Assembly: GCA_029866155.1 (NCBI GenBank)
Contig: JARWZW010000018.1
Span: 31,594 to 95,593 of the forward strand
Source: Caulobacter sp.
GTDB lineage: Bacteria > Pseudomonadota > Alphaproteobacteria > Caulobacterales > Caulobacteraceae
Reading direction: 5' to 3'
DNA: 64,000 nucleotides
Below are positions 1 to 64,000 of the stretch, in pieces. The notes below the pieces were generated by a model. It ran no database searches. It saw only the letters and a program-made list of their open reading frames with translations, and was not told the origin of the DNA. The translations under genes were made by a program, and so were the position numbers. How positions within the stretch are numbered: the stretch's first letter is position 1; each line of letters starts with the position of its first letter.

Positions 1-210
1 GATTTCCTCGCAGGTTCCAATCTCCAGGCGGCCGGACTGATCGCGGCAGACTGCGGAAAGGCGGCTCTCCTGGCCAACAAGACAGCCTGCGCGGTGGCGT
101 CCGAGTTTGGTCTGCGCTGGGCCATCTTCATCGGTCTGTTCGGTTATCTCTGGGCTGGCGTTCACTTCCTGCTGGCCTGGCGGACGCTGCGCCGCGACTG
201 GGTGGGTTGA
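1..210 (+). CDS. C-terminal end of a membrane transporter, probably MFS (5' truncated by window)
   Basis: Open frame from base 1 to TGA at 208-210; hydrophobic C-terminus ...RWAIFIGLFGYLWAGVHFLLAWRTLRRDWVG. Confidence 0.6.
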   Translation, partial: DFLAGSNLQAAGLIAADCGKAALLANKTACAVASEFGLRWAIFIGLFGYLWAGVHFLLAWRTLRRDWVG

Positions 211-250
211 AGCGGTTGACAGCAGCATGCCCGGCAGCCACTAGCCGGGC

Positions 251-1561
251 ATGATTTCTCGTTACGCACGCCCCGAGGCAGCGGCCATCTGGTCGCCGCA
301 GACCCGCTATCAGATCTGGTTCGAGATCGAAGCCCACGCCGCCGACGCAATGGCGCAACTCGGGGTCATCCCCGAGGAGGCCGCCAGGGCCATCTGGGCC
401 GGAGGCAAGGATGTCGTCTGGGACGCGGACCGTATTGACGAGATCGAGCGGGTCACCAAGCACGATGTCATCGCCTTCCTGACCCATGTGTCTGAAGTGG
501 TCGGGCCGGAGGCGCGGTTCCTGCACCAGGGAATGACCAGTTCGGACGTTCTGGACACCTGCCTGGCGGTCCAGATGTCCCGCGCCACCGACCTGCTCAT
601 CGAGGACGTGGACATGGTGCTGGCCGCCCTTCGCAGGCGGGCCCTCGAACACAGGTTCACCCCCTGCACCGGGCGCAGCCATGGTATCCATGCAGAGCCT
701 ACGACCTTCGGCCTGAAGCTGGCCGGCCACTATGCCGAGTTTCAGCGGGCCAAGGAGCGTCTCGCCATGGCCAGGTTCGAAATCGCCACCTGCGCCATTT
801 CCGGCGCAGTGGGCACCTTTGCGAATGTCGACCCCCGGGTCGAGGCCCATGTGGCCCAGAAGCTGGGCCTGACCATCGAGCCCGTCTCCACGCAGGTCAT
901 TCCCCGCGACCGGCACGCTGCCTGGTTCGCCGCCCTGGCGGTCGTTGCATCCTCGATCGAACGGCTGGCGGTCGAAATCCGACACCTGCAGCGCACCGAG
1001 GTCCTCGAGGCGGAAGAGCCCTTCGACCCAGGCCAGAAGGGCAGTTCGGCCATGCCCCACAAGCGTAACCCGATCCTGACAGAGAACCTGACCGGCCTGG
1101 CCCGCCTGGTGCGGTCGGCGGTTGTACCGGCCCTCGAGAATGTTGCTCTCTGGCATGAGCGCGACATCAGCCATTCCGCTGTTGAACGGGGAATCGGACC
1201 TGACGCCTCGATCCATCTGGACTTCGCCCTGCGCCGGTTGGCCAGCGTGATGGAGCGCCTGGTGATCTATCCCGAGAACATGGAACGCAACCTCGACCGC
1301 CTTGGCGGACTGGTTCATTCCCAGAGGGTGATGCTGGCCCTGACCCAGAACAATGTGTCGCGCGAGGATGCCTATGCGGCGGTCCAGGGCAACGCCATGA
1401 AGGTCTGGCGCGGCGAGGGCCGGTTCCTCGAGTTCCTCAAGGCCGATCCGGTCGTGTCCGGCGCCATCAGCGATGCGGAACTCGAGGCCCTTTTCGACCT
1501 CGGCTACCATTTCAAGCATGTCGACACGATCTTTGCCCGTGTCTTCGGGGACGGAGTCTGA
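251..1561 (+). CDS. purB: Adenylosuccinate lyase
   Basis: 436 aa; N-term MISRYARPEAAAIWSPQTRYQIWFEIE and signature GSSAMPHKRNPILTENLTGLAR. Confidence 0.97.
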   Translation: MISRYARPEAAAIWSPQTRYQIWFEIEAHAADAMAQLGVIPEEAARAIWAGGKDVVWDADRIDEIERVTKHDVIAFLTHVSEVVGPEARFLHQGMTSSDVLDTCLAVQMSRATDLLIEDVDMVLAALRRRALEHRFTPCTGRSHGIHAEPTTFGLKLAGHYAEFQRAKERLAMARFEIATCAISGAVGTFANVDPRVEAHVAQKLGLTIEPVSTQVIPRDRHAAWFAALAVVASSIERLAVEIRHLQRTEVLEAEEPFDPGQKGSSAMPHKRNPILTENLTGLARLVRSAVVPALENVALWHERDISHSAVERGIGPDASIHLDFALRRLASVMERLVIYPENMERNLDRLGGLVHSQRVMLALTQNNVSREDAYAAVQGNAMKVWRGEGRFLEFLKADPVVSGAISDAELEALFDLGYHFKHVDTIFARVFGDGV

Positions 1562-2064
1562 GCCCAAAATCCGGCCTGCCCGCGGTCGTCCGGCCTGACG
1601 CCCGTCTTCTGGTTCTGGGCAGCCTGCCAGGTGACGCCTCGATTGCGGCCGGACAGTACTACGCTCACCCCCGAAACAGTTTCTGGCGCCTGCTGGGGGA
1701 TGTCCTGGATATGGACCTGTCCGGAATGGGTTATCCGGACAGGCTGTCGGCCCTGGCTCAACGCAGGATCGGACTTTGGGATGTCCTGGCCCAGGCTGAA
1801 CGTCCTGGAAGCCTGGATGCAGGGATTCGCGACGCCCGGCCCAACGACCTGTCAGGCCTGGTGGCGAGCCTCCCGGATCTCAAGGCCGTCGCGTTCAATG
1901 GCGCATGGGCGGCCAGGGCAGGATTGAAGCAGTTGGCGTCTTTCGCGCCCGAGGTCGCGAGAATCAACCTGCCAAGTTCCAGCCCGGCTCATACACAGGC
2001 CTACGCTGACAAGCTTGCGTCCTGGCAGGCCTTGCGGCCGCCATTGGGGGCAGGTTCAGACTGA
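1558..2064 (+). CDS. Mismatch/hypoxanthine-type DNA glycosylase (UDG superfamily); start uncertain (CTG 1558 or nearby)
   Basis: Frame upstream of the track ATG (1711) encodes LLVLGSLPGDASIAAGQYYAHPRNSFWRLLGDVLDMD, the family motif; C-term LPSSSPAHTQ motif. Confidence 0.8.
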   Translation: MSPKSGLPAVVRPDARLLVLGSLPGDASIAAGQYYAHPRNSFWRLLGDVLDMDLSGMGYPDRLSALAQRRIGLWDVLAQAERPGSLDAGIRDARPNDLSGLVASLPDLKAVAFNGAWAARAGLKQLASFAPEVARINLPSSSPAHTQAYADKLASWQALRPPLGAGSD

Positions 2065-2068
2065 ACAG

Positions 2069-2090
2069 TCGCCGGCCTGGCGGCCAGCGA
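2069..2090. terminator. Candidate bidirectional terminator hairpin
   Basis: TCGC-c-GGCC TGGC GGCC-a-GCGA between convergent genes ending at 2064 and 2100. Confidence 0.45.
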
Positions 2091-2099
2091 TCCGAACGA

Positions 2100-2417
2100 T
2101 CAGCCGACGGAGCGGATCTGCTCGCGGGCCTGGGCGAGCAGTTCGTCCATCTTCATGCGAACCTCACCTTCGGTGGTCTCCATGCCCGATCCCTTCAGAT
2201 CGCCATAGACCTTGCGGAGCACATCATCATCGCCGGGCTGGTCGAAATCCGACTTGACCACCGCCCGGACGTATTCGTCGACCGACTCCAGGCCCATCTT
2301 GGCGGCCGCCCACTCGCCCAGCAGGCGGTTCCGACGTGCCGAGGCCTTGAATTCCTGGTCGGCGTCCAGAGCGAACTTCTTTTCGAAGCCCTTTTCGCGT
2401 TCGTCGAAGGTGGTCAT
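2100..2417 (-). CDS. DUF1476 family protein (alphaproteobacterial F1-ATPase inhibitor zeta subunit-like)
   Basis: 105 aa MTTFDEREKGFEKKFALDADQEFKASARRNRLLGEWAAAKMGL...; start trimmed from the 225-aa track ORF. Confidence 0.9.
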   Translation of the reverse strand: MTTFDEREKGFEKKFALDADQEFKASARRNRLLGEWAAAKMGLESVDEYVRAVVKSDFDQPGDDDVLRKVYGDLKGSGMETTEGEVRMKMDELLAQAREQIRSVG

Positions 2418-2471
2418 AGGTTTTCCAACTTGCTTAGGGCCGCTGAATAGCGCGCGGCGGCTCACCCCGCA

Positions 2472-2927
2472 ATGATAACCGGAGCCAAGATGGTCAATGA
2501 GGATGCCGCAATCGGCGCCGTGATCGACGCCCTGTACGCGATGGTGTCCGGCCCGGCCGGGCCAAGGGACTGGTCCGGGCAACTGGACGTATTCCATCCG
2601 GAGGCCCGACAGATCCGCACAGGCCAGGACTCCGGCGGCGACGCCTGGATGACCCTGATGGATCCGGAAGACTATCGAAGGGATACAGCGGCCTTCTTCG
2701 AGGCGAACGGGTTCTTCGAGATCGAGACCGGCCGCCGCATCGACCGGTTCGGAAACATTGCCCATGTCTGGAGCCAATACGAGGCCAGGTTGGCGGCAGA
2801 CGACCCTATCCCCGAGCGGCGCGGGATAAATTCGATCCAGCTCTTCCGGGATTCCGGTGGCCGCTGGAGGGTCGTTGCGATGATCTGGGACAACGAGCGG
2901 CCCGGCCTCGAACTACCGCCGATCTGA
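2472..2927 (+). CDS. SnoaL/NTF2-like (DUF4440-type) protein; ATG 2490 is an alternative start
   Basis: 151 aa with cone-fold pattern YRRDTAAFFEANGFFEIETGRRIDRFGNIAHVWSQYEAR. Confidence 0.75.
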   Translation: MITGAKMVNEDAAIGAVIDALYAMVSGPAGPRDWSGQLDVFHPEARQIRTGQDSGGDAWMTLMDPEDYRRDTAAFFEANGFFEIETGRRIDRFGNIAHVWSQYEARLAADDPIPERRGINSIQLFRDSGGRWRVVAMIWDNERPGLELPPI

Positions 2928-3065
2928 CGGGTTTGCGCCGGTGACTGCCTTGCGGTAATTTCCCGCCTGACCAAGTTCAACAGCGGCCGTGAGTCGGATC
3001 CGCGCGCTGGCCCCGCCTGCGCGCGATTTTTGTTCCCCTCTAAGCCGCCCCCCCCGGGGAGACAC

Positions 3066-3824
3066 ATGACCAGCCGCCGCAAGAAGATCTACGAAGGCAA
3101 GGCGAAGATCCTTTACGAAGGACCCGAGCCCGGCACCTTGATCCAGTATTTCAAGGACGACGCCACGGCCTTCAACGCCCAGAAAAAGGCCGTGCTGGAA
3201 GGCAAGGGCGTCATCAACAATCGCATCAGCGAATTCGTCATGACCCGCCTGACCTCCATAGGCGTCGCGAACCACTTCATTCGCCGCCTGAACCTGCGCG
3301 AACAGCTGATCAAGGAAGTCGAGATCATCCCTCTGGAGGTGATCTGTCGCAATATCGCCGCCGGAAGCCTGTCGACGCGCCTCGGCCTGGAAGAGGGCAC
3401 GCCCCTGCCCCGGTCGATCATCGAGTTCTGCCTGAAGGATGACAAGCTGGGCGATCCCATGGTCGCAGAAGAGCACATCACGGCCTTCAACTGGGCGACC
3501 ACCCAGGAGATCGATGACATCATGGCCATGACCCTGCGGATCAACGACTTCCTGACCGGGATGTTCGGGGCCGTCGGAATCACCCTTGTCGATTTCAAGA
3601 TCGAGTTCGGCCGCCTCTGGGAAGGTGACTTCGCCCGTGTCGTCCTGGCCGATGAAATCAGTCCAGACAGCTGCCGCCTGTGGGACTCGACGACCAATGA
3701 AAAACTCGACAAGGACCGTTTCCGGCGGGACCTGGGCGACGTCATTGAAAGCTATACCGAGGTTGCCAGGCGCCTCGGGATCATGAAGGAAATGCCCACT
3801 GTCATTCAGGGAGGCCTCCACTAG
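3066..3824 (+). CDS. purC: Phosphoribosylaminoimidazole-succinocarboxamide synthase
   Basis: [37 protein letters not shown]; start trimmed to ATG 3066. Confidence 0.97.
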
Positions 3825-4063
3825 TGAAGGCGATTGTCCACGTTTTTCTGAAGCCCGGCGTCCTGGACGTCCAGGGCAAGGCCGTCGAGAACGCCCTTCA
3901 CGGGCTGGGTTGGGCCGAGGTCAAGGACGTCCGCGTTGGACGGGTCCTTGAGTTTGACCTTGGCGGAGACGCCGAGGGCGCTGAAGCCCGGGTAAAGGCG
4001 ATGTGCGACAAGCTCCTCGCCAACACCGTGATCGAAAGCTACCGCGTGGAAATCGCCTCCTAG
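3824..4063 (+). CDS. purS: Phosphoribosylformylglycinamidine synthase subunit PurS
   Basis: 79 aa, GTG start overlapping purC stop; MKAIVHVFLKPGVLDVQGKAVENAL. Confidence 0.95.
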   Translation: MKAIVHVFLKPGVLDVQGKAVENALHGLGWAEVKDVRVGRVLEFDLGGDAEGAEARVKAMCDKLLANTVIESYRVEIAS

Positions 4064-4143
4064 CCAAACCTCGACCCATGGGGCGCAGGGGACTGGAAGA
4101 CCACTTAAAGCTGTGATAACGTCCCTCTTCTCAGGAGGATGGC

Positions 4144-4842
4144 ATGACAGTCTTCGAGATTCAGAAAGCCCTTGCCGTGCGCGGCTTTGACCCGGGCGCC
4201 ATTGATGGCGTCTGGGGCCGCAGGACCAGCGCGGCCGTCCGCGCCTTCCAGACCAGACACCGGGTGCAGGTAGATGGAATCGTCGGTCAGCAAACCCGGA
4301 GGGTGTTGTTCGGCAATATTCCCCCGGACTCGAACCCGCTCGATGACGTTGCGTTGGTCTGGTTTCAGGAAGCCTGGCGATTGCTGGGCGTCGCCGAGCG
4401 ACCCGGGGTCGGATCAAATCCGGACATCCTTCAATGGGCCTCCAACCTGGGCATCCCCTACCATGACGACGATGTCGCCTGGTGCGGCCTCTTCGTCGCC
4501 CATTGCATCGGCTCAACCCTTACCCAGGAACCCTTGCCGACCAACCCACTTGGCGCCCGGGCCTGGGAGCGGTTTGGCGCGCCCTGCAGCAGCCAGGCCG
4601 GCGCCATCACCGTTTTCTGGCGGGAATCCCCGACCGGTTGGAAGGGCCATGTCGGACTCTATGCGGGCGAAGATGACCTCGCCATTCATGTCCTGGGCGG
4701 CAACCAGTCCAACAGGGTCAGTGTTGCTCGAGTGGCCAGGAGCCGCCTGCTTGGGTGTCGCTGGCCCGCGACTGCCCCGATGGGGACAGGCGGGCCGGTC
4801 AGGGTCAATACAGATGGAAGTCTGTCTCACAACGAGGCCTGA
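4144..4842 (+). CDS. Peptidoglycan-binding domain plus CHAP/TIGR02594-like cysteine amidase/endolysin
   Basis: N-term PG-binding repeat IQKALAVRGFDPGAIDGVWGRRTSAAVRAFQ; C-term VAWCGLFVAHC ... GHVGLYAGE; no signal peptide visible. Confidence 0.85.
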   Translation: MTVFEIQKALAVRGFDPGAIDGVWGRRTSAAVRAFQTRHRVQVDGIVGQQTRRVLFGNIPPDSNPLDDVALVWFQEAWRLLGVAERPGVGSNPDILQWASNLGIPYHDDDVAWCGLFVAHCIGSTLTQEPLPTNPLGARAWERFGAPCSSQAGAITVFWRESPTGWKGHVGLYAGEDDLAIHVLGGNQSNRVSVARVARSRLLGCRWPATAPMGTGGPVRVNTDGSLSHNEA

Positions 4843-4893
4843 AGTCATTCCGACCTCTCGCAGAGGTGGGAAGACTCTGGTAAGCCCCGGCCC

Positions 4894-5556
4894 ATGAAAG
4901 CCGCCGTCATCGTCTTCCCAGGTTCCAACTGCGACCGGGACTGCAAGGTCGCCATCGAACGCTCTACCGGCGCTTCGGTCGATATGGTCTGGCATGGCGA
5001 CAGTGATCTGCCCCAGGGCCTGGACCTGATTGTCCTCCCGGGCGGGTTTTCCTATGGCGACTACCTGCGCTGCGGCGCCATGGCGTCGCTTTCCCCCGTC
5101 ATGACGGCGGTCAAGGCCGCTGCCCTTCGAGGCGTTGCGACAGTCGGCATCTGCAACGGGTTTCAGGTCCTGTGCGAGGCCGGCATGCTGCCGGGAGCGC
5201 TGCTGCGCAATGCCGGCCTGAAATATGTTTGCAAGACTGTCGATCTCGAAATCGTAAACGGCCAGACCCGGTTTACCGCCGCCTATCAGGGCCGCCGAAG
5301 CGCTGTGATGACCGTCGGCAATGGCGAGGGAAACTACTTTGCTGACGAGGTAACACTCGACCGTCTTGAAGGCGAAGGCCTAGTGACGTTCCGTTATCGC
5401 GACAACCCCAACGGCTCTGCCCGCAATATCGCCGGCATTGTGAACGAGTCGGGCAACGTGCTGGGATTGATGCCGCATCCCGATCGGTCCTTCGAAGAAG
5501 AACTGGGGTCAGCCGACGGCGCCCTGCTGTTCCAGAGCGCCCTGGCCAGCGCCTGA
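4894..5556 (+). CDS. purQ: Phosphoribosylformylglycinamidine synthase subunit PurQ
   Basis: [46 protein letters not shown]. Confidence 0.97.
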
Positions 5557-5623
5557 AGGGAAACCGCTTGGCGAAGCCATGGGGAGCGTCCACCCTGCCG
5601 GGGAACCCAGCGGAAGGACGCCG

Positions 5624-6154
5624 ATGGTCATCGATCAGATTCATGGAAGCCTGGCGGCCAACGCCTGTGCCGGCCTTCTTGTGCTGGCATGGCTGATCGT
5701 CGCCTTTCGCACCAGGCCAGGCCTGGTCGGGTTGCTGGTGGGCTTGGCCCATCTGACCCTCGCAGGGTTGATAGTGCGCGAACCGCTCCGCGCCTTGATC
5801 GATCCGCCCTATGGTCCGTTTGTACTGGGGATGATCTCTGTTTCGGGCAGCAGCGCGATTACCGCGGCCGCTGCGATTGTCGCGACAGCAGCCGTCGGCG
5901 CCTTCAGCGCTCTGCATCGATCGCGTGAGGCCATGCTGCTGACCTTGGCCAGCAGCCTGCTGTTTCTGGGGGTTCTGGGCTGGCCATGGGTCCATGCGCT
6001 GATGGGCGGCATCCAGGTCGATTTGCAGCTGGGCGATAGCCTTGTGATTCCCGTCGGCCTGGCCTCCGCCGCCGGCTTTGCGGTCACCGCTGCGCCCTTC
6101 CTGCTGGGCGCTGTCTGGGCCGCAGTTCGCACCCTGCGGGCCCCGCCCGCCTAA
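5624..6154 (+). CDS. Multi-pass membrane protein of unknown function
   Basis: 176 aa from ATG 5624; several hydrophobic segments; lies between purQ and purL on the same strand. Confidence 0.7.
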   Translation: MVIDQIHGSLAANACAGLLVLAWLIVAFRTRPGLVGLLVGLAHLTLAGLIVREPLRALIDPPYGPFVLGMISVSGSSAITAAAAIVATAAVGAFSALHRSREAMLLTLASSLLFLGVLGWPWVHALMGGIQVDLQLGDSLVIPVGLASAAGFAVTAAPFLLGAVWAAVRTLRAPPA

Positions 6155-6199
6155 AAGCCCCGGTTCACAGGACCCTCGACGCGCACTAGAACCCTCTGC

Positions 6200-8413
6200 A
6201 TGAGCGCCCCTGCCCCCTCCGAAAAAACCATCGCCCAGTCAGCTGCCGAGTTTGGCCTGAAGCCGGAAGAATACGCCGTCATTCTCGACCGCCTCGGCCG
6301 GGAGCCCAACCTCGTGGAGCTTGGCGTCTTTTCGGTCATGTGGTCAGAGCACTGCAGCTACAAGTCCAGCCGAAAGCACCTGGGCAAGTTCCCCACCACG
6401 GGCCCCCGCGTGATCTGCGGCCCGGGCGAGAACGCCGGGGTGATCGACATCGGCGATGGCCAGGCCTGCATCTTCAAGATGGAGAGCCACAACCACCCTA
6501 GCTACATCGAACCGTACCAGGGGGCCGCCACCGGCGTCGGCGGCATCATGCGGGACGTCTTCACCATGGGCGCCCGCCCTATCGCCCTGCTCAACGCCCT
6601 GCGGTTCGGCGATCCATCGCACCCCAAGACCCGTCGCCTTGTCGAGGGCGTGGTGGCCGGGATTGCCGGCTATGGTAATTGCGTGGGGGTTCCGACCGTC
6701 GCTGGTGAGACCAACTTTCATCGCGGCTATGACGGAAACATCCTCGTCAACGCCATGTGCGTGGGCCTGGCGGACGCAGACAAGATCTTCTACTCGGCCG
6801 CACCGGCTGCTGGCCTGCCCGTCGTCTATTTTGGCTCCAAGACAGGCCGCGACGGCATCCATGGTGCGACCATGGCCAGCGCCGAATTCGACGAAGACAG
6901 CGACGAAAAGCGGCCAACCGTCCAGGTGGGCGACCCCTTCGCCGAAAAGCTGCTTATCGAGGCCACCCTGGAACTGATGGCCACCGGCGCAGTTGCAGCC
7001 ATCCAAGACATGGGCGCGGCGGGCCTGACGTCATCTTCGGTCGAAATGGCCGGCAAGGGCAGCGTTGGTATCGAACTTGACCTCGACATGGTGCCGCAGC
7101 GCGAAGTGGGCATGACCGCTTACGAAATGATGTTGTCCGAAAGCCAGGAACGGATGCTGGCCATCCTCAAGCCCGGCCGGGAACGGGAAGGCCATGCCAT
7201 TTTCGAGAAGTGGGGCCTGGACGCCGCCATCATCGGCTGGACCACCGATACCGGCCATATTGTCCTGAAGCACAGGGGCGAGGTGGTTTGCGATCTTCCC
7301 CTGGCGCCCCTGTCCGACGACGCCCCGCTTTATGACCGTCCATGGACAGAGCCGGCAAAACACCCCCCGATCGACCCGGCCAGCATTCCGGCCCCGGAAG
7401 ACTGGGAGGCAGCCATGCTCAAACTCATGGCCTGCCCGGACGTAGCGTCCAAGCGCTGGCTCTGGGAACAGTATGACCGTCACGTCATGGCAGACACCCT
7501 GGAAGACAGCGCTACGGGCGCAGACGCCGGGATCGTGCGGGTCCATGGCACACGCAAGGCCCTGGCGGTAACCAGCGACTGCACGCCGCGCTACGTGCAG
7601 AACGATCCCTACGAGGGCGGCAAGCAGGCCGTCGCAGAGGCCTGGCGAAACCTGACAGCTGTCGGCGCCGAACCCATCGCCATCACTGACAACCTGAACT
7701 TCGGCAATCCCGAGCGGCCCGCCATCATGGGCCAGATTGTCCGGGCGATCGACGGCATGGCCGAGGCCTGCCGAGCCCTCGATTTCCCGGTCGTGAGCGG
7801 TAATGTCAGCCTCTACAACGAGACCAATGGCGTCGCGATCCCGCCGACCCCCACCGTCGGGGCCGTGGGCCTCTTGACCGAATACGGGCTAAGGGCGGAT
7901 TTTTCGAGCATGCGGGCAGGCGACAGTCTTGTGATGCTCGGCGAAACACATGGGGCGCTCGGCGCCAGCCTCTATCTTCGCGAAATGCTAGGCCGTGAGG
8001 ACGGCGCTCCGCCGCCGGTCGACCTGGCCCTGGAGCGCAAGACAGGCGACTTCCTGCGAAGCCTAATCAACAGCCGCCAGTGCAAGGTCGTGCATGACCT
8101 GTCCGACGGGGGGCTGGCCATTGGCGTCGCTGAAATGGTTCTGGCCAGCGGCGTGGGCATGACCCTGGATCTCGGCGACCAGGCCCCATCGCCCGCTGTG
8201 CTGTTCGGTGAAGATCAGGCCCGATACCTTGTGGCCACCGACCAGCCGGCGGAACTGCTGCAAGCCGCCCGGGCGGCTGGTGTTCCCGCCCAGGTCGTCG
8301 GCAAGGCCGGCGGTGACACCCTGCTCGCCCCGGGGCTGTTCGCCATTCCCCTCGACCGTCTGCGGGCCGCGCACGAGGGATGGCTTCCGGCCTTCATGGG
8401 ATCGACGACATGA
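6200..8413 (+). CDS. purL: Phosphoribosylformylglycinamidine synthase subunit PurL
   Basis: 737 aa; [53 protein letters not shown]. Confidence 0.98.
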
Positions 8414-8796
8414 AAATCACCCCCCTGCTGGGCGCTCTGGCCCTGATGGCCGGTTGCGCCTCCGCCTCAGAGACAGCCGACACCGGGGCGACTGCGGCGG
8501 GATGCGATGTCACGGTCGCCTTCGGCAGTTACGCCATGGGTATCGACGGACAGGCTGCTGAGGACGTCGAGGCCTATGTTTCAGGACATCCGGCCCTGGT
8601 GACCGCCAGCCAATGGACCAGATGGGGACGCGAAGGTGAAAAGACCGCCTGCCTGACGACAGCATCACCGCAAGCGATCCGGACCGTTTTCAAGGCCCTG
8701 CGGGCTCTCCTGCCCGACGTCGCCCGGCGGGGACCGGTGACGCTTGAATCCCGACTGGGGCAACGCTTCCAGTCGAAGTCGCCCCTCAATCATTGA
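8410..8796 (+). CDS. Small putative lipoprotein of unknown function
   Basis: ATG overlaps purL stop; [21 protein letters not shown] lipobox. Confidence 0.75.
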
Positions 8797-8858
8797 AGGG
8801 CTGCGCCGTTTCGCGTCAGCGGAGGGGAAGTACTTTTTATGGACCTTGAGAAAAGCCA

Positions 8859-8884
8859 GATCAGGCGCAACGGTGCGCCTGATC
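8859..8884. terminator. Perfect hairpin, first of a tandem pair
   Basis: GATCAGGCGCA-ACGG-TGCGCCTGATC, 11-bp perfect stem, between convergent genes. Confidence 0.7.
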
Positions 8885-8895
8885 CCGAGACCGCG

Positions 8896-8922
8896 CCGGC
8901 CTGATCGGCAGGATCAGGCCGG
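8896..8922. terminator. Perfect hairpin, second of a tandem pair
   Basis: CCGGCCTGATC-GGCAG-GATCAGGCCGG, 11-bp perfect stem. Confidence 0.7.
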
Positions 8923-8943
8923 GTTGGTCCGTTGCTTCGGTAA

Positions 8944-10797
8944 TCAGGCCAGCTCGACCTTGCGGTCAGCGCCGGCCGGGACACCCAGCCGCGACAGCAG
9001 AGCTTCGTACTGCGCCCAGAGCGCCGCCGGCATACGATCGCCAAACCGGTGGTAGAAGCCCGGAATCAAGGACGCCTCTTCCCGCCAGATGTCGGCGTCC
9101 ACCGTCAGCAGCAGGTTGAGCTTGGCGCTATCCATGCCAAGGCCATCAACATCCAGGGAGCCCGGCGCCGGCAGGCGGCCAATGGCGGTGTCGACAGCCT
9201 CGACCTCGCCCTCCAGGCGCTGGACGATCCACTTGAGCACCCGGCTGTTTTCGCCATAGCCCGGCCAGACAAACTTGCCGCCGTCCTTGCGGAACCAGTT
9301 CACGAAATAGATCCGCGGCAGCTTCTCGGGATCGGCCTTGCCGCCGACTTTCAGCCAGTGGGCGAAATAGTCACCCATGTTGTAGCCGCAGAAGGGCAGC
9401 ATGGCGAAGGGGTCGCGGCGCAACTCGCCAACCTTGTTCTCGGCGGCGGCGGTGCCTTCGGACGCCGTGTTGGAGGCCAGGAATACGCCATGCTCCCAAT
9501 CAAAGGCCTCGGTCACCAGCGGCACCGCGGTGGCCCGGCGGCCGCCGAACAGGATGGCGCTGATCGGCACGCCTGCGGGATCATCCCACTCGCTGGCGAT
9601 CACCGGGCATTGTTGGGCGGGAACCGTGAAGCGGGCGTTCGGATGGGCGGCCGGAGTTTCGCTGGCCGGAGTCCAGGGCTGACCGCGCCAATCGGTCAGG
9701 GACGCGGGAGCCTCATCGGTCAGGCCCTCCCACCAGACGTCGCCGTCCGGGGTCAGGGCGACATTGGTGAAGACACAGTTTTCATTCAGAGCGTCGATGG
9801 CGTTCTTGTTCGTGCCGATGCCGGTGCCCGGCGCGACGCCGAAGAAGCCAGATTCCGGATTGATGGCCCGAAGACGACCGTCGTCGCCGAACCGCATCCA
9901 GCAGATATCGTCGCCGATCGTCTCTGCCTTCCAGCCCGGAACGGTGGGCTGCAACATGGCCAGGTTGGTCTTGCCGCAGGCACTGGGGAAGGCCGCCGCT
10001 ACATACCGCACCTGGTTCTTGGGCGAGGTCAGCTTCAGGATCAGCATATGCTCGGCCAGCCAGCCCTCATCCCGAGCCATGACCGAAGCGATGCGCAGGG
10101 CGTAGCATTTCTTGCCAAGCAGGGCGTTGCCGCCGTAGCCCGACCCGTAGGACCAGATCTCGCGGCTCTCCGGGAAATGGACGATCCATTTTTCTTCGTT
10201 GCAGGGCCAGGGAACGTCCTTCTCCCCGTCGGCCAGCGGCGCACCCAGGGTGTGAACCGCAGGCACGAAGAACCCGTCGTCACCCATCATGTCCAGGGCC
10301 TGTTTGCCCATGCGGGTCATGACCCGCATCGAGATGGCGACATAGGCGCTGTCGGTGATCTCTACGCCGAGGGCGCTGATCGGCGAGCCGATGGGGCCCA
10401 TGCAGAACGGAACGACATACAGGGTGCGACCGCGCATGCAGCCGTCGAACAGTCCCTGCAGGCGATCGCGCATGGCGTCCGGCTCGGACCAGTTATTGGT
10501 CGGGCCCGCCTCGGCCTCTTCCTTCGAACAGATAAAGGTCCGGCTTTCAACCCGGGCGACATCCTTGGGGTCCGAAGCCGCATAAAAACTGTTGGGTCGC
10601 AATTTCGGATTGAGCCTCTGGAGGGTTCCGGAGGCGACCAGACGATCGGTGAGAAGCGTCCATTCCTCATCCGAGCCGTCGCACCAATAGACTGATGCTG
10701 GCTTGGTCAGCGCAGCGATTTCCTGAACCCACGCAATGAGCCTTGCGTGTTTGGTGGGGGCCTTGTCGAGACCCGGAATCGAAACTTCGCCGCCCAT
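8944..10797 (-). CDS. pckG: Phosphoenolpyruvate carboxykinase (GTP)
   Basis: 617 aa; [37 protein letters not shown]. Confidence 0.96.
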
Positions 10798-11084
10798 TAC
10801 CGACGCCCTCCAATACTGTGACTCCTGCGGTCAATATGACGCAGACCCGCAGGGCCAGCTTTGCGCGGCGTCCTGCCTAGCGCGTGGGACGTGTGGCGGG
10901 CAAGCCGAAAGGGTGCAAATTTGATGACGCACTGTGACGATTTGGCGCCAATGCGCCTGAATTTTAGGCGCCATATCGGGACCGGGCGCGGGCTGTTGCA
11001 GGGCAAGGCTTCCGATCAATCGTTCAACAGGTGGTTTGCCTCGACCCGCGGAGCGGCTACCTCTCCCCAAAAACGGGGGCGGAA

Positions 11085-13196
11085 ATGCGTTGGGTTGCGA
11101 TGGTTTTTACGGGACTGGCGACGCTGGTCCTGATCGCGGTGCTGGCTCTGCTCGGGCTCGACTGGTCCAACAGACCGCAACCCCTCGATCTGGCAGGCCT
11201 GATCGCCAGGGGAGATCGATACGACGTCCAGATACGCCGGGACCGATGGGGAGTTCCGCATGTTCTGGGCAAATCCAACGCGGATGCAGCCTTTGGCCTC
11301 GCCTTCGCCCATGCCGAGGATGACTTCGCCACAATCCAGGACGTCGCCCTGGCGACCCGAGGAACTCTTGCCGGAAGGCTTGGTCTCAAGGCTGCTGCCG
11401 GAGACTACATCGTCAACCTGCTCGAGGTCTGGCAGACCGTAGACGCCGGCTACGAAAGGGACCTGCCGGCTGATCTCCGGGCTGTTCTGGAGGCCTATGC
11501 AGACGGAATAAACGCCTATGCAGCCCGTCACCCCGAGGCTGTAGAGCCCGGACTACTCCCCATGACAGGAAAGGACATCGCCGCCGGCTTTGTCTTCAAG
11601 ACCCCGTTCTTTTATGGCCTCGACGCGGAACTGAAGCGGCTCAACAGCCTGCCGCCTGATCATCTGCCCAAGGGCTCCAACGGTGTGGCCGTGGCGCCCT
11701 TGAGGGCATCGGACGGCGCGACCCGGTTGCTGGTCAATTCCCACCAACCCTTTACCGGGCCGGTGGCCTGGTATGAGGCCGTGGTGGAGAGTGGCGAAGG
11801 CTGGCACGTCGCCGGCGGCTTCTTTCCGGGTTCCCCTTTCATGCTGCATGGCCACAATGCCAGCCTGGGCTGGGCCAATACCGTCAACAAGCCAGACCTG
11901 ATCGATACCTATCGCCTGGTCCTGAACCCGGAAAATTCCAATCAGTACCGACTGGACGGCAAATGGCGGGATTTCGAACGCCAGGAGGCCAAACTTCGCA
12001 TCAGGCTGTTTGGTCCCTTCCACTGGACCGTCAAGCGTCCGGTCCTGCGATCGGTTCATGGACCGGTGATGGAGACAAAGGCCGGCGCCTTCGCCCTGCG
12101 CTACGCAGGAATGGGAGAAGCCCGCCAACCCCTGCAGTATTGGCGCCTCAATCTCGCTCGAAATCTCGATGAGTGGCGGGCCGCCATGGCGCTGCAGGCC
12201 CTGCCCAGCATCAACTACATCTATGCCGACAACGCAGGGAACATCGGCTATGTCTATAACGGTCTGTTTCCGGACCGAAAAGTCTCCGGCATCGATTGGT
12301 CCGTTGTGCTTCCAGGCGATCGATCGGACCTGATCTGGCGATCCTACCTGCCGTTCGATCGAATCCCGCAGATCTGGAATCCCCGATCGGGACTGGTGTT
12401 CAACGCCAACAATACGCCGTTCCAGGCCACGGCGATTGGCGATGGCCTGAACCCTGACGCCTTTCCGGCGAGCATGGGCATCCAGACCGATATGACCAAT
12501 CGCGCCTGGCGTGAGATGGAGACCTTTGGAGAAGACCGAAAGATCAGCGCAGAGGCCTTTGTTCGCTACAAGTTCGACGTCACCTATAGCGCCCGGTCCC
12601 GGGTCGCCGAAATTGTCACCGAGGCGCTTCGCCTGGATCCCGGCAAAGACGCTGACCTGAAGGCGGCCCAGGACCTGTTGCGACGTTGGGACCGACGCGC
12701 GACCCTCGACAACCGTTCGGCCGCCCTGGCCATCCTGACAGCCTGGTCAATCGAGCGGGAACCGGAAGATGGCAAGCAAAGACCCACAGTATCAACAGCT
12801 CTGACCCAGACTATTCACCTCTTGAAATCGACCCATGGACGGATCGACCCTGCCTGGGGAGAGGTCAATCGCCTGAGACGCGGATCTGTGGACCTGCCTG
12901 TCGACGGAGGCCCCGACACTCTCCGCGCCATCTATGGCGAACCGGACAGCTCAGGCCGTTTGACGGCCGTCGGCGGCGACACCTTCATCATGGTGGTGAG
13001 TTGGGACCGGAATGGCGCCCTGTCCAGCCAGAGCGTACATCAGTTTGGTTCGGCGACCCGGGACGAACGATCCCGTCACTACGCCGATCAGGCCCCGCTC
13101 TTTGCAACTCATCGCTTCAAGCCTGTCCTGTTTACTGAAGCCCAGCTGGCGGGACAGATTGTCGAATCCTACAGGCCCGGAGGACGGCGCTCCTGA
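11085..13196 (+). CDS. Penicillin acylase family protein (possible acyl-homoserine lactone acylase)
   Basis: N-terminal TM; RDRWGVPHVLGKSNADAAFGLAFAHAEDDF; Ntn nucleophile region PKGSNGVAVAP. Confidence 0.92.
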   Translation: MRWVAMVFTGLATLVLIAVLALLGLDWSNRPQPLDLAGLIARGDRYDVQIRRDRWGVPHVLGKSNADAAFGLAFAHAEDDFATIQDVALATRGTLAGRLGLKAAAGDYIVNLLEVWQTVDAGYERDLPADLRAVLEAYADGINAYAARHPEAVEPGLLPMTGKDIAAGFVFKTPFFYGLDAELKRLNSLPPDHLPKGSNGVAVAPLRASDGATRLLVNSHQPFTGPVAWYEAVVESGEGWHVAGGFFPGSPFMLHGHNASLGWANTVNKPDLIDTYRLVLNPENSNQYRLDGKWRDFERQEAKLRIRLFGPFHWTVKRPVLRSVHGPVMETKAGAFALRYAGMGEARQPLQYWRLNLARNLDEWRAAMALQALPSINYIYADNAGNIGYVYNGLFPDRKVSGIDWSVVLPGDRSDLIWRSYLPFDRIPQIWNPRSGLVFNANNTPFQATAIGDGLNPDAFPASMGIQTDMTNRAWREMETFGEDRKISAEAFVRYKFDVTYSARSRVAEIVTEALRLDPGKDADLKAAQDLLRRWDRRATLDNRSAALAILTAWSIEREPEDGKQRPTVSTALTQTIHLLKSTHGRIDPAWGEVNRLRRGSVDLPVDGGPDTLRAIYGEPDSSGRLTAVGGDTFIMVVSWDRNGALSSQSVHQFGSATRDERSRHYADQAPLFATHRFKPVLFTEAQLAGQIVESYRPGGRRS

Positions 13197-13270
13197 CGCC
13201 AGGTCAGGATTGCACTGCGACGCGACAGGGCTAGGGTGCCGCAAAACAGACGCGACAGGGTGGGTAGGCT

Positions 13271-14506
13271 ATGGGTAGTCAGCATGACGTGATTATCGTG
13301 GGCGGCGGCATCGGTGGCTCTGCGCTCGCCGCAGTCCTGGCGGCCCGGGGTCTCGACATCCTGCTGCTCGAACAGACCGAGGTGTTCGAGGACCGCGTCC
13401 GGGGCGAATGGATCGCCCCCTGGGGGGTGACCGAAACCCGCCGACTGGGCCTCTACGATCTGCTGGTCGGGGCTGGGGGTCACCATTTGACCCGCCACGT
13501 CACCTATGACGAGAGCCGGACGCCGGAAGAGGCCGAGGCGCGCACCCTGCCCCTGTCGGTGTTTGCAGCCGGCGTGCCTGGGCCCCTTTGCCTCGGCAAC
13601 CCCCTTCATGCCCAGACCCTGTTCGACGAGGCGGTTCGCAGGGGAGCCAAAGGCCTTAGGGGCGCGAGCGTCAGCGAGGTTCGGAGCGGCGGCCGTCCCG
13701 GCGTGACCTACAGTCAGGGTGGCGAAACCCTGAAGGCGGAAGCCCGGCTCGTTGTCGGGGCCGACGGCCGCGCGAGCAGCGTGCGGGAGTCCAGCGGCAT
13801 CACCCTGCACCAGGACCGGCCGCACCACTGGTTCGCCGGACTCCTCGTCGAAAATGCCCATAGCTGGCCCGACGACCTGCAGGCCATCGGCACCGAGGGG
13901 GATTTCGCCTTCCTCGCCTTTCCCCAGGGCGGCGGCAGGATCCGCCTCTATGGCAGCTACGGCCTCGAGCAGAAGCGCCGCTTTGGCGGCCCCGACGGCC
14001 CCCAGGCCTTCCTGGACGCCTTCCGGGTTCAGTGCAGCCCACTCAATGAGGCCATAGCCCGGGCGACGCCCGCAGGACCGCTGCTGTCCTATTTCAACAA
14101 TGACGGCTGGACGGACCAGCCCTTCGCCGAAGGGGTGGTCCTGATCGGTGATGCTGCGGGATGGAACGACCCCATCGTCGGGCTTGGTCTTTCGATCACC
14201 TACCGCGACGTCCGTATCGTCAGCGACATCCTGGCTGGAACCGACTGGTCCATGGCCGCCTTCGCGCCCTATGCGGAGGAACGCTCCGAACGGATGCGCC
14301 GCCTGCGGCTGGCCGCGTCAGTCACCTCCACCCTGGACGCCGAATTCGGTGAGGCGGCCAAGGCCCGGCGTCGACGGCATTTCGAACGAACAGCGGAGGA
14401 TCCGTCTCTGGGAGCCTATGGCCTCGCCATTATGGGCGGACCGGAAATGGCGCCGCCGGAGGTCTTCACACCGGAGTTCCGTGAACGCGTTCTGGAGACT
14501 GCATGA
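13271..14506 (+). CDS. FAD-dependent monooxygenase
   Basis: VIIVGGGIGGSALAAVLAARGLDILLLEQ, VVGADGRASSVRE, LIGDAAGWNDPIVGLGLS. Confidence 0.93.
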   Translation: MGSQHDVIIVGGGIGGSALAAVLAARGLDILLLEQTEVFEDRVRGEWIAPWGVTETRRLGLYDLLVGAGGHHLTRHVTYDESRTPEEAEARTLPLSVFAAGVPGPLCLGNPLHAQTLFDEAVRRGAKGLRGASVSEVRSGGRPGVTYSQGGETLKAEARLVVGADGRASSVRESSGITLHQDRPHHWFAGLLVENAHSWPDDLQAIGTEGDFAFLAFPQGGGRIRLYGSYGLEQKRRFGGPDGPQAFLDAFRVQCSPLNEAIARATPAGPLLSYFNNDGWTDQPFAEGVVLIGDAAGWNDPIVGLGLSITYRDVRIVSDILAGTDWSMAAFAPYAEERSERMRRLRLAASVTSTLDAEFGEAAKARRRRHFERTAEDPSLGAYGLAIMGGPEMAPPEVFTPEFRERVLETA

Positions 14507-14856
14507 TGGACATCGAGGATTACAATGGCCGCTGGCTGGCAGCCTGGACGGCCAAGGACGTTTCCACCCTGCTGGCCTTCTATTCGCCCGACTGCATCTA
14601 CAAGGACAATAACACAGCCGGCGGCATCGAGGGGCATGCGGCCCTGAAACCCTATCTCGAGGGCCTTTTCGCAGCGACCCCTGCCATGACCTACGAGCCT
14701 GAAACGGTCTGGGCCATAGAGGGTGGATTCTGCGGTCGCTGGTACTGCACTATCGACATGCCGGAAGGCCCCCAGCGCATGCGGGGCTTCGATCTGGTCA
14801 TCCTGTCGGGCGACCAGATCATCCACAATGAGGTCTATGTGCATCCCCTGCCCTGA
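14503..14856 (+). CDS. SnoaL/NTF2-like protein
   Basis: 117 aa; ATG overlaps monooxygenase stop; YNGRWLAAWTAKDVSTLLAFYSPDCIYKDN. Confidence 0.88.
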   Translation: MMDIEDYNGRWLAAWTAKDVSTLLAFYSPDCIYKDNNTAGGIEGHAALKPYLEGLFAATPAMTYEPETVWAIEGGFCGRWYCTIDMPEGPQRMRGFDLVILSGDQIIHNEVYVHPLP

Positions 14857-14923
14857 CCGGCAGCCGGAGCATCGGGCATCCAGCCAGCAAGGGTGAGGAC
14901 TGCGATCAGGCGAGGCCCTCGAC

Positions 14924-14962
14924 CCTGTCTGTTCTGGAGGTGTTGCCTCCAGAACAGACAGG
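14924..14962. terminator. Strong bidirectional terminator hairpin
   Basis: CCTGTCTGTTCTGGAGG-TGTTG-CCTCCAGAACAGACAGG, 17-bp perfect stem between convergent genes. Confidence 0.85.
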
Positions 14963-14963
14963 A

Positions 14964-16112
14964 CTATCCGCCCCGCTTCATGGTCTCGCGGGCGATGACC
15001 AGCTGCTGCACCTGGCTGGTGCCTTCATAAATCCGGAAAATGCGCACGTCGCGGTAAAGCCGTTCAATGCCGTAGTCTGCGACATAGCCGGCTCCGCCAA
15101 AGATCTGTACGGCCCTGTCCGCCACACGGCCCACCATTTCGGAGGCATAGTATTTGGCGGCGGCGGCCTCCAGAACGATGTTCTGGCCGGAGTCGCGCTT
15201 GCGGGCGCTCTCCAGCACCAGAGCCCGGGCTGCCATGGCCTCGGTCTTGCTGTCGGCCAGCATGGCCTGGACCATCTGGAAGCTGGCCAGGGTCTGACCG
15301 AACTGCTTGCGTTCGCCGGCATAGGCGACGCAGTCGGCGATCAACCGCTCGGCGACGCCGACACAGAGGGCTCCGATATGCAGACGTCCTTTGTCGAGCA
15401 CCTGCATGGCGACCTTGAAGCCTTCGCCTTCAGCTCCCAGGCGGTTCTCGACCGGCACCCGGACATTGTCGAAGGTGATGTCGTGAATCTGGGCGCCGTG
15501 CTGGCCCATCTTCTTTTCGGGGCTGCCGACTGTGATGCCTGGAAGGTCGCTGGGCACCAGAAAGGCGCTTACCCCGGCGCCACCCTTGGCCGCAGGGTTG
15601 CTACGCGCCATGACCGTAAACAGTCCGGCCTTTCCGGCGTTGGTGATGTACCGCTTGGAGCCATTCAGGACATAGACATCGCCATCCAGGATCGCCCGGG
15701 TCTGAACCGCCGCGCTGTCAGATCCGGCCTCGGGCTCGGTCAGGGCGAAGGACGTGACCGTCTCGCCTGACGCAATGCCGGGCAACCATCTGGCCTTCTG
15801 CTCGTCATTGCCGAACATCACCAGCCCCTGGCTGCCGATTCCGACATTGGTGCCGAACTCCGAACGGAAGGCCGGGCTGGTGCGCCCCATTTCGAAGATC
15901 ACCAGACACTCATCCTCCATGGACAGGTCCAGCCCGCCATACTCCTCCGGTATCGACAGGCCGAAGAGTCCGAGGTTACGCATTTCGGCGATGACAGGCT
16001 CCGGCACCTCATTGGCCTCGGCCACCAGGGCTTCCAGCGGCCGAAGCCGCTCACTGACGAAACGGCGGACAGTGTCGACCAACTGGTCACGGGTTTCAGC
16101 ATCGAGCGCCAT
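14964..16112 (-). CDS. Acyl-CoA dehydrogenase
   Basis: 382 aa; FALTEPEAGSD, FGGAGYVADYGIERLYRDVRIFRIYEGTSQVQQLVIAR. Confidence 0.96.
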   Translation of the reverse strand: MALDAETRDQLVDTVRRFVSERLRPLEALVAEANEVPEPVIAEMRNLGLFGLSIPEEYGGLDLSMEDECLVIFEMGRTSPAFRSEFGTNVGIGSQGLVMFGNDEQKARWLPGIASGETVTSFALTEPEAGSDSAAVQTRAILDGDVYVLNGSKRYITNAGKAGLFTVMARSNPAAKGGAGVSAFLVPSDLPGITVGSPEKKMGQHGAQIHDITFDNVRVPVENRLGAEGEGFKVAMQVLDKGRLHIGALCVGVAERLIADCVAYAGERKQFGQTLASFQMVQAMLADSKTEAMAARALVLESARKRDSGQNIVLEAAAAKYYASEMVGRVADRAVQIFGGAGYVADYGIERLYRDVRIFRIYEGTSQVQQLVIARETMKRGG

Positions 16113-16350
16113 GGCGGGTTCCCTTCTTTTCTGCGTTCCCACCTAGGCCAGAAGTCCGGCAAGGTGAAGGGCGATGCTGCAAGGACAGGCCCGAGCCGAC
16201 AACCGTGGATTCAACCAAGCTGTATTCTTGCCGATTGCATGAAACTACAGGGACCTGGAAACCTAAAAGCGCTCGCCTGAACCGCGATCAGGGTTGCGGG
16301 ATGCTTTCAATCCGTTAACGTTCCTCTTGTGTGAGGATCCGGGGGAACGG

Positions 16351-17349
16351 ATGCGACCGATAGCGGCAATTGGACTGACCTGCGTGGCCGCAATGACGGC
16401 GGCGTCGTTGTCAGCCGTGTCCGTCAACAGTGCGGGTTCGGACGGTCTGAGTGATAACAGCCTGATCAAGGGCGCGGATTTTTCCAAGGCGTTTACGGGA
16501 GACGTCGAAACCCGCCGCCTGCCAGACGATCCCGACGCCCCGATCCGGACATCCCGTTTCGACGTGACTCCGCTTTCCACCATTGAACTGGCCGGCGCAG
16601 CGCCTCTGACGACACCGGCGGCACAGAACATCACTGTTGCATCGACCATCAATGAAACGCCCGCGCCGGCGCCACAGGCTGAAGGGTCGGCTGTCATGGC
16701 CAGCGCCAGCGAACCGACCGCTGTCCCGCTGGAACGTGTCGCGCCTCCGCTACCTCGGCGCCTTTCATCGGGCGGCAAGATTGCGGCGATGACCGGGCTG
16801 GGACTCAATCAGCCAGGTTTTCAGCCCGGCCTTTCTCCCCGGTCGCCATTTTCGATCGGACGCAGGGTCAGTCTCAGCCTGACCACCAATGAAGGACCGA
16901 TGTCTCCCGACTCGGGCCTTTCCATGAACGCAAGGACTGAGCGCCAGAACCTGGCCGCCCAGCCCATAGCAGCCAAATCCCGCCTTTTTGACAATCGCCG
17001 ACTGGCTATCCAGGTCGATGTGTCTCCAGAAAAGAGCCGCAAGGGTCGCTGGTTCCTTTTCGCGGCTTCTTCAGGCGAGGCGCTCGGCTTCAATCTGTTC
17101 GGCGACAGCGCCAAGAGCGGGCGCAAGCGCAACAGTTGGTCTCTCGAAAAGCTTGCAGAGTATGGCAAGGCCCAGCTCGGCCTGGGCTGGCGCAAGGGCC
17201 CGATGCAGGTCTCCGCCGTCGCGACCCAAAGGGAAGTCGGCGCCTATGGTTATGTTCGTGACGATACCGTTCTGGGGCTGTCCTTCACCATCAGCGGCGG
17301 CAATCGCCTGCCGGCTCCCAAGGCCCGGCGGGGCATGCCGCGGGACTAG
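16351..17349 (+). CDS. Exported protein of unknown function
   Basis: Signal-like N-term MRPIAAIGLTCVAAMTAASLSAVSVNSA; long Pro/Ala-rich region; no recognised domain. Confidence 0.75.
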   Translation: MRPIAAIGLTCVAAMTAASLSAVSVNSAGSDGLSDNSLIKGADFSKAFTGDVETRRLPDDPDAPIRTSRFDVTPLSTIELAGAAPLTTPAAQNITVASTINETPAPAPQAEGSAVMASASEPTAVPLERVAPPLPRRLSSGGKIAAMTGLGLNQPGFQPGLSPRSPFSIGRRVSLSLTTNEGPMSPDSGLSMNARTERQNLAAQPIAAKSRLFDNRRLAIQVDVSPEKSRKGRWFLFAASSGEALGFNLFGDSAKSGRKRNSWSLEKLAEYGKAQLGLGWRKGPMQVSAVATQREVGAYGYVRDDTVLGLSFTISGGNRLPAPKARRGMPRD

Positions 17350-17396
17350 AGTCCGGCAAGGTTTCCCTTGACGGTCGGCCGGTCTAGACAGGGATA

Positions 17397-18863
17397 GTGA
17401 TTGTCCCAGCCACCCCGACCGAGCCGGCGCCGCGCCCGACTACCCCCCTCGCAGCGCGACTGACCTCACTGGCGGTGGCCAGTGCTCTGCTGATGGAGTT
17501 CATCGACTCCACATCCCTGTCCACCGCCTTGCCGACCCTGGCCAAGGCCTTTGACGCAGACCCGGTCCATCTCAAGCTGGCCTTGACCAGCTACATCCTC
17601 GCCCTTGCGGTCTTTGTGCCGATCAGCGGTTGGGCTTCGGAGCGGTTCGGCGCGCGGCGGGTCTTTCTGGCCGCCATGGCGGTCTTCCTGACCGGTTCGG
17701 TCCTGTGCGGCTTTTCGACCAACCTGACCCAGCTTGTAGCCTTTCGCATTCTGCAGGGTATGGGCGGGGCGATGATGACACCGGTTGCCCGGTTGATCGT
17801 CGTGGGCTCAACACCGCGAGAACAACTGATCAAAGCCATGGGGTGGTTTACCATGCCAGCCCTGGTCGGGCCCCTGATCGGCCCCCCGTTGGCCGGACTT
17901 GTCCTGGCCGTGGCCGACTGGCCCTGGATTTTCTGGCTCAATGTTCCTGTCGGCCTGCTAGGCATGGCCGCTGTCATGAAATTTGTGCCCGACCTCTCCA
18001 GCACGGACCCGGGCCGGTTCGACTGGAGCGGCTTTATGCTGTCAGCCGTCGCCATCACCGGCCTCGTGGCGGTTGCCGAGACGGCGGGGCTGGATCTCGT
18101 TCCCCTGCCTGCACAGTTGGGACTGTTACTGCTCGCCACCGGATGCGGTCTCGCCTATCTGCATCTCGCCCGTCACAAGGTCAGGCCGATCCTTGATCTG
18201 GCGTTGCTACGGTATCCGACCTTTCGGGCCAGTGTGCTCGGGGGTAGCTTCGTCCGGCTGGGGATCGGGGCGACTCCATTTCTGATGCCGCTGCTGTTGC
18301 AGGTCGGACTGGGCTGGACACCGCTCCAGGCTGGCTCCGTGACCCTGGCCGGCGGACTGGGCGTGCTTTGCGCCCGTCCTGTAGCGATCGTGATCCTGCG
18401 CCGGATCGGATTTAGGGCTTCGCTGATCCTGTTCGTGATCCTCAGCGCAGCCCTCACTGCAGTACCCGGGCTGTTTTCTGCCGGGACGCCGATCCCCCTG
18501 ATCATGGTCCTGCTGTTCCTTACCGGGTTTTGCCGGTCCAACCAGTTCATCGCCGCCAACACCATCGCCTATGCCGATATCCCAAATGAGAAGGTCGCCG
18601 CCGCCTCCACCCTTTCGGCGGTAACCCAGCAGATCGGCCTGGCCCTGGGGGTCAGCTTTGGCGGACTTATGTTGGGCCTGACCCGGGGCCCGGGGGCCGA
18701 GGTCACTTCGGAGACCGCCCTCCGGTCAGACGCCTTTACCCTACCTTTCCTGGCCATCGGCCTGATCACCCTGATGGCGGTTCCGGTTTATCTGGCCCTC
18801 GATCCGAAGGCCGGAGCAAACCTGAGCGGACATGGCCAGAGCTCTTCGGGCGACAAACCATGA
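17397..18863 (+). CDS. MFS transporter, DHA2-like drug:H+ antiporter
   Basis: 488 aa, about 14 hydrophobic segments; MEFIDSTSLSTALPTLAKAF, GWASERFGARRVF. Confidence 0.93.
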   Translation: MIVPATPTEPAPRPTTPLAARLTSLAVASALLMEFIDSTSLSTALPTLAKAFDADPVHLKLALTSYILALAVFVPISGWASERFGARRVFLAAMAVFLTGSVLCGFSTNLTQLVAFRILQGMGGAMMTPVARLIVVGSTPREQLIKAMGWFTMPALVGPLIGPPLAGLVLAVADWPWIFWLNVPVGLLGMAAVMKFVPDLSSTDPGRFDWSGFMLSAVAITGLVAVAETAGLDLVPLPAQLGLLLLATGCGLAYLHLARHKVRPILDLALLRYPTFRASVLGGSFVRLGIGATPFLMPLLLQVGLGWTPLQAGSVTLAGGLGVLCARPVAIVILRRIGFRASLILFVILSAALTAVPGLFSAGTPIPLIMVLLFLTGFCRSNQFIAANTIAYADIPNEKVAAASTLSAVTQQIGLALGVSFGGLMLGLTRGPGAEVTSETALRSDAFTLPFLAIGLITLMAVPVYLALDPKAGANLSGHGQSSSGDKP

Positions 18864-19870
18864 CGCCCCGACTGGAAGCCCGCCGGTTGGTCCGGCGCTA
18901 TGGAAACATCACAGCCGTCAAGGATCTGTCCCTGTCTCTGGGCGCTGGACAGGTAACCTGCCTGCTCGGGCCGTCCGGCTGCGGCAAAAGCACGTTGCTG
19001 CGTCTGCTTGCCGGCCTGGAACGTCCCGACGCAGGCTTGATTGTCGCTGATGGCGTCACCCTGTCGGGCCAGGAGGTCCATAGCCCGGCCGAGTCGCGCG
19101 ATATCGGACTGGTGTTCCAGGACCATGCGTTGTTTCCGCATCTCTCCGCTCTGGACAACGTCGCCTTCGGCCTGGCGGATGTTCCAAAACCCCACAGAAG
19201 ACCCAGGGCCCTGGCCGCCCTGGAGCAGGTTCAGATGAGCCACCGCGCCCATGCGTCACCGGGAAGCCTGTCGGGCGGCGAGCGGCAGCGCGTGGCCCTC
19301 GCGAGAACCCTGGTCCGGGGACCGGCGGTGGTTCTGATGGATGAGCCCTTTTCGGGACTGGACGGCGCCTTGCGGACCGAGGTCCGCGCGGTGACTCTGG
19401 AGGCCCTGAAGCGATCAGGTGCGGCGGTGCTGATTGTCACCCACGACCCGCAGGACGCCCTCATGACTGCCGACACCCTCATCCTGATGCGGGAAGGGGA
19501 GATCCTGCAGACCGGCGCGCCTCAGGACTGCTACTTCCGACCCAGGTCTGTCGTCGCGGCCAGGTTGCTGGGCGATGTAAATGTCCTGACCGCCAGAATG
19601 GCGGGGAGCTCAGCCGTCACGGCATTTGGATCGCTGGCCGTCGACAGACCCGTCAGCCAGATCCTGGCGCGACCAGAGGCGCTGGTCCTGTCCGGAGACG
19701 GAGTCCAGGCGCTGGTGGTCGAGCGACGCTTTGCCGGCAGCCGGACGCAACTGGTCCTGACCTCCGGAGGCGAGATCGCCACGGGCTACGCCCCCCCCGT
19801 CGGCGGTCCCTCCCCGGGGGACCGCGTCGGAGTCGTCCTTGATCCCGCAGCCTGCACAGGCCTGGATTAG
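18860..19870 (+). CDS. ABC transporter ATP-binding protein (FbpC/PotA-like, TOBE-type C-terminus)
   Basis: GPSGCGKSTLLRLLAGLERPDAG, LSGGERQRVALARTL, VVLMDEPFSGLD; start overlaps MFS stop. Confidence 0.93.
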   Translation: MTPRLEARRLVRRYGNITAVKDLSLSLGAGQVTCLLGPSGCGKSTLLRLLAGLERPDAGLIVADGVTLSGQEVHSPAESRDIGLVFQDHALFPHLSALDNVAFGLADVPKPHRRPRALAALEQVQMSHRAHASPGSLSGGERQRVALARTLVRGPAVVLMDEPFSGLDGALRTEVRAVTLEALKRSGAAVLIVTHDPQDALMTADTLILMREGEILQTGAPQDCYFRPRSVVAARLLGDVNVLTARMAGSSAVTAFGSLAVDRPVSQILARPEALVLSGDGVQALVVERRFAGSRTQLVLTSGGEIATGYAPPVGGPSPGDRVGVVLDPAACTGLD

Positions 19871-20919
19871 GTTCTCAGCCTTTCCCGGGCCATTTCATTG
19901 GCGATGACATCGGTGGGACGACCTTCCACGGATGAGCGGTCCATGATCTGGTCAAGAGTCTCCATCAAGCGAGCCAGTTTGGCTTCGACCCAGTCCCGGT
20001 CGAAGCCTTCTCCCATTTCCAGACCTCGGATCTCGGCGGCTACATTGATAATGCCACCGCCGTTGATGACATAGTCAGGAGCATAGATCATGCCCCGCTC
20101 GAACAACCGCTGTCCGGCTTCGGCAGAAACCAGCTGGTTGTTTGCAGCGCCGGCCACGACCCGCCCCTTCAGCCGGTCCAGAGCTTCAAGCGTCAGGGCG
20201 CCACCCATGGCGCAAGGAGCGAAAACCTCGGCTTCGACATCCAGGATGGCGTCAGGAGCCACGACCCGGGCGCCAGTCCGATGGGCCAGCCTATCCAGCG
20301 CCTCCTGATTGACGTCGGTGATTACAAGACTTGCGCCTGCGTCATGGAGCTTTTCGGCAAGATACCCGCCCACATGGCCCACACCCTGGATCGCCACCGT
20401 TACGCCTTTGAGGTCACGACCATAGGCCCGTTCCACACAGAGCCGCAGTCCGCGGAAGACTCCCTCCGCCGTCACCGGACTGGGATCGCCGGAAGCAGCA
20501 GCGTGGCCTTCGAGGCCGGCGACAAAACGGGTCTCCTTGCGGGCCTCCATCAGGTCGGCCGGGGAGACACCGACATCCTCGGCCGTCCAGTAACGCCCGC
20601 CTACCCGCTCGACGGCGCGACCAAAGGCCTGAAAGAGCTGCGGCGACTTGCCGGTTCGCGAATTGCCGATGATCACCGCCTTGCCGCCGCCCAGATCCAG
20701 ATCAGCCATGGCATTCTTGTAGGACATGGCCCTGGAAAGGCGCAGGGCGTCCGTCAGGGCCGCTTCGGCGCTTTCGTAAGGCCACATGCGACAGCCACCG
20801 GCAGCGGGACCCCGGACCGTCGAATGGACTGCAATGATGGTCTGGAGACCGGAGGCCGGGTCGCTGAAAGCGTGCACGCCCTCATGGTCTTCAAAGGCGG
20901 GAGAGTCGAAGAGAGTCAT
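19867..20919 (-). CDS. Glu/Leu/Phe/Val dehydrogenase (leucine dehydrogenase-like)
   Basis: AAGGCRMWPYESAEAALTDALRLSRAMSYKNAMADLDLGGGKAVI; GVGHVGGYLAEKLHDAGA. Confidence 0.93.
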   Translation of the reverse strand: MTLFDSPAFEDHEGVHAFSDPASGLQTIIAVHSTVRGPAAGGCRMWPYESAEAALTDALRLSRAMSYKNAMADLDLGGGKAVIIGNSRTGKSPQLFQAFGRAVERVGGRYWTAEDVGVSPADLMEARKETRFVAGLEGHAAASGDPSPVTAEGVFRGLRLCVERAYGRDLKGVTVAIQGVGHVGGYLAEKLHDAGASLVITDVNQEALDRLAHRTGARVVAPDAILDVEAEVFAPCAMGGALTLEALDRLKGRVVAGAANNQLVSAEAGQRLFERGMIYAPDYVINGGGIINVAAEIRGLEMGEGFDRDWVEAKLARLMETLDQIMDRSSVEGRPTDVIANEMARERLRT

Positions 20920-21011
20920 GCCGGAATTTTTTCTGCCTTTGGGCATAGTGCGGGCAAGAGAGTCCGTCGGCGCGCTTTACGCCGCACAGCTTATCCCTAC
21001 AACCCCCATGA

Positions 21012-22004
21012 TCAGGAATGCTTGCCCCGGGGCGATGGAATGGCGGGCGCACCGGAAGGCAGGGCCCTGACCGGATACAGGATCAGACTGGCGACATCCT
21101 TTATCACCAGGTCTCGCCGCCTGTCGCGGATCAGCAGGTGATAGCCCTGCCCATACCAGGCGGTCCGATCGGTCGGCTTGATCCGGGCTGCAGCGGACAG
21201 CGAGGGCGCCCGGGGAATGACCTGATCCCGCCCACCGTAGAGATAGGCGATCGGGGCCTTGACCCGGCCGATGTCTCGGGAAGCCGTCTCCATGAGGCTG
21301 ACCAGTCCGAACAGGGTGTCGGGCCGCGCGCCCCAGATCATGCAGGGATCCCGCCCCATAGCCTGCAGCTCCTCGAGATTGTCGCTGGGCTGAACCACGC
21401 TGGACAACCATTCAGGAGGCGTCACAGGGCGGTCAGGCGCCATACGGGCCGATAACCAGAGCAATGTCCTGTTGGGGACGGGCTGACTGGACCAGCCCCA
21501 GACGGCTGGCGCCAGCAGCACCAGACGTTCAGCTTCGGGCGGACTGGCGGTCGCAAACGCGCATATGGCCACCGCACCACCCATGCTTTCTCCGACTACC
21601 GTCAAGGGAACTTCCGGGTGGCGCTGACGGACCAGTTGGACGAACTGCCGCAGATCCTCAATCATCAGTTCAGGACCGGCCCAGAGGCCCCGTCCGACGG
21701 AGCGACCGAATCCCCTCTGGTCAAAGGCGTAGGTCGCTATGCCCTGCCGCGACCAGACCGGAGAGGCCAGATGAAAGGCGTTGGCGTAGTCGTTCATGCC
21801 ATGAAGAGCGACAATGACACCCTTCGTCACGCCCACCGCTGGCCAGACGGTCAGGCCCAGTCGAGCGCCGTCCCCGGCGATGAACCAGTCACCTGATAGC
21901 CCAGGCCCTTCGAATACGGTAGGCGGCGTCAGCCTGTACTGGACGGTCAAGGGCGCGCAGCCGGAAAGGCCTGCCAGTCCCAAAAGGATGCTGCGACGGT
22001 TCAT
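21012..22004 (-). CDS. Alpha/beta hydrolase (monoacylglycerol lipase-like), putative lipoprotein
   Basis: ALHGMNDYANAF, FDQRGFGRS, VVGESMGGAVAI; N-term LLGLAGLSGCAPL lipobox. Confidence 0.92.
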   Translation of the reverse strand: MNRRSILLGLAGLSGCAPLTVQYRLTPPTVFEGPGLSGDWFIAGDGARLGLTVWPAVGVTKGVIVALHGMNDYANAFHLASPVWSRQGIATYAFDQRGFGRSVGRGLWAGPELMIEDLRQFVQLVRQRHPEVPLTVVGESMGGAVAICAFATASPPEAERLVLLAPAVWGWSSQPVPNRTLLWLSARMAPDRPVTPPEWLSSVVQPSDNLEELQAMGRDPCMIWGARPDTLFGLVSLMETASRDIGRVKAPIAYLYGGRDQVIPRAPSLSAAARIKPTDRTAWYGQGYHLLIRDRRRDLVIKDVASLILYPVRALPSGAPAIPSPRGKHS

Positions 22005-22612
22005 TGGCCCAGGATGTCGGCGACCCGGTGGCGAAGATAGGGCAGGATCTCAGCCTCGAACCAGGGATTGCGTTTCAGCCAGCCAGTATTGCGCCAGGAT
22101 GGATGCGGCATAGGCAGATAGTGCGGCAGATAGCGACGCCAGGCCGCCACAGTCTCCGTCAGGGTTGGTCGCACCCGGTCTCCCAGGGTCCATTTCTGAG
22201 CGTAGGTCCCGACCAGAAGTGTCAGGTCCATCCGGGGCAAAGCGGCCATCAGCGGCGTCCGCCAGAGTTGAGCGCACCGGGGCGGCGGCGGAAAGTCCCC
22301 TCCCCTTGGCCGGGTTCCCGGAAAGCAGAAGGCCATGGCGGCCACACCGATCTCCGGGCGCCCGTAGAAGGTCTCACGATCAACGCCCATCCAGCCGCGC
22401 AGGCGGTCTCCAGAAGGGTCATCGAAGGGCACGCCACTTTGATGGACCCGGCGGCCGGGGGCCTGGCCGCAGATCAGCAGTCTAACCGCGCCGGATACCC
22501 TGACGACCGGCCGGGGATCATGGGGCAGCTCCGAGGCACAGGCCCGGCAACCCGCGATCTGATCCACCAGCGCCTCAAGCGACGGCGCGGTCGGCTCCAG
22601 AACGAATTCCAT
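22001..22612 (-). CDS. Uracil-DNA glycosylase family protein
   Basis: LLICGQAPGRRVHQSGVPFDDPSGDRLRGWMGVDRETFY; MPHPSWRN. Confidence 0.88.
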   Translation of the reverse strand: MEFVLEPTAPSLEALVDQIAGCRACASELPHDPRPVVRVSGAVRLLICGQAPGRRVHQSGVPFDDPSGDRLRGWMGVDRETFYGRPEIGVAAMAFCFPGTRPRGGDFPPPPRCAQLWRTPLMAALPRMDLTLLVGTYAQKWTLGDRVRPTLTETVAAWRRYLPHYLPMPHPSWRNTGWLKRNPWFEAEILPYLRHRVADILGQ

Positions 22613-22622
22613 CGCGTGGCCT

Positions 22623-23255
22623 TTAGCGGGAAAGGAAACGGGTCTCGGCAGCTACGGTTTTCTTGAACGAAGGCCGGTCGAGCATGGCGTCCGCCCAGTC
22701 CATGGTCCGTGGCCATCTCGTCAGATCGAGACCCAGGTGACGGATATTTGCGAACGGGCTGGCGACCGCAATGTCCGCCAGGGTCAGCCGGTCGCCAACA
22801 AGGAAACCGCTCTGGGGAATAACCCTCTCGAGATAATCGAGCACCGGCGGCAGTTCATTCTGTTCCGCCGAGTCCGCAAGCGCCTGATCACCGGGCTGGC
22901 CCATAAATCTCGGCGCAACGATGCGATTGAAAAAGATCTTGCCTGCAGCTCCGACAATGATGGTGTCGGCGTACTCGTCAAACCAGACCGTCATTGCTCG
23001 TTCTCTGGCCGATACCGGAATCAGGGACGGTTCGGGCTTGATAGCCTCCAGATAATGCACGATGGCGCTGGAATCGCTGAGCAGGAAATCCCCGTCCTTG
23101 AGGGCCGGAATCTTGCGAAAGGGGCTGGCGGCTAGGAAATCCGGGTCCGGTTGTCCCGGAGGCGACACCCTGTGCTCGACCTCCATCTCCTTTTCCGCCG
23201 CCACTGCCAGAACCTTGCGGACAAACGGCGACAGCGATGCGCCATAGATGATCAT
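22623..23255 (-). CDS. Glutathione S-transferase family protein
   Basis: MIIYGASLSPFVRKVLAVAAEKEMEVEHRVSPPGQPDPDFLAASPFRKIPALKDGDFLLSDSSAIVHYLE. Confidence 0.94.
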   Translation of the reverse strand: MIIYGASLSPFVRKVLAVAAEKEMEVEHRVSPPGQPDPDFLAASPFRKIPALKDGDFLLSDSSAIVHYLEAIKPEPSLIPVSARERAMTVWFDEYADTIIVGAAGKIFFNRIVAPRFMGQPGDQALADSAEQNELPPVLDYLERVIPQSGFLVGDRLTLADIAVASPFANIRHLGLDLTRWPRTMDWADAMLDRPSFKKTVAAETRFLSR

Positions 23256-23530
23256 GACGTTATCCCCGCCTGGGTTTCTGCCGGGTTCGTGTCCGGCAGT
23301 CTGAGCCGATAGACGCCCTTGAAACTGTCCGGGTCGGCAGGCTTGCCATGGCGGGTGATCACCAGTCGCCCCTGACGAGCAAGGCCCACGGCCTCGGAGC
23401 GAACCTGTCCCAGCATCCTTTGCCAGCGCTCAGGCTGCAGGGCCTTGGCGATCTGGGCCGGGTCCAGACTCTTGCCGGGCGCAAGGCCGGAAAGCTGGGA
23501 AAAAATCTCGTCTTGGATGGGGGAGCTCAT
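23252..23530 (-). CDS. DUF3253-like protein
   Basis: 92 aa MSSPIQDEIFSQLSGLAPGKSLDPAQIAKALQPERWQRMLGQVRSEAVGLARQGRLVITRHGKPADPDSFKGVYRLRL. Confidence 0.85.
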   Translation of the reverse strand: MSSPIQDEIFSQLSGLAPGKSLDPAQIAKALQPERWQRMLGQVRSEAVGLARQGRLVITRHGKPADPDSFKGVYRLRLPDTNPAETQAGITS

Positions 23531-23654
23531 GACCAGATGAGAAACACTTTTTGCGGGCGGGATCAAACGCTCCGATGCAACTGCGCTGACCGTGGTTTTT
23601 CGGCTGCAGCAAGGCCGCTCCCCGGTTAAGGAGACCCGGCAAAGGGAGTCGGAC

Positions 23655-24116
23655 ATGGACGGCGGCGATGATGTGGCGGGCGGGCCCCGATTGATCTCAC
23701 AGGGCGAATGGGCCGGTTGGCGCTGCTGGGACAGTGATCCCTTCGAAAATCAATCAGGACCGTTCCATTTCAGGGTCGAGGAAGACCAGTCGATCCGCTG
23801 CGCCTTCCGCGCTGAAGCCCGACACATGAATGGCGGCGGGTTCATGCATGGCGGATGCATGATGACATTCGCCGATTTCGCCCTGTTTGCCCTGGCGTGG
23901 CGCGAACTGCGCAATGATCATGCCGTCACCGTCAGCCTGAATGGCGAGTTCATCGGCCCCGCCCATGAAGGCGACCTGGTCGAATGCACCGGCGAAGTGG
24001 TGAAGGCCGGGCGCTCGATGATCTTCGTCCGGGGTCTGGTCTTCACCGGAACCGGTCCGATGTTGTCTTTTTCAGGCGTGATAAAAAAGGTGCGCCCAAA
24101 GCAGCAGATTTCCTGA
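23655..24116 (+). CDS. PaaI-family hot-dog thioesterase
   Basis: GGGFMHGGCMMTFADFALFALAWRELRNDHAVTVSLNGEFIGPAHEGDLVECTGEVVKAGRS. Confidence 0.92.
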   Translation: MDGGDDVAGGPRLISQGEWAGWRCWDSDPFENQSGPFHFRVEEDQSIRCAFRAEARHMNGGGFMHGGCMMTFADFALFALAWRELRNDHAVTVSLNGEFIGPAHEGDLVECTGEVVKAGRSMIFVRGLVFTGTGPMLSFSGVIKKVRPKQQIS

Positions 24117-24216
24117 AGCGGTCGTGAAAAAACTTTAACGAGAAGCGATGCCATCCGGGTTGTATTGTCAGAGCCGGGCTCCCAGATTCTGGAGAGCACT
24201 TCGGAGAACGACTGCC

Positions 24217-24336
24217 ATGAGGAAGCTCTTCCTCATCATCCTGGCCATTGCCGCCCTGATCGGCACCCTCGCCCTCAGCCTGATGAATGCAGGCGGGTCC
24301 AGCGACCTGTACGCGACCCTGTCCCGCCCGATCTGA
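24217..24336 (+). CDS. 39-aa single-pass membrane microprotein (candidate)
   Basis: MRKLFLIILAIAALIGTLALSLMNAGGSSDLYATLSRPI; GGAG upstream of ATG; in an otherwise empty gap. Confidence 0.55.
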   Translation: MRKLFLIILAIAALIGTLALSLMNAGGSSDLYATLSRPI

Positions 24337-24497
24337 TTGCCGCTTCCACACTGGCTGTCTGACTGGCCTCCTGAAGAACCGGCAAGCGCAGCTGGAACTT
24401 TTTGCGATGTCAGGGCCTTGCCAACGTCGAGCCGGCCCCAATCTGCAACATCATCCGTTTCAGTACGGGCGGCTCGCAGCGCGCCCCCAGGGTCAAG

Positions 24498-25112
24498 ATG
24501 GAGTCCAAGATGCCCAAGGTCCTCGTTCTCTACCATTCGGCCTATGGCCATATCGAAACCATGGCCAGGGCGGTTGCAGAAGGCGCCGCGAGGGTCGACG
24601 GGGTTCATGTCGACATCAAGCGGGTTCCGGAAACCGTTCCCGAGGCGATTGCCCGTGAATCCCACTTCAAGATGGAACAGGAAGCACCGGTCGCGAAGAT
24701 CAGCGAGCTTGCAGACTATGACGCCGTCATCATCGGGGCCGGAACCCGGTTTGGCCGGATCAATTCACAGATGGCCGCCTTTCTGGACCAGGCCGGCGGC
24801 CTCTGGGCCAGCGGCGCCCTGAACGGCAAGGTTGGCGCAGCCTTCACCTCCACCGCCACGCAGCACGGCGGCCAGGAAACCACTCTGTTCTCGATCATCA
24901 CCAACCTGCTGCATTTCGGGATGACCATCGTCGGCCTGCCCTACAGCTTCCAGGGGCAGATGCGCATGGACGAAGTGACCGGCGGAAGCCCCTATGGCGC
25001 CACAACGATTGCGGGCGGCGACGGCTCACGCGAGCCCTCCGAAAATGAACTCGAAGGCGCCCGTCATCAGGGGCGGTTGGTCGCCGAAACCGCTGCAAAA
25101 CTGTTTGGCTAG
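24498..25112 (+). CDS. wrbA: NAD(P)H:quinone oxidoreductase, WrbA type (ATG 24510 alternative)
   Basis: [24 protein letters not shown], ...[32 protein letters not shown]. Confidence 0.94.
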
Positions 25113-25120
25113 AATGGCGA

Positions 25121-25146
25121 GCGGCGCCCGACCTTCAAGGCGCCGC
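25121..25146. terminator. Candidate hairpin between convergent genes
   Basis: GCGGCGCC-CGACCTTCAA-GGCGCCGC, 8-bp perfect stem. Confidence 0.45.
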
Positions 25147-25611
25147 CACAACCTCGATCTTCACCACCATCCGAACCGCCCGTTCAGGGCGCTTGTCCGG
25201 CCCGACAACCAGACGGTATGGGCCTTCGTTCTCGGCCAGCGCCCCGGACGCTCGACGATCAGCGAGGATCACAGCGCCGTCCCTGAACGACGCGTCGATC
25301 TCTGCAAGGGAAAGTACAGCGCGATAGCCGTCTGACCCGGTCACCACGACGTAGGTCGCCAGGATTTTTCCGTGCAGCCTGGCGCCGGCCGGGAGGCCGG
25401 CCTCCCGCAGAACGGCCGTCAAGGTCGGGCCGAGATAGGCCACGGACCTGTCGCCTGCGCCCAGCTTGGCCTCGGCACGGGACAGGGCCTGCAGCGCAGT
25501 CGGTGAAAGCCTGGTCTCCTTGCCATCGACCCCGATCACAGACAGAGACTGCGCCAGGGCCGCAACCGGCGCGAGGCAGAGCGCGGCTGCGATCAGGGCC
25601 CCCTTGATCAC
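25135..25611 (-). CDS. Exported molybdopterin-dependent oxidoreductase-like domain protein
   Basis: Signal peptide MIKGALIAAALCLAPVAALAQS; LTAVLREAGLP...VVVTGSDGYRAVLSLAEID...YRLVVGPDKRPERAVRMVVKIEV. Confidence 0.75.
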   Translation of the reverse strand: MIKGALIAAALCLAPVAALAQSLSVIGVDGKETRLSPTALQALSRAEAKLGAGDRSVAYLGPTLTAVLREAGLPAGARLHGKILATYVVVTGSDGYRAVLSLAEIDASFRDGAVILADRRASGALAENEGPYRLVVGPDKRPERAVRMVVKIEVVAAP

Positions 25612-26231
25612 GCGCCAAGCCCAGCCTTCGCCGCCGGCCGCTCCATCATCGCAGCGTACCAGCGCTGGGCGTGGGCCAGGTCATCAGCGATCTTGAACTT
25701 CGCCATCCGGGCGAAATCGATCGAGGTCGCAGCCACGATATCGGCCATGCTGATGCGGTCTCCGGCGATGAATTCGCTTTCGGCCAGCCTCCGGTCCAGC
25801 ATCTTCATGGCTCGGCCAGCGCTGACCTGACTGCTTTCGGCGATCTCGGGGATCTGCTTTTCCAGGGCGGCCAGGGCAGGATGAGAATGCCTTACAGCCA
25901 TCATGAGGGGACCAGCCGCCATCATTTCGGCCCGGCGCAGCCACATCTCGAAGATGGCCGCCTCCCTCGGGTCGCGTCCAAACATGTTGGGTTCCGGAAA
26001 GAGACTCTCCAGATAGCGGCAGATAGCCACCGACTCGGTGATGGTGGTTCCGTCATCCATTTCCAGGGCTGGAACATTGGCCAGCCCTGCTCTGGCGAGA
26101 TATTCCGGGGTGCGATGATCGCCCTTGAAGACATCGATATTGATGATCTCGACGGCAGGATCGCCTTTTTCGGCCAGGAACCAGCGGACCCGACGGGGAT
26201 TTGGCGCGCGCAGGCTGTCATAGAGCTTCAT
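25608..26231 (-). CDS. Glutathione S-transferase family protein
   Basis: MKLYDSLRAPNPRRVRWFLAEKG...VPALEMDDGTTITESVAICRYLE. Confidence 0.94.
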   Translation of the reverse strand: MKLYDSLRAPNPRRVRWFLAEKGDPAVEIINIDVFKGDHRTPEYLARAGLANVPALEMDDGTTITESVAICRYLESLFPEPNMFGRDPREAAIFEMWLRRAEMMAAGPLMMAVRHSHPALAALEKQIPEIAESSQVSAGRAMKMLDRRLAESEFIAGDRISMADIVAATSIDFARMAKFKIADDLAHAQRWYAAMMERPAAKAGLGA

Positions 26232-26258
26232 GATCGTTCCTCCAGAGCCGGTCTTGTC

Positions 26259-27545
26259 CTAACCGGCGATTCCAAACAGTTCCCTCGGCAGGGCGCCGAC
26301 GACAGCAGCGGTCATGCAGGTGGCCAGGAATCCGGCCAGAAGCGCCTTCCAGACCATGGAAATCACCTCGGCCCGGCGTTCGGGCATAAGCACGCCAAGG
26401 CCCGAAACCGTGATGCCGACGGATCCCACATTGGCGAAGCCGCAAAGGGCGTAGGTCATGATCATCCGGGTCCGTTCCGTCATTTCACCAGCCGGGATCT
26501 TGCCAAGCTCGATGAAGCCAATGAATTCGGTAAGGACCAGTTTGACGCCCAACAGCCATCCGGCCTTGCCGGCCTCCTCCCAGCTGATGCCGAGCGACCA
26601 GGCCAGCGGGGCGAAGACAAAGCCCAGGATCCGTTCGATGGTCATCGGCTGGCCGCCGACCGGCGGCAGCAGGCCCAGGATTTCGTTGCCGATCGCCACA
26701 AAGGCGACGAACACAATAAGGATGGCCGAGATGTTCAGGACCACCATCAGGCCGTCCGCGACGCCCTTGGAAATGGCGTCGATCGAAGAGTCGTATCTCA
26801 GCAGAGAAGTATAATCGACTGTAACCCTGGCCTGGTCCCGGGCCTCGGGAATGACGATCCGGGCCAGCAGGACCCCGGCGGGCGCCGAAACGACCGAAGC
26901 CACGAGAACATGGGCCGCCGCGTTGGGGAGAGTCGCCTTGAGGATCAGGGCATAGGCCACCATGGTGGACCCGGCGACGGTCGCCAGACCCACAACCATC
27001 ATCATGAACATCTCGGATCGGGTCAGCTTGTCCAGATAGCCGCGGATGATGATGGGCGTCTCGACCATGCCCAGGAAGATATTGGCGGCCGTGGCTGTCG
27101 CCGAGGCGCCGCCCATGCCCATGGTCTTCTCGAACAGGAAGCCAAAGAGCCGGATGATCCACTTCAGGATTTTCCAGTGCCAGAGCAGGGCCGAAAGGGC
27201 CGAGATGACCAGGATCAGGGGCAGCACCTGAAAGGCGAAGACGAACAACGCGCCATCATTGGCGATGGCGTAGGGCTGGGCGCCCCCCCCCAGATAGCCG
27301 AAAACGAACTGGGTCCCCTTGCCGGTCGCCGCCGCAAGGCCATCCACGGCGCCACTGATGGCGGCGACGACGCCCTGGGCCGCCGGCAGGCCAAAGAGCA
27401 GCAGGATCAGGCCGACCTGAACCACCAGGGCGCCGATCGCCAGGCGCCATGGAAAGGCGCGCCGGTTCTCCGACACCGCCCAGCAGATCAACAAGGTCAC
27501 GGCAAGGCCAATCAGGCTCTGTGCATTCTCAGCTCGAAACATCAA
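26259..27545 (-). CDS. Concentrative nucleoside transporter (NupC/CNT family)
   Basis: 428 aa; FVFGYLGGG, ALLWHWKILKWIIRLF, GMVETPIIIRGYLDKLTRSEMFMMMVVGLATVAGSTMVAY, ALCGFANVGSVGI. Confidence 0.95.
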   Translation of the reverse strand: MMFRAENAQSLIGLAVTLLICWAVSENRRAFPWRLAIGALVVQVGLILLLFGLPAAQGVVAAISGAVDGLAAATGKGTQFVFGYLGGGAQPYAIANDGALFVFAFQVLPLILVISALSALLWHWKILKWIIRLFGFLFEKTMGMGGASATATAANIFLGMVETPIIIRGYLDKLTRSEMFMMMVVGLATVAGSTMVAYALILKATLPNAAAHVLVASVVSAPAGVLLARIVIPEARDQARVTVDYTSLLRYDSSIDAISKGVADGLMVVLNISAILIVFVAFVAIGNEILGLLPPVGGQPMTIERILGFVFAPLAWSLGISWEEAGKAGWLLGVKLVLTEFIGFIELGKIPAGEMTERTRMIMTYALCGFANVGSVGITVSGLGVLMPERRAEVISMVWKALLAGFLATCMTAAVVGALPRELFGIAG

Positions 27546-27726
27546 AACCCCTTTCGGGGGAAAGCGACTCCCCTGGCCGCACCCCGATCACCGACTTTGA
27601 TTGACTACGAACCAGCCCCCCGACGCAAGGCGGGCGGTTGCGCGAGACCCACGATCCGGTCAGTCTGCATGCGATTCAGAGGCGCGGCAGACGCTTCGAA
27701 CGGGACGAACAGAGGAAACTTCCAAC

Positions 27727-29223
27727 ATGACCGACATCTCCCGTCGAGGATTTCTGGCCGCCTCCGCGGGCGCTGCTGCGCTCTCGGGCTGCGCCACCGG
27801 GGCGGCGATCCCGCCGCAATCCGCGCCTGTGACCCAGGCCTGGGCGCCCGACGCAACAGAACTGGCGTCCCGTCTGCGAAACAAGGAGATGAGCGCCGTT
27901 GAATTGATGGACGCGACCATTCGCAAGGCTGAGTCCCTGCAGGGCCGCCTGGGATTCCTGGTCAATTCGGATTTCGACAGGGCCATGGACAAGGCCAGGG
28001 CAGGCGGACAATCCGGCCCCTTCGCCGGCGTGCCCTTCCTGGTGAAGGACCTGGATGACGCCATCGGCATGCCGACCCGGTCAGGGTCCCGCTGGACGCT
28101 GAACCATCCACCCGCCAAGAGCCAGGACGTCTATGTCGACTCCTTCGAACGGGCCGGCCTGATCTTCTTCGGCAAATCGGCCTCGCCGGAATACGGTTTC
28201 CTGCCTACCACCGAGCCGATCGGCTACATGCCGACCCGCAATCCCTGGAACACCGGCCATTCTTCCGGCGGCTCTTCCGGCGGCGCAGCCGTCGCTGTCG
28301 CCGCTGGCATCCTGCCCATCGCCCATGCCAGCGACGGCGGCGGCTCCATTCGTATCCCGGCCGCCAACTGCGGGCTGTTTGGCCTGAAACCGTCCCGGGG
28401 CCGGATGATCGAACCGATCCCGGGAACCAGGGCGACCGATATCAGCGTCAACCATGCCGTCAGCCGCAGCGTCCGAGATTCCGCCGCGCTGTTCGCCGCC
28501 ACGGAACGTCCGTCCGGCGGGCTGGAGCCGGTCGGACTGGTTGCCGGACCTGGCCGCAAGCGATTGAAAGTCGGAGTTTTCTATCGTTCCGGGTCGGGGC
28601 GACAGCCAGATGCAGAGGTTCGGACCAGCATCGAAGGCACGGCGAAACTTCTGGCTGACCTTGGTCACCAAATCGAGCCGACAGACTGGCCCGTCGACAG
28701 CATCCAGTTCGGGCAGGACTTCCTGACCCTCTGGGCGGCGGGGGCGGCTGAGCTTGTTGCGGGCGTGGGCAAGGCGATCGGTCGCCAGCCCGACACGACG
28801 ATGCTGGAGCCCTTCACCCTCGGCATGGCGCAGTTGGTGGCCAGCCTGCCGCCCAGCGCCATCGGCGAAACCATCGGCCGGCTGGAGGCGACTGCCAAGG
28901 CCTATGACGACTGGCTGCGCCGGTTTGACGTCGTCCTGTCGCCTGTGCTGGCCAGACTCCCCATGCCCCTCGGCTACGTCTCGGGAGACGTTTCGTTTGC
29001 CGAACTGTCCGAGCGACTGACAGACTATGTCGGCTATACGCCGCTCCATAATGTCGCCGGCGCTCCGGCCATGAGCGTGCCTCTGTCCTGGTCTGAGTCG
29101 GGCCTGCCGATCGGCAGCCAGATCAGCGCGCGGATCGGACAGGAAAGGATCCTGTTCGAGCTGGCCTATGAACTGGAAGCTGCCCGTCCCTGGGCCGGCC
29201 GACGGCCGCCGGTCAGCATCTGA
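27727..29223 (+). CDS. Amidase-signature family protein with Tat-type signal
   Basis: SRRGFLAASAGAAALSGCA; GHSSGGSSGGAAVAVAAGILPIAHASDGGGSIRIPAANCGLFGLKPSRGR. Confidence 0.95.
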   Translation: MTDISRRGFLAASAGAAALSGCATGAAIPPQSAPVTQAWAPDATELASRLRNKEMSAVELMDATIRKAESLQGRLGFLVNSDFDRAMDKARAGGQSGPFAGVPFLVKDLDDAIGMPTRSGSRWTLNHPPAKSQDVYVDSFERAGLIFFGKSASPEYGFLPTTEPIGYMPTRNPWNTGHSSGGSSGGAAVAVAAGILPIAHASDGGGSIRIPAANCGLFGLKPSRGRMIEPIPGTRATDISVNHAVSRSVRDSAALFAATERPSGGLEPVGLVAGPGRKRLKVGVFYRSGSGRQPDAEVRTSIEGTAKLLADLGHQIEPTDWPVDSIQFGQDFLTLWAAGAAELVAGVGKAIGRQPDTTMLEPFTLGMAQLVASLPPSAIGETIGRLEATAKAYDDWLRRFDVVLSPVLARLPMPLGYVSGDVSFAELSERLTDYVGYTPLHNVAGAPAMSVPLSWSESGLPIGSQISARIGQERILFELAYELEAARPWAGRRPPVSI

Positions 29224-29237
29224 TCCGGCCCTTCCGG

Positions 29238-29603
29238 TCAGCACATGGGCTGATTTCGGGCGCGGATCTCCTTGAGGATCGCCTCTACGACAGCGAAGTC
29301 GATCCTGGCCGGACTGCTGTAGCGGATGCAGCCCTTGCCGCAGTTTATGCCCCTGAGCTGTTCTGCGAAGGCCTGGACCGCCGTCTGGCCAGCATAAAGC
29401 GAGATGTACTGCTTCTGGCTGCTGAACGCGACGGTCGGATCGGCGCCGACCGGTCCGTAGCCCGGCATGCCCCAGGCCATTCGCTCTGACCAGCCTGTCA
29501 GATGCTCCAGACAAAGGGACCTCAGGCGGCGGACAGCATCCAGCCGCTCTGGCGCGACCTCGTCCATATAGTCGTCGACGGTCAGGGCTTTCGATTGAAC
29601 CAT
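29238..29603 (-). CDS. DUF1801-like protein
   Basis: 121 aa MVQSKALTVDDYMDEVAPERLDAVRRLRSLCLEHLTGWSERMAWGMPGYG... Confidence 0.85.
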   Translation of the reverse strand: MVQSKALTVDDYMDEVAPERLDAVRRLRSLCLEHLTGWSERMAWGMPGYGPVGADPTVAFSSQKQYISLYAGQTAVQAFAEQLRGINCGKGCIRYSSPARIDFAVVEAILKEIRARNQPMC

Positions 29604-29631
29604 GGCTGCGCCTCCCTGGAAGGAGGCGCAG
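29604..29631 (-). promoter_or_regulatory. RBS-sequestering hairpin immediately 5' of the DUF1801 start codon
   Basis: Minus strand CTGCGCCTCC-TTCCAG-GGAGGCGCAG-CC-ATG; the SD-like GGAGG is in the 3' arm paired with CCTCC. Confidence 0.5.
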
Positions 29632-29678
29632 GTGACCACAGTCTGGCGCCCGCATCAACTTGGTGAATCAGGCCGGGT

Positions 29679-31433
29679 TCAGGCCTGAGCTTCCATGAGC
29701 GCCGCGAGGATCTTCTTGACCTCGGGCTTCAGGATCTTTCCGTTGGCGTTGCGCGGCAGGGTCTCATGCCAGAAGGCGATGCGGATCGGCACCTTGAAGG
29801 CCGCCAGGCGATCGGCGACGAAGGCCCTGAGTTCCTGCTCCGTGGCATGGGCGTCCGGCTTGAGGGTCACGACAGCGCCGGGCTCCTCACCCAGGGACCT
29901 GTGGGGAATGCCGACCAGGGCGGCGTCCATGACCGCCGGATGATCATAGAGAACGTTCTCCACCTCGATGCAGTAGATGTTCTCGCCGCCGCGGATGAGC
30001 ATGTCCTTTGCCCGGTCGATGATGAAACAGAACCCTTCCTCATCCAGCCGAGCCAGGTCTCCGGTCTTCACCCAGCCATCGACAAAGGTCTGGGCGGTAG
30101 CTTCCGGCTTGTTCCAGTAGCCCTTCACCACCTGAGGCCCCTTGCACCAGAGCTCGCCCACCTCGCCGACCGGCAGTTCCCGATCGCCCTCGACGGTCAT
30201 GATCTTCAGGTCGCAGACAGCAACCGGCGGACCGCAGCTGTCCGGCCTGTGTTCATAGTCTTCGCCGCCGTGGGTGGTGGCGGTGGCGCTGGTCTCGGTC
30301 ATGCCCCAGCCGTTGCCAGGAGCCGACTTCGGCCAGGTTTCCTTGATCTTGCGCACCAGTTCCGGCGCGGATGGCGCACCGCCATAGGATACGCTTTCCA
30401 GACTCGAAAGGTCGTATTTTGCCCGGGCGGGGTGTTCGATCAGCTGCCAGGCGATGGTCGGAACCCCGCCGCAATGGGTGACCTTTTCCCGCTCGATAAG
30501 CTGCATCGCCAGGTCCGGATCCCATTTGCGCATCATGACGATCTTGTGGCCCCCGAACATGGACGGGTTCAGAACAGCCATGCAGCCCGTCGCGTGAAAG
30601 AAAGGCACCGAGATCATCATCCCCTTCTGGGGCGCGGCCGGGTCCGGGGCCGGCGGCATTTCACCCCGACGCAGATACTGGCGGGCTGCGGCAGACCCGG
30701 AGGACATGATATTGGTATTGACGTTCCGATGGGTGGCCAGGGCCCCCTTGGGCTTGCCGGTCGTGCCGGAGGTATAGAAGATCGTGGCGTCGTCTTCGGG
30801 CTCAAGAGGCGTGTCAGGAAGCGCTGCATCCGGCAGCGCCGCCCAGTCTCCAGGTTCTCCGATGACTGTCTCCAGCTTGGTCACATAGGGATGGGTGACC
30901 TCGTCAACCATGCGGCTGACAAAGACATGCTGCAGGTCCGGGCAGTTGGGCAGATGCTCGGCCATACGGTCGAACCGCTCCACATCCATGATCGCGACCT
31001 TGGCGCCGGAATCGATCAGGCCGTATTCCAGTTCCGAGCCTGTCCACCAGGCGTTCAGAGGCGTGAGAATCGCGCCCAGGCTCAGGCCCGCATAAAAGGC
31101 CACTGGCCATTCAGGCAGGTTGCGCATGATGATGGCGATCCGGTCGCCCTTCCTGACGCCCTTCCCGGCCAGCACGGCTGCAAAGGCCGCCACGGCGCGA
31201 TGGAAGGCTTCGTAGGATACCCGCTCGTCCTCATGGACGAGGAAGATCTTTTCGCCATGAGCCCGCGCCACTGTCAGGGTGTCGCGCAGGGTTGGCGGCA
31301 CCCCTTTCCAGACCCGGGTCGGAATGCCGCGAATGACCACCTCTTCCATCTCGCAGGGACCCCCTGGCGCCGTCAGCAGCGCATGGGCCTGGGCGATGGA
31401 CATGGCAGGCCATCTGGTAGCGGCGTCGGACAT
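29679..31433 (-). CDS. AMP-binding acyl-CoA synthetase/ligase
   Basis: IFYTSGTTGKPKGALATHRNV, GWGMTETSATATTHG, GWVKTGDLARLDEEGF, NGKILKPEVKK. Confidence 0.96.
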   Translation of the reverse strand: MSDAATRWPAMSIAQAHALLTAPGGPCEMEEVVIRGIPTRVWKGVPPTLRDTLTVARAHGEKIFLVHEDERVSYEAFHRAVAAFAAVLAGKGVRKGDRIAIIMRNLPEWPVAFYAGLSLGAILTPLNAWWTGSELEYGLIDSGAKVAIMDVERFDRMAEHLPNCPDLQHVFVSRMVDEVTHPYVTKLETVIGEPGDWAALPDAALPDTPLEPEDDATIFYTSGTTGKPKGALATHRNVNTNIMSSGSAAARQYLRRGEMPPAPDPAAPQKGMMISVPFFHATGCMAVLNPSMFGGHKIVMMRKWDPDLAMQLIEREKVTHCGGVPTIAWQLIEHPARAKYDLSSLESVSYGGAPSAPELVRKIKETWPKSAPGNGWGMTETSATATTHGGEDYEHRPDSCGPPVAVCDLKIMTVEGDRELPVGEVGELWCKGPQVVKGYWNKPEATAQTFVDGWVKTGDLARLDEEGFCFIIDRAKDMLIRGGENIYCIEVENVLYDHPAVMDAALVGIPHRSLGEEPGAVVTLKPDAHATEQELRAFVADRLAAFKVPIRIAFWHETLPRNANGKILKPEVKKILAALMEAQA

Positions 31434-31531
31434 CGTTTTCCTCCGGAACATAAGGGGTGGCCGCGCTTCTGCGACGCGTTTCCTGGGCGGGTGAAAGCAC
31501 ACCGCCCGCCGGGATGCAAACACCCCATGGT

Positions 31532-32419
31532 TCAGGAGGAAAGCGTCAGTCGGGGAATGATGAAATCGAGGAACGCCCGGGCCTTGCCGGAGAGCGCGCG
31601 CCCTTGCCAGAGAGCCCAGAGCGGCAGGGGTGGCGCAGACCAATCCGGCAACAGCCGCACCAGCCGTCCGGACGCCAGATCCGAGGACACCAGGAAGCTT
31701 GGCACCAGGGCGGCCCCGAGGCCCGACCTCATCAGGTCAGCGATCACCTCACCGTTGGCCGTGCGCAGGGTCGGCGTCACCTCGACATCAAGGCGTTGAC
31801 GCCCGTCACTGAGGGGCCACCGGTTACCGAAGGCTGTGGACGTGAATCCCAGACAGGGAAAATCTGGCAGGTCCCGAGGTGAGGTGACCCGGCCATGCCG
31901 TTCCTCGAAATCGGAAGCCGCAATCACCATGCGGGGATAGCTTCCCAACTGCCGCCCCGTGAGGCGAGAATCCTGCTGGTCGCCCAGCCTGAAGGCCAGG
32001 TCCACCCCTTCTGCAACGAGGTCGACGCGGTCATCCCGCGCAGCCAGATCCAGACGAACCCGGGGCCATGTCGCCAGGAACTCACCCGCCGCCGGCGCAA
32101 GTTCCGCCCGAGCGAACGCAACTGATGAGGCCACCCTAAGCAGGCCCACAGGCTCCTGTCCCAGGCCACGGACGGCGGCCTCCAGGCCTTCCATTTCGCC
32201 TATAACCAGCCTGGCACGGTCACAGGCCCGTTGCCCGGCCTCGGTCAGCGCCACCCGGCGGGTTGTCCGGTTCAGCAGGCGAGCGCCAAGTTCCGTCTCG
32301 AGCGTCGCTATGGCGCGACTGACAGCCGATTGACTGACGCCGGACTCCGCAGCGACACGGCTAAAACTGCCAGTCTCGGACACGCGAATGAGGAGCCTAA
32401 GCGCCTCCAGCCGATCCAT
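31532..32419 (-). CDS. LysR family transcriptional regulator
   Basis: MDRLEALRLLIRVSETGSFSRVAAESGVSQSAVSRAIATLETELGARLLNRTTRRVALTEAG. Confidence 0.96.
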   Translation of the reverse strand: MDRLEALRLLIRVSETGSFSRVAAESGVSQSAVSRAIATLETELGARLLNRTTRRVALTEAGQRACDRARLVIGEMEGLEAAVRGLGQEPVGLLRVASSVAFARAELAPAAGEFLATWPRVRLDLAARDDRVDLVAEGVDLAFRLGDQQDSRLTGRQLGSYPRMVIAASDFEERHGRVTSPRDLPDFPCLGFTSTAFGNRWPLSDGRQRLDVEVTPTLRTANGEVIADLMRSGLGAALVPSFLVSSDLASGRLVRLLPDWSAPPLPLWALWQGRALSGKARAFLDFIIPRLTLSS

Positions 32420-32432
32420 GCTGACTCCATTT

Positions 32433-32447
32433 ATGCCTAACCTGCAT
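32433..32447. promoter_or_regulatory. Candidate LysR-box
   Basis: ATGC-CTAACCT-GCAT dyad (T-N11-A) in the 86-bp divergent gap. Confidence 0.5.
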
Positions 32448-32505
32448 ATATCATATCTTACTCCTGCGGATTATCCCAATTCAGGCCCGCGGCTATAGAG
32501 CCGTC

Positions 32506-33069
32506 ATGTCTGAATTCGCCATCCACTCCCGGGCCACGGCCCCCTTCGCCGCCAAGCCCTTCCTTGAAGAGGCCAGCGCTTCCCTCGGCTATGTTCCGGC
32601 CTTGCTGGGACAGATGGCCGAAAGCCCCCAGCTCATCGAGGCCTACTCGGTAACCTCGGCCATCTTCAGAAAATCCACCTTCACCGACGCGGAGCAACAG
32701 TTGGTCCTGCTCGCTGTGTCGGTTGAACATGACAGCCACTACTGCACTCCGGCCCACACCCGTCGGGCTCGGCAGGCCAGCCTTCCGGAGTCCGATATCC
32801 GCGCGATCCGTGACCGGAGACCGCTTCCCGACCAACGGCTCGAAACCCTTCGACAGTTCACGATCCGCATGGTGCGGGAGCGCGGCTTCCTGACCGACAG
32901 CGAGGTTGCAGGGTTCCTGGCAGCAGGGTTCACCCGCGCCCAGGCCCTGGATGTGGTCCTGGCTGTCGGCCTCAAGACCCTCAGCAATTACGTCAACCAC
33001 CTGGCGGAAACCCCGCTGGACCCGCCGCTGACCCACGATGCTCTGGTCCCAGACCACTGCGTCGCATGA
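32506..33069 (+). CDS. Carboxymuconolactone decarboxylase family protein
   Basis: 187 aa; LVLLAVSVEHDSHYCTPAHTRRARQASLPESDIRAIR. Confidence 0.9.
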   Translation: MSEFAIHSRATAPFAAKPFLEEASASLGYVPALLGQMAESPQLIEAYSVTSAIFRKSTFTDAEQQLVLLAVSVEHDSHYCTPAHTRRARQASLPESDIRAIRDRRPLPDQRLETLRQFTIRMVRERGFLTDSEVAGFLAAGFTRAQALDVVLAVGLKTLSNYVNHLAETPLDPPLTHDALVPDHCVA

Positions 33070-33083
33070 AGGAGACTAGTCAC

Positions 33084-33542
33084 ATGAAACCCGGACTGCT
33101 GTTTCTGGCGATCGCACTGGCCGCAGGGCCATTGGCAGCCCCAGGCCACGCCCTGGCGGCAAAGCCCCAGATCTATACCCAGGCTCTGTCGGACCTGGCC
33201 GCTGGCGGTCATGACGTGGTTGCCTATTTCACCGTCGGCAAGCCCACGCCAGGCGTGGACAGCTTCAAGACCGAGTGGAGAGGGGTGACCTGGAAGTTCG
33301 CCTCAGCCGCAAACCTGGCGAAGTTCAAGGCCAATCCAACTGCCTATGCGCCGCAGTATGGCGGCTATTGCGCCTGGGCCGTTTCGCAAGGCTACACGGC
33401 CAAGGGCGATCCCCGACACTGGAAGATCGTCGGCGGCAAGCTCTATCTCAACTACAGCGCCGAGGTTCAAACCAAATGGAACAAGGACGTTCCGGGCTTC
33501 ATCCGCAAGGGCGACAGCAACTGGCCGACGGTGCTGAAATGA
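33084..33542 (+). CDS. Exported YHS domain-containing protein
   Basis: Signal peptide; GGHDVVAYFTVGKPTPGVDSFKTEWRGVTWKFASAANLAKFKANPTAYAPQYGGYCAWAVSQGYTA. Confidence 0.93.
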   Translation: MKPGLLFLAIALAAGPLAAPGHALAAKPQIYTQALSDLAAGGHDVVAYFTVGKPTPGVDSFKTEWRGVTWKFASAANLAKFKANPTAYAPQYGGYCAWAVSQGYTAKGDPRHWKIVGGKLYLNYSAEVQTKWNKDVPGFIRKGDSNWPTVLK

Positions 33543-34027
33543 ACCGCCTGAAAAGCTATATCCGCTTTATCCCAGATGGCCTGGCCCTGTTCATGGCCGC
33601 CATCTTCCTGGACAGCCTGCGATTCAAGTTCACCGACCATCCCAAGACCCAAGAGATCTTCGGCCGGCTGGACGGCTGGGCGGGATCGCTCGATCTGGCC
33701 GGCCTGTTTGCCCATACCGGCCTGTTTTCCCAGTATGTGATCGGATCGATCGAGCTGCTGGCCGCAGGCCTGCTGATTGTCGGGCTGCATCCCAGGTTCA
33801 AGCATCTTCAGGCAGGCGGCGCCCTTGCCGGTCTGCTGGTCATGTCCGGCGCGGTGAGCTTCCACCTGTTTACGCCGCTTGGCATTGATCCCAACAATGA
33901 CGGGGGCGGTCTCTTCGCTGCCGCCTGCGCCAATCTGGTCTTCGCCCTCGGCCTTCTGACCGTCTTCCGTCGCCGGGAGATTGTTGACCTGGGCCACCGC
34001 GTCCTGGCGATCCTCAAGCCAGTTTGA
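33539..34027 (+). CDS. DoxX-like membrane protein
   Basis: ATG overlaps YHS stop; 4-TM DoxX-like pattern SQYVIGSIELLAAGLLIVGLHPRFKHLQAGGALAGLLVMSGAVSFHLFTPLGID. Confidence 0.8.
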   Translation: MNRLKSYIRFIPDGLALFMAAIFLDSLRFKFTDHPKTQEIFGRLDGWAGSLDLAGLFAHTGLFSQYVIGSIELLAAGLLIVGLHPRFKHLQAGGALAGLLVMSGAVSFHLFTPLGIDPNNDGGGLFAAACANLVFALGLLTVFRRREIVDLGHRVLAILKPV

Positions 34028-34048
34028 AGGCCCGGATCTCGCCGCTGA

Positions 34049-34076
34049 AAACCTCAAGGGTCCTACCCTACGGTTT
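34049..34076. terminator. Weak nested hairpin between convergent genes
   Basis: AAACC..AGGG-TCCTA-CCCT..GGTTT. Confidence 0.3.
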
Positions 34077-36726
34077 CCAGACGCTTGAGGGCCGCCTGGA
34101 GCTTGCTCCGGGCGGCCTCGGCTTCCGCCAGCCGCTCGCGGTTCTCTTCGATCACCTCCTCCTTGGCCTTGGCCAGGAAGTCAGGATTGAGCAACTTGCG
34201 ATTGGTCCGGTCGATGTCGGCGCCATAGTTGGCGATGTCCTTCGAGAGCCTCGCCTTCTCGGCCGCCAGATCAATGAAGGCGGCGACGGACAGGGCGGCT
34301 GTCGCTTCCCCGATGACGAAAGGCACGGATCCCTGGGGCGCAACGTCTGCCAGTTCCAGGGTCTCGATCCGCCCGAGGGTCTGGATGAGGTCAGCGTGCC
34401 GGCCCAGCCGCGCCGCAGTTTCCGGCGAGGCTCCCACCAGGGTCAGGGGAATTCGTGCGCCGGGCGGCACATTCATTTCCGCTCGAACCGATCGCACCTG
34501 GCTGACCAGCTCCACCACCCATCCGATTTCCGATTCTGCCGACGGATCGATCCAGTTGGGCGGCAGGTCCGGCCAGGCTTCCGTGATCAGCATTCCCTTG
34601 CGGGCCGGCCCCTCTTCGCCTGTCCGGGCCCAGAGCTCCTCGGTGACGAAAGGCATGACGGGGTGAAGCAGGACAAGGCACTGGTCCAGCACCCAGGCGG
34701 TCATGGCCTGGGTTTCGGCCTTGGCCGCCAAGTCGGATCCATTGAGGATCGGCTTGGCCAGTTCGAGGTACCAGTCACAGAATACATTCCAGACGAAGCG
34801 ATAAAGGGACCCTGCCGCGGCGTCGTAAGCGCAGTCCTCCAGAGCACGGGTGACATCCCGGGCCGTCTTGACCGTCTCGCCGCGTATCCACTGGTTCAGG
34901 GTCTGGCTGGCGACCGCAGGATCGAAACCCTCAGTTCGGACGCAGCCGTTCATCTGGCTGAAGCGGGTCGCGTTCCAGAGCTTGGTGCCGAAATTGCGAT
35001 AGCCCTCGATCCGCTGGGTGGAGAGCTTGATGTCCCGGGCCTGGCCCGACATGGCGGTCAGGGTGAAGCGAACCGCATCACAGCCATATTGGTCGATCAA
35101 GTCGAGGGGGTCCATGACGTTGCCCTTGGACTTGCTCATCTTGGCTCCGGAGGCGTCGCGGACCAGGGCGTTGATGACCACCCGCTTGAACGGAACCTCG
35201 CCAGTGAAATGCAGCCCCATCATCATCATCCGGGCGACCCAGAAGAAGATGATATCGAAGCCTGTCACCAGGGTGTGGGTCGGGTAGAACCGCTTTAGGT
35301 CCTCGGTCTGTTCTGGCCAGCCCAGGGTCGAGAAGGGCCAGAGACCGGATGAGAACCAGGTGTCCAGGACGTCTTCATCCTGGTTCAGCACAGTCGCGGC
35401 GCCATAATGAGCGTCAGCCAGCGCCTGGGCCTCGGCCTCGCTTTCGGCGACAAAGGTCTCGCCATCGGGACCGTACCAGGCCGGGATCCGATGCCCCCAC
35501 CACAGCTGGCGGCTGATACACCAGGGCTGGATATTCCGCATCCATTCAAAATAGGTCTTGTCCCAGCTACGCGGCTCGAAGACCGTCTGCCCCTCTTCGA
35601 CCGCCTTGATCGCCGGACGGGCCAGGGTTTCAGCATCGACATACCACTGGTCGGTCAGGAAGGGCTCGATGACCACGCCGCTGCGGTCGCCATGGGGCAC
35701 CTGGTGGCGGGTTTTCTCGATCTGCCGCAGCAGGCCCAGTTCCTCGAACCTGGAAACGACTTCCTTGCGCGCGACAAAGCGGTCCAACCCCTGGAGGTCG
35801 GCGGGTCCGTTCTCATTGATCCGGCCGAAGGCGTCGAGAATACTGATCGCCTCCAGGCCATGGCGCTTGCCCACCTGAAAATCGTTGAAGTCATGGGCAG
35901 GCGTAATCTTGACCGCGCCAGAGCCCTTTTCCGGGTCTGCATAGTCATCGGCCACGATGGGGATCAGCCGGCCAACAATCGGCAGACGAACCTTCTTTCC
36001 GATTAGGTCGCGATAGCGCTCGTCATCGGGATGAACCGCGACCGCAGTATCGCCCAGCATGGTCTCCGGACGGGTGGTGGCGACCACGATCTCCCCGCTG
36101 CCATCCTCCAGCGGATAGGCGAAATGCCAATACGCGCCGTCGACTTCCTTCTGTTCCACCTCAAGGTCGGAAATGGCCGTCTGGAAATGAGGGTCCCAGT
36201 TGACCAGGCGTTTGTCCCGATAGATCAGGCCCTGTTGATGGAGGGTGACAAACACCCTTCGCACCGCCGCAGACAGGCCTTCGTCCAGGGTGAAGCGTTC
36301 TCGGCTCCAGTCGCAGCTCGCGCCAAGGCGCCGAAGCTGGTTGACGATGGTTCCGCCACTCTCGGCCTTCCATTCCCAGATCTTGGCGACGAAGGCTTCC
36401 CGACCCAGGTCTCGCCGGCCGAGATTGGCGCCCTCAGCTGCGAGTTGCCGCTCCACGACCATCTGGGTCGCAATCCCGGCATGATCAGTCCCGGGCAACC
36501 AAAGGGCCGCCTTGCCCCGCATCCTCTGGAACCGGATCAGTACATCCTGCAGCGTGTTGTTCAGCGCATGGCCGATATGCAGGCTGCCAGTGACGTTGGG
36601 GGGCGGAATGACGATGCTGAAGGGTTCGGCCGCCGGATCGTCAGACGGCTTGAACGCGCCAGCAGCTTCCCAGGCCGCATAGAGGCGCGGCTCGGCAGTT
36701 TTGGGTTCGAAGGTTTTTTCGAGCAT
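34063..36726 (-). CDS. valS: Valyl-tRNA synthetase
   Basis: 887 aa; [38 protein letters not shown]. Confidence 0.98.
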
Positions 36727-36916
36727 GACGGGGTCTTTGTTGAGAGGCGTGCTTACTACGCCCTCCCCGCTGCAGAAAAGCCCGGGATCACAACGACTGG
36801 CAAACAGTGGCGGGATCCCGGCGCCAGGGGGCGGAACCGAGCAGGCAGGCTTGGTTTGGGGACGGGATCCGGCCGCCCAGAAACGGTCCCGCCGACTTTG
36901 GCGAGCGCCGTCCCGG

Positions 36917-37477
36917 CTAGCCTACTCGGCCGCGCTGCAGCTTTTCGACAGCTTCTGTCACCTTGGCCTCGACAATGCGCGGCAGGTTGTCGTCGAGCCA
37001 GGTCTTGATCAGCGGCTTGAGCAGTTCACGAACCACGTCATCCAGACTGCGGCCGGGCGCCGGCATGGCCAGGGCGGCTTCAAGTCGACCGAAAGCCGAG
37101 GCCGTGGCCGCGGCGGCGACAGCACCGATAATCGGATCGTCATCCACCGGCGCAGGCGCAACATAGGCCACGGGTTGGGGCGCGGGACGCGGCGCCGGTT
37201 CCGGCGGAGGCGTCCAGGCGACAGGTTCGGGCTCCGGCGCAGTGGCGCGCATCGGCGGCTCATAGATGTCCAGATCGCCATGAGTCTCGAGCGGCGCAGA
37301 GGCTTCGATCGCCTCGGTGAGCTCCAGAACGTCCTCATCCTCGGGCTCGACCGGCGCAAGCGACACAACCGGCGCCGACTCGGCCTCGGCCGGCGGGGCG
37401 TCATCTTCCGATATAATTCGGCGGATGGAGGCCAGGATTTCCTCCATCGTCGGTTCCTGGGCAGACTGTTCGGACAT
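36917..37477 (-). CDS. popZ: PopZ/DUF2497-family polar organizing protein
   Basis: [16 protein letters not shown]-term helix, Pro/Ala/acidic linker, C-term [35 protein letters not shown]. Confidence 0.93.
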
Positions 37478-37592
37478 GTTAGCGCCTAGGCTGAGGGGTT
37501 CGAATCCGGCTTCAGCGACAGGTTATGCACACCCGCCGCCTCCTGCAAATACAACGGCGACTCTTACACAGAAGTTGCCGGGATTCGAAGAC

Positions 37593-39050
37593 TTATCGCG
37601 GCGCGGTCTTGACCGCTTCGTCCGGCGCAGGCCCGATCGCAGGTGCTGCAATCCTGTCAATGGCCGCAATTGCAGGCTCCCACAGGACCCGGCCGAACGA
37701 GCGGGTCTTCTTCCGGGGACCCGGATCATACAGGGGTTGGCCGGGGGTGAGATAGCGAGCCTCCAGGCGGCCGACTGCCGACAAAACCAGGGCGCTGGCC
37801 AGATACTCGTCGCGACGGGCATTGATCAGGGACAGTTCCGCAGACCGAAGTTCCTGCTGGGCGTTCAGTACATCAAGAGTGGTGCGCAGGCCGACCTGGG
37901 CCTCCTGTCGCACGCCCTCGAAGGCGATACGCGCAGCCCTGACCTGTTCTTCGTTGGCCGCCAGTCCGGCGCGGGCGCCCTGAAGCTGGTTCCAGGACTG
38001 GGAGACATCCTGCTGGGCGTTGCGGCGCGCGCCTTCGATCGCCGCAACATCTGCATTATTCTGCTGCTTCGCCTGGCGGATCGAGGAAGAGATCTGGCCA
38101 CCGAAAAAGATCGGCATGGTCACGCTGACCTGGCCCGAGATCGCCTTGTTGTAATCCTCGAAGGGCGAATTGTCGCGGGTGGCGCTGCCGCTGGCCCCGA
38201 GGGTGCTGGACAGGGTCACATTCGGGCGGGTCGCCGCCTTGGCCTGGGACACACGGGCGCGGCTGGCCTGTTCCGAGAAGTCAGCCGCCAGCAGGGCGGG
38301 ATTGTTCTGGTCAGCCATCGAAAAGGCGATCTCGACAGTTTCCGGCAAAAGTCCGGCCAGGGACGGCTCCTGCTCCAGTTCGCCCGGCGCCTGACCGACA
38401 ACCGCCTTGTAGCTGGCCCGGCTGATGGCCAGCTGGGCGCGGGCATTGGCCTGGCTGGCCCGGGCGGCGGCGAACCGAGCCTCGGCCTGTGCGACATCGG
38501 TCCTGGTGATTTCACCAACCTCGAACCGGGCACGGGCCTCGTCAAGCTGGCGCTGCAGAACCGAAACATTCTCTTCGGCAATTCGCCCCGCCTCGATATC
38601 CCGCCGAACATCCACATAGGCCTGGACCACCTGGGTCAGGATGCCGGCCTCGACGGTGCGCAGGGTCTGGCGTCCGGCCTCGATATCAGCCTGGGCGGCG
38701 GAGATCTGCGCCCGAACCCGGCCGCCGGTGTAGAGTGGCTGGCTTACCGAGAGACTGGCGCTGTTGCTGGAGTTCTCGCCAGCGGAAAAACTGAGTCCGC
38801 CATAGCTGGTGCTGGACCGCGTATAGGTTGCCGAAAGTCCGACCTCAGGCCTGTAACCCGACAGGGCTTGAACTACAGTCTCGTCCAGCGCCCGGAGATT
38901 GGCGCGCTGTTCCCGAAGTGTCGGGTTAGTCTGGTAGGCCAGTCCGATGGCCTCCGCCAAGGTCTCTGCCGAAGCAGGTCCAGCCATACCGGCCAGGAGA
39001 CCCGCACTGCAAATGGCGGCCAGCAATCCGGCCCTACGGCTTTTCAACAT
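37593..39050 (-). CDS. TolC family outer membrane channel protein
   Basis: 485 aa; signal peptide, TLAEAIGLAYQTNPTLREQRANLRALDE, paired coiled-coil/outer-membrane-factor pattern. Confidence 0.94.
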   Translation of the reverse strand: MLKSRRAGLLAAICSAGLLAGMAGPASAETLAEAIGLAYQTNPTLREQRANLRALDETVVQALSGYRPEVGLSATYTRSSTSYGGLSFSAGENSSNSASLSVSQPLYTGGRVRAQISAAQADIEAGRQTLRTVEAGILTQVVQAYVDVRRDIEAGRIAEENVSVLQRQLDEARARFEVGEITRTDVAQAEARFAAARASQANARAQLAISRASYKAVVGQAPGELEQEPSLAGLLPETVEIAFSMADQNNPALLAADFSEQASRARVSQAKAATRPNVTLSSTLGASGSATRDNSPFEDYNKAISGQVSVTMPIFFGGQISSSIRQAKQQNNADVAAIEGARRNAQQDVSQSWNQLQGARAGLAANEEQVRAARIAFEGVRQEAQVGLRTTLDVLNAQQELRSAELSLINARRDEYLASALVLSAVGRLEARYLTPGQPLYDPGPRKKTRSFGRVLWEPAIAAIDRIAAPAIGPAPDEAVKTAPR

Positions 39051-39228
39051 AGAACAATCCCCAGAGGCGGCGATGACCTTCGCAGCCCTATATGGTCGCC
39101 TGTAAGTCTGACTGCCAGTCGCGGCCAGTTAAGCTTTTTTCACGCACCGACGTTTCTGCCGGATTACAGAGTCGCCGCATCCTTGCCCAAATTACCGAAC
39201 GCCCTGTCACCAGAGCGGTGGCCGCGCC

Positions 39229-39801
39229 CTAGAAAACGAAAGAGGCCTTCGGCTCAAACCCGGACAGAACAACCGCCGAGGACTCAAACAGGGAGCGGGC
39301 GCCGACACCGTCTTGGGATCTGATATAGAGCATTGCCCGGCCAAGGGGACCGATACGGACAACAATTCCCAACCGCCCGTGTAGCGCCAGGCTGTCTTTC
39401 CAGTCCTCGGGCGGTTCGCTGACCGCGCCCTCGCTGATAACCAGGTCGTATCGGCCGGTATGGGCGACCCTGAGTGCCGCGTCGTCGAGACGCTCGACGG
39501 TCAGACCCAAGCGCTCCAGAACAGCGGCGGCATAGGGCGCCGCAATCGCAAGGGCCGTTTCACCAGCCCGGGGCTCAAGGGCCTGCAGCATCTTGGCCAC
39601 ATCACGAGGCCGCATCAGGAAACGTCCCGGTGCATATTCCACTTCAGTGTCGGCGTAGGCGCTGAAGCTCTTGCCCTCGGGCAGAAGTCGCTCACGGTCC
39701 ACATGGCGAACTGCGTCCTGGATGGCGAGATCGGTCACGTCGGCCGTGCGAATCTGGCTTTCGACCATATTATCCCGCGCAGCAGCGAAATCGGCGGCCA
39801 T
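39229..39801 (-). CDS. pcm: Protein-L-isoaspartate O-methyltransferase-like protein
   Basis: MAADFAAARDNMVESQIRTADVTDLAIQDAVRHVDRERLLP; GETALAIAAPYAAAVLERLGLTVERLD. Confidence 0.85.
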   Translation of the reverse strand: MAADFAAARDNMVESQIRTADVTDLAIQDAVRHVDRERLLPEGKSFSAYADTEVEYAPGRFLMRPRDVAKMLQALEPRAGETALAIAAPYAAAVLERLGLTVERLDDAALRVAHTGRYDLVISEGAVSEPPEDWKDSLALHGRLGIVVRIGPLGRAMLYIRSQDGVGARSLFESSAVVLSGFEPKASFVF

Positions 39802-39948
39802 TGGAATCCCTGCCCAGCAAAACGAATAGAGCGGCTTATAGGTCCGGCCCACCCACGAGGCAATGCGATGCTGCGAGGCATTGCCCCGCAGCACGGCCTC
39901 TGCTAGCCAAGCCCCTCCCCGGCGCGCCGCCAGCGCCGGTGGGTGTGA

Positions 39949-40022
39949 GGCCTGGTGGCGGAGTGGTTACGCAGAGGACTGCAAATCCTTGCACCCCGGT
40001 TCGATTCCGGGCCAGGCCTCCA
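39949..40022 (+). tRNA. tRNA-Cys (GCA), CCA encoded
   Basis: GGCCTGG acceptor / CCAGGCC; anticodon loop ACTGCAAAT; CCCGG-TTCGATT-CCGGG T-arm; ends TCCA. Confidence 0.95.
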
Positions 40023-40536
40023 AACTTTTCAATGACTTATCCGAAGCGGCCACTCCCCTGACAAGTGGCGACTATCGGCTGCTCTGTCCTCGAGGATTTC
40101 CCGGCTGGATTCGCCGCCCCCCGCTGAGAGCCAGGGTCGCCGTCCAAGTCAGTCTGGCGTGCCTCCTGTTCGGCCTCTGCTGCAGTCTATCCGCCGTCGG
40201 CGCCAGGGAGACCGATTGAAGCGGCCGATAGATCGCGTGCGGGCCAGGGCCCTGTCGCAGTGGCCAGAACAGCGGCGCAAAGGGGATGCCCTGCCGGCCA
40301 TGCGCAGACGTTGCCCGGCACAGCAGGGATCCCGCCTGGAGTGACGGAGTAGCGCCGACTGAACCGAGGCTCGCCCGTCACGGAAGGCATTGTCCGCGCC
40401 TGGACGCGCTGAGGTCCAGAAGGCGCAAGCAGCCGCTGGCAGATCAGCCGATCGCCACGGTAGCATGAGGTCGCGCATTCGGAATTCTGGTTGCGCTTCG
40501 CGCCAAACCCAAACCAGACTGCCTAGGGTAGGCGCT

Positions 40537-41370
40537 TCAGAGCTTGACCCGAGTGTCGCAGATGTCGAGCGCGGCGGCCACCTCCGCCAGACGCGGTTCG
40601 GTGAAGGCGCGAATGCGGGGGTCGGTGACGATCAGGAATTCACCTTGATCGAGCCCTTCGAACAGGGTCTGGACCGTATCCTCCGGCGACCGCCCAGCAT
40701 CGAGCGCATCTGAGGCCGTCGCCTGGGCGACTTTTGCACCTCCAAACCGATCCGGCCTGGCGCGCTTTGCGTTCCAGAGGTTGGTTGAGACAACGCCAGG
40801 ACAGACGATCGAGACATTGACGCCATTGCCCTTGAGATCGCGTCGGAGACACTCCGTCATTCCAAGAACGGCGTGCTTGGTAGCCGTGTAGGCGCTGAAC
40901 GGCCCCATCGTCGGGACCGCAATCGAGTTTTCCGACCCGGTATTGACAATATGGGCGAGCTTTCCGGCAGCTGCGGAGCGACGCAGCGCCGGCAGCCAGG
41001 AGACCACCGCATTATAGACACCCCGGACATTAACCTCGAACACCCAATCGAAATCGTTGGGACGGGTCCGGTCGAGAGGTCCCGCGGTGAATACACCGGC
41101 GTTGTTGAAGGTGATATTGACCCCTCCAAGCTCGGTCTCGACCCTCTCGGCCAGAACCTGAAGGGCGGCTAGGTCGGTTACATCTCCCTGATAGGCTGTC
41201 GCCCTACCACCGGCCGCGCGGATGCCGACGGCGGTTTCTTCTGCGCCGTCCAGGTCAATGTCGATTACGGCGACAACCGCGCCCCGGCGTGCACAGGCCT
41301 CGGCCATAGCCCTGCCAATCCCGCTTCCCGCTCCGCTGACCACGGCGACAACGTCCTTCAGATCAAGCAT
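40537..41370 (-). CDS. SDR family NAD(P)-dependent oxidoreductase
   Basis: VAVVSGAGSGIGRAMAEACARRGAVVAVIDID; NNAGVF; YTATKHAVLGMTE. Confidence 0.94.
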   Translation of the reverse strand: MLDLKDVVAVVSGAGSGIGRAMAEACARRGAVVAVIDIDLDGAEETAVGIRAAGGRATAYQGDVTDLAALQVLAERVETELGGVNITFNNAGVFTAGPLDRTRPNDFDWVFEVNVRGVYNAVVSWLPALRRSAAAGKLAHIVNTGSENSIAVPTMGPFSAYTATKHAVLGMTECLRRDLKGNGVNVSIVCPGVVSTNLWNAKRARPDRFGGAKVAQATASDALDAGRSPEDTVQTLFEGLDQGEFLIVTDPRIRAFTEPRLAEVAAALDICDTRVKL

Positions 41371-41454
41371 CCAGGCGATCCTCTTTGCCGGAAAGTGATA
41401 GTCAAAGGCGGCCCGTTCCGGCCCCTCGTCGACCCATTCAAAGGTCGGTCATTT

Positions 41455-42030
41455 TTAAGGAGATCGATATTTGCTGATTAACTCCTGCCGAAGGACTCTT
41501 CGGAGAAGCTTTCCAGTTTCATTGTAAGGTAATTCGAACCTGAAATCCCAAATCTGTGGCTTTTTCGTCGATCGCAATCGCGCCCTTACCCATTCCGATA
41601 ACTCTAAGACATCAGGAGCGGGATTTCGTGTAACAATAACCGCAGCAACCTGCTCACCCCACTGATCATCAGGAAGGCCGAATACGGCTACATCGATGAC
41701 AGAATTGTGGGTACGAAGGACATCTTCAATTTCACCCGGCGAGATATTCTCACCTCCTCGGACGATCACGTCATCGAGTCGCCCCTCAACGAATAGATAG
41801 CCTTCATCATCCAGAAATCCCGCGTCATTGGTCGCGAACCATCCGTCATCCTGGATGACCTTTCGGTGGAGATACTCTCCAGCCACCTGATCACCGCGGA
41901 TGTAAACCTCACCAGAACAAGCGTCATGGCGATCAGCATGACGATCGCCGTCCCCGCGGAAATGAGTCGAACATCGCTATGGAGTGCCCTTCTCCCGAGT
42001 GAGGGCCCGCCTTGATGTGCTGCCTGGCCT
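41455..42030 (-). pseudogene. Decayed AMP-binding acyl-CoA synthetase (C-terminal remnant with apparent frameshift)
   Basis: ORF 41455-41886 carries GWFATNDAGFLDDEGYLFVEGRLDDVIVRGGENISPGEIE...NETGKLLRRVL; similarity continues upstream of any start (SGEVYIRGDQVAGEY) and shifts frame to SLGRRALHSDVRLISAGTAI. Confidence 0.75.
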
Positions 42031-42257
42031 GCCGGCACGTCTCTGTGCTCCTGAAACATTCGTGACGTTGCCAGCGCTTGCGAGTTTGAGCCACCCCACG
42101 ATCATGGACCTGGCAGGGCGAACTCCGTGCACCAACCAGGGCTGTGTCGGCGCAGGTCCGACATACTCGACTTGACAGTACTTCGCGTCCCTCGCCTACT
42201 GATAGGGAAGAAGTCGCGCGCACCAATCGCGACCGTACGATCTTTGGGGAGAGCGCC

Positions 42258-43055
42258 GTGAGTATCATGAAGACAAGGTCGAAATGGCTTGCCACGACCG
42301 CGGCCGCCGCCGCCGCCGGGGTGATCAGTCTGTCTGTTGTCGGTCTGCCCGCTCAAGCCGCAAAGGCATCGAAGTCAGAACGGGTGATTTCGCCGGCGAG
42401 GGTCAACGCCCTCATGAGCTCTGCAAAGCTTAAAGTGCAGACCATGCAGCGCCGTGGAGACACCTACGTGGTCAAGGCCAAAGGCCTGAGTGGCAATGAA
42501 GTCGTTGTGGTGGTTGACGGCCGCAAGGGGGACATTATCGGTCTGGATGTCGTCAAATGGGCGCCCGGAGCCAAGCGCATCAAGCGCGGATCGCGCGGCA
42601 AGGCCTTCACCGGAGATGTGTACGAATTTGGCGTGACCCTGACTCTTGCGGCGCTCGTCGGATGGACCCCGTACGACAGTCGTGCCTGGTCTTCGACGAG
42701 CGTTGAATGGATCGAGGTCACCTATGAAACCGTTACCTTTACAGAGGTAACCTATGAAACAACGATTATCGAAGAGTCTTACGAGACTTACTCTGAGGAG
42801 TATTCTGAATCTTACGGCGTTGACCTGGAAGAAACTGTGACGACCTATGAGGAAACGGAAACCTCATTCGAAGAGAGCATGCAGGTCGAAGAAGCGATGG
42901 ATGACGACAGCTCTGATCAGGAAGATTCGATGGAATCTTCGTCTTCGGAAAATGATGAGGCGGACGAGGAGGACGAAGAGGACGAGCAGGACGACTCTTC
43001 GGCTGAAGAGACCGATGAGCCGGACCACGCAACCCAGTCGGCACAGGCGGCGTGA
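42258..43055 (+). CDS. Exported PepSY-like protein with long acidic Glu/Thr/Tyr/Ser-rich C-terminal tail
   Basis: GGGGAG RBS 6 nt before GTG 42258; signal peptide; PepSY-like RVNALMSSAKLKVQTMQRRGDTYVVKAKGLSGNEVVVVVDGRKGDIIGL; acidic tail. Confidence 0.8.
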   Translation: MSIMKTRSKWLATTAAAAAAGVISLSVVGLPAQAAKASKSERVISPARVNALMSSAKLKVQTMQRRGDTYVVKAKGLSGNEVVVVVDGRKGDIIGLDVVKWAPGAKRIKRGSRGKAFTGDVYEFGVTLTLAALVGWTPYDSRAWSSTSVEWIEVTYETVTFTEVTYETTIIEESYETYSEEYSESYGVDLEETVTTYEETETSFEESMQVEEAMDDDSSDQEDSMESSSSENDEADEEDEEDEQDDSSAEETDEPDHATQSAQAA

Positions 43056-43118
43056 CGCCAGGAGCTTCAAGCACCGCGACAGGATGGATTGTGACATCGG
43101 CAGCGGAATTTTGCAGTC

Positions 43119-43141
43119 CGGGGCGCTTGCGTAGCGCCCGG
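43119..43141 (+). terminator. Candidate terminator
   Basis: GGGCGCT-TGCGT-AGCGCCC hairpin downstream of 43055. Confidence 0.5.
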
Positions 43142-43177
43142 CCCCATCGTATACGCCGCTTCCTTCTGAAACGGTGA

Positions 43178-43253
43178 TCCTCGGTAGCTCAGTTGGTAGA
43201 GCAGTCGGCTGTTAACCGACTTGTCGCAGGTTCGAGTCCTGCCCGGGGAGCCA
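43178..43253 (+). tRNA. tRNA-Asn (GTT), CCA encoded
   Basis: TCCTCGGTAGCTCAGTTGGTAGAGCAGTCGGCTGTTAACCGACTTGTCGCAGGTTCGAGTCCTGCCCGGGGAGCCA. Confidence 0.97.
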
Positions 43254-43263
43254 TTCGTTGAGA

Positions 43264-43304
43264 CTGGCCGACGCCGCTGTTTCCGCAGCCGGTCAGTCGG
43301 CCAG
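43264..43304. terminator. Candidate bidirectional terminator
   Basis: CTGGCCGAC...GTCGGCCAG 9-bp perfect outer stem with inner GCTG/CAGC; between tRNA-Asn and a convergent CDS. Confidence 0.45.
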
Positions 43305-44039
43305 GCCCGCGGCCTCTCTTAAAACCCTGTCCACCAGTCCAGCGACCTGGTCCTGGCCTTCCGGGCCGTCGATCAGATCCTGCCGGACTTCCAGTTCCAG
43401 ATAGTCCAGCCCCCTGGCATCGGCATGCAGGGGGATGGTGTTGTCGACGCCATCCATGGCGTAAGGCTGGTTGTCCCCGACCAGATCGCCGAATTTCTCC
43501 TGCAACCGGCGCAGAACCGCGCGCGAGAAGGGGGAATCACCACGGTGCAGCACCCCGTAGAGCCAGGGGCGTCCATCACCCTTCCAGACCGGGGTAAAGC
43601 TGTGCAGCGACACCAGCAGGGTCGGACGCTCCGACCGGGCGTCAAGAATGCGGCTGATCTCGTCCTGGTAGGGGTCATAGATGGCGAGCCGCCTCGCCAG
43701 CCGGTCGGCGGGAGCCAGTGACCGGTTTCCCGGAATCGCCTGGCCGTCGCTCTCTTCGGGAATGGCGTCGTCAGCCTCGGGACGGCGATTGCAGTCGATC
43801 ACCAGCCGCGAATAGGCCTGGGAGACAAAACAGGCGTCGAGTCGGCTCGAGAGCCGCTCGCCGAGACCGGCGATCCCGATGTCCCAGGCGATATGGCGGT
43901 CCATGGCCGCCGGTGGGAGGCCAAGACCGCCCAGGCTGAGCGGCACCCTTCGACCCGCATGGTCACCCAGCAAGAGAAAGGGCGAGCCGCCAGCACGATT
44001 GGCGACAATACAGGGCGCGGGGTCCTGAAAGGTCAGCAT
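43293..44039 (-). CDS. N-formylglutamate amidohydrolase family protein
   Basis: FLLLGDHAGRRVPLSLGGLGLP...DIGIAGLGERLSSRLDACFVSQAYSRLVIDCNR; SLHSFTPVW. Confidence 0.93.
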   Translation of the reverse strand: MLTFQDPAPCIVANRAGGSPFLLLGDHAGRRVPLSLGGLGLPPAAMDRHIAWDIGIAGLGERLSSRLDACFVSQAYSRLVIDCNRRPEADDAIPEESDGQAIPGNRSLAPADRLARRLAIYDPYQDEISRILDARSERPTLLVSLHSFTPVWKGDGRPWLYGVLHRGDSPFSRAVLRRLQEKFGDLVGDNQPYAMDGVDNTIPLHADARGLDYLELEVRQDLIDGPEGQDQVAGLVDRVLREAAGLAD

Positions 44040-44080
44040 TGCGTTCGACTCCCCGGATGACTCGCTGCAACGATAGACCA

Positions 44081-45031
44081 ATGCCGATCCTGTCGATCCG
44101 CCATCTGACCCGATACCGGTACCGAAATCCGGTTACCCTGGGAGAACATCGTATGATGTTTCGTCCCAGGGAAAGCTACGACCAGAAACTGTTGGCTTGC
44201 GACCTGCTGATTTCACCCGAACCCAGCCGCCAGCATTATGTACAGGACGTGTTCGGAAACAGCGTCGGGATCGTCAATTTCTCTGGCCCGACCCGGGAGC
44301 TGGTCTTCGACAGCCGGGTCCGGCTCGATCACACGCCACTGCCCGCCTTCGCCGATCTAGACGGAGAGATAGAGGTCTATACGGGCGCCATGCCCTTCGA
44401 CTACAGCGCAGAGGACCTGCCCGACCTGCAGTCGTCCCTGCATCGTCCCTACTCGGATCCGGGAGATCTCGTTTCCCGCTGGGCCCGACGCTTCGTGCGC
44501 ACATCCGGGAAAACACCGCTTCAAAGCCTGCTCAGCGACATGACCCAGGCGATCTATGCCGAGTTTCGCTACGGCGCCCGCCTGGAAATAGGCACTCAGA
44601 CTCCCGTACAGACCCTAAGTCTCGGAACCGGCAGCTGCCGAGACTATGCGGTGCTGATGATGGACGCGGTCCGAAGTCTGGGCCTCGCTGCACGATTTGT
44701 GTCCGGGTATATCTACAGTCCCTATTCCGGCCCCTCTACGGTGGGCCGGGTCGGGGGCGGTCATACGCATGCCTGGGTGCGGGTCTATCTTCCGGCCTGC
44801 GGATGGATCGAGTTTGATCCGACCAACGGGATCGTCGGCAATGCTGACCTGGTGCGGGTCGCAGTCGCCCGGGACCCGAGGCAGGCTGTGCCCCTGCATG
44901 GAACCTGGGACGGAGAGGCCAGCGATTTCGCCGGAATGGACGTCGAGGTCCATGTGACCACCGAAACCGATGATCTCCGGTCGAGGCAACCCTCAATCGG
45001 CGTTTGGCCAGATCGCCTGGAAGGGGTATGA
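44081..45031 (+). CDS. Transglutaminase-like cysteine peptidase family protein
   Basis: SIRHLTRYRYRNPVTLGEHRMMFRPR; catalytic-type GSCRDYAVLMM, GGHTHAWVRVYLP, FDPTNG. Confidence 0.94.
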   Translation: MPILSIRHLTRYRYRNPVTLGEHRMMFRPRESYDQKLLACDLLISPEPSRQHYVQDVFGNSVGIVNFSGPTRELVFDSRVRLDHTPLPAFADLDGEIEVYTGAMPFDYSAEDLPDLQSSLHRPYSDPGDLVSRWARRFVRTSGKTPLQSLLSDMTQAIYAEFRYGARLEIGTQTPVQTLSLGTGSCRDYAVLMMDAVRSLGLAARFVSGYIYSPYSGPSTVGRVGGGHTHAWVRVYLPACGWIEFDPTNGIVGNADLVRVAVARDPRQAVPLHGTWDGEASDFAGMDVEVHVTTETDDLRSRQPSIGVWPDRLEGV

Positions 45032-45038
45032 GCAGCCT

Positions 45039-45851
45039 ATGCGCATAAAGACCGGGTTCGAGATCACCTACGAATGTCCGGTCGACACGCCGATGCTGTT
45101 GAGCCTAAGCGTGCACCCCTCCAGACGAGATGTCCTGGAAACCCCGGAGTGGCTTCAGACCAATCCCATGGTCCCGGTTCGGCAGTATCTGGATGGCTTC
45201 GGCAATATCTGCAGCCGGGTCCTGGCGCCGGCAGGTCGTTTCACTCTTTCATCGGATTTCATCGTTCGCGACAGCGGTCTGGTCGATGACTATGCCCCCG
45301 AGGCCCAGCAGATTGCCGTGCAGGACCTGCCCGACGAGGCTTTGGTCTATCTGCTCGGCAGCCGCTATTGCGAAACTGACCGGATGAGCAATCTGGCCTG
45401 GAATCTTTTCCAGCAAACGCCGCCTGGCTGGGCCCGGGTTCAGGCCATCTGTGACTATGTCCATAACCACATCAGCTTCGACTATCAGAAGGCCAGACCG
45501 ACAAAGAGCGCCCACGACGCCCACGAAGAACGATACGGGGTCTGTCGCGATTACGCGCACCTGGCCGTGACCCTTTGCCGGTGCATGAATATCCCGGCGC
45601 GCTACTGCACTGGATATCTGGGCGACATCGGCGTTCCCCTCCTCTTGCCGATGGATTTCAGCGCCTGGTTCGAGGTGTATCTGGGCGATCGCTGGTACGT
45701 TTTTGATGCCCGGAACAACCGCCCCCGCTGCGCCCGGGTGCTCATCGCCCGGGGCCGCGACGCCACCGATGTGGCCATCGCCAATACCTTCGGCTCGGCG
45801 CTGCTGGTCGACTTCAAGGTCGTCAGCGAATTGATCCCCGAAACGGCGTGA
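45039..45851 (+). CDS. Transglutaminase-like family protein (second paralogue)
   Basis: EERYGVCRDYAHLAVTLCRCMNIPARYCTGYLGDIG...MDFSAWFEVYLGDRWYVFDARNNRPR. Confidence 0.94.
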   Translation: MRIKTGFEITYECPVDTPMLLSLSVHPSRRDVLETPEWLQTNPMVPVRQYLDGFGNICSRVLAPAGRFTLSSDFIVRDSGLVDDYAPEAQQIAVQDLPDEALVYLLGSRYCETDRMSNLAWNLFQQTPPGWARVQAICDYVHNHISFDYQKARPTKSAHDAHEERYGVCRDYAHLAVTLCRCMNIPARYCTGYLGDIGVPLLLPMDFSAWFEVYLGDRWYVFDARNNRPRCARVLIARGRDATDVAIANTFGSALLVDFKVVSELIPETA

Positions 45852-45866
45852 CCGCCGGCTGGTCCC

Positions 45867-46541
45867 TTGCATCGCTATAGCCGCCCGCTTCGGGTGGTCG
45901 CCATTCTGCTGTCAAGTCTGGCCGGTTTCGTGGACGCTCTCGCCTTCCTGAAGTTGGGCGGTTTCTTCGTTTCCTTCATGAGCGGCAACTCCACGCGTCT
46001 GGCGGTCGGGCTGGCCGAACACAGTCAGGCGGCGTGGATCGCGGGTGGCCTGATCGCCATTTTCGTTCTGGGCGTCATTCTGGGCTCAACCCTTGGGCGT
46101 CGGGCCGGGCGCACCCGAAAGCCTGCCGTGCTGGGCCTGGTGACCCTGTTTCTGGTGGCGGCAGCCCTGGTTCATGATCTGGCCGGTGACCCGTGGGCCC
46201 TGGCCTCGAGCGGCTTTCTGGCCCTGGCGATGGGCGCCCTGAACGCCACCTTCGAGCGGGACGGCGATATCGCCATCGGGATCACCTACATGACGGGAGC
46301 CTTGGTGAAATTCGGTCAGCGGCTTTCCACCGCCCTGTCGGGCGGGGATCGTTGGGCCTGGGCGCCGTTCCTGCTGCTCTGGACCGGTCTCGTCAGCGGC
46401 GCCTGGCTGGGAGCCATCGCCTTCGACCAGCTGGGGTTCGACGCCATCTGGATCGGCGCGAGCCTGGGCGGCGTCCTGACCCTGGCGACACTCATCATCA
46501 GCCGTCGCAACCAACCGCCTCAGTCTACGGCAACAGTGTAG
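45867..46541 (+). CDS. DUF1275 (YoaK-like) membrane protein
   Basis: TTG start; LLSSLAGFVDALAFLKLGGFFVSFMSGNSTRLAVGLAE; ITYMTGALVKFGQRL. Confidence 0.93.
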   Translation: MHRYSRPLRVVAILLSSLAGFVDALAFLKLGGFFVSFMSGNSTRLAVGLAEHSQAAWIAGGLIAIFVLGVILGSTLGRRAGRTRKPAVLGLVTLFLVAAALVHDLAGDPWALASSGFLALAMGALNATFERDGDIAIGITYMTGALVKFGQRLSTALSGGDRWAWAPFLLLWTGLVSGAWLGAIAFDQLGFDAIWIGASLGGVLTLATLIISRRNQPPQSTATV

Positions 46542-47299
46542 TTCAGGGCTAACCGCCCGCCGTCAGGATAGAGGGTCTGTCCCGTAAAATAGCTGGCGTC
46601 ATCGCTGGCCAGGAACACGGCCACCTTGCCGATCTCGTCTGGCTCGCCAAACCGCTTGAGCGGCGTGCGCGAAAGAATGCCTCGGGCTGCATCCGGGGTG
46701 GTCATGACCCCCTTCAGGATATCCGTGGCGATGGTCCCCGGCCCTATGGCGTTGACCCGGATTCCATGGGGCGCCAGCCCCAGGGCCATGGCCCGGGTTA
46801 GCTGGTTCATGGCGCCCTTCGAGGTCACATAGGCCAGCTGTGTCGGTATCGCCATGACCGCATTGATCGAGCTCATATTGATGATAGAGCCCTTCAGCCT
46901 CGACGCCACCATGACCTGGGCCACGGCCTGGCCAATCACAAAGGCGGCGCGCAGATTGACCGACAGCACCCGGTCAAAGTCCTCCAGGCTGGCGGTCAGG
47001 ATATCGCCGGCGGCCAGGATACCTGCATTGTTCAGCAGAAGGTCTATGGGCCCGATCAACGAGGCCGCTTCAGCCACGGCCCGTCTGGCGGCCTCGGCGT
47101 CGGAAACATCGCAGACCAGCCCAACGGCCCTCTGCCCCGTCTCGAAGGCGATGGCTGCAGCGGCCGCTTCAACCCCTTCAGCATCGAAATCCACCAGGAC
47201 CACATCGGCTCCCGCCCGGGCGAAGGCCAGGGCGCAGGCCTGACCGATACCGTGGGCCGCCCCGGTGACCAGAGCCTTCCTTCCGGCAAGCTTCATCAC
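46520..47299 (-). CDS. SDR family oxidoreductase
   Basis: [54 protein letters not shown]. Confidence 0.95.
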
Positions 47300-47736
47300 C
47301 AGACCCCGACATTGGGCATGGATGCCCAGGGCTCAGCAGGCGCCAGGGACGCCCCCTTCTGCAGTAGCTCGATGGAGATGCCATCCGGAGACCGGACGAA
47401 GGCCATATGGCCGTCCCGGGGCGGCCGGTTGATCGTCACACCACCATCCATCAGCTTCTGACAGGCCGCGTAGATGTCATCTACGGCATAGGCCAGATGT
47501 CCGAAATTGCGGCCGCCGGTATAGGCTTCAGGATCCCAGTTATGGGTCAGTTCAATCATCGGGCCCTTGCGCTCACCGGCCAGTTCCAGGTCATCGGGGG
47601 CCGCAAGGAACACCAGGGTGAAGCGGCCGCCGGCATTGTCGTAACGGGACACCTCGGCCAGACCCAGCTTGCCGCAATAGAAATCCAGGGCGGCGTCCAG
47701 GTCGGCGACCCGGACCATTGTGTGAAGATACTGCAT
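47296..47736 (-). CDS. VOC/glyoxalase family protein (lactoylglutathione lyase-like)
   Basis: [73 protein letters not shown]. Confidence 0.94.
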
Positions 47737-47748
47737 GAAACTGTCCTT

Positions 47749-48981
47749 TCAGGTCACCGCCGCCCGACGGCGGTAGTCCGGATGATCATAGTCGCCACTG
47801 GAGACCACTTCGCCGAGGATATGGGCCGCCCTGGCCGACTGCGCAAAGCTCAGCGGCAGCGGCGAGAAACCAAATCGCAGGATGTCAGGGTCGCGGAAGT
47901 CGCCGATTACATTGCGCGCAATCAGCGCCTGGACGATCGCATAGCCGTCCGGATGACGAAAGCTGACATGCCCGCCACGGCTCAAGGCGTCCCGCGGCGT
48001 GGCAAGCTCCAGCAGCCCCGCCGCGGGTCCGGCCTCGACGATCGAAATGAACAGCTCGGTCAGGGCTGCGGCCTTGGCCCGGATTGCGGGCATCCCGGCG
48101 CGGACGGAAAGCTCCACCCCGCATTCCAGGGCGCTGACCCCGAGGACCGGCGGGGTGCCGCATGCAAATCGCGCAATGCCCCCGGCAGGGCTGTAGCGAT
48201 CCTCGAACCGGAACGGAGCGGCGTGGCCCATCCAGCCCGAGAGGGGAGAAACCAGACTGTCCTGATGGCGGCGGGCGACAAACAGGAAGGCCGGGGCGCC
48301 CGGCCCGCCGTTCAGATACTTGTAGCCGCATCCCACCGCCAGATCCGCCTCACAGCCGTTGAGGTCCACTTCCAGGACGCCGACACTGTGGCTCAGGTCC
48401 CAGATCACCAGAGCCCCCACCGCGTGAGCCGCGGCGGTAAGCCGCTTCATGTCCCGGATGGCGGAGGTCTTGTAGTGAGCGTGACAAAGAACGAGCACTG
48501 CTACATCGGGCGACAGGGCCGACTCGATCCCCGACGAGGGACGTAGTTCCAGACGACGTCCGTCGCCAAGGGTCCGGATGGCGCCCTCGAGCATGTAAAG
48601 GTCCGTAGGAAAATCGCCGGGCTCAGACAGAACAACCTTGCGCCCAGGACGGGCCTGCATGGCAGCAACCGCCAGCTTGTAAAGATTGGCGGATGTGGAA
48701 TCCGCAACGATCACCTCGCCCGGATCAGCGCCGACAAGCTCTGCGATCCGGTCACCGACCCGGAGCGGGGCGCCGAACCAGTCGTGGTCATTCCAGCCCC
48801 GGATCAGGCTCTGTCCCCATTCCTGTTCGACGACCAGGGCCAGGCGGGCGCGGCCGGCGACGGTCAGGGGCCCCAGAGAATTGCCATCCAGATAGATCAG
48901 CCCCTCGGGCAGACAGAAATCATCGCGAAATCCACGCAGGGGATCAGCGGCGTCCAGCGCCATCACATCAGCGTCAGTCAT
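47749..48981 (-). CDS. kynU: Kynureninase
   Basis: 410 aa; LIYLDGNSLGPL, EWGQSLIRGWN, VGCGYKYLNGGPGAPAFLFV. Confidence 0.95.
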   Translation of the reverse strand: MTDADVMALDAADPLRGFRDDFCLPEGLIYLDGNSLGPLTVAGRARLALVVEQEWGQSLIRGWNDHDWFGAPLRVGDRIAELVGADPGEVIVADSTSANLYKLAVAAMQARPGRKVVLSEPGDFPTDLYMLEGAIRTLGDGRRLELRPSSGIESALSPDVAVLVLCHAHYKTSAIRDMKRLTAAAHAVGALVIWDLSHSVGVLEVDLNGCEADLAVGCGYKYLNGGPGAPAFLFVARRHQDSLVSPLSGWMGHAAPFRFEDRYSPAGGIARFACGTPPVLGVSALECGVELSVRAGMPAIRAKAAALTELFISIVEAGPAAGLLELATPRDALSRGGHVSFRHPDGYAIVQALIARNVIGDFRDPDILRFGFSPLPLSFAQSARAAHILGEVVSSGDYDHPDYRRRAAVT

Positions 48982-49613
48982 GTATCCAGTTCCCGCAGCA
49001 CGGCGCGCACCGGCGCCGCATCAAGCCCCACCAGCGGCAGGGGAAGGGCGATGAGTTCATAGTCCCCGGCCGGGGGTTCGCTCAGCATCAGCCCCTCAAG
49101 GATGGCCATACGGCGCGCTGCGACCATCGAGTGCGCCGCCATGGACTTGGAGGACTCGGGATCCAGAGAGGCTGTATCGACTCCGATCAACCTCACCCCG
49201 TGGTCTGAAAGCAAGGCGATCGACTCCGCCGCCACAGACTTGAAGTCGCTATCCCAATGGACCAGCGGAAACGTCTCATAGGTTCGCAGCAGGACCCGGG
49301 GCGGTGGATCGGCCAGCCAGGGCAAGAGGTCCGCAGGTTCGATCCGGGACCCGGTCCGGCGCAGATCGATCAGACGACAAGGTCCAATATAGAGCGCAAT
49401 GTCCACGGCCTCGATCGACCGCCCGCCTTCCGCGTAGTGAATGGGTGCGTCTGCATGGGTGCCAGCGTGAGCGGACTGGCTGAAGCGAGCCACATTGACA
49501 GGGCAGTCCGGCCCCATGGTCCAGACCGGCGACTGCTCGAACGGCGTGTCTCCGGGCCAGATCGGCATCCCGGGTCTGAGAGGCTGCGTGATGTCCCAGA
49601 GTCGACCTGTCAT
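48978..49613 (-). CDS. kynB: Cyclase-family arylformamidase (kynurenine formamidase)
   Basis: LWDITQPLRPGMPIWPGDTPFEQ, SAHAGTHADAPIHY; ATGA overlap with kynU. Confidence 0.93.
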   Translation of the reverse strand: MTGRLWDITQPLRPGMPIWPGDTPFEQSPVWTMGPDCPVNVARFSQSAHAGTHADAPIHYAEGGRSIEAVDIALYIGPCRLIDLRRTGSRIEPADLLPWLADPPPRVLLRTYETFPLVHWDSDFKSVAAESIALLSDHGVRLIGVDTASLDPESSKSMAAHSMVAARRMAILEGLMLSEPPAGDYELIALPLPLVGLDAAPVRAVLRELDT

Positions 49614-49813
49614 TCCCTGCTTATCAACTGCATCGGGCGCCAAGAAAAGGGCGAGTGATGGTTCCGCACTGTCACCGCGTCGCGACATGCGCGCGGTTGT
49701 TCCCCATTCTTTCTCCAATTTCATTTGCCGCGAGAGCGCAGCGCCGCCATATCAAAACACTGTTCAGATCAGGATCCCGGGGGGCGGGGCGCAGTCAGCG
49801 CATCGGCCGGGTG

Positions 49814-50929
49814 ATGCCGAAGGCCAATTCGACCATGAAGATCAAGACCTCTTACCTTGTCGCCGGGGGCTTCCTTGGCTCGGTCGTCATGTTGTTTGTC
49901 ATAAGCGGACTTTTCGAAGCCCTGGGCGGCGGCGACGACAAGGCCAAGGCAGCCGCACGGGCGAAGGCGGAAGCCAAGCCGGCGGCGCCGCTGGTGACCA
50001 CGGCGACCATCGTCGCCCAGATGCGTCCTGCGGCGATCATTCTGCGCGGCCGAACCGAATCTGCTCGCACCGTGATTGTCCGGGCCGAAACGGCCGGCCC
50101 GGTTACCGCCACCCCGGCTGCCGAAGGAGGTTTCGTCCAGAAGGGTGCAGTCCTCTGTCGACTTTCGGTCGATGCACGCCAGGCCACCCTCGACCAGGCC
50201 CGCGCAAACCTGCGGTCACGGCAACTGCAGCGAGAGGCCTCCGCCCGACTGGCGGAACAGGGCTTCCGCTCCCAGACACAGGTGCTGCAGGACCAGGCCA
50301 ATCTGGACGCGGCCCAGGCCGCAGTCCGCCAGGCGGAAGTCGCCCTCGAGCAGGTCAATATCCGGGCGCCGTTCAGCGGCGTCTTTGATCGCCGGGACGC
50401 CGAGGTCGGGACCTATCTGGCGCCGGGCGGCGCCTGCGGCACGCTCATTGAACTGGATCCCCTGGTCATCGTGGCCGACCTCGCTGAAAACCAGATCGGC
50501 CAGGTGGCGGTCGGCGACAACGCTCAGGCCGTCCTGAACTCCGGAGACGCCCTGTCCGGCCGGGTCCGGTTGGTCGCCCGCGACGCCGATCCCCAGACGC
50601 GAACCTATCGGGTCGAGGTCGTTGCGCGAAACCCGGGCGCCAGGGCGCGTTCGGGCCTGTCTGCCGACATCCGCATTTCGACCGGCGTGATCCCGGCGCA
50701 CCAGATCCCGTCCTCGGCCCTGGTCCTGGGCTCTGACGGCAAGCAGGGCGTACGCTACCTGGATAACGCCGCCAGGGTCGCCTTCGCGCCGGTGACGATC
50801 ATCGACGAGACTCCGGAAGGCATCTGGGTGACCGGCCTCGCCGGTACAGTCCAGTTGATCACGGTGGGCCAGTCCTATGTCACCGAAGGACAGTCAGTCC
50901 GGACCAGCAAGTCGGCGGGAGGCCAGTAG
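49814..50929 (+). CDS. RND efflux periplasmic adaptor (membrane fusion protein)
   Basis: MKIKTSYLVAGGFLGSVVMLFV; PVTATPAAEGGFVQKGAVLCRL; QVNIRAPFSGVFDRRDAEVGTYLAPG. Confidence 0.95.
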   Translation: MPKANSTMKIKTSYLVAGGFLGSVVMLFVISGLFEALGGGDDKAKAAARAKAEAKPAAPLVTTATIVAQMRPAAIILRGRTESARTVIVRAETAGPVTATPAAEGGFVQKGAVLCRLSVDARQATLDQARANLRSRQLQREASARLAEQGFRSQTQVLQDQANLDAAQAAVRQAEVALEQVNIRAPFSGVFDRRDAEVGTYLAPGGACGTLIELDPLVIVADLAENQIGQVAVGDNAQAVLNSGDALSGRVRLVARDADPQTRTYRVEVVARNPGARARSGLSADIRISTGVIPAHQIPSSALVLGSDGKQGVRYLDNAARVAFAPVTIIDETPEGIWVTGLAGTVQLITVGQSYVTEGQSVRTSKSAGGQ

Positions 50930-50932
50930 CTT

Positions 50933-53900
50933 ATGATCTCCGCCATCATTCACGAGGCCATACGACGCCGCAAGGTGGTTCTGGGCGTGGCCGTTGTCGC
51001 CTCCCTGTTCGGCCTGCTGACCTATCTGAACCTGCCGCGAGAATCGTCTCCGGACATTCCTGTGCCCTTCGTCAGCATCACGGTTCCCTATCCCGGGGTC
51101 TCTCCTGAAGACGCCGAACGGTTGCTGGTCCGTCCCCTGGAAACCGAGCTCCAGTCCCTTGAGGGACTGAAGGAAATGAACGCGGTGGCGGCCCAGAATG
51201 CCGCCCTGGTTTATCTGGAATTCGAGGTAAACTTCGACAAGGACAAGGTTCTGGAAGACGTCCGGGCCAAGGTGGACCTTGCCAGGGGACGTTTTCCGCC
51301 TGACGCCGAAGAGCCGGTGATCAGCGAGAACAATGTCAATGATGACCCCTTCATCGGCATCATGTTGTTCGGCGCGGCCCCCGAGCGCAGCCTCTTCAAG
51401 ACCTCTCAGGCGCTGCAGGACCGACTGGAAGCCCTGCCCGGCGTCCTGCGAACAGACCTTGGCGGCGGCCGTGAGGAAGTTCTCGAGGTCACGATCGATC
51501 CGACCCGCATGCAGGCAGCCAATGTCAGCGCGAGCGAACTGGCCCAGGTGATCGGTCGCAACAACCAGCTGATCCCGGCCGGTAACCTGCGGACCGCCGA
51601 AACCGAATTTGCCGTCAAGGTGCCGGGCGTGGTGGAAAACCCTCAGGACATCCTGGCTCTTCCGATCAAGCGCAATGGCGATCGTTTGATCACCATTGGC
51701 GACATCGGTGATGTCCGGCGGACCTTCAAGGAACCGCGCCGCATCACCCGTTTCAACGGGCAGCCGACCTTTTCCATCGATGTGGTGAAACGGTCCGGAG
51801 CCAATATTCTGGACAGCGTCAAACAGGTCCGGGCGGCTGTGGCCGAAGAGCAGAAGCGATGGCCCGACACGATCCAGGTCGCCTACACCTTCGACGAGAG
51901 CGAGTTCATCGAACGAAGTCTGACGATTCTGGAAAGCGGACTGATCATCGCCACCATCCTGGTTATGACCATCATTGTCGGCAGTCTCGGAGTGAGACAG
52001 GGGATCATGGTCGGGGTTTCCATCCCCGTCTGTTTCATGATCGGGTTCCTTCTGCTCCAGGCCTTTGGCCTGACCTTGAACCAGATGGTTATGTTCGGGC
52101 TGGTCCTCGCGGTCGGCATCCTGGTTGATGGCGGCATCGTGGTTGTGGAATATGCCGACCGCAAGATGGCTGAAGGCATGGATCGGGAAGAGGCTTTCGC
52201 CGCTGCCGGCACCCGGATGTTCTGGCCCGTCGTCAACGGCACCCTGACAACCCTTTGCGCCTTTGTGCCGTTCCTCTTCTGGAACAGCATCGCCGGGAAA
52301 TTCATGAGCTTCCTTCCCATCACCCTGATGATGGTGCTGGGGGCGTCGATCTTTGTGGCCCTGATCTTCACCCCGGCCTTCGGATCGATCTTCGGGCGCA
52401 AACAGGGGATCGACTCAGAACATCTGGAAGAGATCCTGAAGTCGGAACATGGCGACCCCAGGGAGATGAAGGGATTCATGGGCTGGTATGCCCGAACCCT
52501 CTGGTCGGCAGGTCACCACCCATTCCGCGTCACCGCAGCCGCCCTGTTGGTGATGGTGGCGATCATCGTAGCCTTCGGATCCAAGACCCACCGCACCGAG
52601 TTCTTCCTGGACGAGGACCCGGAATCCGCCACGGTCTGGGTCAAGGCCCGGGGAAACCTGACCGCCGAATCTTCCGACCGACTTGTCCGACAGGTCGAGC
52701 AGCGGCTGATCGGCCTGAAGGGCATGGAGTCCATGTATGTGGCGTCTGGCAAGTTTAGCGGCGGTGGTCGCAGTGCTCCTCCCGCAGACGCCGTCGGCCG
52801 TATCCAGGTCGAGTTCCAGGACTTCGAGGATCGCAAGGCCCTGGGTCTGCGCGGCAAGGACATTACCGCCGCCATCCGTGAGCGGGTCGCAGATGTGCCC
52901 GGCGTTCTGACCGAGGTCCGGCTTCCCCAGGGCGGCCCACCCCAGGGCAAGGACGTCCAGGTCGAGCTTCGCGGCGCCGATCCTGCGGCTCTCAACCGGG
53001 CTGCTGACCTCATCAAGGCCAGGCTCGCCAGCGATCGGCAACTGATCGAGCAGGAGGACAACCGCGCGTCGCCCGGCATCGAGTTGAATCTCACGGTCGA
53101 TCGGGAAGCCGCCGGACGGTATGGCGTCGACGTCCTGTCCGTGGGTCAGGCGATCCAGTTCGTAACCACTGGCGTTCTGGCGGGACGCTTCCGTCCCGAC
53201 GACGCCGAGGACGAGCTGGATATCCGGGTCCGCTTCACCCCGGAAAACCGTAATCTGGCCGCCTTTGACCGGCTGAAGATCACAACGCCGTTCGGCCCGG
53301 TCCCGGCCAGCTATTTCGTCAAGGAAACCCCGTCACAGCAGGTGACCAGCATCCAGCGGAGGGACGCCCAGCGGCTGATCATCCTGCAGGCCAACACAAT
53401 CGAAGGGGTGGCCGCCAACCAGAAGATCGGCGAGCTTCGACCCTGGCTGGAAAAAGCCAACATAGACCCCAATGTGCGCTGGAAATTCACCGGGGCCGAC
53501 GAGGAAGGCCAGGAGGCGGCGCAGTTCTTCATTGTCGCCATGGTCGCCACCCTGTTCATGATGGCGGTGATCCTGCTGTGGCAGTTCAACAGTTTCTACG
53601 GGATCGTCGTGACCCTGTCGGCTGTCGTGCTGTCAACAATGGGTGTGCTTCTCGGCGTGGTCGTCAATCTGGCCAACACCTTCGACTACATCTCTGTGCT
53701 CATGCTTGGTACCGGGATTGTGGCCCTGGCGGGGGTGGTGGTCGGGCACAACATTGTCCTGGTGGACACCTATTACCAACTCCGAAGACAGGGCTATGAG
53801 GCCGATGAGGCGGCCATGCGCTCTGCCGTTCAGCGGTTCAGGCCGGTCATGCTGACCACGGTCGTGACGGTGGTCGGCCTGCTGCCGCTGATGTTCCAAC

Positions 53901-54190
53901 TGCATCCCAATTTCCGCGGGCTGCATTTCGAGTATCGGGCTCCGGGTTCGGAATGGTGGGTCCAGCTGTCGGGCGCCGTGGTCTGGGGCCTCAGCTTCTC
54001 GACCCTGCTGACCCTCTTCATCACGCCGGCGGCCCTCGCCGCCCCCAGGACCCTGAGCCGCCGGTTCAGCAATATCTGGCGGCTGCTCCGCGGGCGTCAA
54101 AGCTGGGCCGATCGGATCCGCGCCGGTGAGGACGTTCGCCGGACAGCCGCACCCGTCGAGCCGATGACGCTGCGGCCGGCGGCCGAGTAG
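50933..54190 (+). CDS. RND efflux inner-membrane transporter (AcrB family)
   Basis: 1085 aa; LNLPRESSPDIPVPFVSITVPYPGVSPEDAERLLVRPLE; GILVDGGIVVVEYADRKMAEG. Confidence 0.97.
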   Translation: MISAIIHEAIRRRKVVLGVAVVASLFGLLTYLNLPRESSPDIPVPFVSITVPYPGVSPEDAERLLVRPLETELQSLEGLKEMNAVAAQNAALVYLEFEVNFDKDKVLEDVRAKVDLARGRFPPDAEEPVISENNVNDDPFIGIMLFGAAPERSLFKTSQALQDRLEALPGVLRTDLGGGREEVLEVTIDPTRMQAANVSASELAQVIGRNNQLIPAGNLRTAETEFAVKVPGVVENPQDILALPIKRNGDRLITIGDIGDVRRTFKEPRRITRFNGQPTFSIDVVKRSGANILDSVKQVRAAVAEEQKRWPDTIQVAYTFDESEFIERSLTILESGLIIATILVMTIIVGSLGVRQGIMVGVSIPVCFMIGFLLLQAFGLTLNQMVMFGLVLAVGILVDGGIVVVEYADRKMAEGMDREEAFAAAGTRMFWPVVNGTLTTLCAFVPFLFWNSIAGKFMSFLPITLMMVLGASIFVALIFTPAFGSIFGRKQGIDSEHLEEILKSEHGDPREMKGFMGWYARTLWSAGHHPFRVTAAALLVMVAIIVAFGSKTHRTEFFLDEDPESATVWVKARGNLTAESSDRLVRQVEQRLIGLKGMESMYVASGKFSGGGRSAPPADAVGRIQVEFQDFEDRKALGLRGKDITAAIRERVADVPGVLTEVRLPQGGPPQGKDVQVELRGADPAALNRAADLIKARLASDRQLIEQEDNRASPGIELNLTVDREAAGRYGVDVLSVGQAIQFVTTGVLAGRFRPDDAEDELDIRVRFTPENRNLAAFDRLKITTPFGPVPASYFVKETPSQQVTSIQRRDAQRLIILQANTIEGVAANQKIGELRPWLEKANIDPNVRWKFTGADEEGQEAAQFFIVAMVATLFMMAVILLWQFNSFYGIVVTLSAVVLSTMGVLLGVVVNLANTFDYISVLMLGTGIVALAGVVVGHNIVLVDTYYQLRRQGYEADEAAMRSAVQRFRPVMLTTVVTVVGLLPLMFQLHPNFRGLHFEYRAPGSEWWVQLSGAVVWGLSFSTLLTLFITPAALAAPRTLSRRFSNIWRLLRGRQSWADRIRAGEDVRRTAAPVEPMTLRPAAE

Positions 54191-54202
54191 TTTGCCGGGC
54201 GC

Positions 54203-56038
54203 CTATTTGCCGCGGGTCTGACGGCGCCACAGGGCGGCATATTCGCCGCCCTGTGCCAGCAGTTCGTCATGCCGGCCACGTTCGACCACCTTGCCTCGCC
54301 GCAATACGAGGATCTGGTCGGCATCGGCAATGGTGGACAGCCGATGAGCGACGACGAGCGTCGTTCTGCCAGCCCGGGCCCGTTTCAGGGTTTCCTGGAT
54401 CGCCGCTTCAGTGCGGCTGTCCAGGGCGCTGGTCGCCTCGTCCAGGATCAGCAGCCGCGGCCCTGCCAGCAGGGCTCGGGCGATACCGACCCGCTGGCGC
54501 TCACCGCCCGAAAGCTTCAGCCCCCGCTCACCAACCCTCGTCTCCATGCCGTCCGGCAGGCTAGCGATAAACTCTGTGAGTTCCGCCGAGGCCGCCGCCG
54601 CAGCAATCTCGTCCGCAGACGCCCCTGGCCGGGCGAACCCGATATTGGCCTGAAGGCTGTCATTGAACAGGGCGACATCCTGAGGCACCATGGCCACAGC
54701 CCGCCTGAGGGCCGAGACCTTCATCTGCTTCAGGTCGACCCCGTCCAGGCTGATATGACCTGACTGCGGATCGATCATTCTGAGGGCAAGCCTCACCAGC
54801 GTGGTCTTGCCTGCTCCGGACGGACCGACCAGGGCGACCGTCTCTCCAGGGCTGGCGACAAAGCTGACGCCTTCCAGTCCCTGGGACCGGGCGCCGTGCT
54901 GGAACGACACGGAGTCGAAAACCACGGCTCCACCCCGACCATCCGCCGAGGGTGGATCGATGGCGCCGACGGCCTCTGCCACGTCTGGCTGCTGTCGGCG
55001 CAGCGCCATCATGGCTTCGAGGTCGATGAAACTCTGCCGGATTTCCCGATAGGCGAACCCCAGGATATTGAGCGGCCCATAGAGGTTGATCAGGATCAGA
55101 ATGGCGGCTGTGACATCCCCGGGGCCCATCCAGCCGGCCTGGGCTTCGAACCCGGCCAGAAGCGCCATCACCGCCAATCCCACCGTCATGATCGCAGCCT
55201 GGGCGACATTCAGGAGGCTAAGGGAATTGGTGGCGAGAATCTGCGCCTCGGCATAGGCCCCCAACGCCTGCTCATAGTTGGCGGCGGCCCGGGACTCCGC
55301 GCCAAAAGCCTTGACCGTTTCATAGTTTAGCAGAGCGTCCACGGCCCGCCCCGCCGCTTCGCTGTCAGCATCATTGAGGGCGCGACGATGAGCGATGCGC
55401 CAATCAGAGATGGTGAAGGTCAGGACGCCATAAACCAATACGGTGACGACGGCGGCGGCCGCAAAGCGCCAGTCAAAGGCCTTGGCCAGGACCGCCGCCG
55501 CGATGACGAGCTCGATCGCCGTCGGCCCCAGGTTAAAGACGAGGGCCCGAAGCAGAAAATCCATCGACCGGGCGCCCCGATCGATCACCCGCGACAGGGA
55601 GCCTGTGCGCTTGCTCTGATGGAACTCCATGGACAACGACAGGGCATGTCCAAAAGCCTCTGCGGCAGCCCGCCGTTGGGCCGCCTGGGCCACCGGCGTG
55701 AAGATGACGTCCCTCGCCTGGGGCGCAGCCGCCGCCAGGAAACGCACCAACGTCCAGCCGATGATCAGCCCGGCAAAGGCGATCCCGACCTGAGCCGAGG
55801 CGCTCTTTCCAACACTTAGATCATTGACGGCGGCCCCCAGAAGCAATGGAGCCAGAACGCCGAGCACCTTGCCCCCAAGGGTCAGGGTCAAGGCGCCGCC
55901 CAGTCGCCAGCGCAGGCCCGGCGCACCGCTTCTGAGAATAACGGCCAGCAGATCCTTCAGGGCCGCCAGGGCGTTGACCGGGGTATCTGTCGGTTCCGCG
56001 GGACCTTTGCCCCGGCTGCGTTCAGGAGTCGGCCTCAC
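54203..56038 (-). CDS. ABC transporter, fused permease/ATPase (Atm1/heavy-metal exporter type)
   Basis: LVGPSGAGKTTLVRLALRMIDPQSGHISLDG, LSGGERQRVGIARALLAGPRLLILDEATSALD; TM domain N-terminal. Confidence 0.95.
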   Translation of the reverse strand: MRPTPERSRGKGPAEPTDTPVNALAALKDLLAVILRSGAPGLRWRLGGALTLTLGGKVLGVLAPLLLGAAVNDLSVGKSASAQVGIAFAGLIIGWTLVRFLAAAAPQARDVIFTPVAQAAQRRAAAEAFGHALSLSMEFHQSKRTGSLSRVIDRGARSMDFLLRALVFNLGPTAIELVIAAAVLAKAFDWRFAAAAVVTVLVYGVLTFTISDWRIAHRRALNDADSEAAGRAVDALLNYETVKAFGAESRAAANYEQALGAYAEAQILATNSLSLLNVAQAAIMTVGLAVMALLAGFEAQAGWMGPGDVTAAILILINLYGPLNILGFAYREIRQSFIDLEAMMALRRQQPDVAEAVGAIDPPSADGRGGAVVFDSVSFQHGARSQGLEGVSFVASPGETVALVGPSGAGKTTLVRLALRMIDPQSGHISLDGVDLKQMKVSALRRAVAMVPQDVALFNDSLQANIGFARPGASADEIAAAAASAELTEFIASLPDGMETRVGERGLKLSGGERQRVGIARALLAGPRLLILDEATSALDSRTEAAIQETLKRARAGRTTLVVAHRLSTIADADQILVLRRGKVVERGRHDELLAQGGEYAALWRRQTRGK

Positions 56039-56835
56039 GCGGCGCGGCCCAGCACGAGGGTGCTTTGAACCCCCCCGCCCGGCGTCATCCAGTCGATCCG
56101 CCAGTGAGGCCCGACCTTGAAGGCGCGGAATGGCGCACCCAACGCAGCGGCCGGACGGATCGAAAGCAGCAATGTCTGCTCTCCACGCTCGCCGGCGATC
56201 TCGAACCGTCGATCGCCGGTCGCCAGGGGTCGTTCGATCGCCAGATGAAACAGACCGTCCCGGTCTGTCTTTCCAGCCCCGGCCGCCGTTCGATCCACCC
56301 GCAGGGAAATGCCTGATTCCGGCAGGGCGACCCCCGCGACCGAGGCTGCGCCGTCGCGGTCAAAATCAACGCTGAGAAGTCTGGGCTCGACACTGGACAC
56401 ACCGATCACCTGGGCGCTGGCGCCGGAACGGAGCTGGGCGGCGCGGCCGTCGGGCAGGATGGCCAGATAGCCCTGAGCCTGAACCCGGCGACCATCCCTC
56501 GCGGACATGGACAGACCAAAGAGCTGGACGCCCGCCGCCGGGGGAACAGCAACTGTCCAGAGGCCGTCAGCATTGGAAAGGGTTGTGAGGGCCTCCCCAC
56601 CCGGCGCGCCCAACCGCACCTCGACAGATGGTTCGGCGGAACCTGTCAACCCGATCCGGCCATCGGCAAGCACCTGGCTGGCCGACAGCAGCGGCGGTTT
56701 GAGGTAGCCCGCCTCCGCAGCCGGATTCGCCGAGGCCTTGGGGGCCTCGCCGCGCCAGGCGCTTTCACTGCCCTCGCCCGGCCCACAGGCGGAAACGACC
56801 AGGATCCCGCAGGCCATCGCCAACTGCTTCCACAC
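56035..56835 (-). CDS. Putative lipoprotein with two Ig-like/carboxypeptidase-regulatory-like repeats
   Basis: Lipobox ACGILVVSACGPGEG; repeats LTGSAEPSVEVRLG..LTTLSNADGLWTVAVP and VAGVALPESGISLRVDRT..GKTDRDGLFHLAIE. Confidence 0.7.
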   Translation of the reverse strand: MWKQLAMACGILVVSACGPGEGSESAWRGEAPKASANPAAEAGYLKPPLLSASQVLADGRIGLTGSAEPSVEVRLGAPGGEALTTLSNADGLWTVAVPPAAGVQLFGLSMSARDGRRVQAQGYLAILPDGRAAQLRSGASAQVIGVSSVEPRLLSVDFDRDGAASVAGVALPESGISLRVDRTAAGAGKTDRDGLFHLAIERPLATGDRRFEIAGERGEQTLLLSIRPAAALGAPFRAFKVGPHWRIDWMTPGGGVQSTLVLGRAA

Positions 56836-56926
56836 GATACTTGAAACCCTTTCCAGGAACGCCGAACATATCCCTTCCTGATTTTCCGGCGCGCCCGCAA
56901 GCGCGCCTTTTTGTTGTGGTGCGATC

Positions 56927-57547
56927 ATGACGGCTTCAATCGGCTCCGAAACCGCTCGAATTCGCTCCGTCTGTGTCTTTTGCGGCTCGTCCGATGACGC
57001 CGATCCGGCCTTCCTGGCCTCCGCCCGGCAGTTCGGCGAACTGCTGGCCAGCCATGGCCTGAAGCTTGTCTATGGCGGCGGCGGGGTCGGCCTGATGGGC
57101 GCCTGTGCTCGCGGCGCCAACGAAGCAGGCGGCGCGGTGCTGGGGATCATTCCGGCCTTTCTGACCAGCAGGGAACGTCGTTTCGACGAGGTGGAAACCA
57201 TCGTCGTCCAGAACATGCACGAGCGAAAAATACAGATGTTCAACGCCGCAGACGCCTTTGTGGTTCTGCCGGGCGGGGTGGGAACCCTGGAAGAAGTGGT
57301 GGAGCTACTCTCCTGGCAGAGGCTCGACCTGCATCGCAAGCCGGTGGTCTTCTACAACCCGAGGGACTTCTGGCAGCCCCTGTTCACCCTGTTCTACCAC
57401 ACGATCACAGAGCGCCTCACTCCGGCCAGTTTCACCCAGGCCTGGCGGGCCACCGATGTTCTGGGAGACATCATCCCCCTGCTGGAAAGGATGGCGAACG
57501 TACCCGGTTCCGGCGAGGCGGCAGATGACACTGATCGCTTGACTTGA
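56927..57547 (+). CDS. LOG family (TIGR00730) nucleotide phosphoribohydrolase-like protein
   Basis: SVCVFCGSSDDADPAF, LVYGGGGVGLMGACA, MHERKIQMFNAADAFVVLPGGVGTLEEVVE. Confidence 0.96.
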   Translation: MTASIGSETARIRSVCVFCGSSDDADPAFLASARQFGELLASHGLKLVYGGGGVGLMGACARGANEAGGAVLGIIPAFLTSRERRFDEVETIVVQNMHERKIQMFNAADAFVVLPGGVGTLEEVVELLSWQRLDLHRKPVVFYNPRDFWQPLFTLFYHTITERLTPASFTQAWRATDVLGDIIPLLERMANVPGSGEAADDTDRLT

Positions 57548-57631
57548 GGCCCCGGCAAGCCCGCTGGGCCCGATCCTGCCGCTGGTCATTCAGGCCACTT
57601 GCCGATCACTGAGCCCATTGCGCCCAGGGCG

Positions 57632-59740
57632 CTAGATTTTTGAATAGACGAAAGGCGGGATAAAGAAGCGTCGTTTGTTCAGAACCGCCCCGAACACCGC
57701 CCCCCCACCTGCCTCGATCCGCCGCACCAGATTCTGGATGACTGGCGCCCGGGTGGACTCAGCCTCCACAACGACCAGCGTCATATCGGCCAGGGGCGCG
57801 ACCAGAATTCCGGCAGACGACCGCTGCACGGCCGGGGAGTCCATGACGATCAGTGAATAGTCCTGCCTGGCCTGCTTCATGAAGGCCAGCCAGCGATCGT
57901 CGGAGAGGGACTGTCCCGACCGGGTCATGGGCCCGGTGACGTGCAGGTTTGAACGGTCGACTTGAAACAGGTTACGCATGTCCTCGACGGGATCGAGCCT
58001 GCCGCCCTGTCGTTGAATTCTGGCGGCCATGGACTGTCCGTCCTGAGGCTCGACATCGACAATCAACACCCGGCCCGTCGTGCGCTGTGCCCGATAGATC
58101 GCCATGTCCAGACCGAGGCTGGACACACCCTCTCCGTCATCTGCAGCGATCCATTGGATAACCCCGCTGTCCTCACCGACAAGACTTCGAAGAAGGCGTT
58201 GAAGCAGATTGACATCATCTGCTGTCATTCGGGAGAGGAGCGGTCGCCAGAGCGGGCTGCGGGCCAGGTCGTCCTCGCTCCGGGGGACCGTAACAAGAAC
58301 CGGAAGGTCCAGCTTCGCCTCGGCGTCCGCGGGACTGACCATGATCTGGGACGTGGCGGCCGACACCACGATCAGACTCAGGGCGGACGCGAGACCCAAC
58401 ATCAGGCCTGCAGCCAGGATGATCACCCGCCCGGTCTGGCCTCTGGACGGCGGCTGCGCCCGCTCGACAATCCGGACATTGGCCTGGGCGCCAGCCAGCG
58501 CCACCTCGAGACGGGCGTCCTCCGCCTTGCGAGCAATGTCCTGATAGGCGCCTTCCAGGAGGGCCCGGTTGCGAAGGAGTTCGCGATAGACAGGCCCCAC
58601 CTCGATCAGGGACTGGAGACGCGCCGCATTTTCGTTCAACGCATCCAGGGCCTGCTGTCGGCCCGCCTTCAGGGCCGCTGCCTCGCCACGAGTGGCGGCC
58701 AACTGGGTTCCGAGATCCTGATAGACCGGATTGACGCCCTTTCGGATCAGCGCCGCCTCCTGCTGCGGCGCCGCTGAAACAGCGGCCTGGAGTCCGGCGA
58801 TCTGTCGATCCAGCTCGGCCACCAGCGGGTGACCGTCACGATACTTGGCCGCCGCAACCCGGCGCTGCTCCTCGACCCCGGAAAGCGCTGTTGTCAGCGC
58901 TTCCAGCTGCTGGGAGCGCGCCAGATCCGTGTTGAGCGTGATGACCGGGGCCGTCTCCTTCAGATCCTTGTCCAGCCTTCCCTCTCGGCCTCCCGCCTGG
59001 GAGATCTGCTGATCCATGCCTTGGAGCTGCGCGATGAGAGTCGTCTGGCGGGTCTGGGTCGTCACCAGTTCCTGGCTGTAGTCACCGATCCCCGAGGCTG
59101 AGGACACCGAGGCGATCCGGGCCTCCAGGGCGGTCAGGCGCGAGCGGAGGTCCGCCTCCTGTTCGCGGATCACCTTGACGTCCGACCGCTCGAAGATTTC
59201 GCGCCTCCGCTTGATATAAAGATCGACCAGGGCGTTCAGCAATTCGGCGGAGACTGCGGCGTTCCGGTTGCGCAGCCCCAGTTCGATCACGTTCGATGCC
59301 GGCACATTTTCGATCCGCAGGTCCTTGCCCAACTGCTCCAGCGCCTGGTTCAGCCCCTGCTGGTCATTGCGAAGGGCTGGATAGACCCGTGACATGCCCA
59401 CCAGCCGGATGGCCTGGGTCTGGATATCCTTGGACTTAAGGATTTCCATCTCTGCATTGACGATCTGGGCTCTGTCGAAGGTCAGGCCCGGGCCGCTGCT
59501 GTTGACTGTCCCCCGGAAGATATAGTCGTCGCCGAGGAGGATCAGCAGTCTCGACTGGGCCGTGAATACGGGCTTGGCCGTCAGGGCCAGGCCCAGGGAC
59601 AGCACCACGGGAATGAGGAAGATCAGCAGAGCGATCCGGCCATAGTAGAACACAGGTGTCAGCAGGTCGCGGGTCGTAAACCCTGCTCGGCCAGGTGACC
59701 GGGTCGAACCGACATCGGAGGCGGTGGTATCGGTCAACAC
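57632..59740 (-). CDS. Wzc/GumC-like polysaccharide co-polymerase with degenerate BY-kinase domain
   Basis: 702 aa; N-term TM plus Wzz-type region, long coiled-coil, second TM, cytoplasmic P-loop-like domain WIAADDGEGVSSLGLDMA ... VLIVDVEPQDG ... YSLIVMDSPAV. Confidence 0.9.
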   Translation of the reverse strand: MLTDTTASDVGSTRSPGRAGFTTRDLLTPVFYYGRIALLIFLIPVVLSLGLALTAKPVFTAQSRLLILLGDDYIFRGTVNSSGPGLTFDRAQIVNAEMEILKSKDIQTQAIRLVGMSRVYPALRNDQQGLNQALEQLGKDLRIENVPASNVIELGLRNRNAAVSAELLNALVDLYIKRRREIFERSDVKVIREQEADLRSRLTALEARIASVSSASGIGDYSQELVTTQTRQTTLIAQLQGMDQQISQAGGREGRLDKDLKETAPVITLNTDLARSQQLEALTTALSGVEEQRRVAAAKYRDGHPLVAELDRQIAGLQAAVSAAPQQEAALIRKGVNPVYQDLGTQLAATRGEAAALKAGRQQALDALNENAARLQSLIEVGPVYRELLRNRALLEGAYQDIARKAEDARLEVALAGAQANVRIVERAQPPSRGQTGRVIILAAGLMLGLASALSLIVVSAATSQIMVSPADAEAKLDLPVLVTVPRSEDDLARSPLWRPLLSRMTADDVNLLQRLLRSLVGEDSGVIQWIAADDGEGVSSLGLDMAIYRAQRTTGRVLIVDVEPQDGQSMAARIQRQGGRLDPVEDMRNLFQVDRSNLHVTGPMTRSGQSLSDDRWLAFMKQARQDYSLIVMDSPAVQRSSAGILVAPLADMTLVVVEAESTRAPVIQNLVRRIEAGGGAVFGAVLNKRRFFIPPFVYSKI

Positions 59741-59969
59741 AAAGCTCTGGGGCCGAAGATGATCAGGGCCGAAAAATTCCGGTCCGATTCACCTGTTGCG
59801 CGTCAGTAAGACAGGAGAATCAGGCGGAAGCTCCCTACATTAGCAGAAGCCCGACTCAATCGGCGACGACCGCCTTGGCTCCATCGAACGTGGCGGTGGC
59901 CGTTCTGGAGTTCGGGCAGACTGCCAAGGGCCCGTCACGGTCTAAGGCGAGGGGAAACGGGAGACGGCC

Positions 59970-60674
59970 TTGCGGTTCTGCAGCCTGCTGATGTTGATCC
60001 TGGCCATGGCCGGCAGTGCTTGCGCAGCCCCGGTTCCAAAGGCTCGTCCCGCGCCGGTGGTGACCTATGACGGCTGGACCCGACAGGACTATCTCTATCG
60101 CATCATGCCGGGCGACGAGCTCAGCCTGAATTTTCTGATCGCCACCGACATGAACAGTCGAGTGATCGTCGGACCGGACGGTCGCGGAGTGTTCCCCATG
60201 GTGGCCAGTATTTCCGTCGCTGGTCTGACGGTGGAAGAGGCCGGTCGCGCCCTGACTGCGGCATACGGAGACGTGCTCAGAAATCCGCAGGTCGAGACCC
60301 TGGTGGCCACCTATGGCGCAGCCCAGATCTATGTCGGCGGCGAAGTCAGGACACCGGGGGTCCAGCCCCTGAGAGGACAGATCAATGTCGCTCAGGCCGT
60401 GATGGCGGCCGGCGGGTTCCAGGACACCGCCGGGACGGGCAAGGTTGCGGTGTTGCGACGCCGTCCATCCGACAACCATCTGCTCATCCGCATTGTCGAT
60501 GTCGGAAAGCTTTTGAAGGGCGAGCCGGAGGATGATTTCCAGATCCTTCCGGGGGACTTGGTCTTCGTGCCGCGCAGCCGGATTTCGGAGGTCAACCTGT
60601 TCGTGCGACAGTATCTGAACGGCGTGCTGCCGTTCAATTTCGGCTTCAGCTACGACCTCAATCGTAACTTTTGA
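59970..60674 (+). CDS. Polysaccharide export protein (Wza-like, SLBB)
   Basis: TTG start; YRIMPGDELSLNF...VIVGPDGRGVFPMVASISVAGLTVEEAGRAL...IYVGGEVRTPGVQPLRGQINVAQAVMAAGGF. Confidence 0.93.
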   Translation: MRFCSLLMLILAMAGSACAAPVPKARPAPVVTYDGWTRQDYLYRIMPGDELSLNFLIATDMNSRVIVGPDGRGVFPMVASISVAGLTVEEAGRALTAAYGDVLRNPQVETLVATYGAAQIYVGGEVRTPGVQPLRGQINVAQAVMAAGGFQDTAGTGKVAVLRRRPSDNHLLIRIVDVGKLLKGEPEDDFQILPGDLVFVPRSRISEVNLFVRQYLNGVLPFNFGFSYDLNRNF

Positions 60675-61951
60675 ACGCAAGGATGCAGCCCCGGACGGGC
60701 TGGAACATGTCACGCTATCTGACCTCGATCATTGAACAGGCCCTTTGGTCGTTGCTGAATCTGGGCGTGACCCTGCTTCTGGCGAAACTGGCGTCTCCGG
60801 AGGAGTTCGGTGTCTTCATCTTCTGGTCCAGTTGCGCCTACGTACTGAGCAGCCTGCAGAACGCCCTGACTCTCTGTCACCTGCAGGTCTTGCCGGCAGC
60901 TTCCGGCCTCGACCCCCAGCGCAGGGAGGTGGAACAGCTGATGCTGGCAGTGACCCTGGCGTTCCTGGCTGCCACAACCCTCGTGACCGTGGTTGTGGCA
61001 ACGGCCATGCAGGCCGCCGGGTCGCCCTTCGGCGCGCCGGCCGCCGCTCTTCTGGTTCCCGCCTTTCTGCTTCAGCAATTTGTCCGGTTCCTGTGTTTCA
61101 GCCGGGGCGAGGCCCTGACTGCGATGATCCAAACCGGCTCCGTGCTGGCGCTGGCCGCCGCCCTGCTGGGCCTTGGCGGCTTTTTACTCAATCCGCTGGA
61201 CGCCAACGAGATGCTGTTGCTGCTCGGCTCAGCCTATGGCCTGGTCGGACTGGTCGGCATGATCAGAGCGATGCGCGGGCTGTGGTCCGGTCTCTCCCTG
61301 AAAATCCTGAAGTCCTACGGCGGATATGTTCGCCAATCGGGATGGATATTCCTCGGCGTGGCCAGCAGCGAACTCCTGGCCCGGTTCTATGTCTTCGCCG
61401 TTGGCGGGCTGCTGGGCAATGCAGTTCTGGCCCTGCTCTCATTCAGTCAGACCTTCATGCGACCGGTTCCCCTTCTGGCCCTGTCCTGGAGCATGATCGG
61501 ACGGAACGATCTCGTCCGGCGGCGCGAGGCCGCTGACTGGAGCGGATTTGCCCGGATGATCCTGGCGGTCTGTATCGGCGGCGTTCTGGTCGCGGCCGCC
61601 TGGTCCCTGACGGTGGCGGCAGGCTGGCCGCTGATCACCCACTGGCTGTTTGACAGCAAGTACATCGAGGCGGGCCCCCTCATACCGCTCTGGGGACTGG
61701 CCGCAGCCATGGGCTTCCTGCAACTGGTTCTGAGCACCGGGCTCCAGGTGCTCAAGGCCTTCAAGGCCCTGGCCCTGGCCAATGCCGGCGCATCCGTCGT
61801 AGCCGCCTTCGCCGTCCTGCTGGCCATGGGCCCATTCGGCTACCAGGGAGCCATTCTTGGCACGGCTTTCGGCCAAGGGCTCGAAGCCCTGGCCATGGGC
61901 GTCATCCTGACCTTGATGATCAGGCGGCAGATCGCGCTCGCGAGGGCATGA
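60671..61951 (+). CDS. Polysaccharide flippase/exporter (Wzx-like); ATG 60683 or 60707 also possible
   Basis: MSRYLTSIIEQALWSLLNLGVTLLLAKLASPEEFGVFIFW; about 12 hydrophobic segments. Confidence 0.9.
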   Translation: MNARMQPRTGWNMSRYLTSIIEQALWSLLNLGVTLLLAKLASPEEFGVFIFWSSCAYVLSSLQNALTLCHLQVLPAASGLDPQRREVEQLMLAVTLAFLAATTLVTVVVATAMQAAGSPFGAPAAALLVPAFLLQQFVRFLCFSRGEALTAMIQTGSVLALAAALLGLGGFLLNPLDANEMLLLLGSAYGLVGLVGMIRAMRGLWSGLSLKILKSYGGYVRQSGWIFLGVASSELLARFYVFAVGGLLGNAVLALLSFSQTFMRPVPLLALSWSMIGRNDLVRRREAADWSGFARMILAVCIGGVLVAAAWSLTVAAGWPLITHWLFDSKYIEAGPLIPLWGLAAAMGFLQLVLSTGLQVLKAFKALALANAGASVVAAFAVLLAMGPFGYQGAILGTAFGQGLEALAMGVILTLMIRRQIALARA

Positions 61952-63311
61952 CGCTCAGATCGAGGCTGGTCCCGATCACAAGGATAATCGTGCCAAACAG
62001 GGCGTTAGCGGTGAAATAACTGCTTTCCATCCAGTTATGCCCGAAGAACAGGAGAGGAAACACGCCCATAACCGTGGCTGCGGCAAGGGCTCCGTGACCT
62101 TGGTATCCAACGGAAAGGGCCTCCTGCCGGATATGGATCAAGCCCCGGCTCATCCAGCGGCCCAGCAGAAACAGGGCTCCAATCAGGCCAACCAACCCGG
62201 TCGTCGCGGCCAGGTCGAGATAGCCGTTATGGGCTTCGTTGGTGAAGGCGTCCGGCCTCGAGAACCAGTAGTCCGTCTGCAAGCTGGGCTGTACCCGGGG
62301 ATCAACGTCCCAGAAGGACCCGAAACCCCAACCCTTGACCGGCTGCAACGTGAACTGCTGATAGACGAAGGCCCAGACATCGGTGCGCTGGGTGAAGGTC
62401 ACGCCCCGGAAGGGCGTCAGGGGGTCCAGACCTGACAGTTCACACCAGGCCAGCCAGCCGAAGACGCCGCTCAGCAGAGTCATGGCGCCAAGCGAGACGG
62501 CGCTCAGAATGACCACAGGCCGCTGGGACAGCAGCAGCAGAAGAAGTGGCGTGGCGGCCGCAAGACAGAAAAAGATGCCGATGCTGGTCTTGGACTGGCT
62601 GGCCAGCAGCAGCGCCACGGCAAAGGCGGTCATGGACCACCAGAAAAGCCGGCCCCGCCAGCCGGACTGGCCCCAGGCATAGGCGCCGCAGATAAACCCG
62701 GACAACAGCATGACGGCCCCAAGGGTGTTCTTGTGGGAATGGATGGCCGCCAAGCCTAGCTCTGTCATCGACCGTCCCGGCATGAATATCCAGGAAAACA
62801 GGTCGATCAGGATGACAATGGCGCAGGCGATCGCCATGGCTCTGTGGGTGCGCTGAAGGGTCCGCAGCCCGGTCGCCACGGCGATACAGACCACCGCGTT
62901 GATCCCGTAGAGCAGCAGCCGCCGGTTGGAGGCCGCCGGATCCAGGGCCCAGCGGGTGGTCAGGGCGAACCAGCCTAGGAGCAGGATCAAGGGCCAGAGC
63001 CGCAGGGCTGCCCCAGGCAGGGACGCCCGTCTCATCCAGAGCACCGGAACCGAAATGGCCCCCAACAAAAGCCAGATGTAGCGATTGATCGGCGACATCT
63101 CGGTGGCCCCGGTCAGGGGGTCAAGCGCGACCTCATGGACATAAGGTTTGTTTCCGATGAGCACGTACAGCAGCATCAGAACCAGCAGCAGACCTGAAAA
63201 GCCGACCACCCAGCGTTCGATCCAGGCCGCGCGCGCCGCCTGCTGATCGGCCTGTATCAGCCGCCAGTTCTGACGAGCCAAGACAGCTCGTGAGGCTGTT
63301 TCAGCCGTCAA
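61920..63311 (-). CDS. O-antigen ligase/polymerase family protein (WaaL/Wzy-like)
   Basis: 463 aa polytopic; HSHKNTLGAVMLLSGFICGAYAWG, PVKGWGFGSFW, EAHNGYLDLAATTGLVGL. Confidence 0.92.
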   Translation of the reverse strand: MTAETASRAVLARQNWRLIQADQQAARAAWIERWVVGFSGLLLVLMLLYVLIGNKPYVHEVALDPLTGATEMSPINRYIWLLLGAISVPVLWMRRASLPGAALRLWPLILLLGWFALTTRWALDPAASNRRLLLYGINAVVCIAVATGLRTLQRTHRAMAIACAIVILIDLFSWIFMPGRSMTELGLAAIHSHKNTLGAVMLLSGFICGAYAWGQSGWRGRLFWWSMTAFAVALLLASQSKTSIGIFFCLAAATPLLLLLLSQRPVVILSAVSLGAMTLLSGVFGWLAWCELSGLDPLTPFRGVTFTQRTDVWAFVYQQFTLQPVKGWGFGSFWDVDPRVQPSLQTDYWFSRPDAFTNEAHNGYLDLAATTGLVGLIGALFLLGRWMSRGLIHIRQEALSVGYQGHGALAAATVMGVFPLLFFGHNWMESSYFTANALFGTIILVIGTSLDLSVMPSRARSAA

Positions 63312-64000
63312 GCGCCGCCCTCTTCAGTCTCATACGCAGCAGCGCCGCATCCCACAGGCCATGCGCCAGGCCGTAAATCCCTCGAACCAGATAGCGCCTC
63401 CAAAGTCGGCGGGGCTCTCGAACAAGTCGGTAAAGCCAAACCAGTCCCGAATTTTCCATCCAGTCCGGAGCCGGATCGCTGTGGCCCGTGATGACATTGA
63501 TGGAACTGCCGATGCAAAGGCCGATCCCGGTCGAGCGACCGTCTTCGATAACCCTCTGGCAGAAGATCTCGGACTGGGGCGGTCCCATGGCCACGAACAC
63601 AAAGCGCGCAGGATGGGATGCGACGAAATCGATCGCCTCTCGAACCGCTTCTGGCCTGTGGATGAAACCCATGGGCGGATTGTGATGCGAGATGCGATTC
63701 AGGCCAAACTTTTCGCTGAGATCGGCAATCACAGCTTCGGACCCGCCGACGACGGTCAGGCTGTCCGCAGGACCGATGACCTGTTCGAACAGGTCCCTGA
63801 CGACATAGGCGCCTGGCGCAAACTTGAGGTCCAGACCACCCAGCCGAGCCGCCCTGCCCAGCAGGCGGCTGTCGTTGGTGCTTATCCAGCAGGAGTCGCT
63901 GCAGGCTCGGAACTCCGCGCCGGTCCGGCGCAACCAGGCGTGCTCGGCGTTGGGCGTGACGAAAGTGGCGAACGCCGGGCGGGGGGGGCGGGCCGCCCCC
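63301..64000 (-). CDS. WecG/TagA/CpsF family glycosyltransferase (N-terminus beyond window)
   Basis: Frame open past the track start: AFATFVTPNAEHAWLRRTGAEFRACSDS...FVAMGPPQSEIFCQR...CIGSSINVITG. Confidence 0.9.
   Translation of the reverse strand, partial: GAARPPRPAFATFVTPNAEHAWLRRTGAEFRACSDSCWISTNDSRLLGRAARLGGLDLKFAPGAYVVRDLFEQVIGPADSLTVVGGSEAVIADLSEKFGLNRISHHNPPMGFIHRPEAVREAIDFVASHPARFVFVAMGPPQSEIFCQRVIEDGRSTGIGLCIGSSINVITGHSDPAPDWMENSGLVWLYRLVREPRRLWRRYLVRGIYGLAHGLWDAALLRMRLKRAALDG

Follow-up and report, generated by a model that had tools for sequence, protein, structure and literature searches.

Exported PepSY proteins that bind metals are among the closest described systems to the protein considered here. 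UipA carries tandem PepSY domains of which a negatively charged face binds uranyl (PMC8963506), and LanPepSY binds up to four Ln3+ ions through Glu and Asp residues of its two PepSY domains (PMC11845868; PMC12482762). LanP, a 19 kDa protein, is linked to lanthanide-dependent methylotrophy in Gammaproteobacteria (PMC12482762, PMC11845868). A regulatory role is known for DbfQ of Vibrio cholerae, a PepSY protein of 135 aa that controls the sensor kinase encoded beside it, and PepSY genes occur near two-component systems more than 60-fold more often than expected by chance (PMC12714742). In Caulobacter, PepSY-family membrane proteins with another layout serve iron uptake (PMC13001220, PMC12004947).

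The gene described here was found in a stretch of 64,000 nucleotides from a Caulobacter sp., referred to as the window, and occurs as a single copy in its genome. It encodes an exported protein in which a small PepSY-like head is followed by a strongly acidic tail (Table 1). The open reading frame is a real gene. A good ribosome-binding site and the GTG start had been remarked on in an earlier note made from the letters of this DNA, and both are borne out: the orthologue of a congener starts with ATG at an equal distance from an identical GGGGAG, which favours the GTG. An ATG at 42267 is a possible alternative start.

Table 1. Features of the gene and its downstream neighbour. Coordinates are those of the window; omega values refer to the comparison with the congeneric orthologue L003 and are simple Nei-Gojobori estimates at a high tail dS of 1.3–1.6.
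Feature	Position	Strand	Remarks
Ribosome-binding site GGGGAG	42246..42251	+	6 nt 5' of GTG; also in congener L003
Complete ORF, 265 aa, stop included	42258..43055	+	GTG start; orthologues exist
Sec signal peptide, residues 1–35	42258..42362	+	cleavage near AQA-A/QAA-K; read from the sequence
Basic PepSY-like head, residues about 36–135	42363..42662	+	helix plus four strands
Tail part 1, residues 149–203, V/T/Y/E repeat (EVTYET)	42702..42866	+	omega 0.046 (95% CI 0.009–0.138)
Tail part 2, residues 204–265, D/E/S polyanion	42867..43052	+	omega 0.149 (95% CI 0.057–0.371) over residues 204–256
tRNA-Asn(gtt), neighbour, not part of the function	43178..43253	+	directly downstream; likewise in congener L003

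Homologues with the acidic tail exist and are rare. Clear orthologues (E <= 5e-4) were present in 5/392 genomes of the taxonomic family, spread over three genera. The one from the congener (G017/L003, contig CAMAVA010000137.1, genus g1) is 78% identical over the whole protein, the one from a second genus (G067/L006) shows 63% identity over the head, and the two from a third genus, g13 (G766/L031 and G754/L032), are about 33–34% identical overall. A search of 75 genomes of the window's genus returned the gene in just two, the window genome and the congener. At E <= 0.001, a class sample of 387 genomes and an order sample of 299 genomes gave no match apart from the own genome, and the phages, plasmids and viral contigs searched contained no match either. 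Two weak matches were set aside: the one in G022 is a chance frame, and the one in G010 reached only E 0.01 and is not counted as an orthologue.

The signal sequence at the N-terminus is of the Sec type and agrees with the previously suggested end of the signal peptide near PAQAAKA. No clear hydrophobic span could be recognised by reading in the window protein after the signal peptide. The window protein is not expected to be a lipoprotein since it contains no Cys; both g13 orthologues have a lipobox (IAGC or IGGC) with Cys 21. Judged by these signals, anchoring differs between the genera. An extracytoplasmic location, as in PepSY proteins, is indicated by the signal sequence in one case and the lipobox in the other.

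The tail of about 115 residues contains 45–46 Asp and Glu, seven Tyr and no Lys or Arg, which gives a net charge of −46. Among the 281 frames with a length of 100 aa or more in the six-frame translation of the window, it provides the most acidic stretch of 100 aa (net −44), with the runner-up at −22. The acidic tail of the earlier note is thereby confirmed, although as printed there it was incomplete and lacked the final residues SAQAA. The EVTYET repeat is also real and corresponds at the DNA level to a 17-nt direct repeat with a spacing of 30. The tail lacks an EF-hand and any other defined metal motif. The base composition of the tail had been described as less GC-rich than that of its neighbours. 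This is genuine (GC 0.51), but it is mostly a result of amino acid composition, with a GC3 that is mildly low too (0.59, against 0.71 in the head and 0.69–0.78 in neighbouring genes).

Acidic low-complexity tails are customarily dismissed as drift. Here, the frame is intact and the acidic tail is present in all five homologues (five species, three genera), with net charges of −46, −46, −66, −54 and −51; homologues devoid of the tail, which the earlier note had named as an argument for drift, were not among them. The G067 protein has three EVTYE motifs followed by a D/G polyanion (net −66), and the tails of the g13 pair are rich in Tyr and Trp (the last two values). Between the window protein and L003, omega of the head is 0.084, and the tail parts gave the values in Table 1. 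The g13 pair, which is independent of the former, gave 0.049 for the first and 0.29 for the second half of the tail, by the same simple method. By these estimates, purifying selection acts on the tail in each of two independent species pairs, and the tail is evidently functional. The idea that the gene is decaying or non-functional, with a tail that arose by compositional drift, could draw on the low GC of the tail and on a decayed, low-GC acyl-CoA ligase fragment that lies just upstream. It is nevertheless already contradicted by the selection on both head and tail and by the recurrence of the same design in three genera, and we give it hardly any credence.

The two parts of the tail appear to be conserved in different ways. 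In the D/E/S part, 27 acidic sites are retained between the window protein and L003, eight of them through D/E exchange, with two lost and three gained. That Asp and Glu replace each other at constant net charge suggests that it is charge, and not an exact motif, that is selected for in the distal tail. In the proximal tail, the arrangement of Tyr and Glu is kept at the level of individual residues. This difference is relevant for the possibility that the protein is an envelope polyelectrolyte or an adhesion or stress protein, the tail of which binds cationic surfaces or peptides or hydrates exopolymer, with ion binding being incidental. Such a role would be in agreement with a distal tail that conserves only charge and aromatic content, with the existence of lipid-anchored forms and with the rare, accessory distribution. 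However, a generic polyelectrolyte would not need the exact proximal pattern, and no partner genes for secretion or surface display were found nearby. We regard this role as unlikely.

The relationship of the head to PepSY is less straightforward. The mature head is basic, with a pI of 10.2 and a charge of +14 for the stretch that reaches from the N-terminus to YEFG.TL. It has the conserved pattern GxTYVVxAxGxxGNxxxxVxDGxxGxIxGxDVxxWAPGAKRxxxGSRGxxFxxDxYEFG. Searches with the head gave no significant match in Pfam, NCBIfam, PHROG or the PDB sequences. Tested against PF03413 and PF13670, for which the gathering cut-offs are 24 and 24.3 bits, the window protein remained unmatched, and relatives gave only signals below the cut-off: 12.3 bits for L006 (PepSY) and 14.4 bits for L032 (PepSY_2). 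Matches to NCBIfam collagen-like adhesins are a low-complexity effect of a single member and were disregarded.

An AlphaFold2 model from an alignment of two sequences predicts a helix followed by four strands (pLDDT 70–84), and leaves the C-terminal part of the head and the tail unpredicted (pLDDT below 50). With this head model, Foldseek found YpmB as the best PDB match at a probability of 0.99, but with an E-value of 0.07 and a TM score of 0.41. CD1622, YpeB and FoxB ranked lower, and among viral proteins the top match in fold is one from a phage that is named PepSY. Comparable scores were reached by LolA and other small sheets, so that the fold evidence taken alone is suggestive. A profile of the head, run against the 387 class genomes, had among its best outside matches L066 (E 0.001) and L068 (E 0.005), both of which are above the Pfam cut-off for PepSY, and L067, which matches PepSY_2 at E 2e-4; weaker outside matches are mixed and include noise. 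By profile, the head is thus detectably related to accepted PepSY proteins. With PepSY and PepSY_2 the head shares export, a predicted helix with antiparallel strands and a core of the form G-x-Y-x-V-x-A ... V-x-V-D-x-x-x-G-x-I. It differs in being basic and a single domain, and in carrying the long C-terminal extension WAPGAKR...YEFG and the acidic tail. Of the earlier assignment as PepSY-like, the secondary structure, fold and profile evidence stands and a significant Pfam match does not; the head is best called PepSY-like rather than a PepSY member, and a PepSY fold is supported but not proven.

Observations were also made on other PepSY-like proteins. L066 (973–1854) and L068 (1336–2220) are exported and apparently consist of three tandem PepSY-like repeats, of which two units match PepSY or PepSY_2. 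L067 and L070, the latter without a Pfam match, are exported proteins with the layout of the window protein, in which a single PepSY-like domain is followed by a long low-complexity tail, but of a different chemistry, rich in Pro and Ala.

The classical idea for a PepSY protein is that of a peptidase inhibitor or a propeptide-like chaperone, in keeping with the description of PF03413 and PF13670 as peptidase propeptide/YPEB domains. PepSY peptidase propeptides are not known to carry an acidic tail, and a peptidase gene was not linked consistently across the neighbourhoods. We consider this function very improbable.

Comparison of the neighbourhoods shows that the gene occupies three unrelated chromosomal sites in the three genera, one of which adjoins a tRNA. 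The window and L003 have the gene and the downstream tRNA-Asn in common and differ on the upstream side, and the neighbourhood in G067 is different from that of the window. In g13 the gene is flanked on one side by a divergent gene that is decarboxylase-like, and on the other by phnC-phnD-phnE with a phosphate-binding-protein-like gene. In L034 this cluster occupies 7621–12484, directly downstream of the lipoprotein form, with the phosphate-binding-protein-like gene (PF12849) following phnC-phnD-phnE. Of the 30 g13 loci that were read, 12 besides that of G766 have the decarboxylase adjoining phnC with a gap of 355–469 bp and the gene absent. With one site unoccupied in at least twelve g13 congeners, the gene is a patchy accessory gene, and it behaves as one that would be gained or lost singly. 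A joint operon role with phosphonate or phosphate uptake in g13 was rejected because phnC is present in 60/61 g13 genomes, including those with the twelve loci from which the gene is absent. Three further explanations of its presence were discarded. The ORFs that flank the copies included no recognisable integrase or IS gene, which together with the absence of phage, plasmid and viral matches speaks against an origin from a mobile element or phage; a recent tRNA-Asn island does not fit three different sites of which just one is at a tRNA; and anti-phage defence found no PADLOC match.

The neighbourhoods also bear on a role as a protein-binding regulator. In this scenario, the head would bind a sensor kinase or some other protein of the envelope, as in DbfQ, and the tail would tune the interaction or sense cations. 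Control of two-component systems by small exported PepSY proteins has a precedent (PMC12714742), and no folded part is better conserved than the head, with an omega of 0.07–0.08. DbfQ resembles the window protein as a small, Sec-exported protein with a single PepSY domain; at 135 aa it is too short for such a tail, and its gene adjoins that of its sensor kinase, whereas no such kinase is linked to the window-type gene. Neither a histidine kinase nor a response regulator was found when near neighbours were tested in the window or read in L034 and L033, and G067 has only a sigma-54 response regulator a few genes off. An accessory role in a two-component system is not supported by synteny, and a regulator of this kind seems doubtful to us.

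In view of the above, the explanation to which we tentatively give most weight, at somewhat less than an even chance, is that the basic head and polyanionic tail form an exported cation- or metal-binding and buffering polymer of the envelope. The protein would be exported by Sec, remain unanchored in the periplasm of the window's genus and be held by a lipid anchor in another genus. Its small basic head (+14) would bear a disordered, Tyr-rich tail of 115–175 residues with a charge of −46 to −66, and this tail would most likely act as a cation (metal) buffer of high capacity and low specificity. The head could position the tail on anionic surfaces of the envelope. Alternatively, head and tail of the same molecule could stay folded together for as long as no cations compete. 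Among the functions guessed at earlier (cation chelation, adhesion, phospho-acceptor), cation or metal binding has the best precedent, in UipA and LanPepSY, and nothing was found in favour of a role as phospho-acceptor or protease inhibitor.

Our best guess by analogy is that the protein works like these metal-binding PepSY proteins without being one. UipA is similar in being an exported PepSY-type protein with acidic residues and an accessory distribution, but its PepSY domains are in tandem, a transmembrane segment is present and the negative face lies on the folded part (PMC8963506), whereas the window protein has one PepSY-like unit, a basic head and its acidic residues in a disordered tail. 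LanPepSY and LanP of Methylobacillus flagellatus are comparable as small periplasmic PepSY proteins with Glu and Asp as proposed metal ligands; LanPepSY has two PepSY domains to the single PepSY-like unit of the window protein. Several observations count against a cation buffer. No metal-related gene is linked consistently in the three neighbourhoods of the three genera, the transporter genes beside the g13 copies also occur where the gene is absent, and the basic head is unlike the binding face of UipA. Moreover, the Pro/Ala tails on other alphaproteobacterial PepSY-like proteins indicate that a low-complexity tail on such a head need not bind metal.

A bolder version of the cation buffer would be a new envelope family in which the PepSY-like head presents a conserved Tyr-carboxylate repeat and polyanion as a metal buffer. 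It would possibly be selective for hard cations (Fe3+, lanthanides, uranyl), with binding in the disordered tail unlike in UipA and LanP, and would have been dispersed among bacteria of the Caulobacteraceae type as one mobile gene. We consider this proposal as a whole unlikely. What the orthologues do form is a small, patchy subfamily for which we found no description, with a PepSY-plus-tail design and measurable selection on a low-complexity acidic tail, apparently for charge in the distal part and for an exact Tyr/Glu pattern in the proximal part. UipA and LanPepSY have raised the question whether the function of a PepSY-type domain can be to carry a tail that binds metal or acts as a polyelectrolyte, and the subfamily is a compact case on which to test it. 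If the protein does bind hard cations, it could be of interest for metal recovery.

Another genus of the family has a protein of partly similar layout, L007 (1318–1770), with a signal peptide, one PepSY_2-like domain (E 1.9e-4) and an acidic C-terminal run. Its tail is short, of mixed R/D composition and ends in D8 without a Tyr/Glu repeat, and it does not detectably belong to the same subfamily. Just upstream of the gene in the window, at 41455–41950 on the minus strand, lies what is left of an acyl-CoA ligase, namely its C-terminal domain (AMP-binding_C, E 7e-13). The N-terminal part is missing and the GC3 is 0.47, against 0.69–0.78 in neighbouring genes; the fragment is a decayed remnant, probably of foreign origin. 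On the other side, two adjoining genes at 44123–45851 share a strand and code for transglutaminase-like proteins (PF01841, the first also PF08379), the longest frames of which overlap at 44970–45031.
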